Origin: Isosphaera sp.
GTDB lineage: Bacteria; Planctomycetota; Phycisphaerae; Phycisphaerales; UBA1924
Reading direction: 5' to 3'
Assembly (NCBI GenBank): GCA_013822085.1
Contig: PNJV01000004.1
Location: 33,987-97,986 of the forward strand
Length of the DNA stretch: 64,000 bases
This document shows positions 1 to 64,000 of the stretch, piece by piece. How positions within the stretch are numbered: position 1 is the stretch's first letter; every line of letters begins with the position of its first letter. The translations under genes and the position numbers were made by a program. A model generated the notes under the pieces. It searched no databases. It was given only the letters and a program-made list of their open reading frames with translations, and had not been told where the DNA came from.

Positions 1-84
1 CACCAGCGTGTTGTTCTGGCTGGCGCGGACGTGCGCGATGCCGCGGACGACGTTCTTGCGGACCTTCTTGACCTTCTTTGCCAT
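1..84 (-). CDS. rpsK: 30S ribosomal protein S11 (N-terminal part, truncated by window edge)
   Basis: Minus strand reads MAKKVKKVRKNVVRGIAHVRASQNNTLV; located downstream of rpsM. Confidence 0.9.
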   Translation of the reverse strand, partial: MAKKVKKVRKNVVRGIAHVRASQNNTLV

Positions 85-164
85 AGCTCTGCCCAGTGTG
101 GATCGTGCGGGACTCGGGGGCGGACGCGGCCGAGGCCGAGCCGACCCGCCGTGCCCGCCGAGCG

Positions 165-542
165 TCAGCCCTTGACGCCCTTCTTGCCGGCGACGGTCTT
201 GCGGCGGCCCTTGCGGGTGCGCGCGTTGGTGCGGGTGCGTTGGCCGCGGGCGGGGAGGCCCTTGCGGTGGCGTTCGCCGCGGTAGGAGCGGATGTCCTTG
301 AGGCGCTGGATGTTCTGCGAGACCTGCCGACGCAGGGCGCCCTCGACGAGGTACCCGCCGTCGATGATCGCGTTGATCCGGGCGACCTGCTGCTCGTCCA
401 CCTCGCTCGAACGCAGGTCGGGGTTGACCTGGGCCTCGGCGAGGATGTCGGCGGCGAACTTCGGCCCGATGCCGTGGATGTACTGGAGCGCGAAGTAGAT
501 CTTCTTGCCCTCGGGGATGTCGATACCAGCTACACGCGGCAC
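165..542 (-). CDS. rpsM: 30S ribosomal protein S13
   Basis: MPRVAGIDIPEGKKIYFALQYIHGIG...RGQRTRTNARTRKG. Confidence 0.98.
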   Translation of the reverse strand: MPRVAGIDIPEGKKIYFALQYIHGIGPKFAADILAEAQVNPDLRSSEVDEQQVARINAIIDGGYLVEGALRRQVSQNIQRLKDIRSYRGERHRKGLPARGQRTRTNARTRKGRRKTVAGKKGVKG

Positions 543-603
543 GCTCGATCTCCTGCCTGGCTCCCGCGGCGACCGGCCCAGCGGGGGTCCAATGCGTTGC
601 TGT

Positions 604-720
604 TTAGCCCTGGGCCTGCTTGTGCTTGGGGTCTGCCTTGCAGATCACGCGGACCTTGCCGGCCCGACGGACGATCTGGCAGTCCTTGCACATACGCCTG
701 ACGCTCGCTCGAACCTTCAC
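604..720 (-). CDS. rpmJ: 50S ribosomal protein L36 (GTG start, Cys-containing form)
   Basis: [38 protein letters not shown]; not in ORF track, read from sequence. Confidence 0.93.
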
Positions 721-854
721 GGGTGGCCCCTTGCTCACGATCCGCACCGCTCCGGGCGCGGTCTCCAGTATAGCCCCCTCGACCGTCCGCGGCTAGCCGG
801 GCACGGCGCCGGGGGCACACTCGCTGCGTTAGGTCACACAACCAAGCGCCCGGG

Positions 855-1073
855 TCAGTGCCGGAAGGTGATCCTGGCCTTGGTCAGGTCGTAGGGGCTC
901 ATCTCCACGGTGACGCGATCGCCGGGGAGGATGCGGATGTAGTTCATGCGCATCTTGCCGGACACGTACCCCAGGACCGTGTGGTTGTTGGGCAGTCGCA
1001 CCTTGAACATGGCGTTGGGGAGGGCCTCGACGACTTGGGCCTCCATGGTGAGCTTGTCTGAGTCTTTCGCCAT
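855..1073 (-). CDS. infA: Translation initiation factor IF-1
   Basis: [72 protein letters not shown]. Confidence 0.97.
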
Positions 1074-1153
1074 GCTGAAGGGATGCTCCGGTGAACGCGA
1101 CGGGGTGGGGGTTGAGGCGGTGCGGGACGTGGGCGTGGGCGTGGGGTGAGAAC

Positions 1154-2575
1154 TCAGGCGGCGCGGCTGCGCGGGTTCTCGTCGCCGCTGAGGAACCCGG
1201 CGTAGTTGCGCATGAGCAGGTTGGCCTCGATGCGCTGCATGAAGTCGAGCACGACCGAGACGACGATGAGCAGGCCGGTCCCGCCAAGGAACGCCGCGAC
1301 GTTCTGTGGCACGCCCAGCCGCAGGGCCACGACCTGGGGCGCCACGGCGATGACCGCCAGGAACGCGGCGCCCACGAAGGTGATGCGCTCCATGACGGTC
1401 TCGAGATACTCGGCCGTGCGCGGGCCGGGGCGCAGGCCCGGGATGAACGAGCCGTGGTCGCGCAGCTGCTTGGACATGTCCTCGGGGTTGAACTGCACCG
1501 TGATCCAGAAGTACGAGAAGAAGTAGATCAGCACGATCTCGCCGGCGACGAAGAGGAACTCGCCGTAGGTCAGCTGGCCCGTCAGCCAGGACATGAAGGT
1601 GGAGAACCCCGAGTTGGGCAGGCTCGCCTCGATCTGCGAGACGAGGGTGCCCAGGAGCACCACGGGGAAGGTCATCAGCGAGGTGGCGAAGATCACGGGC
1701 ATGACGCCGGAGTGGTTCAGCCGCAGAGGCAGGTAGGAGCGCTCGCCGCCGAAGACCTTGCGGCCGCGGGTGTGCTTGGCCTGCTGGACGGGGATGCGCC
1801 GCTGGGCCACGGTCATGAGCACCGAGCCACCGACCACGACGACGAACCCGCCGATCATCAGGAGCACGCCCAGGATGCCGATCGACGGGGAAAAGCCCTG
1901 CGGCGGCGGGCCCATGATGAACGTGACCACCTGGAAGGTGCGGATCGGCGAGAGCGTCAGGAGCTCGCCGATGGCGTTGGGCATCTGCACCAGGATCCCG
2001 GCCATGATGAGCATCGAGACGCCGTTGCCGATGCCGTGCTTGTCGATCTGCTCGCCGAGCCACATGAGGAAGACGGTGCCGGCGACCAGGGCCGTCACGG
2101 CCATGATCCACCAGAAGGGCCAGCCGGCCCAGGCGGCGTATATCACCCCTTGCGAGGCCGAGACCTGCAGGTAGCCCACGGCCTGGATGACGGCCACGAC
2201 GATCGTGGCGTAGCGCGTCCAGGCCATGATCTTCTGGCGGCCGGTGGGGCCCTCCTCCTGGATCTTCTTCATGGTGGGCCACACGGCCATCAAGAGCTGG
2301 AAGATGATCGAGGCCGAGATGTACGGGATGACGCCCAGGCCGAAGATGGTCGACTGGGTGAGGTTGCCGCCGGCGAAGATCGAGACCACCGAGGCCACGG
2401 TGCTAAAGAGCGAGTCGCCCGACTGCGACTGGACGATGCGCTTGAGCTCTTCCTGGTTGACCCCGGGCAGCGGCACCCACTGGCCGAGCCGGAAGACCGC
2501 GAGCATGCCCAGGGTGAAGAGCACCCGGTTGCGCAGCTCCGCCACGCGGAAGACGTTCAAGAGCGCTTGCAGCAT
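1154..2575 (-). CDS. secY: Protein translocase subunit SecY
   Basis: [39 protein letters not shown]...; ten-TM SecY pattern. Confidence 0.97.
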
Positions 2576-2639
2576 ACGGCGACCGGTCCCTCCAAAGAGG
2601 TGATAGCGTAGGCGTGATCGGGCGTGGGACCGGCTGGTT

Positions 2640-3245
2640 TCACTCGGCGGCGGGCGGCTGCTTGGCGGCGGCGGCCTTGGCGCCCTTGCTCTTGCCGCCG
2701 CGCTTGAGCTTCTTGGTCAGGTTCTTGGGCGACTTGTCCTGGCTGTTGCGGTCGACGCCGCGGACAAAGTCGCGCCGCGTGCCGCGCTCGGTGACCGAGC
2801 CGCCGGCGGCCTCGATCTGGGCCCTGGCCGAGGCCGAGACGCGGGCCGCGGTGACCTTCAGCGGCACCTTGAGGGCCAGGCCCTGCGCAAGCGCGCCCAG
2901 GATCTTGAGGCCGCGGCTCTCGTCGCGGATCAGGCCGGCCTTGATCAGCGTCTGCGCGCTGACCTCGCCGCCCTTGGCAAAGTCCTTGTGGGCCACGATG
3001 TCGCGCAGGTTCACGATCCAGAACTCGGTCTTGAAGACCGCGTTGGAGAAGCCGTACTTGCGGATCCGCCGGAAGAGCGGCATCTGACCGCCCTCGAAGG
3101 CGCGCTTGGCCGACGTGCCCGAGCGCGACCCGGCGCCCTTGGTGCCTCGACCGGACTCCTTGCCACGACCGCCGCCCTCGCCCCGGCCGACGCGGGTCCG
3201 CTTCTTGTACCGCCCGGCCTGCGCGGTGATTTCGTGGATCATCAT
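2640..3245 (-). CDS. rplO: 50S ribosomal protein L15
   Basis: RYKKRTRVGRGEGGGRGKESGRGTKGAGSRSG; position between rpsE and secY. Confidence 0.95.
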   Translation of the reverse strand: MMIHEITAQAGRYKKRTRVGRGEGGGRGKESGRGTKGAGSRSGTSAKRAFEGGQMPLFRRIRKYGFSNAVFKTEFWIVNLRDIVAHKDFAKGGEVSAQTLIKAGLIRDESRGLKILGALAQGLALKVPLKVTAARVSASARAQIEAAGGSVTERGTRRDFVRGVDRNSQDKSPKNLTKKLKRGGKSKGAKAAAAKQPPAAE

Positions 3246-3379
3246 GGCTCGGTCCCCAGACTCGCGGCGGGCGTGCTCGTGGCGGCCTCACCGAGATATG
3301 TGCGTGTGTGCCTGTCCGTCCGTCCCTGCTCGATCGTTCCTGCCTGCGCAGCCGGGCGGGAGCTCCGGCCGTGGGGTGG

Positions 3380-4180
3380 TTACTTGTTGGGCGCAGCCTC
3401 GGCGGCGGGCGCCGCAGGAGCGTCGCTGCCACCCCCACCACCCCCACCGCTGCCACCCCCACCGCCGCCGCCACCCCCACCGCCGCCGTAGCCGCCACCG
3501 CCACCACCGCCGTAGCCACCGCCGCCACGCGGGCCACCTCGGCCGCCGCGGCCACCGCCCGGCCCGCCGCGACCGCCGCGACCGCCGCGGGAGTCCTGCC
3601 CGACGGTGTTGACCGGCCCGCGGGCCCTGTCGGCCTTGGCGGCGACGGGAGCGAAGCGCTTGCCCTTGTCGATCTTGCCCTCGATGAGGGTCTGAGCCAG
3701 CTGCACGCCGCGCAGCTCGCTGGTCAGGGCGGGCGTGCGCAGCTTGCTCAGGGCCACGAAGACGGCCTTGAGGATGTTCTGCGGGTTGGTCGAGCCGTAG
3801 CACTTGGTCAGGCAGTCCTGGATCCCGGCCAGGTCGAGCACCGCGCGGACCACCGTCCCGGCCACGACGCCCGTGCCGGGCGAGGCGGGGATCAGACGCA
3901 CCTTGGACGACGAGTACTGCCCCTCCACCTCGTGATGGATCGTCGTGCCCACGCGCGTGACGCGCGTCAGGTTCCGCTGCCCGTCCTTCTGCGACTTCTG
4001 GATCGCCTGCGGCACCTCGTTGCCCTTGGCGTAGCCGAAGCCGACCTCGCCGTTGCGGTTGCCCACAACCACCAGCGCGCCGAACGAGAACCTGCGGCCG
4101 CCCTTGACGGTCGAGGCCGTCCGGTACACGCCGATGGTCGTCGATTCGATCTGTGAACGTTCGTCAATCAGTTCCGGCAT
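3380..4180 (-). CDS. rpsE: 30S ribosomal protein S5 with long Gly/Arg-rich C-terminal tail
   Basis: FGALVVVGNRNGEVGFGYAKGNEVPQAIQKS core; tail SRGGRGGRGGPGGGRGG...GGGGYGGGG. Confidence 0.95.
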   Translation of the reverse strand: MPELIDERSQIESTTIGVYRTASTVKGGRRFSFGALVVVGNRNGEVGFGYAKGNEVPQAIQKSQKDGQRNLTRVTRVGTTIHHEVEGQYSSSKVRLIPASPGTGVVAGTVVRAVLDLAGIQDCLTKCYGSTNPQNILKAVFVALSKLRTPALTSELRGVQLAQTLIEGKIDKGKRFAPVAAKADRARGPVNTVGQDSRGGRGGRGGPGGGRGGRGGPRGGGGYGGGGGGGYGGGGGGGGGGGGSGGGGGGGSDAPAAPAAEAAPNK

Positions 4181-4274
4181 GGGTCTCTCGCGGTGTGCTC
4201 GTGGGTGTGTCGTTGGGGTCGGCGGGTGGCGACGGGCGGGGCGTGCAGCGGCACGGCGCCGGCGCGTGCCGGGG

Positions 4275-4640
4275 TCAGAACTGGAGGCCTTCCTTGCGGG
4301 CGGCGTCGGCCAGGGCCTTGACTCGGCCGTGGTAGCGGAACCCGGCGCGGTCGAAGACCACGGCCTGGACGCCCTTGTCCTTAGCGCGCTTGGCCAGGGC
4401 CGCGCCCACGGCGGCGGCGGCGGCGGCGTTGCCCGTCTTCTTGCCGAGGCCAAGGTCGGCCTCCAGCGACGAGGCCGACACCAGCGTCCGCCCGGCCAGG
4501 TCGTCGATCACCTGGGCATAGATGTGCATCAGCGACTTGTACACCGCAAGACGCGGGCGCGAGGGCGTGCCCTCCACTCGCTTGCGGATCCCGACGTGCC
4601 GGCGTTCCCGGCGTGCCCTCTTGTGCTTGGCGTGGTCCAT
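4275..4640 (-). CDS. rplR: 50S ribosomal protein L18
   Basis: [47 protein letters not shown]. Confidence 0.96.
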
Positions 4641-4699
4641 GGTCTTGGTCCTGCCCGGCCCGGCGGTGCCGGGCGCGGCTGGTGTAGCAACGCGTTCGA

Positions 4700-5257
4700 T
4701 CAGGCCGTGCCGAAGGCCTTGCCGCTCTTGCGCTTGATGACTTCCTGGCGGTACTTGACGCCCTTGCCGTTGTACGGCTCCGGCTTGCGGTGGGAGCGCA
4801 TCTCGGCGGCGAAGTGCCCGACCATCTGCTTGTCGGGGCCCTCCACCTTGACGATCTGCTTCTCGACGTTCACCTTGAGGCCCTTGGGGATGGGCATCAC
4901 GATGGAGTTGGCAAAGCCGAGGGTCATCTTGAGGTTGGCCCCCTGCACCGCCGCCGTCCAGCCCACCCCGACGACCTCCATCTCCTTGCTGTACCCCGCC
5001 GTGACGCCCTTGATGTTGCTGGCGATGAGCGCCCGCGTGGTGCCCCACAGGGCCCGGGCCAGGCGGCTCTCGGCCGTCACGCCGGGGGCCAGCGAGACGG
5101 CGATCTCCTTCTTGGCCTCGTCGTGGCTCACGCGCACCTCGGGCTTGAGCTTGGTCGTCAGCGTGCCCAGCGGGCCGCTCACGGCCACCTCGCCGGGCTT
5201 GACGGCCACCTTCACGTTGGCGGGCACCGGGATGGATTTGCGTCCGATTCGTGACAT
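4700..5257 (-). CDS. rplF: 50S ribosomal protein L6
   Basis: [33 protein letters not shown]. Confidence 0.97.
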
Positions 5258-5394
5258 GGCTCGATCCTCGCTCCGTGCCGCATGGCTGCCGGCCGGTTCC
5301 TTGCTCACACGCCCGCTCCTGCGGGCCCGCCTGCATCACCCCGCCTCCACCCACCACGACCACCCCACCCGCCACGATCACCCCATCACCACGA

Positions 5395-5823
5395 TCATTC
5401 GACCACGCACAGCAGCTCGCCCCCGACACGCTCGGTGCGGCACTTGCGGTCCGAGAGGACGCCCTTGGAGGTACTCACGATGGCGATGCCCAGGCCCTGG
5501 AGCGGCCGGGGCAGGTCCTCGACGGTGCTGTAGACGCGCCGCCCGGGCTTGCTCAGGCGGGTGAGGCTCGTCAGGACGCGCTCGCCGCGCGGGCCGTACT
5601 TGAGCTTGAGCTTGAGGCTCCCGCCGGCCGGCTGCGGCGACGCCGCTGCGGGCACACGCGGGTCGGCCACGTGCTCGAAGGACTCGATGTACCCCTCGTC
5701 GCGCAGGACCTGGGCGATCCCTCGGCAGACGCGGTTGTTGCGGACCTCCACCGTCTTGGCCTTGTTGGCCAGAGCGTTGCGGATCCGCGCCACCATGTCC
5801 GAGACCATGTCGTTGAATGCCAT
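5395..5823 (-). CDS. rpsH: 30S ribosomal protein S8
   Basis: [27 protein letters not shown]...[31 protein letters not shown]. Confidence 0.97.
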
Positions 5824-6040
5824 GCCTGTGCTTCCATGGCCGGCTCACCCGGCCCGTCGTCGCCTCACCTGACCCGACTCTCACGCCCCCCCGATCCCCC
5901 GGCCCCCCCGACCCGCCAACCGACGCCCCTGCTCTCCGCCCCCTGACCTGCGACCCTCCCGAGCTTTGTCGCCCCGATCCGCGCCCGTGCACGCTCGCTG
6001 TCGCGTGGGTGCGCCGGCTGTTGACCGGTCGCGCCGCGGC

Positions 6041-6226
6041 TCACCAGGAGGACTTGCGCATCCCGGGGATCTTGCCCTCCAGGGCCAGCTTGCGCAGCAT
6101 GATGCGCGAGATCCGGAACTTGCGGTAGACGCCCCGCGAGCGCCCGGTCAGCTGACACCGCCGCACGATCCTCGTGCTGAACTTCGGCGTCCGACTGCTC
6201 TTTGCCACCTGTGCCTTGGTCGCCAT
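6041..6226 (-). CDS. rpsN: 30S ribosomal protein S14, short form lacking most zinc-ligand cysteines
   Basis: [61 protein letters not shown]. Confidence 0.95.
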
Positions 6227-6275
6227 GGATCACCCTCGTCCCCGTCTGGCCGGGGCCTGCCGCTCGCCGACCGGC

Positions 6276-7034
6276 TCACGCCGACCTGCGGGCCTTCTCC
6301 TCGGGCTTGGCGAACGGGAACCCCAGCTCGGCCAGCACGAAGCGGCTGAGCTTGGGCTCCGAACGCTCGAAGCACACGTTGATGTTCATACCGTGCGTGA
6401 ACGTCGCCTCGGCCATGTTGATCTCGGGGAACACGCCCTGCTCGGTCAGGCCGAAGGCGTAGTTGCCCTGGCGATCGAACCCGGTGTCCTTGAGGCCGCG
6501 GAAGTCCTTGATGCGCGGGCAGGCCAGGTTGATCACCCGGTCGAGGAAGTGCCACATGCGGTCGCGGCGGAGCGTCACCATCGCCGCCGTCTCCAGGCCC
6601 TCGCGCACCTTGAAGTTCGACACGCTCTTCTTGGCCTTGAGCACCACCGGCTTCTGGCCCGTGATCTTCTGGATCGTCTCCAGGACGGTCGTCTTGACGT
6701 TGGCGGGGATCTTGGTCCCCTCCAGGTGCCGGCCCATGTTGATGTTGACCACGATCTTGGTCAGGCGCGGGTGCTGCATCGGGTTGATCAGCCCGAACTG
6801 CTTGGCCAGCTCCGCCTTGACGTGCGCCTTGAAGCGCGTCTGGAGCCGCGGCTCGACGCGCGGGCCCGCGGGGGCCTCCTCGCCGGCGTGCTCGCGCGAC
6901 CCCTTGGGCTTGCCGCCGCCGGGCTTGCCCTTGCCCTCGCTCGGGCCCTTGCCCTTGCCTGCGCCCTCGGGCTTGCCGCCCTTGGCCGGGGCCTTGTCGG
7001 CGGGGTTGTTCGGTTTCTTCTTCTCGTCAGCCAT
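6276..7034 (-). CDS. rplE: 50S ribosomal protein L5 with Lys/Gly-rich N-terminal extension
   Basis: FGLINPMQHPRLTKIVVNINMG...; extension MADEKKKPNNPADKAPAKGGKPEGAGKGKG. Confidence 0.95.
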   Translation of the reverse strand: MADEKKKPNNPADKAPAKGGKPEGAGKGKGPSEGKGKPGGGKPKGSREHAGEEAPAGPRVEPRLQTRFKAHVKAELAKQFGLINPMQHPRLTKIVVNINMGRHLEGTKIPANVKTTVLETIQKITGQKPVVLKAKKSVSNFKVREGLETAAMVTLRRDRMWHFLDRVINLACPRIKDFRGLKDTGFDRQGNYAFGLTEQGVFPEINMAEATFTHGMNINVCFERSEPKLSRFVLAELGFPFAKPEEKARRSA

Positions 7035-7142
7035 AGCGTGCTCTCACAGCTGTCGCTCGTGCCCGTTGTCCCGCGTCGGCTCGCCGTGCCCGTGCCCGTC
7101 TTGCCGATGCGCCCGTGTGTCCTCTACCAGCTCCACCAACTT

Positions 7143-7184
7143 CAATCTGCAATCTGCAATCTGCAATCTGCAATCTGCAATCTG
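7143..7184. repeat. Heptanucleotide tandem repeat, 6 perfect CAATCTG units, in the rplE-rplX spacer
   Basis: caatctg x6 read directly. Confidence 0.98.
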
Positions 7185-7226
7185 CCAACTGCCCATGCTC
7201 ACCGCCGGCCTTCGCTCACCGGGTGG

Positions 7227-7565
7227 TCACTTGGACGCCGCGGCCTTGCGGACCACGCCCAGCTCCGCCCCGCCGCGGGCGGCCACGCGGACCTTGCTGC
7301 CGTCGGCCTTGGTGACGAAGCGCACCCGCGTGGGCTTGCCGTCGGCGATCGGCGAGACGTTGCTGATGTGGATCGGGGACTCCTTGGTCATGACCCCGCC
7401 GCGGGGCGCCGTGCGCGTCGGCCGCACGTGCTTTGTCACCATGTTGAGGCCCTTGATGTAGACGCGGTCGTGCTTGGTGTCCACGCGCAGGACCGTGCCC
7501 ACCTCGCCCTTGTGGTCGCCCGCGGTCACCATCACGCTGTCGCCGCTGCGGATATGCCGTGCCAT
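7227..7565 (-). CDS. rplX: 50S ribosomal protein L24
   Basis: MARHIRSGDSVMVTAGDHKGEVGTVLRVDTKHDRVYIKGLNMVTKHVRPT. Confidence 0.96.
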   Translation of the reverse strand: MARHIRSGDSVMVTAGDHKGEVGTVLRVDTKHDRVYIKGLNMVTKHVRPTRTAPRGGVMTKESPIHISNVSPIADGKPTRVRFVTKADGSKVRVAARGGAELGVVRKAAASK

Positions 7566-7567
7566 GA

Positions 7568-7954
7568 TCAGATCACCTCCGGTGCAAGGGACACGATCTT
7601 GGTGTAGTTCTTGTCGCGCAGCTCGCGGGCCACCGGCCCGAAGATCCGCGTCCCCTTCGGGTTGCCGTCGTCCTGGATGAGCACGACCGCGTTGGAGTCG
7701 AACTTGATGTACGACCCGTCGGCGCGCCGCGTGGCCTTGGTGGCCCGGACCACCACCGCCTTGCTCATGTCCCCCTCCTTGACGTCCCCGCCGGGGATGG
7801 CCTTCTTGATGGAGACGTACACCCGGTCGCCGATGCCGGCGGTGCGGCGCGTGAACTTCCCGCTGGCCGTCGAGCCGCCGTAGACGCGGATGACATAGGC
7901 GATCTTCGCCCCCGTGTTGTCCGCCACGGCGCACCGTGTTTCTTGCTGAAGCAT
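7568..7954 (-). CDS. rplN: 50S ribosomal protein L14
   Basis: [28 protein letters not shown]. Confidence 0.97.
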
Positions 7955-8058
7955 GCCCGGTCACTCCGTCGCTGCCCGCCCCCTCCGCCGCCGAACCCAT
8001 CACCGCCCCCGCCCCACCCCCCGCCACCACCACCGCCCCGCCTCACGCCACCGCTCGC

Positions 8059-8400
8059 TCAGGCGCCCGTCTGCCCGGGTGCCTCGACCGCGGTGAAGGC
8101 CGAGCCGGCCTCCTTCTGCACCACGCGCACCAGCTTCCAGCGCTTGGTCTTGCTCACGGGCCGGCACTGGACGACCTCCACCAGGTCACCCCGGCGGCTC
8201 TGGTTGGTCTCGTCGTGCACGTGCAGGACGGTCCGGCCGCGCATGATCTTGCCGTACTTGGGGTGGATCGAGTCGTTGGGCACGACCACCTTGCGCGTCT
8301 TGTCGCGCGAGTCCGACTCGACCATGCCGACGCGCGTCGCCGCGGCCTTGTCCGCCCCCGCTGCGCCCGAACGACCCGCGTTGCTGCCGTGTGTGCTCAT
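8059..8400 (-). CDS. rpsQ: 30S ribosomal protein S17
   Basis: RVGMVESDSRDKTRKVVVPNDSIHPKYGKIMRGRTVLHVHDETNQSRRGDLVEVVQCRPVSKTKRWKLVRVV. Confidence 0.95.
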   Translation of the reverse strand: MSTHGSNAGRSGAAGADKAAATRVGMVESDSRDKTRKVVVPNDSIHPKYGKIMRGRTVLHVHDETNQSRRGDLVEVVQCRPVSKTKRWKLVRVVQKEAGSAFTAVEAPGQTGA

Positions 8401-8536
8401 CGTGCCGTGCCCCTTGCCGACTCTCGTTCCCGCTTGCCCAAACGCTCGCTGTGTGTGACCCGCCGACCACCGACCTGCCCCGACCTGCCCCGACTCGCCT
8501 CACTCCCCCCGCTCCGCTCGCTCCCCCCGCGCCCGC

Positions 8537-8746
8537 TCACGCGCCCGCCCGGGCCGAGCGCAACGCGCGGGCCCGGGCTTCGGTGAGCAGCCGGGCGATG
8601 TCCTTTCGGGCCTTGCCAAAGGACGCGGTGTCCTCGACCTTGCCCGTGACCTTCTGCATCCGCAGCCCGAAGAGCTTCTCGCGGAGCTTCTTGAGCTCGA
8701 CGGTGATCTCCTCGTCGCCCATGGCTCGAACCTCTTGACCGGTCAT
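8537..8746 (-). CDS. rpmC: 50S ribosomal protein L29
   Basis: EEITVELKKLREKLFGLRMQKVTGKVEDTASFGKARKDIARLLTEARAR. Confidence 0.92.
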   Translation of the reverse strand: MTGQEVRAMGDEEITVELKKLREKLFGLRMQKVTGKVEDTASFGKARKDIARLLTEARARALRSARAGA

Positions 8747-8860
8747 GATCCGACTCCTGTGCCCACCACCGACCGTGCCACCCACCACCTACCACCCACC
8801 ACCCGCCATCCACCACACCACCAGCGCCCGCAACCTTTGGTCACAGCGAGACCTGTCTGG

Positions 8861-9280
8861 TCACACCGAGACCCGCCGACCGACGAGCCGGCACTTGACG
8901 GGCATCTTCATCGCCACGCGCACGAAGGCCGCCTTGGCCACCGCCTCGCTCACGCCGGCGATCTCGAAGAGCATCGTGCCGGGCTTGACGCGGGCCGCCC
9001 AATACTCCACCTCCGCCTTGCCGGTGCCCATTCGCGTCTCCAGCGGCTTCTTGGAGATCGGCTTGTCCGGGAAGACGCGGATGATCAGCTTGCCCTCGCG
9101 CTTGAGGAAGTGCTGCGCCGCCACCCGGCCGGCCTCGATGACGCGCCCGGGCAGCCACACCCGCTCGAGCGATTGGAGCCCGAAGTCGCCGTAGGCCACG
9201 TAGTTGCCCTTGGTCGCCCGGCGGTCGCGCACGCGCCGGAACTCCTTGCGGAACTTCACTCGTTTGGGCATCAGGGCCAT
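8861..9280 (-). CDS. rplP: 50S ribosomal protein L16
   Basis: MALMPKRVKFRKEFRRVRDRRATKGNYVAYGDFGLQSLE. Confidence 0.97.
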   Translation of the reverse strand: MALMPKRVKFRKEFRRVRDRRATKGNYVAYGDFGLQSLERVWLPGRVIEAGRVAAQHFLKREGKLIIRVFPDKPISKKPLETRMGTGKAEVEYWAARVKPGTMLFEIAGVSEAVAKAAFVRVAMKMPVKCRLVGRRVSV

Positions 9281-9378
9281 GGTCCGTCTCCACGCTTGTC
9301 CGTCGGCCGTGCTGCCACGCCGACGGGTTGTTGTTCGCTCGTGTCCTCTGTCCGCTCACACGCTCGCCGCCGCGGGGC

Positions 9379-10089
9379 TCACCGCCGGCCGCGGGCCTTG
9401 GTCCGGGTCCCGGCCGCGAGCGGCTCGGCCGCCGCCTGCTCGGGCTTCTCCGCCTCGTAGAGCCCCTTGAAGATGTAGCACTTGACGCCGATCGCCCCGT
9501 AGGACATGAACGCCTCGGCCACGCCGTAGTCGATGTTGGCCTGGAGCGTGCTCAGGGGCAGCGACCCCTGGCGAACGTCCAGTGTCCGGCTCATCTCGGC
9601 ACCGCCCAGTCGGCCGGCCAGGATGATCCACACGCCCTTGGCCCCGGCGGCCATGACCGCCTCGGCCTTCATCTTGATCGCCCGGCGGAAGGCCACGCGC
9701 TTGCGCAGCTGCTCGGCCACGCTCTCGGCGACCAGGTTCGCGTCCAGGTCCGGGCTCTTGACCTCCATGATGGAGATCGAGACCTTGCGCCCGGTCATGT
9801 ACTGGAGCTCCTCGGTGATCCGCTCCACCTCGGCGCCCTTGGGCCCGATCACCAGCCCGGGACGCGCCGAGCGGATGATCACCTTGAGCTCCTCGCGCGT
9901 GCGCTCGATGTGCACGTCGCTCACCGCCGCGTACGGCGGCTTGCGGTTGAGCCGCTTGTCGATGAACTGGCGGATCTTGTAGTCCTCCACCAGCAGCTCG
10001 CCGAACAGCGCCTTGGGCGCGTACCAGCGCGAGCGGTGCGGCTCGGTGATGCCAACCCGAAGTCCGTATGGATGCGTCTTCTGTCCCAT
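9379..10089 (-). CDS. rpsC: 30S ribosomal protein S3
   Basis: MGQKTHPYGLRVGITEPHRSRWYAPKALFGELLVEDYKIRQFIDKRL. Confidence 0.97.
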   Translation of the reverse strand: MGQKTHPYGLRVGITEPHRSRWYAPKALFGELLVEDYKIRQFIDKRLNRKPPYAAVSDVHIERTREELKVIIRSARPGLVIGPKGAEVERITEELQYMTGRKVSISIMEVKSPDLDANLVAESVAEQLRKRVAFRRAIKMKAEAVMAAGAKGVWIILAGRLGGAEMSRTLDVRQGSLPLSTLQANIDYGVAEAFMSYGAIGVKCYIFKGLYEAEKPEQAAAEPLAAGTRTKARGRR

Positions 10090-10186
10090 GCTTGCTCCGA
10101 GTCCCGTTCAACCCATCGACGCCGGCCCGCTGACCAAATCCCCCCGCCTTTACCCCCGCCAGCACCTCACGCCGCCGAGCGGCCCG

Positions 10187-10768
10187 TCACCGGCGACGGC
10201 CCCCGCCGGCCTTTTCCTCAAGGCTGATGCGGATGTGGGCCATGCGCTTGAGGATCCGGTGGGCCCGGCCGCGGTCCTTCTGATGGAACCGCTTCATGCG
10301 CGGGCCGTCGTCCACGCGGCTCTGGCTGACCACCAGCGCGTTCTCGTCGGCGTTGGCCTGCTGGGCGTCGGCCGCGGCTGCGCGCAGGGCCTTGCGGACC
10401 TCCACCGCCGCACGCTTGATGTTGAACCGCAGGAGCGTGTCGGCCTCCACCAGGTTCTTGCCGCGGATCAGGTCCACCAGCAGCTTGGCCTTGCGGGGCG
10501 AGCCGCGCGAGAACCGGTACACGCTCTCGAAGCGCGCGATCCGCGAGACCTCAACGCCCAGCGCCGCAGCCAGGTTGCGGATGTCCTCGCTCTTGCACCG
10601 CGGGTGATCGCGGTCGCCCATCCAGTTGCGGACCGCCGACTCGGCGTCCTGCCGGGAGAGGCCCGTCCGCGCCACCGCGTCGGCCAGACGCTCGACGCTC
10701 ACGCCCTTCTCTTGGGCCGCTGTGATCAGATTCTTGCCGTGGATCCGCACTGTGCACCTCTCCGACAT
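10187..10768 (-). CDS. rplV: 50S ribosomal protein L22 with ~80-aa N-terminal HTH-like extension
   Basis: C-terminal L22 core RFSRGSPRKAKLLVDLIRGKNLVEADTLL...RAHRILKRMAHIRISLEE; N-terminal ITAAQEKGVSVERLADAVARTGLSRQDAESAVRNWMGDRDHPRCKSEDIRNLAAALGVEVSRI. Confidence 0.93.
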   Translation of the reverse strand: MSERCTVRIHGKNLITAAQEKGVSVERLADAVARTGLSRQDAESAVRNWMGDRDHPRCKSEDIRNLAAALGVEVSRIARFESVYRFSRGSPRKAKLLVDLIRGKNLVEADTLLRFNIKRAAVEVRKALRAAAADAQQANADENALVVSQSRVDDGPRMKRFHQKDRGRAHRILKRMAHIRISLEEKAGGGRRR

Positions 10769-10817
10769 TGGTCAACCCACCCGCCCGCGACCCGTCCCGT
10801 CCACACACGCCGCTCAG

Positions 10818-11189
10818 TCACGCCACCCGTACACGCCGCCGCCGCCACCCCCAACCCCTTGCTCCTCCTGGGGAGGCATCATCACTTCTTGACCGGGCCG
10901 CGGCCTTCTGGCCATCGGAGATGCCTTCCTTCTTGTTCGTGTGCCCGCGGAAGGTGCGGGTCGGGCTGAACTCGCCCAGCTTGTGCCCCACCATGTCCTC
11001 GGTCACGAACACGTCCAGGAACTGCCTGCCGTTGTGCACCTTGAACGAGTGCCCGACGAACTCCGGCACGATGGTGCAGGCGCGCTTCCAGGTCTTGATG
11101 GCTTCCTTCTTGCCCGTCTGGTTGAGGCGCTCCACCCGGCGGTAGAGCCGCTCGTCCACGTACGGTCCCTTCTTCAAGCTCCGGCTCAT
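10818..11189 (-). CDS. rpsS: 30S ribosomal protein S19
   Basis: [56 protein letters not shown]. Confidence 0.97.
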
Positions 11190-11269
11190 GCGTTGCCCTT
11201 CCTGTGCTCGTCTGCCCTGGCCCGTCCCGGCTTGCCCGTACTTGCTGTGACTGACCGCCCGTCACTGGC

Positions 11270-12130
11270 TCACTTGCTGACCACGCCGTAGCGCGTGCTC
11301 ACGCGGCGGCGGATGATCAGCTTGGTCGAGTGCTTCTTCTTGTCGCGTGTGCGTCCGCCCTTGGCCAGAACGCCCGACGGCGAGACCGGCGGGCGGTTGC
11401 CCTTGCTGCGGCCCGAGCCGCCGCCCAGCGGGTGGGCGTTGTGGCTCTTGGCCACGCCGCGGGTGATCGGCCGCCGGCCCAGGTGCCGGGTCTTGCCGGC
11501 CTTGCCCAGGCGCACGTTCTGGTGATCGGCGTTGCCGACCTCGCCGATGGTCGCTCGGCAATCGATGTGCACCATGCGCTGCTCGCCCGAGGGCAGCAGC
11601 AGCGTGGCGTACCGCCCCTCCTTGTTGAGCAGGCGGGCGTACATCCCGGCCGACCGGCACAGCTGGCCGCCCTTGCCGGGGACCATCTCCACCACGTGCA
11701 CGGCCAGGCCCGTGGGGATGTGCCGCAGCGGCATGGAGTTGCCCACGTCGGGGTCCAGGTTGCCGCTGTCGCCCGAGCGCACCGTGTCGCCGGGCTTGAG
11801 GCCCAGCGGGGCGATGATGTACCGCTTGACGTTGTCCGGGTAGCGCACCAGCGCGATGTGGCAGGTGCGGTTGGGGTCGTACTCGATGCCGACGACGGTG
11901 CCGGGCTGGCCGTCGCGGTCGTAGCGCTTGAAGTCGATCACGCGGTAGCGCCGCTTGGCGCCGCCGCCGCGGCCGCGCACCGTGATCTTGCCCGAGTGGT
12001 TCCGGCCGCCGGACTTGGGCAGCGGCCTCAGGAGCGACTTCTCGGGCTTGGACTTGGTCACCTCCGCGTGGAGGTTCACCGACGCGAAGCGTCGCCCGGC
12101 GCTGGTCTTGTTGTAGATCCTGATCGGCAT
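11270..12130 (-). CDS. rplB: 50S ribosomal protein L2
   Basis: MPIRIYNKTSAGRRFASVNL...GRNHSGKITVRGRGGGAKRRYRVIDF. Confidence 0.98.
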   Translation of the reverse strand: MPIRIYNKTSAGRRFASVNLHAEVTKSKPEKSLLRPLPKSGGRNHSGKITVRGRGGGAKRRYRVIDFKRYDRDGQPGTVVGIEYDPNRTCHIALVRYPDNVKRYIIAPLGLKPGDTVRSGDSGNLDPDVGNSMPLRHIPTGLAVHVVEMVPGKGGQLCRSAGMYARLLNKEGRYATLLLPSGEQRMVHIDCRATIGEVGNADHQNVRLGKAGKTRHLGRRPITRGVAKSHNAHPLGGGSGRSKGNRPPVSPSGVLAKGGRTRDKKKHSTKLIIRRRVSTRYGVVSK

Positions 12131-12200
12131 GTGTCACCCGTTGGTGTGCGTTGCGTATCCCGTGCCCGCCGGCCGGCCCGAGCCGGCCCCGGCCCGCGCC

Positions 12201-12506
12201 TCAGAGCAGATCGATCGCCTCGCCGTCGCGCAGCCGCACGGTGGCGTGCTTGCTGATCTTGCCCGTCACCAGGCCGTAGCGGTACTGGCGGTCGCGCGCC
12301 TTGCGCACCCGCGTGTTGACCTTCTCCACGTGCACCCGGTAGAGCGACTCGACGGCCGCCTTGATGTCCCGCTTGGTGGCGCGAACGTCCACCTCGAAGG
12401 TGTACCGCCCGTGGTCGCTCGAGCCGAGCGAGCTCTTCTCGGTCAGCACCGGGCGCTTGATCACGTAGCTCAGGTCGTTCTCGGTGATGTCCTTGGCGTG
12501 ACCCAT
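12201..12506 (-). CDS. rplW: 50S ribosomal protein L23
   Basis: VIKRPVLTEKSSLGSSDHGRYTFEVDVRATKRDIKAAVESLYRVHVEKVNT. Confidence 0.96.
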   Translation of the reverse strand: MGHAKDITENDLSYVIKRPVLTEKSSLGSSDHGRYTFEVDVRATKRDIKAAVESLYRVHVEKVNTRVRKARDRQYRYGLVTGKISKHATVRLRDGEAIDLL

Positions 12507-12509
12507 GGC

Positions 12510-13205
12510 TCAGGCCTCCGTCCCCGCGGCCGCCGGCGCCGCGCCCAGGGGGTTGATCTTGGCGTCCTTGCCCGTCTGCGAGCTGGGGCCGGCAAGCCAC
12601 GACTCCAGCTCGCCCCGGTCGATCACCAGGTACCGGTGGTTGAGCAGGTCGAAGGCGTTGAGCGAGTCGGGCTTGGTCAGCGTGACGCCCTCGACGTTGC
12701 GCGCCGCAAGGCGCAGGTTCGTCTGCTCCACGGGCGCGGCCACGAGCGTCTTGGTCTCGGCACGCACGGCCCGGAGCAGCGCGACCAGGTCGCGCGTCTT
12801 GGGCTGGCCCAGCTCCAGGCGGTCGATGACGCGCACCTCGTTGTCGATCAGCTTGGCAAGGAGCGCGTTGCGGTTGGCCTTGCGCCGCATCTTCTTGGGC
12901 ATGTCCTTGCGGTAGTCCTCGCGGACGCGCTTCTTGCTGTGGCCGTGACCGCCGCCCTTCATCAGGTTGACCTTGCGGTCGCCGTGACGGGCGTTGCCGG
13001 TGCCCTTCTGCTTGTAGAGCTTCTTGGTCGAGCCCTCGACCTGGGCCCGGTTGCGGGTCCGGGCCGAGCCCTGACGCAGGTTGGCGTGGTAGCGCACGTA
13101 CGCCTGCTTGAGCAGCGCGTAGTTGAGCTCGCCGCCGAGCGTCGCTTCGTTGATGTCCAGGGTCCCGACCTGCGAGCCCTGGGTGTTATACACGGGGACC
13201 TGCAT
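12510..13205 (-). CDS. rplD: 50S ribosomal protein L4
   Basis: MQVPVYNTQGSQVGTLDINEATLGGELN...STKKLYKQKGTGNARHGDRK. Confidence 0.97.
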   Translation of the reverse strand: MQVPVYNTQGSQVGTLDINEATLGGELNYALLKQAYVRYHANLRQGSARTRNRAQVEGSTKKLYKQKGTGNARHGDRKVNLMKGGGHGHSKKRVREDYRKDMPKKMRRKANRNALLAKLIDNEVRVIDRLELGQPKTRDLVALLRAVRAETKTLVAAPVEQTNLRLAARNVEGVTLTKPDSLNAFDLLNHRYLVIDRGELESWLAGPSSQTGKDAKINPLGAAPAAAGTEA

Positions 13206-13258
13206 GCGTCACCTCGCGTCTGCGCCTCACGGGGGCCCTGGGGGCACCCGCACGTTGT

Positions 13259-13466
13259 GCCGCGACGCTGATGACGTCGCGGCTCACTCGCTCTGCCTAT
13301 CCGCCGACCCCCGTCACAGATGGGGGCCGAGGGAATCGACTCGGCACGCTCCGGCCATCGCTGCTGGGCGATGACCGGGATCTTCTTGTCGTGCCCGGCG
13401 GTTGTGTCCGGCAGCCCTGGCTGCCTCGCACCCTGCCGAGCCCGTGGGCCTCTCATCAGGGAGGCC
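13259..13466 (-). ncRNA. Candidate structured 5' leader RNA upstream of rplD (several hairpins, two with complementary loops)
   Basis: Perfect inverted repeats at 13259-13283, 13356-13373, 13410-13425 and 13447-13466; loops 13268-13274 (CTGATGA) and 13453-13459 (TCATCAG) are exact reverse complements. Confidence 0.55.
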
Positions 13467-13509
13467 TCCGGCGTTCCTTTCGCCCGGCACCCTTGCGAGC
13501 ACCGGACAC

Positions 13510-13549
13510 CATCCACCCATCCACCCATCCACCCATCCACCCATCCACC
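13510..13549. repeat. Octanucleotide tandem repeat CATCCACC x5 in the rplC-rplD spacer
   Basis: Read directly; followed by a further partial unit to 13557. Confidence 0.97.
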
Positions 13550-13672
13550 ATCCACCCGCCACCTATCCCTCACCCACCAACCCATCCACTTACGCCCCAC
13601 CGGCCACCCGCACGTTTCCCTCACCGATGATCAACCCGTCACGACCCCCGTGCCACTGAGCCAACGTGTCAC

Positions 13673-14362
13673 TCAGCCAGCCTTGGCAGCGACCTTCTTG
13701 GCCTTGGGCTTGTAGAGCCGCACCGACGGGCGGATCTCGACGGTGCCGCGCGCCGGCCCGGGGACGGGACCCTTGACCAGGATCAGCCCCTTCTCGGCGT
13801 CGATGCGCACCACGTCCAGGCTGCGCACGGTCACGCGCTCGTTGCCCATGTGCCCGGCCATGCGCTTGCCCTTCTTGAGGCCGCCGCCAAAGCCGCGGTT
13901 GGACGCCAGCGAGCCGATCGACCCCGGCGAGCGGTGCTTGCGCTCGGTGCCGTGGCTGGCAAAGAGGCCCTTGAAGTTGTGCCGCTTCATGGTGCCCTGG
14001 AAGCCCTTGCCCTTGCTCGTGCCGATCACGTCCACAAAGAGCACGCCCTCGAGGTCCTTGACGGTCAGCACCTGGCCGAGCGAGAACTTGGCCACGTCGG
14101 CGGCCACGACACGAAACTCGCGGTGGTGACGCTTGGGCGTGGTGCCGGCCTTGGCGTCGTGCGCCATCACCGGGATCGTCGACCGCCGCGGCTTGACGTC
14201 GCCAAAGCCGATCTGCACCGCGGTGTAGCCGTCCTTGTCGGCGGTCCGCACCTGCGTGACCACGCACGGCCCGGCCTGGATCACGGTCACCGGCAGGCTC
14301 ACACCCTCCGCGTTGTACACGCGGGTCATGCCCAGCTTGGTCCCGAGGAGAGTCGTTGCCAT
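13673..14362 (-). CDS. rplC: 50S ribosomal protein L3
   Basis: MATTLLGTKLGMTRVYNAEGVSLPVTVIQAGPCVVTQVRT. Confidence 0.97.
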   Translation of the reverse strand: MATTLLGTKLGMTRVYNAEGVSLPVTVIQAGPCVVTQVRTADKDGYTAVQIGFGDVKPRRSTIPVMAHDAKAGTTPKRHHREFRVVAADVAKFSLGQVLTVKDLEGVLFVDVIGTSKGKGFQGTMKRHNFKGLFASHGTERKHRSPGSIGSLASNRGFGGGLKKGKRMAGHMGNERVTVRSLDVVRIDAEKGLILVKGPVPGPARGTVEIRPSVRLYKPKAKKVAAKAG

Positions 14363-14521
14363 AGGTCACCTGCCCGATGCCGCCCGCACGCCCACGCTTA
14401 CACCCTCGCCCCCAGCCATCACCCGTCACACCAACCCACCCCCGCCCGTCACGCCCCGACCGCACCAAACACACGGGGCCGACGCGAGAGAGTCCCGCAC
14501 CGGCCCCACTCGCACGCCCCG

Positions 14522-14830
14522 TTATGCCTTGATCTTGATGAAGACACCCGCCGGCACCACCAGCCGATTCAGAGCCTCGACCGTCCGCGCGTTGGGCTCG
14601 ATGATATCGATAATGCGCTTGTGGGTGCGGATCTCGAACTGTTCGCGCGACTTCTTGTCGATGAAGGGCGAGCGCAGCACCGTGTAGCGCTCGATGCGCG
14701 TCGGCAGCGGCACCGGGCCGCTCACACGGGCGTTGGTTCGCTTGGCGCTGTCGACGATCTCACCGGCCGACTGGTCCAGGGCCAGGTGGTCGTACGCCTC
14801 CATCCGAATTCGAATCCGTCCGCCCGTCAT
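14522..14830 (-). CDS. rpsJ: 30S ribosomal protein S10
   Basis: [68 protein letters not shown]. Confidence 0.97.
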
Positions 14831-15111
14831 GCGTGAGTCCTGATCTTTCTGGTGCCCGCCGACATTGGCCCGTGCTGACCGCGACTTGCCGTACGCTCGC
14901 CCTGCCCGAACTGCCCGCAACGCCCGCCGTGACGGCTCGAACGCCGACGGCACGCCCCTCGGGACGCTCCGAGCGTCGCCGCTCCACTGCCCGACGGTCC
15001 GTTGCCGGGAAGACGGTGCCCCACGCCTCAGCCGACGCCCGCCCAACGTCCGATGGGCGACCACGCCGACACGAGCGCACCGAGTGGTTGCCCACCCAGC
15101 ACAGGGTCAGG

Positions 15112-15139
15112 ATGATACAGCCCTCTTCACGCAAGTCAA
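15112..15139 (-). promoter_or_regulatory. Candidate sigma70 promoter for the S10 operon: TTGACT-N16-TATCAT
   Basis: Minus strand TTGACTTGCGTGAAGAGGGCTGTATCAT; 5/6 match at each hexamer; about 280 bp upstream of rpsJ. Confidence 0.55.
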
Positions 15140-15359
15140 ACACTCCGCCACAGAGCCACGCCAGCCCACTCAATCCTCCACCCCCCCTTGCGACACCTCG
15201 TACCATTCCTTCTGCACCCGCTACCGGGCAGCGCGCCGGCCAATCGGTCACCTCTGCCCCCCTACCCCCCGCACCCCGCACCCCCGCACCTGCCGCGCAC
15301 CCTGCGCCCCCCAGCCCGGGCTCCGACGCCGCACCGCTCACGCAGGAAACCACCACCCA

Positions 15360-16862
15360 ATGCCCGCGTTCATGGCCAGTGTCTTTGCCCTTGCGGTCTG
15401 GGTTACTCGGCTCGTGGCCCCGGCCGCGGCGCCAGCCCTGCCCGCTGCAGGACCACCCCATGCCGCAGCACCCGCTGCGATCACCGTCTCGGACCTGTAC
15501 CAGTTCACGCCCCCCGCGGGGGCGCGGGTCTCACCCCTGCCCGCGTCACCATCGGCCCGGCTGGTGACGCTGGAGGATCCCCCAGCCCGCGTCACGCTCC
15601 TGACATCGCCGCGGCAGGACGACGCCCTGACCAGCCCGCGCGCCGTGCAGGGCCTCCTCGACGCCTTCGCTGCTGCCACCCAGGTCCGCACGGCCGACAC
15701 GCGCCAGGTCGTGGCGGCCCAGCTGCGGGTCCTCGTGCGCACCGACGACCTTCACGCGCCCGGCGTGGGCGTCCCCGGCTCGCGCGCGGTCATCGAGTAC
15801 CAGGCCCCCAGCGGGCGCCGCGTGCAGGCCTGGACGGTCTTTACGCCCTACACCGACCTGTTCCTCAACATCGAGCTCGATTGCCCCGCGGACTCGCTCG
15901 AGCGGGCCCTGCCGATCTACGACGCGCTGATCGAGTCGATCAACTTCGACACCGCCGCTGAGGCAGCCCTGGCACGCCAGCGCGCCGTGCTGGCCGGCGA
16001 CGACTTCCTGCGCTCGCTGACCGCCGCGGACCTGCGCACCGCGGCCGACGGCGTCGAGCGCTGGTACCGCCTGTGGACGCCCGCCGAGGCCGCCGGCGCC
16101 GCGACCGGCCGTGGTCCGCGCGGCGCCACCGAGGTTGGCTACCGCTCGGTGCGCGCCTGGGCGGGCCGGGCGTCGGAGCTCTCGGGCCCCGCCGCCGGGT
16201 CGCCCCAGCGGGCGGCGTCGCCCGAGGGCGTGCTGACGCGCGTCGTGACGCGCACGCTCACACCGCTGCCCGGCTCGGCCGCCCCGCGCGTGACCGACAC
16301 CGTCTCGAGCGCCTTTGTCTCGCTGGACAGGGCCCAGGAGACCTGGACCGTCCAGACCGTCGTCACCGACCCCGGCTCGCGCCGCCCCAGCGCCGCGACC
16401 GTCACCGGCCTGCGCCAGGGCGGGACCCTCCAGGTCTCCTCGGCGATCCCCGGCCAGCCCGCGCGCGCCTTTCGGGTCGCTGCGCCCGACGCCGCCGTGC
16501 TCAGCCAGGCCGAGCTGCTCCTGCTGCCGCGCGTCCTCCAGGGCCGCGCGCTCCTGGGCTCGGAGCTGGGCTTCTACGCCTATCAGATCGACGCCGAGTC
16601 GTTCACCCTCCGGCGGGTCGTGCTCGGCCAGCCGAGCCCCGATGGCCCATCCCCCGCCGCCGGCCAGGGCGCCACGCTGGAGCTGGCCACGCGCACGCGC
16701 GACGAGCCCGGCTGGGTCGTCACGCCGCTGGGCCCCGACGGCTGGCCAACCGGCGCGGACCCCTCCTCGGCCCTGCGCGCCACGCCGACGAGCCGCCAGC
16801 AGCTGCTGGACCTGTGGAAACGCCTGGGGTTGCCCACCGGCTCGCCGGCCCAGCCGCGCTGA
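15360..16862 (+). CDS. Secreted hypothetical protein (signal peptide-like N-terminus)
   Basis: Long ORF, MPAFMASVFALAVWVTRLVAPAAA start; codon bias consistent; no family recognised. Confidence 0.75.
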   Translation: MPAFMASVFALAVWVTRLVAPAAAPALPAAGPPHAAAPAAITVSDLYQFTPPAGARVSPLPASPSARLVTLEDPPARVTLLTSPRQDDALTSPRAVQGLLDAFAAATQVRTADTRQVVAAQLRVLVRTDDLHAPGVGVPGSRAVIEYQAPSGRRVQAWTVFTPYTDLFLNIELDCPADSLERALPIYDALIESINFDTAAEAALARQRAVLAGDDFLRSLTAADLRTAADGVERWYRLWTPAEAAGAATGRGPRGATEVGYRSVRAWAGRASELSGPAAGSPQRAASPEGVLTRVVTRTLTPLPGSAAPRVTDTVSSAFVSLDRAQETWTVQTVVTDPGSRRPSAATVTGLRQGGTLQVSSAIPGQPARAFRVAAPDAAVLSQAELLLLPRVLQGRALLGSELGFYAYQIDAESFTLRRVVLGQPSPDGPSPAAGQGATLELATRTRDEPGWVVTPLGPDGWPTGADPSSALRATPTSRQQLLDLWKRLGLPTGSPAQPR

Positions 16863-16903
16863 GCGCCGCCGGCCCCCGGCCCTGGCGTGGTACGCTGCGC
16901 ACG

Positions 16904-17953
16904 ATGGCCACCGAACGCATCGTCTCGCCGCAGGCCACCCCCACCGACGAGCCCGTCAACTGGTCGCTCAGGCCCACGTCCATCGAGCAGTACGTGGGGC
17001 AGGGCGACCTGCTCAACCGCCTGCGCATCGCCATCGAGGCGGCGCGCCACCGCCGCGACCCGCTCGAGCACGTCCTGCTCCACGGCCCGCCGGGGCTGGG
17101 CAAGACCACCCTGGCCCACGTCATCGCCGCGGCCATGGGCACGCGCGTGGTCGTCACGTCGGGGCCGGCCCTGTCCAAGGGCACCGACCTGGTCGCCGCC
17201 CTGACGCGCCTCGACCACGCCGACCTGCTCTTCATCGACGAGATCCACCGCACCCCCGCCGCCGTCGAGGAGTTCGTCTACCCCGCCATGGAAGACTTCC
17301 GCATCGACGTGCCCGTCGATTCCGGCCTCCACGCGCGCACCGTGCAGATCCCGCTCAAGCCCTTCACGCTCATCGGCGCCACCACCCGCGCCGGGCTGGT
17401 CACGGCCCCGATGCGCTCGCGCTTTGGCATCACCCACCACCTGAGCTTCTACACCCCCGACGAGCTGCTCCTGATCCTGCGCCGCTCGGCGGCGCTCCTG
17501 GGCATGGCCGGCGACTCGCCCGCTGCCCTCGACGACGCCCTGCGCGAGATCGCGCGCCGCTCACGCGGCACCCCGCGCATCGCCAACCGCCTGCTGCGCC
17601 GCGTCCGCGACTTTGCCCAGGTCCGCGCCCGCGGCCGCGCCTCGCTGGCCGTCACGCGCGACGCCCTCTCCCTCGAAGGCATCGACGACCTGGGCCTGGA
17701 CCCACTGGACCACCGCTACCTGCGCGTCATCGCCGAGGTCTACTCAGGCGGGCCCGTGGGCCTGGAGACCGTCGCCGCCACGCTCTCGGAGGACCCGGCC
17801 ACGCTCGAGGACCTGGTCGAGCCCTTCCTGCTCCAGCTGGGGCACCTGATGCGCACGCGCCGCGGCCGCATGATCACCAGGGCCGCCGCCGAGCACCTGG
17901 GCCTGCCGGCGCCATCGATCGCTGAGCCCCAGGCCGACGCCGGGCTGTTCTAG
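16904..17953 (+). CDS. ruvB: Holliday junction branch migration DNA helicase RuvB
   Basis: VLLHGPPGLGKTTLAHVIA, LFIDEIHR, GATTRAGLVTAPMRSRFG. Confidence 0.97.
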   Translation: MATERIVSPQATPTDEPVNWSLRPTSIEQYVGQGDLLNRLRIAIEAARHRRDPLEHVLLHGPPGLGKTTLAHVIAAAMGTRVVVTSGPALSKGTDLVAALTRLDHADLLFIDEIHRTPAAVEEFVYPAMEDFRIDVPVDSGLHARTVQIPLKPFTLIGATTRAGLVTAPMRSRFGITHHLSFYTPDELLLILRRSAALLGMAGDSPAALDDALREIARRSRGTPRIANRLLRRVRDFAQVRARGRASLAVTRDALSLEGIDDLGLDPLDHRYLRVIAEVYSGGPVGLETVAATLSEDPATLEDLVEPFLLQLGHLMRTRRGRMITRAAAEHLGLPAPSIAEPQADAGLF

Positions 17954-17980
17954 CGCCTGCCCGACAGGGGGCCGGCCCGA

Positions 17981-18838
17981 TCAGGCGTCGTCGCCGTCGT
18001 CCTCAGCCTTGGCCTTGGCCTTGCGCGAGCGCGGCTTCTTGGCGGGCTTGCCGTTCTCGCCGTCCTTGCCGAAGAGCTCGGTCTCGGAAAAGAGCAGGCA
18101 CGAGCAGCTGACGCAGCGCGTCATCCGCCCGCGCGACACCGACATGACCACCTCGGCCGGCAGCGACATCATGCACGAGCCGCACGAGTACTCGTGGGCG
18201 CGCAGGTCGAGCACCTCCAGGGGCGCCATGGCGTCGTCGCCGTGCCTGCGGATCAGGTCCTCGAGCACGCGCAGCGCGTCGGCGGCGACCTCGGCCGCCA
18301 GGCTCGTTCGCTGGGACTGCAGCTCGCTCAGGCGGTCGCGCACCTCGGCCCGCTTCTCGTCGCGGTCGCGCTGGGCGCGCTCGACGATCGCGGCGCGGTC
18401 GGCCACCGACGCCGTCAGCTCGGCGGCGAGCTTCTCGGCCGAGTCGGTCTTCTCCATGGCCTCGAGCTGCTGCTTCTCCGCGGCGTCCTTGACCCCCTTG
18501 AGGTTGTTCACCTCGTTGAGGAACGCCGTGTACTCCTTGTTCGTCTTGGCCGAGTTCATCTGCTCGCGCAGCACACCCAGCCGGGCCTCGACGCGCTGGG
18601 CCTCCCCCTCGTGCCCCGCCGCCGTGGCCCGCAGCTGCTTGAGCTGCGCCGACGCCGCCGTCAGCTTGGTCTCCAGCTCCGCGTGCAGGCGCCGCTGCTC
18701 CTCCAGGAACCGCTCGGCGGCGTCCACGCGGCTGCGCAGCCCCCGCAGCTGCTGATCCACGCGGAACACACGGAGGAGTTTGGACGTCTCGTTCATCGCA
18801 GCGGTCATCAATCGCAGTGTATCCGCGCAACGCGACAA
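17981..18838 (-). CDS. Coiled-coil protein with C-terminal zinc ribbon (COG1579/DUF164-like)
   Basis: Long coiled coil plus C-x2-C...C-x2-C (YSCGSCMMSLP...RCVSCSCLLF). Confidence 0.85.
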   Translation of the reverse strand: MSRCADTLRLMTAAMNETSKLLRVFRVDQQLRGLRSRVDAAERFLEEQRRLHAELETKLTAASAQLKQLRATAAGHEGEAQRVEARLGVLREQMNSAKTNKEYTAFLNEVNNLKGVKDAAEKQQLEAMEKTDSAEKLAAELTASVADRAAIVERAQRDRDEKRAEVRDRLSELQSQRTSLAAEVAADALRVLEDLIRRHGDDAMAPLEVLDLRAHEYSCGSCMMSLPAEVVMSVSRGRMTRCVSCSCLLFSETELFGKDGENGKPAKKPRSRKAKAKAEDDGDDA

Positions 18839-18904
18839 CTCAACGCCAGCCCGCGCCGCTCGGGCACCGCCGGCAGCGACCGAGCCCCGCCGCCCACCAC
18901 GGCA

Positions 18905-20095
18905 TCAGGCCGCCCACACCCGAACAGCCAGGTACCAGAACGCGATCGGGCCGGCGATCAGCAGCGAATCGAGCACGTCGATCACACCCCCAAACCCGGG
19001 GACGATCCGCCCGGCGTCCTTGACGCCCGCGTCGCGCTTGAGCACGCTGGCCGACAGGTCCCCAAGCTGCCCGGCGATCGCCAGGCACACGCCCAACGCC
19101 AGCGCATCGGGCCAGCCGAGCACCCCAGCGACCCCCTGACGAGCGCCGGCCTCCGTCACGCCGGCGCCCCGGGCCATGGCCCCGCCGACCCACACCAGCC
19201 CCGCTGCCACGACGCACGAGGCAACCACGCCCCCCGCCAACCCCTCCCACGTTTTGCCGGGGCTCAGCCACGGGATCAGCTTGCGACGGCCGAAGAACGT
19301 CCCAGCGAAGTACGCCCCGATGTCGCACGCCTTGATCACCGCGATGACGCCGCCCATGACCCACGCCGAGTGCTCGGCGCGCAGGGCCATCAGGAAGCCG
19401 ATGGTCATGCCCGCGTAGACGAACGCCAGCGCCGAGCCGGCCACCGCCCCCGCCGCCCCGCGCACGTCCTGACGACGCACCGCCGCGACCATCGACCCGA
19501 ACACCACCGCCACCGCCGCGGTGGCCAGGAGCGCGCCCGCCGGCGCGGGCCCGGCCCACCCAGCGCCGCCCGCCTCTGACCGTGCGCCGATGCCGCCCCA
19601 ACCCCACACCGACCACCCGCGCGCCATCGCCGGCGACGCCGACACCCCCGCCGCAAAGACCCCCGCGATGGCCGAGACCGTCAGCGCCCTGGGCGAGGCC
19701 AGCAGCCCGACGCCGCGCATGAGCCTGGCCAGCTCCGTCCCCGCCCGGGCGCACAGGAGCACCATCACGCCCATGGTCAGCGCGCCCACCGGCACCCGCG
19801 CCCCGCCCAGCCCGGGCACCGCGACGCCGGCGATCGACTCGTCGGCCCACAGCAGGGCGGCGACCACCGCGATCATCAACGGCCCGAGCGTCAGCCGCCG
19901 GAGCATCCCCGCCCCGGCGCGCGTGCTGGGGCCGGCCACGACCGCCGGCGCCACACCCCCAACCACACGCCCCGCACCAACCACACCCCCCACACCCCCC
20001 GCACCGCCCGCGCTCACCCCAGCCACCACTTGGCGTCCCCCGCCGGCCCCACCCACCCCGCCGGCCCCTGCCACCCCGCCTGCTCCGGCAGCCAT
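18905..20095 (-). CDS. cdsA: Phosphatidate cytidylyltransferase
   Basis: IKACDIGAYFAGTFFGRRKLIPWLSPGKTWEGLAGG; GDLSASVLKRDAGVKDAGRIVPGFGGVIDVLDSLL signature; start uncertain (MLRRLTLGPL at 19907 possible). Confidence 0.93.
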   Translation of the reverse strand: MAAGAGGVAGAGGVGGAGGGRQVVAGVSAGGAGGVGGVVGAGRVVGGVAPAVVAGPSTRAGAGMLRRLTLGPLMIAVVAALLWADESIAGVAVPGLGGARVPVGALTMGVMVLLCARAGTELARLMRGVGLLASPRALTVSAIAGVFAAGVSASPAMARGWSVWGWGGIGARSEAGGAGWAGPAPAGALLATAAVAVVFGSMVAAVRRQDVRGAAGAVAGSALAFVYAGMTIGFLMALRAEHSAWVMGGVIAVIKACDIGAYFAGTFFGRRKLIPWLSPGKTWEGLAGGVVASCVVAAGLVWVGGAMARGAGVTEAGARQGVAGVLGWPDALALGVCLAIAGQLGDLSASVLKRDAGVKDAGRIVPGFGGVIDVLDSLLIAGPIAFWYLAVRVWAA

Positions 20096-20976
20096 CACGC
20101 GTGCCCCCCCTGGCCGGCGTCGGCGACCGACCCCCGGCACGTCAGGCCGCCGAAGCGTCGGTCGCGCCGCGCGTACTGGCGGATCGCCTCCCGCAGGGCC
20201 TCGGCGTCGAAGTCCGGCCAGAGCGTCTCGGTGACGTACAGCTCGGCGTACGAGAGCTGCCAGAGCAGGAAGTTGCTCACGCGCATCTCCCCGCCGGTGC
20301 GGATGAGCAGGTCCGGGTCGGGCAGGGCCGCCTCAGCGGTCTGGAGCCGCGCGGCCAGCGCAGCCTCGTCGATGGCCCCGACCTCCAGCCGACCCAGGGC
20401 CACCTCCTGGGCCAGCGCCCGCGCCGCGGCGGCGATCTCCGACCTGGAGCCGTAGTTCATCGCCAGGCACACCGTGGCCCGCTGGTGCCCCGCCGTGACC
20501 CGCTCGACGCGCTCCAGCGCCGCGCGCACCGGCGCCGGCAGCCCGGCCCGGTCGCCGATCTGCACCAGCCGCACCCGCTGGCGCACCAGCATCGCCTCGA
20601 CGGCCAGCAGGTACTCCCCCGAGAGCCCCATGAGCATCTCGACCTCGTCGGGCGGCCGCTTCCAGTTCTCGCTGGAGAACGAGTACAGCGTCAGGTGCCG
20701 CACGCCGATCTGGACCGCCTCGGTGACCACGCCGATGGCCGCCTCGGCCCCGCTGCGGTGCCCGATGGCCCGCGCCAAACCCTTCTGAGACGCCCACCGG
20801 CCGTTGCCGTCCATGATGATCGCGATGTGCCGCGGGATCCGCCCCGGGTGCACGTCGGGCAGGCGCTCCATCGGCCTGGCCTCGGGGTTGAAGGCGGCGA
20901 TGCCCTCCAGCGCGGCGCGCACCCCTCCGTCCCACGCCCGCGCCGCGCCCAGTTGCCGGTCCGCTGCTGTGCTCAC
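20095..20976 (-). CDS. uppS: Isoprenyl transferase (undecaprenyl diphosphate synthase)
   Basis: IPRHIAIIMDGNGRWASQKGLARAIGHRSGAEA; LLIRTGGEMRVSNFLLWQLSYAELYVTETLWPDFD. Confidence 0.97.
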   Translation of the reverse strand: MSTAADRQLGAARAWDGGVRAALEGIAAFNPEARPMERLPDVHPGRIPRHIAIIMDGNGRWASQKGLARAIGHRSGAEAAIGVVTEAVQIGVRHLTLYSFSSENWKRPPDEVEMLMGLSGEYLLAVEAMLVRQRVRLVQIGDRAGLPAPVRAALERVERVTAGHQRATVCLAMNYGSRSEIAAAARALAQEVALGRLEVGAIDEAALAARLQTAEAALPDPDLLIRTGGEMRVSNFLLWQLSYAELYVTETLWPDFDAEALREAIRQYARRDRRFGGLTCRGSVADAGQGGHA

Positions 20977-21025
20977 GCCAGGCTCCCGATCCCTCCGTCG
21001 CCCACGCCCCGATGCGCACGCGGGC

Positions 21026-22902
<1,877 letters not shown>

Positions 22903-22951
22903 GCACGCCTCTGCGCGCCCCGGATCAGGCCCCGCTGCGCGCCGTGGCCGC

Positions 22952-23680
22952 TCAGGCCCCGGGGCCCGACGCCGCGGCCTCGGCTGCGCCCGCGCCGGCC
23001 CCCTCCGGCGTGCCCGCCAGCGCCCGGCCCCCGCCGCTGCGCCCCAGCACCACCACCAAGATCCCCACGCCCACAAGCAGGTGCAGGTCGGCCACGTTCG
23101 AGACGTACGGCCAGACCTCCCCGCCGTTGCCCAGCGGGTCGAGCCCCCACGGGAAGCGGACCTTGGGCAGCGGGTGGATGAAGTCTCGCACGCACGCGTA
23201 CACCACCCGGTCGTAGAGGTTGCCAAGCCCCCCCGCGACGACCAGCCCAAGCCCCACGTGCGTCCAGCGGTCCCGCGGCCCCGTCCCGCGCGCAAACAGG
23301 GCCAGCGCCCCGGACACCGCCAGGGCCGTGAACGCTACGAACAGCACCCGCCGACCCGCCCCGACCCCGAAGACCGCCCCGGGGTTGAGCACCAGCGTCA
23401 GGTCCAGCAGCCCAGGCACCACGCGCACGGGCGCGTGCGTCGGCACCAGGGCCTGGATCGGAACCCCGGCGCGCTGCGCCGCCAGCACGTCCGAGCGCAG
23501 CACCGCCACCGGCGACCCGGCCACCTTGCCAAAGGCCAGCCACTTGCTGGCCAGGTCGCTGACCAGCCCCAGCAGCACCACCGCCCCCAGCAGGGCCCAG
23601 GCCGGCGCGCTGGCCCCCGCCCGCGCCCCGGCCTGCCAGCCGGACGCACCCGCTGCGCGCTCGCCGCTGGCGGGGCTCAT
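22952..23680 (-). CDS. lspA: Lipoprotein signal peptidase (signal peptidase II)
   Basis: GGLGNLYDRVVYACVRDFI and YVSNVADLHLLVGVGIL catalytic-Asp motifs. Confidence 0.93.
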   Translation of the reverse strand: MSPASGERAAGASGWQAGARAGASAPAWALLGAVVLLGLVSDLASKWLAFGKVAGSPVAVLRSDVLAAQRAGVPIQALVPTHAPVRVVPGLLDLTLVLNPGAVFGVGAGRRVLFVAFTALAVSGALALFARGTGPRDRWTHVGLGLVVAGGLGNLYDRVVYACVRDFIHPLPKVRFPWGLDPLGNGGEVWPYVSNVADLHLLVGVGILVVVLGRSGGGRALAGTPEGAGAGAAEAAASGPGA

Positions 23681-24666
23681 GCGCGGTACGACCGCCGCTC
23701 ACGCTCGCGCGCCGCCTCGATCGAGTACCGCGTCCAGGGCAGCTCGTCGAGCCGCTCCTTGCTGATCGGCTTGCCCGTCACCTCGCAGATGCCGAAGGTC
23801 CCCTTCTCGATGCGCACCAGCGCGTCGTCGATCTCCTTGATCAGGTTCCGGTCCACCTGGGCAAGGTCCAGCGAGAGCGACTGGTCGTACGTGTCCGAGC
23901 CCTGCTCGGCGATGTGCTGCGGCACCGCCGAGAGCGCCCCGGAGCCGGCCGTCAGGGCCTGGTTCTCCATGTTCTGCACGTCGCCGGCCAGCAGCACACG
24001 CTTGCGCGTGAGCAGGTCCTTGTACCGATCGAGCTCCTTCTTGGGCAGGTGGGACTTGATCTCCTGCCCGTCGCCCACGCGCGTCAGCTGCGTCACCGGC
24101 ACCGCGTTGGGGCCCGACGGGATCAGCGGCTTCCACTTCTTGCCCCCGGGCCCGAGCAGCGGGCCGCCCAGCCGCGGCATCTCGATCACCTTCTTGGGTT
24201 TGACCTTCTTGACCGGCTTGGGCGCCACCACCGTGATGCCCTTGGGCTTGGGCTTGCCCGCCTCGGTCGCGGGGGCGGCCGCGGCCTTGCTCGCCACGAC
24301 GGGCGCCTTGACCGCGGCGTCCTTGGCCGGCGCCGGCTTGGTCTGGGCCGGCTTGGTCTGGGCCGGCTTGGTCGGCTGCGGCTTTGTTGTGGTAGCCGGC
24401 TTGCTGGCCGGCGGGGCCTTGGGCTTTGCTGCGGGCTTGACGGGCTTGGCCGGGGGCTTCTTGGTGGGGGCCGACGTCGCCGCGACCGCGGGCGCCTTGA
24501 CCTTGGGCCCGCTGGGCGGGGCCGGCCTGGGAGCGCGCTTGGCCGCGGCCTGGGCGTTGGGCTTGCCGGGCTTCTTGGCGGCGGTCTTCACGGGCGAGCC
24601 GGGCCGCGCCGACCCCTTGCCGCTCCCCGACTTCTTCGCTTTGCTCTGGGCCACGCGCAGCTCCAC
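23677..24666 (-). CDS. DksA/TraR-family protein with long Ala/Lys/Pro-rich N-terminal tail and degenerate zinc finger
   Basis: IDDALVRIEKGTFGICEVTGKPISKERLDELPWTRYSIEAARERE; N-terminal PAKPVKPAAKPKAPPASKPATTTKPQPTKPAQTKPAQTKPAPAK. Confidence 0.87.
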   Translation of the reverse strand: MELRVAQSKAKKSGSGKGSARPGSPVKTAAKKPGKPNAQAAAKRAPRPAPPSGPKVKAPAVAATSAPTKKPPAKPVKPAAKPKAPPASKPATTTKPQPTKPAQTKPAQTKPAPAKDAAVKAPVVASKAAAAPATEAGKPKPKGITVVAPKPVKKVKPKKVIEMPRLGGPLLGPGGKKWKPLIPSGPNAVPVTQLTRVGDGQEIKSHLPKKELDRYKDLLTRKRVLLAGDVQNMENQALTAGSGALSAVPQHIAEQGSDTYDQSLSLDLAQVDRNLIKEIDDALVRIEKGTFGICEVTGKPISKERLDELPWTRYSIEAARERERRSYRA

Positions 24667-24871
24667 CGAGATAGTTGCTCACCGCGGGCTCGGCCCGCAC
24701 CCCCCACCCCTCCACCACCCACCACGCCCGCATCACGCCCAGCGGCAGCGTGCACACTGCGGCGTACCCGCGCCGTCGTGGGCAAGGGCCAAGCATATCC
24801 AAACCCCCACGCCGCGGCGGGCCCGGGCCGGACGCGCGCCCGAGGTCCGCCGCCCAGCCCGGCAAGCGCGC

Positions 24872-25675
24872 TCAGGGCCCCACGATCGCCGCGTAACGCG
24901 CCGAGACGGCCGCCCAATCGATCACGTTCATGAACGCGCCCAGGTAGTCGCTGCGCCGGTTCTGGTACTTGAGGTAGTAGGCGTGCTCCCACACGTCCAC
25001 GCCCAGGATCGGCTCGGAGCCCCAGAAGTACAGGTCCTGCTGCCGCTCCGAGGCCGAGACCATCAGCCGCCCGCCGGGCATCGCCCGGTGCACCACCAGC
25101 CACGCCCAGCCGTTGCCCTCGACGGCGGCCGCCGTCGCCTTGAACTGACCCTCGAACTTCTCGAACGACCCGAAGTCCCGGTCGATCGCCGACAGCAGCG
25201 GCCCGGCGGGCCGGCCACCGCCCCCGGCCGAGGGCCCGGCCAGGGTGCCCCAGAACAGCGTGTGGTTGGCGTGCCCGGCCGCGTTGAACGCCAGCTCGCG
25301 CGTCCAGTGCCGGTACAGCGCCGGCTCGATCGCCCCGTCGCGCAGCTCGCCGAGCTTCTTGAGCGCCGCGTTGAGGCCGTTGACGTACGCCTGGTGATGC
25401 CGGCCGTGGTGGAGCGTCATGGTCTGGGCGTCGATGTGCGGCTCGAGCGCCTCGGGCGCAAAGGGCAACGGCGGCAGCTCGAAGACGCCCTTCTGGGCCG
25501 AGTAGCCCAGCCGCTGGGCCCAGAAGTCGTCCACGGGCTTGCCCTGCCGCTCCTGGCCCCGGGCGCCGGCCCCGGCCAGCGCCGACGCCACCACCCCGGC
25601 GCTCATCACGCCCCCGACGCCCACCAGCCCCGCCGCCAGAGCCGCGCGCCGATCGATCCCCGCTGAGTCGTGCAT
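24872..25675 (-). CDS. Superoxide dismutase (Fe/Mn family) with Tat-like signal peptide
   Basis: HHGRHHQAYVNGLN, GHANHTLFWGTLAG, LGVDVWEHAYYLKYQNRRSDYL; N-terminal DRRAALAAGLVGVGGVMSAG. Confidence 0.94.
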   Translation of the reverse strand: MHDSAGIDRRAALAAGLVGVGGVMSAGVVASALAGAGARGQERQGKPVDDFWAQRLGYSAQKGVFELPPLPFAPEALEPHIDAQTMTLHHGRHHQAYVNGLNAALKKLGELRDGAIEPALYRHWTRELAFNAAGHANHTLFWGTLAGPSAGGGGRPAGPLLSAIDRDFGSFEKFEGQFKATAAAVEGNGWAWLVVHRAMPGGRLMVSASERQQDLYFWGSEPILGVDVWEHAYYLKYQNRRSDYLGAFMNVIDWAAVSARYAAIVGP

Positions 25676-25754
25676 GATCAACCCTCCCGTTGTGCCCCCG
25701 CCCGGCCGACAATACGCCCAACCGCTCCCACACCGGCCACCCTGCGCCACCACG

Positions 25755-26435
25755 ATGCACCCCCCGCCGAACCCCGAGCACGCCCCGCCCCTGCGCCTGG
25801 TGGCCCACACCGCCCACCTGGCCGTGATCGACAAGCCCCCCGGCCTGCTCTCGGTGCCGGGCAAGGGGCCACACAACCAGGTCTCGTGCGTCTCGCAGCT
25901 GCGCCGGCTCTTCCCCGGCGCCACCGGCCCGCTGGTCGTGCACAGGCTGGACATGGACACCTCGGGCCTGATGGTCATGGCCCTGGACGGGGCCACCCAG
26001 CGGGCCCTGTCGATCGCCTTCCAGGAGCGCCGCGTGGAGAAGCGCTACACCGCCCTGGTCCTGGGCGTGCCGCCCCGCGACCGGGGGACCATCGACGTGC
26101 CCGTCCGCACCGACTGGCCGCGCCGACCGCGCCAGATCGCCGACCCGCTCCACCGCCTCCCCGCCGTGACCCACTACTGGCTGCTCAGCGCCGAGATCGA
26201 CCGCGCACGCCTGCGCCTGCGCCCCCAGACCGGCCGCACCCACCAGCTGCGCGTGCACTGCGCCCACATCGGCCACCCGATTCTGGGCGACCCGCTCTAC
26301 AGCCCCCCCCACGCCCCAGCCCACGAGCACCCGCGCCTGATGCTCCACGCCGACCACCTGGCCTTCGACGACCCCCACACAGGCCGGCCCCTGGCGTTCG
26401 ACAGCGCGCCCCGCTTCGAGCCGGTCGTCCCCTAA
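25755..26435 (+). CDS. RluA/RluD-family 23S rRNA/tRNA pseudouridine synthase
   Basis: VVHRLDMDTSGLMVMAL, LRLRPQTGRTHQLRVHCAHIGHPILGDPLY. Confidence 0.93.
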   Translation: MHPPPNPEHAPPLRLVAHTAHLAVIDKPPGLLSVPGKGPHNQVSCVSQLRRLFPGATGPLVVHRLDMDTSGLMVMALDGATQRALSIAFQERRVEKRYTALVLGVPPRDRGTIDVPVRTDWPRRPRQIADPLHRLPAVTHYWLLSAEIDRARLRLRPQTGRTHQLRVHCAHIGHPILGDPLYSPPHAPAHEHPRLMLHADHLAFDDPHTGRPLAFDSAPRFEPVVP

Positions 26436-26503
26436 ACTCCGCCCGCAGCAGGCTCGCCGCGCGGGCCGGTCGCTGACACAGCCGCACGGAGCCCACCCTC
26501 ACC

Positions 26504-27550
26504 ATGGCATCGCTCTACACGCTGGAATTCGAGAAGCCCGTCCTGGCACTCGAACGCCAGATCGACGACCTCCAGGCCCAGCTGGCCCGGCCGACCCCCT
26601 CGCTCCCCGCCCCTGCCGCCCCCCAGGAGGCCCAGCCCTTGGCCGAGGCGCCGGCGCTCGAGCGCCGCCTGGCCGACCTGTGCGCCCAGCACGCCGCCCT
26701 CCTGGCCGAGACCTACGCCCGGCTCTCCCCCTGGGAGACCGTCCGCGTGGCCCGCCACCCCAAGCGCCCCCAGACCCGCGACTACATCGACCGCGTCTGC
26801 ACCGACTTTGCCGAGCTCCACGGCGACCGCCGCTTCGGCGACGACCCGGCGATGGTCACCGGCTTTGCCCGCGTCGGCGGGCACAAGGTCATGGTCGTGG
26901 GCCACCAGAAGGGCCGCACCACCCAGGAGAAGGTCGCCTGCCACTTCGGCTGCGCTCACCCCGAGGGATACCGCAAGGCCCTGGCCAAAATGAAGCTCGC
27001 CGAGAAGTACCGCGTCCCGGTCGTCACCTTCGTCGACACCCCCGGCGCCTACCCCGGCATCGGCGCCGAGCAGCGCGGCCAGGCCGAGGCCATCGCCGTC
27101 AACCTCCGCGAGATGTCCGCCCTGCGCACGCCCGTGCTCTCGGTCATCATCGGCGAGGGGGGCTCCGGCGGGGCCCTGGGCATCGCCGTGGCCGACCGCG
27201 TGGCCATGCTCCAGCACGCCTGGTACTCGGTCATCTCCCCCGAGGGGTGCGCAGCGATCCTCTGGAAGCACTCCAACGAGCAGACCAACAACGCCGCCGC
27301 CCAGGCCCTCCGCCTGACCGCCCAGGACAACCTCCGCCTGGGCATCGTCGACGAGGTGCTCCCCGAGCCCCTCGGCGGCGCCCACCGCGACCCCACCGCC
27401 GCCGCCGCCGCCATCCAACGCTGGATCCTGGCGACGCTCCCGGCCCTCAAGGCCGCCGACCCCGAGGCCCTCCTGGCTGCGCGCTACGACCGCTTCCGCG
27501 CCATGGGCAGGTACATCGAGAACCCCCCCGTGCCGGTGCCGGTCGCTTGA
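26504..27550 (+). CDS. accA: Acetyl-CoA carboxylase carboxyltransferase subunit alpha
   Basis: RPQTRDYIDRVCTDFAELHGDRRFGDDPAMVTGFAR...TFVDTPGAYPGIGAEQRGQAEAIAVNL. Confidence 0.97.
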   Translation: MASLYTLEFEKPVLALERQIDDLQAQLARPTPSLPAPAAPQEAQPLAEAPALERRLADLCAQHAALLAETYARLSPWETVRVARHPKRPQTRDYIDRVCTDFAELHGDRRFGDDPAMVTGFARVGGHKVMVVGHQKGRTTQEKVACHFGCAHPEGYRKALAKMKLAEKYRVPVVTFVDTPGAYPGIGAEQRGQAEAIAVNLREMSALRTPVLSVIIGEGGSGGALGIAVADRVAMLQHAWYSVISPEGCAAILWKHSNEQTNNAAAQALRLTAQDNLRLGIVDEVLPEPLGGAHRDPTAAAAAIQRWILATLPALKAADPEALLAARYDRFRAMGRYIENPPVPVPVA

Positions 27551-27614
27551 CCACACCCAGCACGCAGCGCCCAGCACGCAGCGCCCAGCACGCACGCCTC
27601 ACGCCGCGCAGCAA

Positions 27615-27686
27615 GCCACCCGCGGGACTCGAACCCGCGACCTGCGCTTTACGAAAGCGCCGCTCTACCAGCTGAGCTAGGGTGGC
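27615..27686 (-). tRNA. tRNA-Thr, anticodon CGU
   Basis: Minus strand GCCACCCTAGCTCAGCTGGTAGAGCGGCGCTTTCGTAAAGCGCAGGTCGCGGGTTCGAATCCCGCGGGTGGC folds as a cloverleaf; anticodon loop TTCGTAA. Confidence 0.95.
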
Positions 27687-27782
27687 ACGCACGCACGGAC
27701 GCGGCCGATCGCCGCCACAGGCGTGGCCAAAACCAAAGGCCGCCCGCGGCCCAAAGTCCACCGCCGACCCCGCCCGGGGGCT

Positions 27783-29246
27783 TCATTGGCTCTCAGGGGC
27801 CGGCTTCCAGCCCCGCGCCGGCGGCTCCTCGCCGGCGATCCGCATCTGCGCCCCGAGCGACCGCAGCTGATCGATCGGCCGCTGACCGATCACCACCCGC
27901 AGCGTCACCGAGCCGTTGCGGTAGGCCCGCCCGACCACACGCCCGCGCTTCTCCAGCGTGTCGACCGTGCGCGAGTCGCGCAGGTCCACCGTGATCTCCC
28001 GCTCGCGCTCCTCGCCGACGGCCATCGCCCGGATGGTCTGCCGGAGCCGGTCTATGCCCGGGTCGTCGGGCCGGTTGGCCTGCACGGCCATGGCCCCGGG
28101 CTCGCGCTGCTGCCACACGAGCAGGGAGGCGTTGTCCTTGAGCTTGTCCACCTTGTTCAGGACGATCAGCCGCGCCGGCTCGCGCCACACGCCCCCCCCA
28201 CCACCACCACCGCCGTCCCCATCCCCACCAGCACCGCCCTCGGCTGCCCCAGCCGAGCCGCCGCGCTTCTCCTCGGCCCTGCGGATCTCGCCAAAGAGCT
28301 CGGCCAGGGTCTGGTTGACCGTGCTCGCGTGCAGCTCGCACGCCGGGTCCGACACGTCCAGCACCACGATCAGCGCGTGCGCGTGCGTGGCCTCCTCCAG
28401 CGTGGCCCGGAAGGAGGCGATCAGGTGGTGCGGCAGGTCGCGCACGAACCCCACCGTGTCCGAGAGCATCGCGTTGACCCCGCCGCCAAGGTCCCACTCG
28501 CGCGTCCGCGTCACCAGCGTGGCAAAGAGCCGGTCGTCGGCGTAGGCCCCGCCCTCGGTGAGCGTGTTGAAGAGCGTGGACTTGCCCGCGTTGGTGTACC
28601 CCACCAGCCCCACCGTGAAGTGGTCCACGTTGCGCAGGGCCACCATCCGCCGCTTGCGGTCCTGGATCTGGTCGATGCGCTTCTTGAGGGCCAGCCGCCG
28701 GCTCTGGGCCAGCCGCCGGTCGATCTCCAGCTGCTGCTCGCCCGGCCCGCGCGTGCCGATCCCGGCGATGCCCCCAGAGCCGACGATCCGCTCCAGGTGG
28801 CTCCACATGGCGCGCAGCCGCGGGTACGTGTACTCCAGCTGCGCAAGCTCCACCTGCAGCTTGGCCTCCGTCGTCGTCGCCCGCGAGGCGAAGATGTCCA
28901 GGATCAGCTCCGACCGGTCGATCACCTTCCGCTCCACCGCTTCCTCGATGTTGGCGATCTGCCTCGGCGAGAGGTCGTGGTCGAAGATCACCGTGCCGGC
29001 CTCCAGCTGGGCGCACAGCGCCTTGAGCTCGGCCAGCTTGCCCGTGCCGATGTACGTCCCGGCGTTGGGGCGCTCCAGCCGCTGCTCGAGGGTGCCCACG
29101 ACGATCGCCCCGGCCTGCTCGGCCAGGGCCCGCAGCTCGCCGAAGGGGTCGCGCGCGTCGTAGACCGAGTCCGGCAGCCGCACCGCCGCCAGGACCGCCC
29201 GCTCGGACCTGACCCGGATCGCCTCGCGCTCATTCGAGACCGGCAT
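27783..29246 (-). CDS. hflX: GTPase HflX
   Basis: NAGTYIGTGKLAELK, RGPGEQQLEIDRR, VGLVGYTNAGKSTLFNTLT. Confidence 0.95.
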   Translation of the reverse strand: MPVSNEREAIRVRSERAVLAAVRLPDSVYDARDPFGELRALAEQAGAIVVGTLEQRLERPNAGTYIGTGKLAELKALCAQLEAGTVIFDHDLSPRQIANIEEAVERKVIDRSELILDIFASRATTTEAKLQVELAQLEYTYPRLRAMWSHLERIVGSGGIAGIGTRGPGEQQLEIDRRLAQSRRLALKKRIDQIQDRKRRMVALRNVDHFTVGLVGYTNAGKSTLFNTLTEGGAYADDRLFATLVTRTREWDLGGGVNAMLSDTVGFVRDLPHHLIASFRATLEEATHAHALIVVLDVSDPACELHASTVNQTLAELFGEIRRAEEKRGGSAGAAEGGAGGDGDGGGGGGGGVWREPARLIVLNKVDKLKDNASLLVWQQREPGAMAVQANRPDDPGIDRLRQTIRAMAVGEEREREITVDLRDSRTVDTLEKRGRVVGRAYRNGSVTLRVVIGQRPIDQLRSLGAQMRIAGEEPPARGWKPAPESQ

Positions 29247-29354
29247 GCCCTCAACCGTAGCGCCGCCGCTGGCTCGGCCACCGGGCTCGGCCACCGGGCT
29301 CAGGTCCGGCTCAGGTCCGCGCTGGAGGGCGCCTCCGCCCCGCGCTCGCTGCGC

Positions 29355-30618
29355 CTAGCCCCGCCGATGCCACGGGTGCGCCAGCCCGCGCGCCGCCAGC
29401 ACCACCAGCGGCCCCGCCAGCATCCACACCGAACGCCCCTCGATCGACCCCCACCAGTACATCGGGGCCGCAACCGCCACCGCCGCGATGATCGCGCCCC
29501 ACTGGCGGGCCCCCGGCGCCCGCGTGGGCCACCCGAACCGCGCCGGCACCACCGCGACGAGCACGTACGCCGGCGCCGCCAGCGCGTAGAACGACAGGAA
29601 CAGCCTGTACACCACCTCGAACGGCAGCCACCGCCCCGGGCCCTGCGCCCGCGCGGCGGCCCCCAGTGCCAGCCCGATCAGCACCGCTGCGGCCACCAGC
29701 GCGGGCCACGCCAGGCGCCCCACGCCCATCCCCCGGAGCGTCCCGCCCAGCTCCGGCGCGTGCATGACCACCTTGAGCGCCCCCTGGGCGCACAGGTACG
29801 CCACAAGCAGCGCCCCCACGAGCCCCGGCACGCCCGCCACCACCGCGCCGCCCTGGCCCTCAAGGCCCACCAAGTGCGCGTAGGCCGCCGAGAGCAGGAT
29901 CATCAGCCCGAAGACCCCCACAAAGCCCAGCGCAAAGGCGGCGTGGCTCTTGGCCGGCGACCCGACGCTCTGGCGCGCCCGGTGGAACGTCAGGTCCAGG
30001 TATGGGCACAGGGCAAAGCCCAGCACGCTCGCCGGGGCCAGCAGCAACGCCTCCCCCGCGCCCGCGCCGCGGCCCCAGAGCGTCCAGTCCGGGACCCGGA
30101 CCGGCTCGCTCTCGCCCCAGCGCCCCAGCGCAGCCGCCAGCAGCGCCGCGACCATCGACACCAGCACCGCCCCCACGCGCCACCCGCGCGCCCCGAGCAG
30201 CACGCACGCGCACACCCCGATCCCCCCCAGCGCCGCCCACGGCCTGCCCGCTGCGCCCTCCGCTGTGACGATCGCCCCGACAAAGAGCCCCTGGTACGCC
30301 AGCGTCACCAGCGTGAACGCCGCGCACGCCGGCCCGTGCGCGGCCACCACCGCCCGGCTCTGCCCCGGCGAGCGCAGCACCCACCCCATCGCCGCCGCCC
30401 CGAGCACGTTGGGCACCGCAAAGACCGCGTACCCGGCCCACCCAAAGTCGCGCAGCATCAGCGCCGGCAGGAACATCCCGATGCACCACGTCCACGAGAG
30501 CCCCAGGTACAGCGCCACGGGCCCCACGCCCGCCCCGGGCGCCAGGGCCAAGCTGGACCCCAGGGCCGGGCCGCCGACCGGCCTCGCCCCCTGACCATGT
30601 GACGGCGCGGCGCTCATG
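29355..30618 (-). CDS. Polytopic membrane protein of unknown function
   Basis: About 12 hydrophobic segments; overlaps the stop of the upstream M3 peptidase gene. Confidence 0.75.
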
Positions 30619-32344
30619 CCGGGATCGTGTCCAGGAGCTCCTCGACGCCGCGCCAGGTGCGCTCGATGCGCTCCGGCGAGAAGCCGAACTCGATCCCCGC
30701 CGCCGCGAACAGCTCCGGCAGCGGCCGCGAGCCGCCCAGCCGCAGGGCCGCCTTGTAGCCGCGCATCGCCCGGGCCGGGTCGGCGCGGTAGACGCCGTCG
30801 AGCTGGAGCGCGCCAAGCTGGGCGATCCCGTACTCGATGTAGTAGAACGGCATGCCGAACAGGTGCAGCTGCCGCTGCCACATGGCGTCTCGGGCCTGGG
30901 CCAGGGCCACGCCCTCCTCCTGCCCGGACCAGTCCACCAGCGGCGCAAAGCGCTCGTACACGCCGGCCCACGCCGCGTCGCGCTCGGCCCGGGTGTGCCC
31001 CGGGTTGGTGTACACCCAGTGCTGGAACTGGTCGATGGTGGCGATCCACGGCAGCATCACCGCGATCTGCTCCAGGTGCACCCGCCGGGCGCGGTGCGCC
31101 TCAGCGGGGGCGTAGAACTCGTCGAGGAACGGCGCCGCGACCAGCTCCATCGTCATCGAGGCCACCTCGCAGAACTCGATCGGCGCGTCGGAGCGGTAGG
31201 CCAGGATCGGCTCGGGGCGGCACAGCAGGGCGTGGAACGCGTGCCCCGCCTCGTGGAGGATCGTCTCCACGTCGCGCTGCACCCCCACCGCGTTCATGAA
31301 GATGAACGGCAGCCTCGACCGGTCGCGCGTCGCCTGGTAGCCCCCGGGCGCCTTGCCCTTGCGCGAGGCCAGGTCCAGCGAGCCCCCGGCCCGCAGCGAG
31401 CCGAAGAGCGCCCCCAGCTCCGGGTCCATCCGCTCAAAGACGCGCGCCGCCCGCAGGACCATGTCTTGCGCATCGGCGAACGGCCGCAGCGGCGGACGAC
31501 CCTTGATGTCCACCGCCAGGTCCCACGGCCGGAGTCGCCCGAGCCCCAGGGCCTCGGCCCGCCGCGCGTTGAGCCGCCGCATCGCCGGCACCACGTGCCG
31601 CTCGACGCCCGCGGCGAAGGCGTCGCAGTCGGCCACCGTGTAGTCGAAGCGCCGCCGGGCCTTGAAGGCGTAGTCGCGGTAGTTGTCAAACCCCGCGTTG
31701 GCCGCGGCGCGCTGGCGCAGCTCCAGCATCCGGTCGTAGACCTCGTCGATGCGCCCCCGGTCGGCCAGCCGCCGCGCAGCCACCAGCGCCCACGCCTGGC
31801 GGCGCGTGGCCCGGTCCGTCTCTTCCTGGTACCGGCCCAGCTGCGCCAGCGTCATCTCCTGCCCGCGGAACTGCGCCGTCATGGCCCCGCACACCTGCGA
31901 GTACTCCTGGTCCAGCTTGGACAGGGCCGTCTCGATCGGCACGTTCTCGGGGCGGAACAGCTCCACCGCGGCCCGGATGTCGCGCAGCAGCACGCCGTAC
32001 CGCGACGGGTCCAGGCCCGCCGCGTGCGCGCTCTGGGCGATCTTGCGGTCCAGCTCGAACCCCGACTCCTTGAGCCCGGGCTGGACGCCCTCGACGAACG
32101 CCAGGTACGCCGCGTTAGCACCCGCGTCGTCGGTGTGGCAGGTCATGGCGATGTACAGCTCGCTCCCGGCCTGCGCAGCGGCCGCGTCCAGCTCGCTGCG
32201 GTCGAGGATCAGCCGCTCCAGGTCGCCCGGCGAGCCGATCGGCCGATCGATCAGCGCCGCGTACAACGGCCGCAGCTGCTCCCACTTGGTCGCGTCGAGC
32301 CCGGGCGGAACATAGTCGGAGGCGGGCGTGAACGTCGGGATCAT
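30614..32344 (-). CDS. M3-family oligoendopeptidase (PepF-like)
   Basis: ETILHEAGHAFHALLCR zinc motif; MIPTFTPASDYVPPGLDATKWEQL start. Confidence 0.92.
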   Translation of the reverse strand: MIPTFTPASDYVPPGLDATKWEQLRPLYAALIDRPIGSPGDLERLILDRSELDAAAAQAGSELYIAMTCHTDDAGANAAYLAFVEGVQPGLKESGFELDRKIAQSAHAAGLDPSRYGVLLRDIRAAVELFRPENVPIETALSKLDQEYSQVCGAMTAQFRGQEMTLAQLGRYQEETDRATRRQAWALVAARRLADRGRIDEVYDRMLELRQRAAANAGFDNYRDYAFKARRRFDYTVADCDAFAAGVERHVVPAMRRLNARRAEALGLGRLRPWDLAVDIKGRPPLRPFADAQDMVLRAARVFERMDPELGALFGSLRAGGSLDLASRKGKAPGGYQATRDRSRLPFIFMNAVGVQRDVETILHEAGHAFHALLCRPEPILAYRSDAPIEFCEVASMTMELVAAPFLDEFYAPAEAHRARRVHLEQIAVMLPWIATIDQFQHWVYTNPGHTRAERDAAWAGVYERFAPLVDWSGQEEGVALAQARDAMWQRQLHLFGMPFYYIEYGIAQLGALQLDGVYRADPARAMRGYKAALRLGGSRPLPELFAAAGIEFGFSPERIERTWRGVEELLDTIPA

Positions 32345-32483
32345 CGTGGCTCCTGCTTCCGGCCCGCCCTGGCCTGCGTCGGCGGCCCGCGTCCGATCCT
32401 TGGTGCCCCGCCACGCCGGCGCCGGGCCTCTCTTGGCAACGCCGGGCTTCTTGGCCAAGCCGGGCCCGCGTTCGGCGCCGCGG

Positions 32484-33428
32484 CTACGGGCGGTTGAGAT
32501 CGATCACTTGCACGGGCGGTTCGGCGGGGGGCTTGGGGGCCTTGGCCGCGTTCTCTGCGCGCTGGGCGTCCTCGGCCGAGCGCACCAGGCCGGTCACGAG
32601 CGTCCCGAGATAGATCACCACCGCCAGGGCCACGTGGATCAGCGCCACGGTGTGGATCTCCGCCAGCGGGCGCCGCACGAACGCCACCAGCGCAAGCCAG
32701 TACGCCCCGGCGCCCATGCCCAGGGCCAGCACCGCGCCCAGCTGCCCCCACGGCATCGGCACGTTGGAGACCGCAAAGAACCCCGCCACCGCCACCCCCA
32801 TGACCCCCGCGGCGCGTTCCAGCTTGCCCACGCTCAGGCCCGCGGCCCAGGCCGTGCACGCCAGCGCCGCCACGCCCACGCTGGTGTACACCGCGATGCC
32901 GAAGACCGTCGCCCCGATCCGACCGACCGTGAGCAAGAACCCGGAGCCGGGCACCGCCGAGAGCCCAGCGAACACCATCGCCAGCACCGCCACGGCCCCC
33001 ACCACCACCGCCAGCACCACCGGCTGCGGCCAGGCCCCAGTGATGAACGTGCCGGCTGCGACCTCGCCGCCGGGCCCTGCGCCCGCGGGGGCCGCGCCGC
33101 CCGCCCTGGTCCCTTCCGGTTGCCCTGCGCCGGACCCGGCGACGCCCGCAGCGGGCTGGACCTGCCGCGCCGAGTGCGCCCTGAACCGCTCGATCGCCTC
33201 CAGATCGGGCCGATCGCCCAGCTGGATCTGCTCGTCCCCGTGCTGGGCGTCGTGGGCCGGCGCCGGCTCGGTTGCACCAGCCGCCCGGCGAGCGGGGGCC
33301 GCGCCGCTGGGAGCAGGGCCAGCGGCGGACGGGCCGACGGGAACCGGTCCCGCAGCGGGCTGGCCGTCGTGGCTCGGGTGGTCCGGCGCGGGCTCGGGCT
33401 GAGCAAGGTTGAAAGGCTGGTCGGCCAT
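32484..33428 (-). CDS. Membrane protein with Pro/Ala-rich cytoplasmic N-terminus
   Basis: MADQPFNLAQPEPAPDH...; multiple TM segments in C-terminal half. Confidence 0.7.
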   Translation of the reverse strand: MADQPFNLAQPEPAPDHPSHDGQPAAGPVPVGPSAAGPAPSGAAPARRAAGATEPAPAHDAQHGDEQIQLGDRPDLEAIERFRAHSARQVQPAAGVAGSGAGQPEGTRAGGAAPAGAGPGGEVAAGTFITGAWPQPVVLAVVVGAVAVLAMVFAGLSAVPGSGFLLTVGRIGATVFGIAVYTSVGVAALACTAWAAGLSVGKLERAAGVMGVAVAGFFAVSNVPMPWGQLGAVLALGMGAGAYWLALVAFVRRPLAEIHTVALIHVALAVVIYLGTLVTGLVRSAEDAQRAENAAKAPKPPAEPPVQVIDLNRP

Positions 33429-33460
33429 GGGAGATCCTTGGCCCGCCGGGGCGGGGGCTT

Positions 33461-34783
33461 TCAGGGCTCCCCGGCGCTGGCGGGGCCCGGCGTCGCTGCG
33501 GGCGGGACGGCCGGCGCGCGCAGCAGCACGTCCATAAGAGTGTGCCCCTGGGGGACATGCCAGCCGCCCAGCGCAGCCTGGGCCTCGGTGAGCCGGGCCG
33601 CCCGGCCGGGGGCCACGCCGGCGCCAGCGATCAGCACGGGCACCGGGGCGTCGTGGTGGCGGCGCGTGCTCACCAGCGTGGCGTGATCGGGCAGCACCAT
33701 CACCCGCCAGCGCCCGGGCCGGTCGCGCTCCAGGCTCCGGACGATCGGCCCGACGACGTGCCGGTCGATCGCCTCGATCGCGGCGACCTTGGTGCGCCAG
33801 TCGCCCTGATGGCTGGCCTCGTCGGGGGCCTCCACGTGGCAGCAGACCACCCCGTGGTCGGCCAGGGCCTCGACCGTGGCCCGCCCCTGGGCGGCGTAGT
33901 CGTTGTCGTGGTAGCTCGTCACGCCCGGCACGCGCAGGCGCGTCCACCCGATCAGGTGCGCGATGCCCGCCAGCAGGTCCACCGCGGTGGTCATGGCGCC
34001 GCGCACGCCGAAGCGCCCCTGAAAGCCGGGCATGCTCGGCCGAGTGCCCTGGCCCCAGGGCCAGGCCAGGTTGGCCGGGCGCTTGCCCGCGGCGCGGCGG
34101 GCCGCGTTGACCGGGTGCCCGGGCAGCGCCGCCGCTGAGGCGGCGATCATGGCCCCGAGCACGCGCTCGGCCTCCAGCGCCGCCTCGCCGGTGTTGCGCG
34201 CCGTGGGGGCGTGGTGGCGCCACGGCTTGCCCGGCACCTCGTGCGGCGGCGTCGTGACGACCTCGCCGTGGGCAAGCCCCGACCAGTTGGCCCAGACGCC
34301 GCGGTAGGACACCCCGTGACGCAGCTCCGACCGCCCCCACACCCCCGGCACAGCTGCGCCCCAGGCCCGGGCCAGGGCCTCGAAGAGCTCCCGGGCCTCG
34401 GCGTCGCTGATCGCCCCGGCTGAGTGATCGAGCATCAGCCCCTCGTCGGGCGTGCCCGGCTCGCCCACGCTGACGAGGTTCACGCGGTACAGGTGCGCAC
34501 CCGCCGGCGGGTCCAGCCCGATCGCCGCCGCCTCCAGCGGGGCCCGGCCGGTGTGGTACTCCCGCGGGTCGTAGCCCAGCAGGCACATGCTGCACACGTC
34601 CGACCCCGCCTGCCACCCGGGCGGCGTCGTGCCGGCCGTCCCGACTGCGCCCCTGCGAGCCAGCGCGTCCAGCGCCGGCGTCTGGGCCGCCTCCAGCGGC
34701 GTGCGCCCCCCCAGCTCGGCAAGCGGCTGGTCCGACGCCCCGTCGGCGATGATCACCACGTGCGACTGCGCCGGCGCGGCCAT
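33461..34783 (-). CDS. apgM: Cofactor-independent phosphoglycerate mutase (ApgM-like)
   Basis: VVIIADGASDQPLAELGGRTPLEAAQTPALDALARRGAVG; HVEAPDEASHQGDWRTKVAAIEAIDRHVV. Confidence 0.9.
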   Translation of the reverse strand: MAAPAQSHVVIIADGASDQPLAELGGRTPLEAAQTPALDALARRGAVGTAGTTPPGWQAGSDVCSMCLLGYDPREYHTGRAPLEAAAIGLDPPAGAHLYRVNLVSVGEPGTPDEGLMLDHSAGAISDAEARELFEALARAWGAAVPGVWGRSELRHGVSYRGVWANWSGLAHGEVVTTPPHEVPGKPWRHHAPTARNTGEAALEAERVLGAMIAASAAALPGHPVNAARRAAGKRPANLAWPWGQGTRPSMPGFQGRFGVRGAMTTAVDLLAGIAHLIGWTRLRVPGVTSYHDNDYAAQGRATVEALADHGVVCCHVEAPDEASHQGDWRTKVAAIEAIDRHVVGPIVRSLERDRPGRWRVMVLPDHATLVSTRRHHDAPVPVLIAGAGVAPGRAARLTEAQAALGGWHVPQGHTLMDVLLRAPAVPPAATPGPASAGEP

Positions 34784-34820
34784 GCGCCCAGCGTATCACG
34801 CCCGGGGCGTAATCTCGGCC

Positions 34821-35963
34821 ATGCCCACCCGACCCCGTACGCCCGCACGCTCGCGCCGCAGCGCGCAACCCCGCCCGCACACCCCCGCGCCCGCCACGCT
34901 CCCCGACGGCTTCAACCCCGACGACGCGGCCAAGCCAGGCTCGGGCGTCTTCGGGCTCCCGTACACCCTCGAGCAGGCCCGGATCGTCCTCCTGCCCGTC
35001 CCGTTCGACGCCACCACCAGCTTCGGCGGCGGCACCAGCGGCGGGCCCGAGGCCATCCGCGCCGCCTCGGCGCAGGTGGACCTGCACGACGGGCAGTTCG
35101 GCGACGCCTTCCGCTGCGGCATCCACATGACCCGGCCCCCGCGCTGGATCCTGCCCCTGTCCCGCCGCGCGCGCGCCGCGGCCCTGCCCATCATCCGCGC
35201 CGGCGGGATCGACCCGCGCCGGGCGACCAAGGCCCAGCGCCGCGCGCTCGAAACCGTCGGCCGGGCCTCGGAGCGCATCGAGGCCCACACCCGCCAGCTG
35301 TGCGCCCAACTGCTGGCCCAAGGCAAGGTCCCCGGCCTGATCGGCGGCGATCACTCCACCCCGCTGGGGGCCATCCGGGCCTGCGCCGAGCACGCCGCGC
35401 CCGACGGCGGCATCGGCCTGCTGCACGTCGACGCGCACCTGGACCTGCGCGACTCCTTCGAGGGCTTCGCCCAGTCCCACGCCTCGATCATGCACAACGT
35501 CCTGACCCACGCCCCCGGCGTGCGCGCCGTCGTCTCGATCGGGATCCGCGACGCCGGCCGCGCCGAGCTGGACCTTGTCAACGCCCACCCCCAGCGCCTC
35601 TACGCGCACACCGACCTGGCCTGGGCCCAGCTCATCGACGGCGGCCGGACGTTCACCGAGCTGGTCCAGGAGGCGCTCGGGCCGCTCCCCCAGCGCGTCT
35701 ACGTCTCCTTCGACATCGACGGCCTTGACCCCTCGCTCTGCCCGCACACCGGCACGCCCGTCCCCGGCGGGCTGAGCTTCCAGCGGGCCTCGATGCTCCT
35801 GGGGCTCCTGGTCGCCTCCGGCAGGCGTGTGATCGGCTTCGACCTGGTCGAGGTCTGCCCGGGCCCGAGGGGCAACACCTGGGACGCCACCGTCGGCGCC
35901 CGCGTCCTGTACAAGCTCTGCGGGGCCGCGGCCCAGGGCCTGGCCAGCCAGGGTCACCCCTGA
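34821..35963 (+). CDS. speB: Agmatinase/arginase-family ureohydrolase
   Basis: GLIGGDHSTPLGAIRA, LLHVDAHLDLRDSFEGF, YVSFDIDGLDPSLCPHTGTPVPGGLS. Confidence 0.94.
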   Translation: MPTRPRTPARSRRSAQPRPHTPAPATLPDGFNPDDAAKPGSGVFGLPYTLEQARIVLLPVPFDATTSFGGGTSGGPEAIRAASAQVDLHDGQFGDAFRCGIHMTRPPRWILPLSRRARAAALPIIRAGGIDPRRATKAQRRALETVGRASERIEAHTRQLCAQLLAQGKVPGLIGGDHSTPLGAIRACAEHAAPDGGIGLLHVDAHLDLRDSFEGFAQSHASIMHNVLTHAPGVRAVVSIGIRDAGRAELDLVNAHPQRLYAHTDLAWAQLIDGGRTFTELVQEALGPLPQRVYVSFDIDGLDPSLCPHTGTPVPGGLSFQRASMLLGLLVASGRRVIGFDLVEVCPGPRGNTWDATVGARVLYKLCGAAAQGLASQGHP

Positions 35964-36054
35964 CCCAGCGGCCGCGTACATCCCCTAGACCGCCACGCGC
36001 TGAGGCCCGCTGACGGCCGGTGTACCCAGATCCCGGGGGTCTACAGTCCAACCG

Positions 36055-36732
36055 ATGGAGCCGATCGGACCGCAGACCGACCACCCTGACACCGCGGCGC
36101 CCCACGGGCCCGACCCGTGGCTGGCTCGGCTGGGCCGACCGGTCGATCCCGACCTGCCGCGCACCGAGCCCGATCCGACGGCGGTCGAAGAGCTCCGCAC
36201 CATCCTGCGAAAATCCCTGGCCAAGTCCCTCTCCCGCCGCGGGGTCAGCGACGCCGACCTGGACGACTTTGCGCAGGAAGCGACGGTGCGGGTGCTCTCT
36301 CGGCTGGACAACTTCCGCGGCGACAGCCGGTTCACCACCTGGGCGATCTCCGTGGCCACGCGCGTGGCCCTGACCCACCTGCGGACCCGCCAGTGGCAGG
36401 CCCGCGGGCAGGACGTGGACGCCGACGACTACCTGGGCACCCGCGCCGACCCCGGCGCCCAGCGCCCCGACCAGACGCTGGAAAAGCACGCGGTGCTCGA
36501 GGCCCTCCGGCGGGCGATCCACGAGCGCCTGACCGAGAAGCAGCGCTCGGCCCTCTTGGCCGAGCTGGGCGGGGCACCGACCCACGTGGTCGCAGAGCGG
36601 CTGGGCATGACCCGCGGGGCCCTGTACAAGCTCACCCACGACGCCCGCAAACGCCTCAAAGAGGCCCTGGAATCCGCCGGGTACACCGACGGCGACGTAA
36701 GCCGCGCACTCAACGGCGCATCGCACAACTAG
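36055..36732 (+). CDS. RNA polymerase sigma factor, sigma70/ECF-like
   Basis: DLDDFAQEATVRVLSRLDNFRGDSRFTTWAISVATRVALTHLR; C-terminal HTH VVAERLGMTRGALYKLTHDARKRLKEAL. Confidence 0.9.
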   Translation: MEPIGPQTDHPDTAAPHGPDPWLARLGRPVDPDLPRTEPDPTAVEELRTILRKSLAKSLSRRGVSDADLDDFAQEATVRVLSRLDNFRGDSRFTTWAISVATRVALTHLRTRQWQARGQDVDADDYLGTRADPGAQRPDQTLEKHAVLEALRRAIHERLTEKQRSALLAELGGAPTHVVAERLGMTRGALYKLTHDARKRLKEALESAGYTDGDVSRALNGASHN

Positions 36733-36734
36733 TC

Positions 36735-37034
36735 ATGGACATCACCCCTGACAAGCTCAAGCTGCTCCTGCGTTCGGTGGTCGAGGCCCGCCACGAGGAG
36801 ATGTGCTGCGACGAGTGGCTCGACCACATCGGGGGGTACGTCGAGGCCCTGCGGGCCAACCGCCCGCTGGTGGGCAAGCTCCAGGACGTTCGCCACCACA
36901 TGAACATGTGCCCGGAGTGCGCCGAGGAGCTCAGGACGATCCTCGACTCGCAGGACGCCCCCCCGCACCAGCCGCGCACGGGCCCAGGCTGGGATATCAG
37001 CAGCCCCAACCGCCCGAGCGACCCCAGGGCCTAA
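36735..37034 (+). CDS. Putative zinc-finger anti-sigma factor (100-codon ORF)
   Basis: Immediately follows the sigma gene; HHMNMCPEC (H-x3-C-x2-C). Confidence 0.75.
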   Translation: MDITPDKLKLLLRSVVEARHEEMCCDEWLDHIGGYVEALRANRPLVGKLQDVRHHMNMCPECAEELRTILDSQDAPPHQPRTGPGWDISSPNRPSDPRA

Positions 37035-37146
37035 GAGCCGCCCTCGTGGTGGTTGTCTCCGTGACGGCGCGCGTCCGGGTCCGAAAAGCCATGGGCAAGT
37101 CACGGGCTATCCGCTTCTTGTGCCCGCCGGGTGTGCTATAGGGTGA

Positions 37147-37172
37147 AATTCCCACGCGTAGGCATGGGAATT
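37147..37172. promoter_or_regulatory. Inverted repeat AATTCCCA-N10-TGGGAATT upstream of second sigma gene
   Basis: Perfect 8-bp arms at 37147-37154 and 37165-37172 in an AT-richer patch. Confidence 0.5.
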
Positions 37173-37323
37173 CGTTCAATTCGATCAGACCGCGCTGTTT
37201 GAGGGGTAAGTGCGCACGCCTATCGCGTCTCTCATGGCGGCGCGGGGCGCGATCGCCCCGACTACCCCGCCCCCCCCACCAACCCCCACCCCCGCCTGTG
37301 TGTTGTCGACGCGAGAGCAACCG

Positions 37324-38115
37324 ATGGCACGATGGTCGTCTACAGCACAGGTTCAAGCCCTGCCCAGCACAGCGAACGCTGGGCGATTGGGACTGGTACA
37401 GTCAAGCGGGACCTCGGGGCCGTACCGCCTCGACGGGCGCCCGGAGGCATCAGGCACGGCCGGCGGTTTGGAAGGACGGTCACGGTTGGCCCACGCTCCT
37501 GAACCTTTCGGCGCTGACAGCCGCGACGACAACGCGCTGATCGAGGCTTATCGGGCCGGGGAGTCGGGCGCGCTGGAAGTGCTTGCCAATCGGTACTTTT
37601 TAGACCTGATGCGGTTCCTCACCCGCCTGACGGGGGACAGGAACTCCGCTGAGGACGTTTTCCAGGAAGCGTTCCTCCAGGTTCACCTCTCGGCGGAGTC
37701 CTTTGACGCCACGCGGCGGTTCAAGCCGTGGCTTTTTACGATTGCGGCGAACAAAGCCCGGGACCTGCTTCGTAAAAACGCTCGCCGGCGGACGCTCGAT
37801 TTGTCCAGCCCCGTCGGTGGGTCGTCCGGCTCAGACGAAGGCGTGACCTTTGTGGACCTCATGGAGGTCGAGGTCTCCCAGCCGGGCGAGGAGGTCTCCG
37901 GGCGCGAGCGTGATCGGATGGTCCAACAGGCCGTGACCGATCTGCCCGTGCCGCTCCGCGAGGTGCTTCTTCTGGCGTACTTCCAGAAGATGTCATACAA
38001 CCAGATCGCGGACGTGCTGGAGATACCTCTCGGGACCGTCAAGAGCCGCTTGCACGCGGCTGTTGCGGCCTTTGCCCGCAAGTGGCAGGCGGTCTCGAAG
38101 GGGCACGGGCGCTGA
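37324..38115 (+). CDS. ECF-type RNA polymerase sigma factor
   Basis: NRYFLDLMRFLTRLTGDRNSAEDVFQEAFLQVHLSAESFDATRRFKPWLFTIAANKARDLLRK; SYNQIADVLEIPLGTVKSRLHAAV. Confidence 0.94.
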   Translation: MARWSSTAQVQALPSTANAGRLGLVQSSGTSGPYRLDGRPEASGTAGGLEGRSRLAHAPEPFGADSRDDNALIEAYRAGESGALEVLANRYFLDLMRFLTRLTGDRNSAEDVFQEAFLQVHLSAESFDATRRFKPWLFTIAANKARDLLRKNARRRTLDLSSPVGGSSGSDEGVTFVDLMEVEVSQPGEEVSGRERDRMVQQAVTDLPVPLREVLLLAYFQKMSYNQIADVLEIPLGTVKSRLHAAVAAFARKWQAVSKGHGR

Positions 38116-39560
38116 TGAGTCAGGGCGACAATCCGAATCAGTTTCAGTCGTGCGGTGCTGGCCCGGGCGGCTCGGGTCATGACGGCCCCGCGGTGGGCCT
38201 GACCGCTGAATCCGCAGCGGCGCTCGACGCGTTGATCTCGGCCCGGGGCCGGGTCGAGGGCCTGCCGGTCGCGCAGCGTCTCATCGCTGGGCGTGCCCAG
38301 CGCCTGCTTGGCGCCCTGGAGCTAGACGGCGCGCTCCTGAGCGAGCTCGAACGCTCCCGCAGCAGGGTCATCGCCGGCGTGCGCGCCGCGGCGCGGTCGG
38401 CGCACGCCCGGGAGGCTGGCGCAGGGCTGGGCCAGCCCGCTGGCATCGCCGGGTCGCTCGCTCAAGCACAGACCGACGCTCCGGCTGATCTGATCGCCCA
38501 GGACGCCGACGCGATCGACGCGCTGGTCGCTGCGGGCTGGCAGACCCAGGCTGTCGCACCCGAGCACCGGGCCCGGGCCGCCGCGGCTATGCGTCTGTGC
38601 GGCGTGCTGGATGGCGGGGGCGAGGCGGACGCAAGGGTTGGGGGAGACGGGGCGGTTGCGGGGGTCGGGGGCGGCCAGTGGGCTGCGCAGCTGGAGGGCC
38701 GGCGGGCTGAGGTCATCGGGGGCGTGCTGGCGGCGGTGTCGTCGGACGTCTGGGCCGAGCGCGGCCGGCTGAGGCTCGACCCGGCCCAGAGCGGCGCGGG
38801 CGGCAGGCGCGGGTGGTCGCTCGGGGACGTGGCGTCGCTGGCGGCGGTGCTGGTGATCGGCACCGCGGTGGCCCTGCCGGTGCTCTCGGCCATCCGCGAG
38901 GAGGGTCGCCGCCTGGCGTGCCAGAGCAACCTCGGGGCCGTGGCCGCGGCCATCGGGGCGTACCAGAGCGACAACCGCCAGAGCCTGCCGATGGCCAGCC
39001 TCTCGCTGGCGGGCACAAGCTGGTGGGACGTGGGCACCGACGCGGAGCACTCCAACTCCGCCAACCTGTACACGATCGTGCGCCAGGGGTACGCCGAGCT
39101 GGCGCAGGTGGCCTGCAGCAACGCGCCGGCCCCGACGCTCGGCGCCGAGATCGCGGCGACGCGGGCCGACTGGGAACGCCTGGAGAACGTGAGCTACTCG
39201 TACCAGAACCTGTTCGGTCGGCCCGGGGGTGGGCTGGCCTGGCGGGACTGCCTCAAGCCGTCGGTGGTCGTCTCGGACCGCTCGCCGGTGATCGTGCGTG
39301 CGCGGGCCGGCGACGCGTGGATCGACCCGATGGAGAACTCGCCCAACCACGGCGGGCTCGGCCAGTGGGTGGTGCTCCAGGACGGCTCGGCCGAGTGGAT
39401 GAACACGCCGATCAAGTCCTGCGGCGACAACATCTGGCTCCCCGAGGACGTGGAACGCCTGGCCAACGAGCAGGGCCAGATGCGTCGCGGCGGACGCGTG
39501 CGGTCGCTGCGGGGCGTCGAGACCCCGCTGACGCGCGAGGACGCCTTCATGACGCCCTGA
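38115..39560 (+). CDS. Membrane-anchored putative anti-sigma/sensor protein with prepilin/DUF1559-like exported domain
   Basis: Overlaps sigma stop (TGATG); single TM then EEGRRLACQSNLGAVAAAIGAYQSDNRQSLP; NHGGLGQWVVLQDGSAEWM. Confidence 0.75.
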   Translation: MSQGDNPNQFQSCGAGPGGSGHDGPAVGLTAESAAALDALISARGRVEGLPVAQRLIAGRAQRLLGALELDGALLSELERSRSRVIAGVRAAARSAHAREAGAGLGQPAGIAGSLAQAQTDAPADLIAQDADAIDALVAAGWQTQAVAPEHRARAAAAMRLCGVLDGGGEADARVGGDGAVAGVGGGQWAAQLEGRRAEVIGGVLAAVSSDVWAERGRLRLDPAQSGAGGRRGWSLGDVASLAAVLVIGTAVALPVLSAIREEGRRLACQSNLGAVAAAIGAYQSDNRQSLPMASLSLAGTSWWDVGTDAEHSNSANLYTIVRQGYAELAQVACSNAPAPTLGAEIAATRADWERLENVSYSYQNLFGRPGGGLAWRDCLKPSVVVSDRSPVIVRARAGDAWIDPMENSPNHGGLGQWVVLQDGSAEWMNTPIKSCGDNIWLPEDVERLANEQGQMRRGGRVRSLRGVETPLTREDAFMTP

Positions 39561-39700
39561 GAGCCCCCGGGCCCGCGGCCGAGCCGACGCTCGCCCGGCC
39601 CGGCACGGTGGGCCTTGAGCGTGGCGCGGGCGCGGTCTAATATCCCGACCCGTCCGGCGGAGCGCCGGGCCGGTTGCCGGCACGCCGGCGGAGAATGGGA

Positions 39701-40015
39701 ATGTCTGCCAACAAGCCGCACAAGGGCGTCCTCAAGCGCTTCCAGATCACCAAGACCGGGAAGGTCAAGCACAAGAGCGCCTTTAGCAAGCACCTCAAGA
39801 GCTCCAAGGCCCCCGACCGCCTGCGTCGGCTGCGCGAGGACAAGTACCTCACCACCGCTGAGGCCAAGGCCATGGAACGGCTGCTCTTCCGCCGGCTGCG
39901 CGGCAGGACTCAGCCGCTCTCGGCCATCCGCCGCAGCCCCTCGCCCGAGGAGAGCCGCAAGCTCAAGGCCGAGAAGCAGGCGGCCCGCCAGGCCGCCGCC
40001 AAGGCCGCTGAGTGA
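39701..40015 (+). CDS. rpmI: 50S ribosomal protein L35 with C-terminal extension
   Basis: MSANKPHKGVLKRFQITKTGKVKHKSAFSKHLKSSKAPDRLRRLRED; upstream of rplT. Confidence 0.9.
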   Translation: MSANKPHKGVLKRFQITKTGKVKHKSAFSKHLKSSKAPDRLRRLREDKYLTTAEAKAMERLLFRRLRGRTQPLSAIRRSPSPEESRKLKAEKQAARQAAAKAAE

Positions 40016-40107
40016 GCCGGCCGCCGGAGCACCGCGCCGCTGCCTGAGCTGGGCATCCGCGGTGCGCGTCGGAGCTAGGGTGGGGGCGTGTGAGCCGGCG
40101 TGCGGGT

Positions 40108-40213
40108 GCTCACGCCAAGGGCGTGAGCGTTGAGGGTTGGGGGAACCAAGCGACCGCGGCCCACAGCCGCGTGGACCGGCCCAGCGCCGGTCCGGTCACA
40201 GGCCCGACGGGCC
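40108..40213 (+). promoter_or_regulatory. Candidate structured mRNA leader of rplT: four consecutive perfect hairpins
   Basis: GCTCACGCC-AAG-GGCGTGAGC (40108-40128); CGCGGC-CCACA-GCCGCG (40155-40171); GGACCGGC-CCAGC-GCCGGTCC (40173-40193); GGCCC-GAC-GGGCC (40201-40213). Confidence 0.6.
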
Positions 40214-40272
40214 CCGAAGCGGCTGGGCGAGTTGCCCGGCACCCCGGGATCGGGCGGTGCAGGAGAACGACG

Positions 40273-40656
40273 ATGCCACGTGTCACCAAGGGCGCAGCCC
40301 GCCGGCAGAAGGTCAAGCGGGTGCTCCGTCAAGCCCGCGGCTACACCGACGCGCGGAGCAAGCACTATTGGAAGGCCAAGCTGGCGGTGATCCGCGCCGG
40401 CGTCTACGCCTACCGCGACCGCCGGGCCATCAAACGCGACATGCGCGCCCTGTGGATCACACGCATCACCGCGGCCTGCCGGATGCGCGGCACGCGCTAC
40501 AGCGTGTTCGTCAACGGCCTCAAGATGGCCGGCATCGTGCTTAACCGCAAGATGCTCAGCCAGATCGCCATCGAGGACCCCAAGGCGTTCGATCAGATCG
40601 TCGAGCTGGCGGTGAAGGCGGCCAAGGTCGCCCCGGCCCCGGCGAAGGCGGCCTGA
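40273..40656 (+). CDS. rplT: 50S ribosomal protein L20
   Basis: MPRVTKGAARRQKVKRVLRQARGYTDARSKHYWKAKLAVIRAGVYAYRDRRAIKRDMRALWITRI. Confidence 0.97.
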   Translation: MPRVTKGAARRQKVKRVLRQARGYTDARSKHYWKAKLAVIRAGVYAYRDRRAIKRDMRALWITRITAACRMRGTRYSVFVNGLKMAGIVLNRKMLSQIAIEDPKAFDQIVELAVKAAKVAPAPAKAA

Positions 40657-40774
40657 CCCGTCGGGCGCCTCGGGCGCCTGACGCCGGCTCGCTGAGCCTG
40701 AAAACCGGCGCCCCGCCTGTGCGCGCCGGGCCCGTGCGCGATGGCTGCGCGCCCGGCGGTTGCTGATCGTGCAA

Positions 40775-40798
40775 CGACGCTGCGCGGGCGCAGCGTCG
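40775..40798 (+). promoter_or_regulatory. Perfect 11-nt inverted repeat in rplT-dnaG spacer (candidate attenuator/internal terminator)
   Basis: CGACGCTGCGC-GG-GCGCAGCGTCG. Confidence 0.45.
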
Positions 40799-40845
40799 GG
40801 CAGGGCCGCGGCCCGGCCCGGAGCGACCGCGTGCTACCTTCAGGC

Positions 40846-42882
40846 ATGACCGGCGGCGGAGCGTGGCGCGACGACAAGCGGCGCGTGATGGACGCGGTGG
40901 ACATCGTCCGGCTGATCGGCGAGCACGTGCAGCTGCGCAAGAAGGGGCGCGAGTGGGCGGGGCTGTGCCCGTTCCACGACGACCGCAACCCGTCGATGTA
41001 CGTGGTGCCGGGCAAGCAGATATATCACTGCTTTGTGTGCGGGGCCGGCGGCGACGCGCTGGCGTTTGTGATGAACTACCACAAGATGTCGTTCCGCGAG
41101 GCCCTGGAGCACCTGGCCGAGCGCGCCGGCGTCACGCTGACGCCCTGGAAGCCGGCGCACGCCGCGGCCGGCGGCGGCCCCGACCAGCCCGGCGCCCCCG
41201 AGCTGACACGCGGGCGGCTGGCCCAGGCCAGCGCTCAGGCGGCGCGGTTCTACCGGACGGTGCTCGAGCACGCCGAGCACGGGCGGCAGGCGCGGGCGCT
41301 GCTTGAACACCGGGGCGTGTCGGCGGCGATGGTCGAGCGCTTCGCGCTGGGCGCAGCGCCGGACCGCTGGGACGGCCTGGCGCTGACGGCGCAGAAGCAG
41401 GGCTGGGACACGGTGGCGCTCGAGGCGGTGGGGCTGATCAAGCCGCGCCAGAGCGGCGGGGGCCGGTTCGACCTGCTGCGTCACCGGGTTGTGTTCCCGA
41501 TCCACGACGCGCTGGGGCGCGCCGTGGCCTTCGGCGGGCGGCGCATCAACGACGAGGACAACCCGAAGTACCTCAACTCGCCGGAGCACCCGCTGTTCAA
41601 CAAGTCGGCGACGCTCTACGCGCTGCACCAGGCGGGGTCGGCGGTGCGGCGCCAGGGGTGGGCGGTGGTGGTCGAGGGGTACATGGACGCGATCGCGTGC
41701 CACCAGGCCGGGCTGGAGAACGTGGTGGCAACGCTGGGGACGGCCCTCAACGAGGCCGGGGCGCGGGTGCTCCAGCGGCTGTGCGGCCGCGTGGTGCTGC
41801 TCTTTGACGGCGACGACGCCGGGGCCCGCGCGGCCGACCGCGCGGTGGAGGTGCTGCTGGGCACGAACCTGGACGTGTCCATCGCCACGCTCTCGGCGGC
41901 GCGCGCGGCGGGGGAGATCACCGCCAAGGACCCCGACGAGCTGCTCAAGACGCCCGGCGGGCTCGACGCCCTGCGGCGGCTGCTCGACCGCGGCGTCGAG
42001 GCGCTCGAGTACCGCTTCGAGCGCCTGCGGCAGCGGGCGGCGGGGCTGGGCATGTCGCAGCGGGCGGCGGCCATGGAAGAAGAGATCGGCCGGCTGGTCG
42101 AGCTGGGCTTTGCCGCCATGAGCCCGACCAAGCAGAGCCTCGTGGCCCAGCGGGTGGCCCGCGTCTCGGGGGCCAGCGAGGACGCCGTGCGCCGCTCGAT
42201 CCGCGCCGCTGAGGCCGACCGCGCCCGCCGCGCTCGCGGCCGCGCCCAGGATCCGGTAAGCCAAGGCCCGCAGACGCCCGAGCCGCTCCCGACGCGCCTG
42301 CGCGAGCCACACGAGCATGTGCTGGCGTGCCTGGCGAGCCTGCCGACCGCTTTGGACGAATTGCGACCGGATGACCTGTCGCTCATCGCCCCCGAGCGCT
42401 TCTCGAACGCCACCATGGGGACGCTGGCGGCGGTCGTGGCCCGGATCGCCCAGCGGGCGCAGCGGTCGCAGGGCCCGCCAACAGAAGAACTGGCCGGCGC
42501 GCGGTCGGTGGCGGACCTGCTCTCGGATGACGAATTCGCGGACGGTCGGCTGCAACCGGCGGCGGTGGCGCTGATACACCAGTTGCACCAGTGGCTCGGG
42601 CAGTCGGAGCCAGCGGCGGTGCGCACGCACCTGCGCGGGTGCCTGGAAGCGGCCCGGCGCGAGGAGATGATGCGGCGGCTGCGCGCCGGGGGCGACGCGG
42701 ATGGGGCAGGGGTTGAGCGGGGCGCGGGGGGCTCGGGGGGTGGGGGCGGGGGCGTGGAGGGGGCCGTCGGGCCGGCGGCGGGGGGGGCGGGGGTGGCGGG
42801 GGTGGCGGGCAGGTTGCAGCAGCTGCGCGCAGCCCACGAGACGGGCACCAAGGACCCGCGCACTGTCCCCAAGCCGATGTGA
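40846..42882 (+). CDS. dnaG: DNA primase
   Basis: GLCPFHDDRNPSMYVVPGKQIYHCFVCGAGGDALAF; VVVEGYMDAIACHQAGLENVVATLGTAL. Confidence 0.97.
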   Translation: MTGGGAWRDDKRRVMDAVDIVRLIGEHVQLRKKGREWAGLCPFHDDRNPSMYVVPGKQIYHCFVCGAGGDALAFVMNYHKMSFREALEHLAERAGVTLTPWKPAHAAAGGGPDQPGAPELTRGRLAQASAQAARFYRTVLEHAEHGRQARALLEHRGVSAAMVERFALGAAPDRWDGLALTAQKQGWDTVALEAVGLIKPRQSGGGRFDLLRHRVVFPIHDALGRAVAFGGRRINDEDNPKYLNSPEHPLFNKSATLYALHQAGSAVRRQGWAVVVEGYMDAIACHQAGLENVVATLGTALNEAGARVLQRLCGRVVLLFDGDDAGARAADRAVEVLLGTNLDVSIATLSAARAAGEITAKDPDELLKTPGGLDALRRLLDRGVEALEYRFERLRQRAAGLGMSQRAAAMEEEIGRLVELGFAAMSPTKQSLVAQRVARVSGASEDAVRRSIRAAEADRARRARGRAQDPVSQGPQTPEPLPTRLREPHEHVLACLASLPTALDELRPDDLSLIAPERFSNATMGTLAAVVARIAQRAQRSQGPPTEELAGARSVADLLSDDEFADGRLQPAAVALIHQLHQWLGQSEPAAVRTHLRGCLEAARREEMMRRLRAGGDADGAGVERGAGGSGGGGGGVEGAVGPAAGGAGVAGVAGRLQQLRAAHETGTKDPRTVPKPM

Positions 42883-43101
42883 GGACCCGCGCGCGGGCCC
42901 GGCGAGAGGTCGGGATCGAGGTCGGGATCAAGGAGTTCCCACGCGGGGCGGTCGCGGAGGCCGGATTGCTCGCCGGGGACCTGATTGTGGGCTACATTCG
43001 TTGGTCGGGCCCGCGCCGGTTCCTGGACGAGACGGCTTGGGTGCCCCCAACAGCGGACAACGCGGCCCGCGATCGTCGGGCGCACAGGCCAGGAGCGGCG
43101 T

Positions 43102-45330
43102 GTGAGCGATTCGATCCCCGCGAGCGTGCGTGGCCTGCTCGGCGAGGCCGCTGGGCGTGGCTGGCTGTCGTACGAGGAGCTCAACAACGCGCTCCCCGAC
43201 GCGATGGTCGACCCCGATCGGCTCAACGACCTGCTGCTGATCCTCGACCGGGACGGGATCGAGATGGTCGACGAGATGGAGTTCCGCGCGCGGCTCTACC
43301 GCGCGGGCAAGGAGGCCGACAAGGCCCCCGGGCAGGCCGACAAGGCCACCGCCCAGCCCGACAAGGCCGCGGCCAAGGAACCTAAAAAGGGCAAGCGCGC
43401 CATGACCGTTGTGGGCGGCGAACGCGGCCCCGACGCCGGGTGGACGCTGATGAACTGGGGCCAGCGCCAGCCGGGCGCCAGGCCCGAGGCCAAGCGCTCG
43501 CCGGCGCGCGCCCAGCCGGCCGACCAGGCACAGGTGAGGACCCGGCCCGAGGCCGTCGAGCGGTTCCTGGACCAGGGCGAGCCCGACGAAGAGGCCATGC
43601 GTCGGGAGCTGGCCGAGGACCTGGCGCGGGCCAGCGCCGCCGGGCGCAAGATCGACGACCCCGTGCGGGCGTACCTGTCGCAGATGGGCTCGATCCCGCT
43701 GCTGACGCGCGAGGAAGAGGTCCGCCTGGCCAAGAAGATCGAGACCACGCGGATGATCTTCCGGCGGCGCTGCCTCGAGAGCGACTGGGTGGTGGCGCAG
43801 GCGGCGGGGGTGCTCCGGCAGGTGCAGCGCGGGGAGCTGCCGTTCGACCGAACCATCCGCGTGAGCACGCTGGACCCGGAGTCGCGGGCCAAGACCGCGC
43901 GGCGGATCCCGTACAACCTGGAGACGATCGAGAAGCTGCTGCGCGTCAGCCGCGTGGAGGCGGAGGCGGCCGAGCAGGCCCGGGGCTCGGGGGACGCGGC
44001 CCGCGCCAAGGAGCTGGCGCGGCGCGTGGCCGCGCAGCGCCGCCGGATGGCCGTGCTGACCGAGGAGCTGTCGCTGCGGACGGGCCGGATCGTGCCGCTG
44101 ATGCGCCGGCTGCGCTCGCTGTCGCGGAAGATGAGCGAGCTGGCCGAGGCCGTGCGCACCGAGGAGGCGCGGGCCATGCGCGGGCGCGGCCGGCTGACCC
44201 AGGACGAGCTGGCGGCCATGCGCGAGCAGCTGGGGGGCCTGCGCCGCGAGCTGCTCGAGGAGCCGGCGGCCCTGGACGCCCGCGTCAAGGCCATCGAGAC
44301 GGTCTTCTGGGAGTACGAGCAGGCCAAGCGCGACCTCTCGGGCGGGAACCTGCGCCTGGTGGTCTCGATCGCCAAGAAGTACCGCAACCGCGGCCTCTCG
44401 TTCCTGGACGTGATCCAGGAGGGCAACACCGGCCTGATGCGCGCGGTGGACAAGTTCGAGTACAAGCGCGGGTTCAAGTTCTCAACCTACGCCACCTGGT
44501 GGATCCGCCAGGCCATCACGCGCTCGATCGCCGACCACGCCCGCACCGTGCGCGTGCCGGTCCACATGATCGAGACGCTCACCAGGCTGCGCAACCTCCA
44601 GAAGACCATGTTCCAGGAGATGGGCCGCGAGCCGACGCCCTCGGAGCTGGCCCAGCGCGCCGGCATGAGCGACGCCGACGTGCGCAGGGTCATGCGCGTC
44701 GGCCGAGCGCCGGTCTCGCTCGATCGGCCCGTCGGCGAGCACGAGGACTCCTCCTTCGGCGAGTTCGTCGAGGACACGCGCTCCGGCTCGCCCGTGCAGA
44801 CCGCCGCCGGCGACACGCTCAAGCAGCGCATCGAGCAGGTGCTCAAGTCCCTGACCTACCGCGAGCGCGAGATCATCAAGCTGCGCTACGGCATCGGCGA
44901 CGGCTACACGTACACGCTCGAGGAGGTCGGCCGGCTCTTCAAGGTCACGCGCGAGCGCGTCCGCCAGGTCGAGGCCAAGGCCCTGCGCAAGCTCCAGCAC
45001 CCGCTCCGCTCGCGCAAGCTCGCCGGCTTCCTGGACACCGGCCACCCCCCCACGCCCGACGTGCCCGGCGACATGGCCCCGGACGATCCCCTCCGCCACC
45101 GCGCACGGCGCAGGCCCAAGCCCGCCGCCGACCCCGCTGCCAGCCCCGCCGAGCCGGCTCCCGACCAACGCGACGACGCCCTGGCCCCGGAGGACGACCA
45201 CCCGCCGATCGTCGTCCGGGCCGACCTGCCGCTCGACGCCGCCCTGACCACCGGCGACCGCGAGGTCGCTGAGGCGCACATGCGCGTCGAGCAGGCTGCG
45301 CCCCGGCCGGGCCCGGGCCACGACAACTGA
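43102..45330 (+). CDS. rpoD: Primary RNA polymerase sigma factor RpoD/SigA (GTG start)
   Basis: [81 protein letters not shown]; region 4 [15 protein letters not shown]. Confidence 0.96.
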
Positions 45331-45336
45331 CCCGGT

Positions 45337-45627
45337 TCACCTGGTGATGTGAAATCCGTCGGCGGGCGATTCGCCGGGCAGCTCTGGCAACTCGTCCGTC
45401 CACGCGGCGGCGATCTGCCGGCTCAGGGCTTGGCTGATCCGGCCCAGGAGCTCGCGCACGTCGTGCTCCCGCCCTTGCGCTTCGAGCAGGACCGAGCCGT
45501 CGGGCTCGTTGCGCACCCAGCCGCTGACAGCGAGCGCGGCAGCGAGCCGCTGGGCGGTGGCCCGGAAACCGACGCCCTGCACCCGGCCCGTGTACCGCAC
45601 GCGCATCCGCACGCGGGCATCATACAA
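45337..45627 (-). CDS. acyP: Acylphosphatase
   Basis: VRYTGRVQGVGFRATAQRLAAALAVSGWVRNEPDGSVLLEAQG. Confidence 0.93.
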   Translation of the reverse strand: MYDARVRMRVRYTGRVQGVGFRATAQRLAAALAVSGWVRNEPDGSVLLEAQGREHDVRELLGRISQALSRQIAAAWTDELPELPGESPADGFHITR

Positions 45628-45629
45628 AC

Positions 45630-45652
45630 AACGCCGGGGAGTGCCCGGCGTT
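45630..45652 (-). terminator. Candidate intrinsic terminator after the DoxX-like gene
   Basis: AACGCCGGG-N5-CCCGGCGTT perfect 9-bp stem followed on the minus strand by GTTTGT. Confidence 0.5.
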
Positions 45653-45698
45653 GCAAGAGACTACCAAGTTGTGTGCCGACGCGTCAGGCGGTGCCCGC

Positions 45699-46217
45699 TC
45701 AGGCGGTGCCCTTGATGTAGCACACCGGGGCCGACGCGAAACGCTTGACCTGCGACCGCCGGGTGATCAGCACCGCGACGGCCGCGGCGAAGGTCACCAG
45801 GCCCATGACAAAGAGCGTCCCGCCGTCGAGCTCCTGACCGGTGACGACCACGCCATCCTTGTTGGGGCCGGGGACCTGGATACCGATGAGCGCCAGGTGC
45901 GTGACCAGGGCGCCCGACATCAGGGCCATGACGTGCAAGGCGCCGAAGATCGACGTGCGCGGGATGAGGATCAGGATGATCGCCAGGATCTCGTTGGCGG
46001 CGGTGAAGTAACGCAGGAGGGCCTCGTCGACGCCCAGGCCGGACTGGGTGGAGATCTCGTTGAAGAGCCAGACGGTCTCGGGCGCACCGCCGAGCTTGAA
46101 GGGGAGAGTCAAGCCGATGATGCCCGCGGCGACGAGCTGTGGGAGCCAGATGGCGTACTTGGCGATGCCGGCGGGCTTGGGGGCGCCAGCGGCGCCGTGC
46201 GAGGAGAGGCTGGACAT
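45699..46217 (-). CDS. DoxX-like membrane protein
   Basis: IWLPQLVAAGIIGLTLPFKLGGAPETVWLFNEI...; four hydrophobic segments. Confidence 0.65.
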   Translation of the reverse strand: MSSLSSHGAAGAPKPAGIAKYAIWLPQLVAAGIIGLTLPFKLGGAPETVWLFNEISTQSGLGVDEALLRYFTAANEILAIILILIPRTSIFGALHVMALMSGALVTHLALIGIQVPGPNKDGVVVTGQELDGGTLFVMGLVTFAAAVAVLITRRSQVKRFASAPVCYIKGTA

Positions 46218-46332
46218 GGCTGTGATCCTTTCGATGATCGGTCGGCTGGAATCGGCCACGCCGGGGTTGGTCGGCGCGGCCGGGGAGTGAGACGCGCGAC
46301 CGGTCGTGACTGACCGGGGCGCATGGGAGTGA

Positions 46333-47493
46333 TTACTGCTTGGCCTTGAGCTGGTTGAGGGCGGCGACGATGTCGGCGACCTCGGCGCGCTTCTGGTACT
46401 GCGAGTCCACGTAGGCGTAGGTGACCTTGCCGTCGGTGTTGACGACGTAGGTGGCGGTGACGGGCAGCTCGCCGGCGCCGTCGGGGCCGTTGAAGCGGCG
46501 GAGGGCGTCGAAGTTGACGGAGTAGGCCAGGCGGTACTCCTTGGCGACCTTGTTGCCGACGTCGCTCAGGAGGGGGAAGGTGATGTTGATCTTCTTCTTG
46601 GTCTGGACGGAGTTCTCGACCAGCTGCGGGCTGACGGCCACGAGCTGACCGCCGGCGCCGGTGATCTCCGAGAGGCCGGCCTGGTAGCCCTGGAGCTGGC
46701 GGTTGCAGAAGGGGCACCACTGGCCGCGGTAGAAGGTCAGGACGACGGGGCCCTTGGTCAGGAGGGTCGAGAGCTTGACGGTGGCGCCGTCGGTGTCGGG
46801 CAGCTCGAAGTCCGGGGCGGCGTCGCCGACCTTGATGGCCTTGGAGGGGACGTCGGCGGCGGGGTCGCTGCGCTGCTGGCCCTGCTCAGCCGAGAGCGCC
46901 GAGGCGGTCACGCGGCCCTGCGGGGCCGAGAGGTCCGCGGCGGAGGAGCTCTTCTTCTCGCCGCCGTGGGGCTCCTCGCCGGAGGTCTTCTTCCAGTTGG
47001 CGTCGGCCTTGGGCAGGAGCTTGCCGGGCTGCTTCTCCCATTCCTTCTTGGTGTCGCCGAAGATGCCCTTGTAGAAGAGCAGCAGGCGGCCGTCCTCGAT
47101 GCGGAAGGACTTGGGATCGACCTCGACCTTCTCGTTCTTCTCAGCGAACGCGTAGGCGCACCAGCCGCCGTGGGCGGGCTCGTACTTGAGCGGGTCGGCC
47201 TTGAAGGCGTCGAGGTTCTTCTGGTTGGCGAAGTGGTACGTGGCGCCCTGGAAGGTGTGGCTGAACTCCTTCTTGCCCTTGGTGGGGGTGCCGCCGCCCT
47301 CGGGGAAGTAGGCCACCGGGTCGTAGCCGGAGATGGCCAGCTTGTTCTTGTCCAGGCTGTAGTGATTCACGGCGCGGTCGGTCTGGGTGGGCTCGAACGC
47401 CATGGCGGGAGCCGCCGCGACGAACAGGCCTGCCGAGAGGACGAGCGCCGCCGCGGTGTTGACCAGGAATTTGCGACCGTTCTGAACCATCAT
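46333..47493 (-). CDS. Secreted YHS-domain protein fused to an AhpC/TSA peroxiredoxin-like domain
   Basis: YDPVAYFPEGGGTPTKGKKEFSHTFQGATYHFANQKNLDAFKADPLKYEPAHGGWCAYA; then VVLTFYRGQWCPFCNRQLQGYQ. Confidence 0.88.
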   Translation of the reverse strand: MMVQNGRKFLVNTAAALVLSAGLFVAAAPAMAFEPTQTDRAVNHYSLDKNKLAISGYDPVAYFPEGGGTPTKGKKEFSHTFQGATYHFANQKNLDAFKADPLKYEPAHGGWCAYAFAEKNEKVEVDPKSFRIEDGRLLLFYKGIFGDTKKEWEKQPGKLLPKADANWKKTSGEEPHGGEKKSSSAADLSAPQGRVTASALSAEQGQQRSDPAADVPSKAIKVGDAAPDFELPDTDGATVKLSTLLTKGPVVLTFYRGQWCPFCNRQLQGYQAGLSEITGAGGQLVAVSPQLVENSVQTKKKINITFPLLSDVGNKVAKEYRLAYSVNFDALRRFNGPDGAGELPVTATYVVNTDGKVTYAYVDSQYQKRAEVADIVAALNQLKAKQ

Positions 47494-48208
47494 GTGAGCG
47501 AACTCCGATGTGTTCAGTGCCCGGCGCCTGCGTGGGCCGTGGATGGCACTGAACGGGTTTGTGTGTCTTAGACTGCTGCGTACGAACGGATCTTCCGTGC
47601 CTCTAAGGACATTTTCGCTGAGCCAGCTGCTGCGCTGGGCGTCAAGGGCCCGCGGCTGAGAATCCTCGCGTCGCGGCCGTGCTTGTCAGAGCGAACGCTC
47701 GGGCTGGAGGTGTGGCTCGGATGCGACGCGGGGTCATCGGGCGTGGAGTGCTGCAGAGCGCCGCTCGGGCGTGCTCGCTGGGTGGCCGCGTGCTCAGCGG
47801 GGACACGGAACGAAGAGCTCCCCGGCCGAGCGAGCGATGAACGTTCTTGGATCCGTCATGAGACGACCGTGTCGGCCAAACTGTTCGCGCTGTTGCAAAG
47901 TTTCGGTGTTTCTCCTCTTGAAAAGCCCACATGTGGGGCCGGAGCGGGCGAGCACACCCAAGATCAGGGGATGCGTGCTGCGGATAGGGAAGGCTGAAGT
48001 CAGAAACAAGGGTATTCGCCCACACGGATGCGAATGACTATACTCACGCTGTGCCTGATTGCTATTGGTGCAACACGAGCGCGCGGCACCGCGGTTAGAG
48101 CGGTTAGAAACCCACTATTCTCGGCGTCGAACGTCCACGGAGGTGGTGCACAGCTGGCGGTACGAGGGGCCCTGCGGTGTGTCCCGGAGCGATTGGCTTG
48201 GAGCTGTT

Positions 48209-48448
48209 ATGAGTTTGATAGGCATTATGGTACTAGCGCTAGGGGTGTACGCCGCGGTGGGCGTTGCGGTGGCGAGCGCCTTTGTCGTGTGGGGGGTGGG
48301 GCGCGTGGACGAGGGTGCGCGGATCTCCACGCGGGCGTTCCGGGTGATGATCCTGCCCGGCGCGGTGGCGTTGTGGCCGGCGGTGCTGGTGTGGTGGGTC
48401 CGCGGCGGCGGCGGGCCACCGGCGCACGACCAGGGGGGCGCACCGTGA
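48209..48448 (+). CDS. Small membrane protein (first gene of redox operon)
   Basis: 79 aa, MSLIGIMVLALGVYAAVGVAVASAFVVWG...; 4-bp GTGA overlap with next gene. Confidence 0.65.
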   Translation: MSLIGIMVLALGVYAAVGVAVASAFVVWGVGRVDEGARISTRAFRVMILPGAVALWPAVLVWWVRGGGGPPAHDQGGAP

Positions 48449-48600
48449 ACAAACGGCACCGGCTGATACACCTGATCGTGTGGATGATCTTGGCCCCGGC
48501 CCTCCTGGGGGTGATCGCGGCGGGGGTGGCGCTGCGGCCGGAGCGGGTCGCGCCGTCAGCGGGCAACATCGTCGGCGGCCAGGCAGGGGCCACGCCGTGA
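48445..48600 (+). CDS. Small single-TM membrane protein (GTG start)
   Basis: VNKRHRLIHLIVWMILAPALLGVIAAGVALRPERV...; 4-bp overlaps on both sides. Confidence 0.6.
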   Translation: MNKRHRLIHLIVWMILAPALLGVIAAGVALRPERVAPSAGNIVGGQAGATP

Positions 48601-49709
48601 GCGCCGGGTACAAGGCGGTGCAGTGGAACGCCCACAAGCGGGCCTACGACGCGGCGGCTGTGTCGGCGGTGGTCGTGTTCGTGGGCGTGTACGTGGGCGT
48701 GAGCGCCGCGGCGCTGGGCCCGGACAGCCCCGGGCCGGAGGTGCTGGCCCTGCGCGGGCTGGGGCTCTGCGGCCTGGCCTTGTTGCACGCGGCGCTGTGC
48801 ATCGGGCCGATGGCCCGGCTGTGGCCGGGGCTCTCGCCGCTGCTGTACAACCGGCGGCATCTGGGCGTGATGATCGCCACGATCGGGGCCTCCCACGCGG
48901 CGATCGCGGTGGGGTACTACGGCGGCTTCGGCGTGCGCAACCCGGTGCTGGCGGTGGTCGACAGCGCCCCGACGTTCGGCTCGGTCAGCCGGTTCCCGTT
49001 CGAGACCCTGGGGATGCTGGCGCTGGTGATCCTGGGGGTGATGGCGGCGACGAGCCACGACTTCTGGCTCAGGCGGCTCGGGCCGCGGGCGTGGAAGTCT
49101 ATACACATGTTTGTGTATCTGGCGTACGCCCTGCTCGTCGGGCACGTCGCCTGGGGGGTGATGCAGAGCGAGCCGGGCCCGGTGGCGCCGGCGCTGCTCG
49201 GGCTGGGCGTGCTCACGGTGAGCGGGCTGCACATCGCCGCGGGGCTCAAGGAGCTGCGCGGGGCGAGGGTCGGGGGCGGGGCCCCGGCGCAGGCTGCGGG
49301 CGACGGCACGCCGTGGGTGGACGGCGGCGACGCGGGGACGATCGCCGACGGCCGGGCGCGCGTGGTGGCCCTGCCGGGGGGCGATCGTGTGGCGGTCTAT
49401 CGGCAGGGGTCCGCGCTCTCGGCTTTGGCCAACCGCTGCGCCCACCAGGGCGGGCCGCTGGGGGAGGGGCAGGTGATCGACGGGTGCGTCACCTGCCCGT
49501 GGCACGGCTACCAGTACGTGGCCCGCAACGGCAGCTCGCCGCCGCCGTTTACCGACAAGGTCGCGACGTACCGCCTGAGCGTGCGCAGCGGGCGCGTGCT
49601 GATCGACCCCCGCGCCCTGCCGCCGGGCACCGACGTGCCCCCCACGCCGATCGCGCCCAGCGGCGGCGTGCCCACCGCGGGCTCGCCCCGCGCCGAGGAC
49701 CCGTCATGA
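48597..49709 (+). CDS. Ferric-reductase-like transmembrane protein fused to a C-terminal Rieske [2Fe-2S] domain (GTG start)
   Basis: Multiple TM segments, RRLGPRAWKSIHMFVYLAYALLVGHVAWG; Rieske motif CAHQGGPLGEGQVIDGCVTCPWHGYQY. Confidence 0.88.
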   Translation: MSAGYKAVQWNAHKRAYDAAAVSAVVVFVGVYVGVSAAALGPDSPGPEVLALRGLGLCGLALLHAALCIGPMARLWPGLSPLLYNRRHLGVMIATIGASHAAIAVGYYGGFGVRNPVLAVVDSAPTFGSVSRFPFETLGMLALVILGVMAATSHDFWLRRLGPRAWKSIHMFVYLAYALLVGHVAWGVMQSEPGPVAPALLGLGVLTVSGLHIAAGLKELRGARVGGGAPAQAAGDGTPWVDGGDAGTIADGRARVVALPGGDRVAVYRQGSALSALANRCAHQGGPLGEGQVIDGCVTCPWHGYQYVARNGSSPPPFTDKVATYRLSVRSGRVLIDPRALPPGTDVPPTPIAPSGGVPTAGSPRAEDPS

Positions 49710-50500
49710 CCACCGCCGACCCCGCGCCGACCCCGCCCGCTGCCGCCGATCGCATCTACGTGGGGTACCTCCCCGCCACGCCCCGGGCTCGCCGAGTGGC
49801 GACGATCGCCATCGGAGCTGTCGTCGCGGGCGCAGCTGCGCTGGGCGGCGTGATCGCGGCGGCCCAGCGCCCCGCCGGGCCGGCGGTCTGGGACGAACAG
49901 CCCCAGACGTGGGACGGCTACGTGCTGGAAAAACCGTACCCGATGCTCATCGGGGGCACGCAGCAATCGCCGACGGTGTACCTGCTCGTCGGGGTGGGCA
50001 AGATCGGCGCGCAGGACCCGCTCAAGGGGCTCGGCGGCAAGCCGGCCAGGGTCTCGGGAACGCTCATCTCGCGCAGCGGCCAGGGGATCATCGAGCTGCA
50101 CGACGGCGACAGCGTCACGCCGCTGGCGTACGACCCCGGCAGCGACCTGCCGTTCTCGTCGCACGTCGCCTCAGCCGGCCCCGAGAGCCGCGCGGGAGAG
50201 ATCGTGGACTTCAAGTGCTTCCTGGGCGCCATGAAGCCCGGCGACGGCAAGGGGCACAAGGCCTGCGCCACCCTGTGCATCCTGGGCGGCATCCCGCCGG
50301 CGATCGTTACACCCACCCAGGGCGGGGGCTTCGAGTGGGCCGTGCTGGTGGGCACCGAGGGGGCGGCCGATCCGCAGGGCGTCATCCCGTACATCGCTGA
50401 GCCGGTGCGCGTCTTCGGCGAGCGCTGGGACGTTCGCGTGCTGGATCGTCCGGTGATGGCGATCCTGGCCATCGACCGGATCGAGAGGATCGGCGGCTAA
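49706..50500 (+). CDS. Membrane-anchored protein with conserved-looking Cys/His motif, unknown function
   Basis: ATGA overlap with upstream gene; one TM then DFKCFLGAMKPGDGKGHKACATLCILGGIPPAIV. Confidence 0.8.
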   Translation: MTTADPAPTPPAAADRIYVGYLPATPRARRVATIAIGAVVAGAAALGGVIAAAQRPAGPAVWDEQPQTWDGYVLEKPYPMLIGGTQQSPTVYLLVGVGKIGAQDPLKGLGGKPARVSGTLISRSGQGIIELHDGDSVTPLAYDPGSDLPFSSHVASAGPESRAGEIVDFKCFLGAMKPGDGKGHKACATLCILGGIPPAIVTPTQGGGFEWAVLVGTEGAADPQGVIPYIAEPVRVFGERWDVRVLDRPVMAILAIDRIERIGG

Positions 50501-50775
50501 CCGGGCCCGGTGCGTGCCGGGGGCCCGGGTGCGCGACCGGGGCTTGTCGATACCCGTCGGATGGGCCCAGGTCCGGTTTCGCAGCTGCGTCGGCGACCCG
50601 CAGCGGGGGAATTCCCAAAGAGGGCCGATAGGCAGAACAGGATTAGAACGCCCCGTCGAGAAGGGACGTATCAGTGGCGATACGCTCTGCCGGGGCACGC
50701 CCGCGCGTGCCGACCCAGGCACGGCGCCGGTGTGCGGCGACCGAGCCACGACCCGACGGACCCGAGGCTCATGCC

Positions 50776-51336
50776 ATGAACCAAACGCCCGCCCTGCACT
50801 CGTGCCAACAGATCGCCGACGCCCTGGTGCAGTGCCTGAGGCAGGTGCGCGACGTGGTGACCCAGTGCACCGCCGAGCAGTACTCGCGCAAGCCCGTCGG
50901 GCAGGTGCAGTCGGCGGTGGGGCCGCACGTGCGGCACGTGCTCGACCACGCGGCGCGGTGGCTCGACTCGGTGCCGGACTCGGAGATCAACTTCGACGCG
51001 CGCTCGCGCGGGACCAGCGACGAGAGCGACCCGCTGGCGGCCGTCGGGCGGATCGACGGGCTGATCAGCCGGTACAGCGGCGGCCAGTTCGGGCACCTGC
51101 CCGGGCAGTGGACGCTGCGGATGCTCACGCACGAGCACAGCGAGCCGGTGGTGGTGCCGACCACGCCCGAGCGTGAGCTGCTGTTTGTCTTCAGCCACAC
51201 GGTGCACCACATGGCGATCATCGCGGTGATGGCGCGGACGCTGGGGCTGCGCCTGCCCGAGCGCTTCGGCTACGCGCCCTCGACACCCCAGACGGCGGGC
51301 ACCGCCGCGGGCGTGCACCGCCACGCGGCCGGCTGA
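50776..51336 (+). CDS. DinB-like family protein
   Basis: PHVRHVLDHAARWLDS...LLFVFSHTVHHMAIIAVMARTLG. Confidence 0.75.
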   Translation: MNQTPALHSCQQIADALVQCLRQVRDVVTQCTAEQYSRKPVGQVQSAVGPHVRHVLDHAARWLDSVPDSEINFDARSRGTSDESDPLAAVGRIDGLISRYSGGQFGHLPGQWTLRMLTHEHSEPVVVPTTPERELLFVFSHTVHHMAIIAVMARTLGLRLPERFGYAPSTPQTAGTAAGVHRHAAG

Positions 51337-51371
51337 TCCGGCCAGGAGCACCGGCCCACCGCCACACGACG

Positions 51372-52252
51372 ATGTGCACGCTGAGCGTCGTCAGCTCGCC
51401 CGCGGACGCCCCCCACTGCCTGTGGCGCGCCGTCTTTGCGCGCGACGAGCTCAGGTCCAGGCCGCCGTCGGGCACGCCGCGGCTGCACTCGGGGCCGGCC
51501 CGGGCGCTGTACCCGATCGACGCCGCCGGGGGCGGGACGTGGCTTGCCGCCACCGAGCACGGCCTGCTGCTGGCGCTGCTCAACCAGAACCCGCGCCCGG
51601 GCCCGGCCGGCGCGGGTCCCCAGCGGGCCGCCGGCGGACGCAGCCGTGGCACGATCATCCCCGCGCTGACCGGCGCGCAGAGCCTGGCCGAGGCGCAGCG
51701 TGCCCTTGGTGCGCTGGACCGGCCGGGCTGGCGTCCTTCCGGCTTGTGGCGCTTGACGGGTCGGGTGTGGTGGTGGCCTCGTGGACGGGCCGGTCGTACC
51801 GGGTGCGCCGCGCGGGCGGGCGCGACGGGCTGTTCATGGTGTGCAGCTCCGGGCTGGGGGACCACGTGGTGCGGCCGCACCGGCACCGGCTGCTGGAGCG
51901 CACCCTCGCGCGTCTGGGCCCCACCGCGCGGGCGCAGGACGCCTTCCACGCCACGCACGACCCGGCCCGCGGGCAGCTCTCGCCGATGATGGCCCGGCGC
52001 GACGCGCGCACGGTCAGCGTGTGCCTGGTCGAGCGGGAGCCGAGCCGCTTCGTGCTGCGCTTCCGGCTTGTCCAGGGCGACGCGCAGCTGGGGGACGAGC
52101 ACCGATCGGAGCTGGCCACCCACGGGTCCCCGGCGCGCGGGGCCCAGGCGCGCGGGGCTGAAGCTCGCGATATTCAGGCGCGCGCGGCCCTGCCGACGGG
52201 CGCCGCGGGCGCTGCCCGGTCGCTGGCGGCCTGGCCGGGGCGGGACGCGTGA
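51372..52252 (+). pseudogene. NRDE/TANGO2-family gene interrupted by an apparent frameshift
   Basis: Frame 1 MCTLSVVSS...GGGTWLAATEHGLLLALLNQNPRPG...RGTIIPALTGAQSLAEA; continues in another frame FRLVALDGSGVVVASWTGRSYRVRR...FMVCSSGLGDHVV... Confidence 0.65.
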
Positions 52253-53355
52253 GCCTGGCCCAGGCATGGAGCGCCGGCCCGGACGCTGCGCACGCGCGCG
52301 GGCGTCTGCCGGTGTGGCTGGAGCGCGCGGCCCGCTACGAGTTCTGGCCGCGCCGGGTGTTCTACGCCCCGATGGTCCCGTGGCTGGCCTACCTGGCGGC
52401 CCGTTACGGCGGGCTCGGGGCGCTCACGGCGGCCAACCCCGGGATCACCAACAGCGGGCTCGTGGGCGAGAGCAAGGCCGACCTGCTGGCCAGGGCGCCG
52501 CGCGACCTGCTGCCCGACTTTGCCCTGGTGCGCAGCGGAACCCCCGCCGACCGCGCCCTGGCGCTGGCCGACGGCATGGCCCGCGCCGGCCTGAGCTGGC
52601 CGGTCATCTTCAAGCCCGACGTGGGCGAGCGCGGCTACGGCGTGCGGCTGCTGCGCACGCGCGACCAGGCGCTGGCGTACCTGGCGCAGCACCCGGGCGA
52701 CGTCATCGTCCAGCGGTACTGCCCCGAGCCGACCGAGGCCGGCGTGTTCTACCTGCGTCGGCCCGGCGCGCCGCGCGGCGAGATCTTCTCGGTCACGCTC
52801 AAGCGGTTCCCGGTGGTCACCGGCGACGGCCGGCGCACGCTGGCCCAGCTCGTCGACGACCACCCCAGGCTGCGGCTCCAGCGCGCCGTCTTCATGGCGC
52901 GCCTGGGCGCAGCGGCGCGGGACGTCCCCGACCGCGGCGAGCCCCGCCGGATGGCCGTGGCCGGCAACCACTGCCAGGGCACGCTCTTTGTCGACGGGCA
53001 GCACCTGGCTGGGCCCGGCCTGCTCGCCCAGTGCGAGCGCATCGCCCGCGCCGTCGGGGGGCTCTACGTGGCGCGGTTCGACATCCGCGCGCCCGGCGAG
53101 AACGCGCTGCGCCAGGGCGAGGGGCTGCGGCTGATCGAGATCAACGGCGTCGCCGCTGAGTCCACCAACATCTACGACCCCTCGTGGCGGCTCCTGCGCG
53201 CGTACCGCACGCTGCGGGCCCAGTGGGAGGCCGCCTATCAGATCGGCGCCGCCAACCGCCGCGACCGCGGGGCTGTGCCGTGGTCGGTCGGGCGCATCGC
53301 CCGGGCCGTCAGGTCGCACTTTGGCCGCAGCGGCATCGGCCCGCTGAGCGACTGA
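52249..53355 (+). CDS. ATP-grasp-fold protein (D-Ala-D-Ala ligase-like), GTG start
   Basis: WPVIFKPDVGERGYGVRLLRTRDQALAYLAQHPGDVIVQRY; ARFDIRAPGENALRQGEGLRLIEINGVAAESTNIYDP. Confidence 0.82.
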   Translation: MSLAQAWSAGPDAAHARGRLPVWLERAARYEFWPRRVFYAPMVPWLAYLAARYGGLGALTAANPGITNSGLVGESKADLLARAPRDLLPDFALVRSGTPADRALALADGMARAGLSWPVIFKPDVGERGYGVRLLRTRDQALAYLAQHPGDVIVQRYCPEPTEAGVFYLRRPGAPRGEIFSVTLKRFPVVTGDGRRTLAQLVDDHPRLRLQRAVFMARLGAAARDVPDRGEPRRMAVAGNHCQGTLFVDGQHLAGPGLLAQCERIARAVGGLYVARFDIRAPGENALRQGEGLRLIEINGVAAESTNIYDPSWRLLRAYRTLRAQWEAAYQIGAANRRDRGAVPWSVGRIARAVRSHFGRSGIGPLSD

Positions 53356-53468
53356 GCCGCCCGTTGGCCCGCAACGGGGTTGGGGCTATCATCTCGGCCC
53401 GTCGCGGAACGGGCGCCATCGCCACGCCGCCGTTGATCGAGTCAATTCGTCATCCCGAGGGTTCGCGT

Positions 53469-53732
53469 ATGAAGACCGGCATCCATCCCAAGTATTACCC
53501 GAACTGCAAGGTCTTTCACAACGGCATCGAGGTGATGACCGTCGGGGCGACGGTCCCCGAGATGCACGTCGAGGTGTGGTCGGGCTCGCACCCGTTCTTC
53601 ACGGGCAAGCAGGCGTTCGTGGACTCGGCCGGGCGGGTGGAGCGGTTCCAGAAGAAGTTCCAGGGCAACTACTTCAAGAAGCCCGAGAAGGCCGCCAAGG
53701 GCGCCGACAAGCCCGCCGAGCCGCAGGCCTGA
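53469..53732 (+). CDS. rpmE: 50S ribosomal protein L31, form lacking the canonical zinc-ligand cysteines
   Basis: MKTGIHPKYYPNCKVFHNGIEVMTVGATVPEMHVEVWSGSHPFFTGKQAFVDSAGRVERFQKKF. Confidence 0.93.
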   Translation: MKTGIHPKYYPNCKVFHNGIEVMTVGATVPEMHVEVWSGSHPFFTGKQAFVDSAGRVERFQKKFQGNYFKKPEKAAKGADKPAEPQA

Positions 53733-53965
53733 GGACACGCCGGCGTATCGGACGCCCGGCGTGCCCGCGGCGCGTGCTGTGCCGATGACAAGGGGCGAGA
53801 ACACAACGCGGCACCGCGCGGGCCCTTGACTCGCTGGCGGGCCATCGCCGCGTGGGGTAGTGTCTGGCAGCAGCGGGCAGCCTGGCCCGGCCCCATCCAC
53901 CGGGCCGACGCGGCGACCGCGGCGGCGAAGGTTCCAACCCGATCCCACCAGACCAGGAGTCTTCC

Positions 53966-54925
53966 ATGAGGACGCCCGCGGCGATGTCGTTGCTTGCATT
54001 TGGCCTGAGCGCGCAGCTCGGGGCGGCCGCCTGGGCGGGGCCGTTCACCGCGGTGATCGACCACACCGAGAGCAGCCCGGCGCTGCTGCGCATCGAACGC
54101 GACCATACCCAGGTGAACGTGCTCGGGGGCGTGCTGGGGGACCCGTTCAACCCGCTGCGGGCGGGGCGCGACGGCGGCACGCCCAGCACGGGCATCGAGA
54201 TCAACGTGCTCGGCGGCGTGGTGGCGGCCTGGAGCGAGCACCACGCGGGCGTGCGCGTCAACGTGCGCAGCGGCACGCTCGAGACGGGCGCGTCGTTCGG
54301 CGCCGGGTCGAGCCTGAGCGTCCACGGCGGCTGGGTCGGCGGCCTGCCGATCGCCGCGGGCACGCTCCAGCCCAGCGTGGTCATCGGGGCCGGGGCCCGG
54401 GCCGACGTGCACGGCGGGAGCGTCGACGCTGGCGCACAGGTCTGGGGCGAGCTGAACGTGTTCGGGGGCTCGCTCGGGGCCGACCCGATCGGCCTGCCCA
54501 CGGGCCTGGCGCCGTTCGACGTCGAGACACGCTACCAGGACAGCATCCGGGTGCGCCACGGGGGCGTGGTCAACGTCTACGGCGGGCTCATCGGCCAGCA
54601 CCTGCGGGCCGACGACGGCGCCGAGGTCAACCTGTTCGTGTTGTCCGCGTCGCTCGACGGGGCGGCGCTTGGCCTGGGCCTTGGCGGCACGCGGACGATC
54701 GACCTGCGCGGGGGCGCGGCGCTCGACGTGGTCTTGGCCGACGGCTCGCGGCTGGGCCTGGTGCTCGACGAAACGGGCCTGCCGCTGATCGGCCCGACGG
54801 GCCCGGTCCAAGCGCCCGATTATGTCTCTTCGGGCGCGCTCCTGACCGTCACGCTCGTGCCGGCGCCCGGCTCAGCGGCGTTGCTGGGGATGTGCGGGCT
54901 GCTGGCCGCCCGCCGCAGGCGCTAA
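53966..54925 (+). CDS. Secreted Gly-rich repetitive protein with PEP-CTERM-like C-terminal signal
   Basis: Signal peptide; repeated VNVLGG/VHGG/VYGG motifs; C-terminus VPAPGSAALLGMCGLLAARRRR. Confidence 0.8.
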   Translation: MRTPAAMSLLAFGLSAQLGAAAWAGPFTAVIDHTESSPALLRIERDHTQVNVLGGVLGDPFNPLRAGRDGGTPSTGIEINVLGGVVAAWSEHHAGVRVNVRSGTLETGASFGAGSSLSVHGGWVGGLPIAAGTLQPSVVIGAGARADVHGGSVDAGAQVWGELNVFGGSLGADPIGLPTGLAPFDVETRYQDSIRVRHGGVVNVYGGLIGQHLRADDGAEVNLFVLSASLDGAALGLGLGGTRTIDLRGGAALDVVLADGSRLGLVLDETGLPLIGPTGPVQAPDYVSSGALLTVTLVPAPGSAALLGMCGLLAARRRR

Positions 54926-54984
54926 GGCCTGCGGCGCCGGGCCAAGGGCGCAGCCGGGGGGGCGTGGCGGCCCGAGCGGCAGCG

Positions 54985-55653
54985 TCAGCGTGAAGGGGCG
55001 GAGACGAGGATCGCGTCGGCCGCCTGGAAGGCGAGCGTGACCGGGCCGGCGCCCCTGGACTGCACGGTCATGGCCCGAGCGCCGTGATCGACGGCGCGCA
55101 CCCTGACCGAGCGCCCCGGGACCAGGCCGTGGGTGGCGACGAACCGCAGGAACATCTCGCGCTGGTCGGCGATCTGCTCGACGCGGACGAACGCGCCGGC
55201 GTTGTGCGAGGCCAGCGGCCCGAAGCGCCCGGTCCGCAGCCTGCCGCCGCGGTCGGGGATCGGGTCGCCGTGCGGGTCGGTGGCGGGGCGGCCCAGGTGC
55301 ACGTCGAGCGCCTCGAGCACGACGGGCGAGAGCGCGTGCTCGAGCCGCTCCGCCTCGTGGTGCACGATGGCCCAGTCGAGCTTGAGCGTGCGGACCAGGA
55401 AGGTCTCGACCAGGCGGTGCCGCCGCAGGATGTCCAGGGCGACGCGCGTGCCGCGCGGCGTGAGCCTGACGCCGCCGAAGCGCTCGTAGCGGGCCAGCCT
55501 GGCCCCGGCGAGCTTCTTGACCATGCTCGTGGCCGTGCCGGTGGTCACGCCGACGGCCGAGGCGATGCGCGACATCCCCGCCTCGCCCGTGGCCGACTCG
55601 CGGCAGACGAGGAAGATCGCCTTGATGTAGTTCTCGACGGTCTCGGTGGCCAC
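54985..55653 (-). CDS. mntR: DtxR/MntR-family metal-dependent transcriptional regulator
   Basis: VENYIKAIFLVCRESATGEAGMSRIASAVGVTTGTATSMVKKLAGARLARYERFGGVRLTPRG; HHEAERLEHALSP. Confidence 0.92.
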   Translation of the reverse strand: MATETVENYIKAIFLVCRESATGEAGMSRIASAVGVTTGTATSMVKKLAGARLARYERFGGVRLTPRGTRVALDILRRHRLVETFLVRTLKLDWAIVHHEAERLEHALSPVVLEALDVHLGRPATDPHGDPIPDRGGRLRTGRFGPLASHNAGAFVRVEQIADQREMFLRFVATHGLVPGRSVRVRAVDHGARAMTVQSRGAGPVTLAFQAADAILVSAPSR

Positions 55654-55732
55654 GGCGTGATCCCAGGAGCCGGATCGTACCTCCGGAGCCGGGAGGGGTC
55701 GAGCCGCCTTGACGCGGCATAGACGTGACCTA

Positions 55733-55752
55733 AACTTTGAGGGTTCAAACTT
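55733..55752. promoter_or_regulatory. Candidate operator in the divergent mntR/metal-ABC intergenic region: AACTTTGA-GGGT-TCAAACTT
   Basis: 7 of 8 arm positions pair; AAACTTT also directly repeated (55732-55738, 55747-55753). Confidence 0.55.
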
Positions 55753-55784
55753 TTCGGGCGGGTGTGCCCGGAGTGCTATTCGTG

Positions 55785-56870
55785 ATGTGCTCGATCATGG
55801 GTCGGTGTGTGACGCGTCGCGGCGGCCCCTGGTGGTCCGGGCTCGCCGCGGTGGCCCTCGCGTGCGCGGCATGCCTGGCGGCGATCGTGGCCCCGGCGCT
55901 GGGCGGCGCGCCCCGGAGCGCCGAGGCGCAGCCGCGGGTCCGTGCCGTGGCCACCGTGGGCATGATCACCGACGCCGTCCGCCACGTCGGGGGCGGGCGC
56001 GTCGCCGTGACCGGCCTGATGGGCCAGGGCATCGACCCGCACCTGTACAAGGCCTCGCCGGGCGACGTGCGCGCCATGGCCGACGCGGACGTCGTCTTCT
56101 ACAACGGCCTGCACCTGGAGGGCCGCATGGCGGAGGTCATCGAGCGCATGGCCTCGCGGACCACCGTCGTGCGCGTCACCGAGGCCATCGACCCGGCCCT
56201 GCTGCGCAGCCCGCCGGAGTTCGAGGGCCAGCCCGACCCGCACGTGTGGTTCGATGTCTCGCTGTGGCGGTCGGTCGTGGGCCGCGTCGGGCAGGCGCTG
56301 GCGCGCACCGATCCCGACGGCGCCGACCACTACGCGCGCTCGGCCGCCGAGCACGCCGCGCTCCTGGACGAGCTGCACGGGTACGCCGCGGCGTCCCTGG
56401 CCTCGGTCCCGCCGGCCGGCCGCGTGCTGGTCACGGCGCACGACGCGTTCGGCTACTTCGGCCGGGCCTATGGCCTTGAGGTCCTGGCGATCCAGGGCAT
56501 CAGCACCGACAGCGAGGCGAGCCTGCGCGACATCAACGCGCTGGTGGACACGCTGGTGTCGCGCAAGGTCCCCGCGGTCTTCATCGAGAGCAGCGTGCCG
56601 CGCAAGACCGTCGACGCGCTGGTCCAGGGGTGCGCGGGGCGAGGGCACGCCGTCGTTGTCGGCGGCGAGCTGTTCAGCGACGCGCTCGGCGCGCCCGGCA
56701 CCCTCGAAGGCACCTACGTAGGCATGGTCCTGCACAACGTCCGCACGATCACCCGGGCCCTGGGCGGCGCGCCGCCCGAGGCGCTGCCGGCGCTCTTGAG
56801 GGCGTACGTCGAGCGCTTCGGCTCCCCCCCCGCCACCACCGCCCCCCCCGGCAGAGCTGGCGAGCCATGA
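55785..56870 (+). CDS. Zn/Mn ABC transporter substrate-binding protein (ZnuA/TroA family)
   Basis: [84 protein letters not shown]. Confidence 0.95.
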
Positions 56871-57682
56871 CCGGTCCCCAGACCACGCCCACGCCGGTCG
56901 GCGATCGGCCCGCCGCGGACGCCGGCGGCGTGAGCGTCGAGGTCCACGACGTGACCGTGGCCTATCACCGCAGGCCGGTGCTGTGGGACATCGACGTCTC
57001 GCTGCCGGCCGGCAAGCTCGTCGCGATCGTGGGCCCCAACGGCGCGGGCAAGTCCACGCTGCTCAAGGCGGCCCTGGGGCTGGTGCCGCTGGCCAGCGGG
57101 CGGATCGAGATCTTCGGCAGGCCGCTCAGGCAGGCCCGCACCCTGATCGGCTACGTGCCGCAGCGCGAGACGGTCGACTGGGACTTCCCCATCGACGCGC
57201 TGGGCGTGGTCATGATGGGGCGGTACGGCCGGCTCGGGTGGGTGCGCCGACCGGGCGCAGCCGACCGCGCCGCGGCCCTGGAGGCCCTGCGCAAGGTGGG
57301 CATGCAGGACTACGCCTCCAGGCAGATCAGCCAGCTCTCGGGGGGTCAGCAGCAGCGCGTCTTCCTGGCCCGGGCCCTGGCCCAGGACGCGATGCTCTAC
57401 TTCATGGACGAGCCCTTTGCCGGGGTCGACGCCGCGACCGAGCGCGCCATCGTGGACGTGCTCCGCGCGCTGCGCTCGGCCGGCCGCACCGTCGTCGCCG
57501 TGCACCACGACCTCCAGACCGTGCCGGAGTACTTCGACCACGTCGCCCTGCTGAACATGCGGCTGGTCGCCGCGGGGCCCGTCGCCGAGACCTTCACCCG
57601 GGCCAACCTCCAGAAGACCTACGGCGGCCGGCTCACGATCCTCGACGAGGCGACCGACGCGGTGCGCCGCCAGGGGCTGTAG
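56867..57682 (+). CDS. Metal ABC transporter ATP-binding protein
   Basis: [51 protein letters not shown]. Confidence 0.96.
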
Positions 57683-57701
57683 CGCCCGCAGGAGTCCGGC
57701 C

Positions 57702-60176
57702 GTGGACCAGTTCCTCCGCCTGCTCACACTCCAGGACACCAACACGCGCGTGGTGATGCTCGGGACCACGGTGCTGGGCATCGCCTCGGCGGTCGTCGGG
57801 TGCTTCGCCGTGCTGCGCAAGCGCTCGCTGGTGGGCGACGCCGTGGCCCACGCGGCCCTGCCCGGCATCTGCCTGGCGTACCTGGTGGTGGGCGAGCGTC
57901 ACTTTGCGGCCCTGCTGCTGGGGGCGATGCTGGCGGGGGTGACGGCCGCGGCCTTCGTCGCCGCCGTGCGGGCCCTGACGCGCGTCAAGGAGGACGCCGC
58001 CATCGGCATGGCCATCGGCGGCTTCTTCGGGCTGGGCATCGTGCTCTCGCGCCTCATCCAGGGCCAGCCGGGGGGCGACCGCGCGGGGCTGGACAGCTTC
58101 ATCTTCGGCAAGGCCGCCAGCATGGTCAGCGGCGATGCGCGCCTCATCCTGGCCGTGGCGCTGGCGGCGCTGGCCGCCGTCGCCCTGCTCTACAAGGAGC
58201 TCAAGCTCCTGTGCTTCGACCGCGACTTTGCGGCAGGGCAGGGCTGGCCCACGCTCGCCCTGGACCTGGCCCTGATGGCCCTGGTCTGCCTGTGCACGGT
58301 GGTCGGGCTGCCGGCCGTCGGCGTCGTGCTCATGGTCGCGCTGCTGGTCATCCCGGCTGTGGCCGCGCGGTTCTGGACGAGCACCCTGAGCACCATGCTG
58401 GTGCTGGCGGCGATCTTCGGCGGCGCCTCGGGGCTGGTCGGCACCGCCCTGAGCGCCACCGTGCCGGTGCCCGCCGGGGCGCTCTCGCGCGGGTGGCCGA
58501 CCGGGCCGCTGATCGTGCTGGTCGCGGCGGGGATCTTCGGCGTATCGCTGCTGTGCGCCCCGCGCCGCGGCCTGCTGGCCGACCTGTGGCGCCGCGCGGC
58601 GCTGCGCCGCCGCGTCGCCCTCCAAAACCTCCTGCGCGACGCCCACGAGTGGCTCGAGCACGCCGGCTCCTTCGACGCGCCCTGGCGGGCCCAGACCGTC
58701 TCGCGCTCGGGCCGCGCAGCGCCCCGGCTGCTGGCCAGGCTCGCCGCCCAGGGGCTCATCGCCCCGGCCGCGGGCGGCTTTGTCCTGACCAAGGACGGCC
58801 GACTGGCCGCCGCCCGCGTCGTGCGCTCGCACCGCCTCTGGGAGCTCTACCTCATCGAGCAGGCCGACATCGCCGCCGACCACGTCGACCGCGACGCCGA
58901 CCAGATCGAGCACATCCTCCCCCAGGCCGTCATCGCCGAGCTGGAGGACCGGCTCGTCGCGCAGGGCCGGCTCCCGGCCCCGGCGGGCGCACACGCCGTG
59001 CCGGAGTCCCCGCACCCCATCGGCGCAGCCGCGCCGATGCGCGGGCGCACCCTCGGGCTCTTGGGCGGGCTCATGCTGGGCGCCTCGGCGCTCCTGAGCG
59101 CCCCGGAGCCCGCCGGCGCTGCGCCTCATGCCGCCGCGCAGGCCGACCCTGCGGCGCAGGCCGGTTCAGCCGTGGCGGCCCCCTCAGCAACGCCGGCCTC
59201 CGCCGCTGAGCCAACCGCCGAACCGGCCGCCGAGCCGGGCCGCAGATCGCACACACGCGTGTGGTTCACCGTCGGCGATTATCAGGTCCGCGACGACGAC
59301 CTCTGGACCGCCGCCACCGCCGCTGTCTGCTCCGTCGCCTGCGGGCTCATCGGGTGCTTCCTCGTGCTCCGGCGGATGTCCCTGCTGGGCGACGCCATCT
59401 CCCACGCCATCCTGCCCGGGCTGGCCCTGGCCTTCATGCTCACGCACAGCCGAGACCCGCTCCCGATGCTCGCCGGCGCCATGACCGTCGGCGTCCTGAC
59501 GGCGGTCCTCTCGGCGGGCCTCAACCGCTGGGGCAAGGTCCCCGAGGACGCCTCCATGGGCGTGGTCTTCACGACCCTCTTTGCCCTGGGCGTCGTGCTG
59601 GTCTCGCTGGCAGCGCGCGACGTCGACCTGGACCCGGGGTGCGTGCTCTACGGCCTCATCGAGTTCACCCCGCTCGACACCGTCGCGGTGGGCCCGGTCC
59701 ACGTCCCGCGCGCCCTGGCCTGGCTCGCCCTGACGCTGGCGATGAACACCGCCCTGATCGTGCTGTTCTACAAGGAGCTGACGATCGTCTGCTTCGACCC
59801 GGCCCTGGCCACGGCCATGGGCATCAGCGCCACGCTCGTCCACTACGGCCTGATGACCACCGTCGCCATCACCAGCGTGGCCTCCTTCGAGGCCGTCGGC
59901 TCGATCCTGGTCATCGCCATGCTCGTGGCCCCGGGCGCTACGGCGCACCTGCTCACCGACTCGCTGGGCCGCATGCTCTGCTGGGCCGCGGCGATCGCGG
60001 CGGGGTGCGCCCTGGCCGGCTACGCCCTGGCCGTGTGGATCGATACCTCGGTCGCGGGCATGATCGCCACGCTCTCGCTGGCGGTCTTCGTGCTGGTGGC
60101 CCTCGGGGCGCCTCGGCACGGCGTGATCGCCTCGAGGCTGCGCAGCCGACCTCTGGCCGCGCCCGCGCAGCAATAA
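57702..60176 (+). CDS. Fused metal ABC permease - DtxR-like domain - metal ABC permease (824 aa)
   Basis: Two ABC-3 permease modules (LVGDAVAHAALPG / LLGDAISHAILPG) flanking a winged-helix/DtxR-like segment (LVRSHRLWELYLIEQADIAADHVDRDADQIEHILP-type). Confidence 0.9.
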   Translation: MDQFLRLLTLQDTNTRVVMLGTTVLGIASAVVGCFAVLRKRSLVGDAVAHAALPGICLAYLVVGERHFAALLLGAMLAGVTAAAFVAAVRALTRVKEDAAIGMAIGGFFGLGIVLSRLIQGQPGGDRAGLDSFIFGKAASMVSGDARLILAVALAALAAVALLYKELKLLCFDRDFAAGQGWPTLALDLALMALVCLCTVVGLPAVGVVLMVALLVIPAVAARFWTSTLSTMLVLAAIFGGASGLVGTALSATVPVPAGALSRGWPTGPLIVLVAAGIFGVSLLCAPRRGLLADLWRRAALRRRVALQNLLRDAHEWLEHAGSFDAPWRAQTVSRSGRAAPRLLARLAAQGLIAPAAGGFVLTKDGRLAAARVVRSHRLWELYLIEQADIAADHVDRDADQIEHILPQAVIAELEDRLVAQGRLPAPAGAHAVPESPHPIGAAAPMRGRTLGLLGGLMLGASALLSAPEPAGAAPHAAAQADPAAQAGSAVAAPSATPASAAEPTAEPAAEPGRRSHTRVWFTVGDYQVRDDDLWTAATAAVCSVACGLIGCFLVLRRMSLLGDAISHAILPGLALAFMLTHSRDPLPMLAGAMTVGVLTAVLSAGLNRWGKVPEDASMGVVFTTLFALGVVLVSLAARDVDLDPGCVLYGLIEFTPLDTVAVGPVHVPRALAWLALTLAMNTALIVLFYKELTIVCFDPALATAMGISATLVHYGLMTTVAITSVASFEAVGSILVIAMLVAPGATAHLLTDSLGRMLCWAAAIAAGCALAGYALAVWIDTSVAGMIATLSLAVFVLVALGAPRHGVIASRLRSRPLAAPAQQ

Positions 60177-60301
60177 ACCGCGCAGCCCAAGGCGCGGCAT
60201 CGGCACACAACAATGTGACAATCAGCCCGAGGGCCCGCGCACCGCCGCGTGCTGATCAGGCTCGCGCCGTGGCGGGCTCGATCAGGTCCGCAGCGGACGA
60301 C

Positions 60302-60622
60302 TCACCCGGTGATCGACACCACGCGCACGCGCGTGTAGCGCTGACGGTGGCCGGTCTTCTTGCGGAAGCCCTTGCGCTTGCGGAACTTCTGGATGTAGAG
60401 CTTGTCGCCCTTGACCACCGGCTCGAGCACTTCAAGCCGCACGCTGGCCCCGCTGAGGTAGGGCTGGCCGATCTTGGGGGCGTCGCCGCCGATAAAGAGG
60501 ACCTTGTCGAGCGTCACCACGTCGCCGGGCTTGACCTGCCCGCCCTCGAGCAGGTCCGCCTCGAAGACATCGCCCTGCCGCACCGCCCGCTGCCCGCCGC
60601 CCTCGACCACGATCGCGTACAT
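60302..60622 (-). CDS. rplU: 50S ribosomal protein L21
   Basis: MYAIVVEGGGQRAVRQGDVFEADLLEGGQVKPGDVVTLDKVLFIGGD...KFRKRKGFRKKTGHRQRYTRVRV. Confidence 0.96.
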   Translation of the reverse strand: MYAIVVEGGGQRAVRQGDVFEADLLEGGQVKPGDVVTLDKVLFIGGDAPKIGQPYLSGASVRLEVLEPVVKGDKLYIQKFRKRKGFRKKTGHRQRYTRVRVVSITG

Positions 60623-60820
60623 GCACCGGCTCCACTCGCACGCACGGGGGGGCACACGCGGCGCCGTTGATCACTCTCAACGGAGCCCTTACAGCCCTTT
60701 GGCTCGGCCCGCTTTGCTTGCCCGCTCAGTCGCGAAGCCCGGACTATAGCACGCGCTGCCGGCCCCGGCCAGCGCCCGGCCCGAGCCAGCGGCAGCCCCG
60801 GCCCGGGCGTCCCGGTCGGC

Positions 60821-62731
60821 TCAGCCCTTGGCGGACGACTCCCGGTCGCGCGACTGCCGCTCGGCGCGCTTGCGCATCGACTCGTCGAGGATGCGCTTGC
60901 GCATGCGCACCGACTTGGGTGTGATCTCCACCAGCTCGTCGTCCTCGATGTACTCAAGGGCCGCCTCCAGCGAGAGCTTGCGGGCGCCCTTGAGCACCAC
61001 CGTCGCCTCCTTGCTGGCCACGCGGAAGTTCGTCAGCTGCTTGGCTCGCGTGATGTTCACCGGCAGGTCGTTGTCGCGGTTGTGCTCCCCGACGATCTGC
61101 CCGCCGTACACCTTGTCCTGCGGCTGGGCGAACAGCACCCCGCGGTCGGCCAGCCCCTCGCACGAGTACGTCGTCACGTCGCCGCCCTCGATGGCCACCA
61201 GGACCCCCTGCGAGCGGTGGATCGTCTCGCCGTGGGCCGGGGCGTACTTGAGGAAGCTGTGGTGCATGATCGCCTGGCCCTGCGTCGCCGTGAGGATCTT
61301 GCTCCGCAGCCCGATCAGCCCGCGCGACGGGATCTCGAACTGCAGGTGCGTGAGCGTCTCGGAGCGCTGCTCCATCGTCTTGAGCTCGCCGCGGCGGCCG
61401 CCGACCAGCTCCATCGCCGGGCCCACCGCCTCGGGCGGCACGTCGATCACCAGCAGCTCCACCGGCTCGTGCACCACCCCGTCGACCAGCCGCGTGATCA
61501 CCTCCGGCTTGCCCACGGCCAGCTCGAACCCCTCGCGGCGCATGGTCTCGAGCAGGATCCCCAGGTGCAAGAGCCCACGCCCCGAGACCGTGAACTCCTC
61601 GCCGGACTTGCTGGCGCCCACGCGCATGGCCACGTTGGTCTGGCACTCGCGATCGAGCCTGTCGCGGATCTGCCTCGACGTGACGTACTCGCCCTCCTGG
61701 CCGGCAAAGGGCGAGTCGTTGACGCGGAAGACCATGGTGATGGTCGGCTCGTCGACGGTGACCGGCGGCAGGGCCTTGGGGTCGGCCGGGTCGGCGATGG
61801 TGTCCCCGATGTCCACGCTCTCGAGCCCAACCACCGCGCACAGGTCCCCGGCGTGGACCTCGTCGGTCTCGACGCGGCCCAGGCCCTGGAACCTGTACAG
61901 CTTGCCCACGCGCGAGGCCACCTTCCCACCGTCACGCTTGAGCGAGACCACCTGCTGCCCGGGGCGGATGCTCCCAGCAAACACGCGCCCGATGCCGATC
62001 CGGCCCACATAGTCCGAGTAGTCCAGCGTCGTCACCAGCATCTGGAGCGGCGCGCCCGCGTCGTCGCGTGGCGGGGGAACGTGCCGGCAGATCGTCTCAA
62101 AGAGCGGCCTCAGGTCCGTCTCGCGCTCGGACGCCGGCCCCAGGGCCTTGTCCTGCTCCAGCGTCGCCCACCCCTCGCGCGCCGAGGCGTACACGCACGG
62201 GAAGTCCATGGCGTGGTCCTCGGCCCCGATCTCCACCAGCAGGTCGAAGACCTCGTGGTGCACGTGGTTCGGCCGCGCCCCGGGGCGGTCGCACTTGTTG
62301 ACCACCACGATCGGCCTGAGCCCGAACTCCAGGGCCTTGGTGAGCACGAAGCGGGTCTGGGGCATCGGCCCGTCGAACGCGTCCACCAGCAGCAGGCAGC
62401 CGTCGGCCATGCGCAGCACCCGCTCGACCTCCCCGCCGAAGTCGGCGTGCCCGGGCGTGTCGATGATGTTGATCAGCACCGTCTTGCCCGCGTCGGGACC
62501 GCCCTGGGCCGCGTAGCGCACCGCGCAGTTCTTGGAAAAGATCGTGATCCCGCGCTCACGCTCGAGCGGGTTGGAGTCCATGATCAGCCCGTGCTGACCA
62601 CCCTGGAGCTTCTCAAGCTCCCCGCTGCGGAACTGCCCCGACTGGAACAGCAGCTTGTCCACCAGCGACGTCTTGCCGTGGTCGACGTGCGCGATGATCG
62701 CCACGTTCCGGATGCTCGCGTGCTCGCTCAT
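60821..62731 (-). CDS. typA: Translational GTPase TypA/BipA
   Basis: [55 protein letters not shown]. Confidence 0.97.
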
Positions 62732-62888
62732 GCCTTGTGCCTCGCTCCTTGCTTGCCCGACCCCGCCCGGCCCGACCCCGCCCGCCGACAACCACCGCCC
62801 CAGGCCAAGCCCACGCCCAAGCGAGGCCCCACACACCGACCGCCACAGCTCGGTTTGACGCGCGGGATGATACCGCCCACACCGGGGC

Positions 62889-63968
62889 TCAGTGCGCCTC
62901 GCCGCCGCCGCCGGCCTCGCGCACAAACACCCACACCGCCGACGACGACTCGGTGGCGCTCAGGACCAGCCCGCGCCACTCGATCCGGTCCACCCACTCC
63001 AGCGCGCCGCCCAGCGCCCGCCCAACGCGCGACGAGCCCGCCACGCCCCGCAGCAGCCGGCCCGTGACCACGCCACGCGACCGCTCCGCCGGCACCCACC
63101 GGTCCCTCGCCCCGGCGACGGGCGCGTCCCAGATCACCTCGCCGACGCCCCCGAGCAACGCGCCCTCCAGCCCCACCCGGCCGGCCGACGCCGATTCCTC
63201 GTCCGGCCCGAGCCAGCCCGTCCAGAGCCCCTCGGTCGCCACGCGCCAGGCCACGCTCGGCCGTGGCCCCAGCGACGCGCCCAGGAGCGACCCCCCACCC
63301 CCACCCCCGCCCCCACGCCCCGACACCTCCACCCCCGATCCTGCTGCTGCCCCGGCCGCTGCGCCGTCGCCGTCGCCGCTGGCGCTCGCGACCGTCCGCA
63401 GCCGCACCCGCCGCTCGGCGTGCGGCGAGAGCGCCCACACACCCGTGTCCCCCGCGCCGCCGCCCCGCGCCGGCACGCCCGCACCGAGCAACGACCCCCA
63501 CACGTTCCCCTCCAGGATCCCAACCAACCGCCCCATCGTCTGATCCACCGCCCCGACCAGCCCCGCGTCGGCCTCCACGCACAGACCCACCCCGACGCCC
63601 CAGCCCCGCTCGCTGACGCCCTGGCCCAGGCTCACCCGCCGGACCATCAGCGCCTCGATCCCGTGCACCTTGCTGCGCTGCGCCTGCGCCCACACGCCGG
63701 GCGCCAGCCGCTGGAGCGCAGCCCCGACGGGACCCTGCCACGCGCCCGGCTCTTGACCCGGCTGGGCCAGGTCGATCAAGGCCAGCTCGGCGCCCGCCGC
63801 CAGACGCTCGAACGCTCCCTCAGCCAACACCCGCGCGCCGCGCGTCGCCGGCCCGTATCCCGACTCGGTGATGACCACCGCGCGCCGGTCCATCGTCACG
63901 GCCATCACCGACACCCGCGCATCGGCGCCGCCGGCCGGCCCCGGGCCCTGCCGAAGCATCACCCACAC
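62889..63968 (-). CDS. Hypothetical protein (may extend beyond window)
   Basis: Long minus-strand ORF with consistent codon bias; no family recognised. Confidence 0.55.
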   Translation of the reverse strand: MWVMLRQGPGPAGGADARVSVMAVTMDRRAVVITESGYGPATRGARVLAEGAFERLAAGAELALIDLAQPGQEPGAWQGPVGAALQRLAPGVWAQAQRSKVHGIEALMVRRVSLGQGVSERGWGVGVGLCVEADAGLVGAVDQTMGRLVGILEGNVWGSLLGAGVPARGGGAGDTGVWALSPHAERRVRLRTVASASGDGDGAAAGAAAGSGVEVSGRGGGGGGGGSLLGASLGPRPSVAWRVATEGLWTGWLGPDEESASAGRVGLEGALLGGVGEVIWDAPVAGARDRWVPAERSRGVVTGRLLRGVAGSSRVGRALGGALEWVDRIEWRGLVLSATESSSAVWVFVREAGGGGEAH

Positions 63969-64000
63969 GTCCCCGCGACCCGACAGCCCCCCAACCCCCA

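Follow-up and report, generated by a model that had tools for sequence, protein, structure and literature searches.

Ribosomal protein L4 autoregulates the S10 operon of E. coli through the leader of rpsJ, acting on transcription, by NusA-dependent termination, as well as on translation (PMC10931766). The repressor site of S7 in the str operon is intercistronic, between rpsL and rpsG, and lies directly before the repressor's own gene (PMC10931766). For multi-gene operons the ligand of a leader is often not the product of the gene immediately downstream, and for one Alphaproteobacteria leader in mid-operon position the proposed ligand is L2 (PMC7247131). Both this L2 r-leader and an Archaeoglobi L4 r-leader are predictions from the same gene cluster as that considered here (Eckert and Weinberg 2020).

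The element described below is, like the E. coli L4 leader, a structured RNA of the S10 operon, and repression by an excess of L4 is proposed for it too. Whereas the E. coli site is the 5′ UTR of rpsJ, however, the Phycisphaerales element is found between rplC and rplD, and whereas the E. coli leader has an attenuator, no terminator-like site was found on the minus strand of the spacer (13206-13672); no Rfam family matches the element. The S7 operator resembles it in being intercistronic, inside a ribosomal operon and directly upstream of the gene of the presumed repressor, but concerns another protein and another operon; the likeness considered here is one of position. The Archaeoglobi L4 and Alphaproteobacteria L2 r-leaders come from other lineages (PMC7247131 Table 1), and comparison of their structures, made via Rfam only, gave no match.

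Gene setting of the rplC-rplD spacer

The window, the whole stretch of 64,000 nucleotides that was analysed, has a spacer of 467 nt between rplC and rplD, in agreement with the preliminary description of this DNA.

13673-14362, minus strand: rplC, the gene 5′ of the spacer
12510-13205, minus strand: rplD (ribosomal protein L4), the gene directly 3′ of the element, from its open reading frame and relatives
13203-13205, minus strand: start codon of rplD

Relatives were fetched using the L4 protein. In the family of the window genome the rplC-rplD spacers range from 192 to 475 nt, and share a set of blocks in unchanged order, namely GUCCGGAAGGUC, GAAACCGCCGGRCG..GACAAG, GCCGAGUCGAUUCCG, CGGAUAGGCGA and, ahead of the start codon, AGGCGUC..CGAGG. 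A reduced version of this set is kept in other families of the Phycisphaerales. At loci of the class outside the order the spacers are short and without the blocks, those read reaching 123 nt at most.

Several other features were seen in this part of the operon. Directly 3′ of rpsJ, at 14473-14509 on the minus strand, is a terminator-like hairpin of 17 pairs followed by GTGTTTGG, and a similar hairpin with a T-rich tail is often present 3′ of rpsJ in relatives; rpsJ and rplC may therefore at times be transcribed separately. A GGATGGGT-like tandem repeat at 13509-13589 (10 copies of an 8-nt unit) occupies part of the rplC-proximal half of the rplC-rplD spacer, G-rich on the transcribed strand and not seen in the same spacer of relatives; a CCACCCA array at 8778-8823 resembles it. 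A second conserved motif, GCUUCCUCUGCC ... GGCAYGAAGC, is found upstream of rplC in the rpsJ-rplC spacer of about 13 of 20 family members (L234, L239-L241, L243-L250 and L253). It has no Rfam match and was not seen in the window genome.

Fold of the conserved core

Within the spacer is a conserved structured RNA of about 240 nt, encoded on the minus strand at 13203-13444 of the window. Its fold consists, in order, of P1/P2, a variable P3, an invariant CCGAGUC...GGC stem that carries P4, and the hairpin P5.

13447-13466, minus strand: first hairpin of the preliminary description, 5′ of the conserved core and unconserved
13203-13444, minus strand: conserved core, P1 through the rplD start codon, from the 32-member alignment A1
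13436-13441, minus strand: 5′ strand of P1, GCUCGG, pairing with 13393-13398, with 6 of 6 pairs covarying in alignments A2 and A3
13429-13433, minus strand: GG and GUG, the 5′ side of the P1/P2 internal-loop stem, with partners CC at 13400-13401 and CAC at 13404-13406
13410-13425, minus strand: tip hairpin of P2, GGCAGC-CAGG-GCUGCC, conserved in place and varying in sequence and length
13393-13406, minus strand: CAC-AA-CC-G-CCGGGC, the 3′ strands of P2 and P1 (consensus GAAACCGCCGGRC)
13385-13390, minus strand: conserved single-stranded linker GACAAG (consensus GACAAG), from A1
13356-13373, minus strand: hairpin P3, variable among relatives and absent or reduced in several
13332-13345, minus strand: block C, GCCGAGUCGAUUCC, in which GCC is the 5′ strand of P6, GUC pairs with block D and UCC opens P4
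13300-13334, minus strand: stem-loop P4, whose base and distal stem covary in A3
13291-13302, minus strand: block D, GGAUAGGCAGAG (consensus GGAUAGGCGA)
13259-13283, minus strand: hairpin P5, between block D and the ribosome-binding region
13224-13227, minus strand: block E, AGGC, the 3′ strand of P6, directly upstream of the Shine-Dalgarno sequence and invariant in A1
13212-13215, minus strand: GAGG, the likely Shine-Dalgarno sequence of rplD, just 5′ of the start codon

The GCCGAGU of block C is invariant in A1 and A2, and the GUC/GGC stem shows one compensatory change, in L029. Pairing of GCC rather than GUC with block D was rejected, as the double change in L029 keeps GUC/GGC and breaks GCC/GGC. 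A hairpin at the site of P5 is predicted in nearly all of 42 relatives, with a mean folding z of just -0.9.

Two departures from the common form were observed. In the spacer of L012 (genome G003) P1 and GAAACCGCCGGACG are kept and the CCGAGUC/AUAGGC (C/D) part is missing; this is possibly a degenerate copy. In a sub-lineage made up of L046, L207, L210, L211 and L214-L216, CCGAGUC is replaced by CCAAGUC, and a similar GAGGCGA occurs in both block D and the Shine-Dalgarno region, which might permit an alternative pairing.

Covariation and folding

The existence of a conserved RNA structure is strongly supported by covariation. Eighteen model pairs, from P1/P2, the GUC/GGC stem and the base of P4, were scored on A2, a structure-blind MAFFT alignment of 27 sequences: 94.8% of the cells are paired and 13 of the 18 pairs show double changes, a level reached in none of 500 shuffles, and sliding the pairing partners destroys the signal. 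RNAalifold run on the larger A1 recovered the same P1/P2 and stem. For 81 model-aligned sequences (A3), in an alignment that leans towards the model, 95.7% of the cells are paired and 15 of the 18 pairs have double changes; the double-change cells number 223, where shuffles lead one to expect 64. In an all-pairs G-test with APC on this same alignment the eight column pairs that covary most are all model pairs. The top covarying pairs of A3 include columns 15-69, 16-68 and 17-67 from the P1/P2 internal-loop stem, while covariation of P4 is seen at columns 173-312, 174-310 and 176-308 for its base and at 185-255 and 187-253 for the distal stem. P1, P4 and P5 also emerged when the window core and several compact relatives were each folded singly, with no alignment.

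The object that is conserved differs from the set of hairpins in the preliminary description. All five of those hairpins exist in the window, as do the two complementary 7-mers in their loops (CTGATGA at 13453-13459 and TCATCAG at 13268-13274), but the set misses the conserved P1, the base of P4 and the outer helix considered below. Three of the hairpins have a place in the fold, those at 13410-13425 and 13356-13373 as the variable tip of P2 and the variable P3, and that at 13259-13283 as P5, for which relatives have an equivalent. The CCGAG/CTCGG hairpin at 13327-13344, on the other hand, conflicts with the conserved fold, in which GUC (13338-13340) pairs with GGC (13295-13297), and UCC with GGA. 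The proposed 7-bp kissing interaction between the hairpins at 13447-13466 and 13259-13283 found no counterpart: although a 7-nt loop-loop match arises in just 0.45% of 2000 Markov shuffles of the spacer, and is thus unusual for a single sequence, none of 37 relatives has a match of 7 or even 6 nt under the same rule. Since all 37 lack it and the first of its two hairpins falls outside the core, on the 5′ side, the kissing loop is regarded as peculiar to the window genome. A hammerhead-like CUGAUGAG in that first hairpin was likewise set aside, as it is not conserved.

The outer helix and the rplD start site

A further helix links the core to the start region of rplD, with NCC, immediately before GAGUC, pairing with GGN′. 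In the family of the window genome the partner strand is the AGGC block, which precedes the GAGG Shine-Dalgarno sequence by roughly 8-15 nt; in other families it is, in most sequences, the rplD Shine-Dalgarno sequence itself. The minimum free energy fold of L037 has ACC paired with an AGGU Shine-Dalgarno sequence. N and N′ are G and C inside the window genome's family and mostly A and U outside it. Across 120 sequences N and N′ form a Watson-Crick pair in 91 (61 G-C, 29 A-U and one U-A) and a G-U pair in 14, and are unpaired in 15, so that 105 of 120 are paired against a mean of 89 and a maximum of 97 in shuffles. Three of the 15 unpaired cases (L040, L200 and L203) can pair once a single inserted base is tolerated, and in the CCAAGUC-type sub-lineage N/N′ is an A-C mismatch. 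The outer helix is thus supported but not proven, because the signal comes mostly from one clade-level switch from G-C to A-U, with few independent events. To that limited degree, the model suggests that the helix would close a three-way junction around the C/D-P4 stem and P5, and that it would cover the ribosome-binding site or lie at its edge.

Distribution

A covariance model, R1, was built from A2, and a model R2 was used for searches across the order and the class, membership of which was taken from kinship labels. The window copy, itself a training sequence, is the sole match in G000 (E=2.3e-11 genome-wide), the window genome, whose assembly is incomplete and in many contigs. R1 also matches non-training members in other families, such as L037 with E=1.1e-11, and in whole-genome searches of the family 132 of 163 genomes were matched. 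With R2, matches were obtained in 118 of 251 genomes of the order, the divergent families f5 and f6 falling mostly below the strict filter, and, among 198 genomes of the class searched, in none outside the Phycisphaerales. The lack of a match in some genomes of the order is partly due to the filters and to incomplete genomes; several spacers from unmatched genomes, read directly, contain the blocks.

Every matched genome has one match, save one whose second match is weak. At all 40 loci inspected within the order, from genome-wide model searches, the element sits between rplC and rplD. In these searches and loci it was found only upstream of rplD and never upstream of a metabolic gene. Weak R1 matches outside the order (L078 and L079) have neither rplC nor rplD nearby and were judged false.

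Comparison with Rfam families and 23S rRNA

Searched with Rfam 15, the whole window gave one tRNA only, with nothing credible in the spacer, where no family came at or near its gathering score, and nothing relevant in 18 related loci. Table 1 and the main text of Eckert and Weinberg 2020 (PMC7247131) contain no leader from Planctomycetes and no bacterial one directly upstream of rplD, and the main text of the 104-motif paper refers to Planctomycetes once, for the Rhodopirellula-1 motif, with rplD and the S10 operon unmentioned. On this evidence, and within that scope of the literature, the element represents an undescribed RNA family.

By eye the blocks were likened successively to H21-H24, to the GAGUC region of domain II and to H18-H20 of 23S rRNA. 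Mimicry of 23S rRNA by the blocks was not adopted, as their joint scores against nine 23S rRNAs of the family equal those of a Markov null, and R1 found no site in 23S rRNA above noise. The 10-nt core of block C, GAGUCGAUUC, ranks between first and fourth of about 2730 positions at H18/H19 (GAGUARRYUC) in eight of the nine 23S rRNAs, with longer blocks ranking lower; for the window genome's own 23S rRNA the comparison is CGAGUAGAUUCC against CGAGUCGAUUCC. This resemblance to the L4 site, weak and short of significance, is not claimed here, because the block was picked post hoc and, by estimate, one of four top positions would land in the 75-nt L4 region by chance with a probability of about 0.1.

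Proposed mechanism and alternatives

A ribosomal-protein leader is the reading suggested by the position of the element, its single copy per genome, its restriction to rplD and its contact with the start region. The preliminary suggestion of a structured regulatory RNA upstream of rplD is consistent with the covariation, the single site across the order and the pairing at the rplD ribosome-binding region, while L4 as its ligand, also suggested there, is argued by analogy. It would seem probable that the element is a leader specific to the Phycisphaerales, by which L4 represses rplD and the downstream genes through an occluded ribosome-binding site. Free ribosomal protein, most likely L4, when in excess over rRNA, would bind the fold; the bound protein would stabilise it and block ribosome entry at rplD, and translational coupling may then lower the production of the downstream ribosomal proteins. 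L4 is favoured as the presumed ligand because it autoregulates the S10 operon in E. coli and because S7 provides an intercistronic precedent. A fuller version can be offered tentatively, in which an L4-binding autoregulatory RNA evolved independently, unrelated in fold to the S10 leader of E. coli, with an outer helix of the three-way junction that captures the rplD Shine-Dalgarno sequence, and a partial imitation of H18/H19 of 23S rRNA.

Another product of the operon (L3, L23, L2, S19, L22, S3 or others), or a complex, might be the ligand of such a leader. This rival is to be taken seriously, since the gene next to a leader predicts its ligand poorly, and L2 is the ligand proposed for a mid-operon leader elsewhere (PMC7247131); L22, L24 and L3 are, moreover, early assembly proteins (PMC10931766), and no resemblance of the element to the L4 site of 23S rRNA reached significance. 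With L4 autoregulating the operon in E. coli and the element placed directly on the ribosome-binding site of rplD, however, we consider a different ligand unlikely. A role in mRNA processing or stability, for instance as an RNase cleavage site that sets the expression of rplC against that of rplD with no protein ligand, would fit a long intercistronic structure, and the terminator-like hairpin after rpsJ, in the neighbouring spacer, hints at separate units; yet the invariant unpaired blocks (CCGAGU, GAAACC and AUAGGCGA) and the pairing to the Shine-Dalgarno sequence surpass what a cleavage site needs and make this improbable.

Less probable still is a small-molecule riboswitch or a transcription attenuator: the compact conserved fold, with what could be an expression platform at the ribosome-binding site, has the look of one, but the element, at the loci found, accompanies rplD and no metabolic gene, and the minus strand of the spacer lacks both a terminator-like site and an Rfam match. 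That the RNA should function through the kissing loop between 13447-13466 and 13259-13283 is hardly credible, for its exact complementarity, rare as it is in shuffles, is shared by none of the 37 relatives and involves a hairpin outside the conserved core.

Implications for the S10 operon of Phycisphaerales

To our knowledge, little is known of how the S10 operon is regulated beyond a few model lineages. The element adds a well-supported candidate from a poorly studied group, with an unusual place in the middle of the operon and a putative switch at the rplD start site. As a defined RNA family it could enter Rfam, and it is a likely case of ribosomal-protein control having been invented independently.
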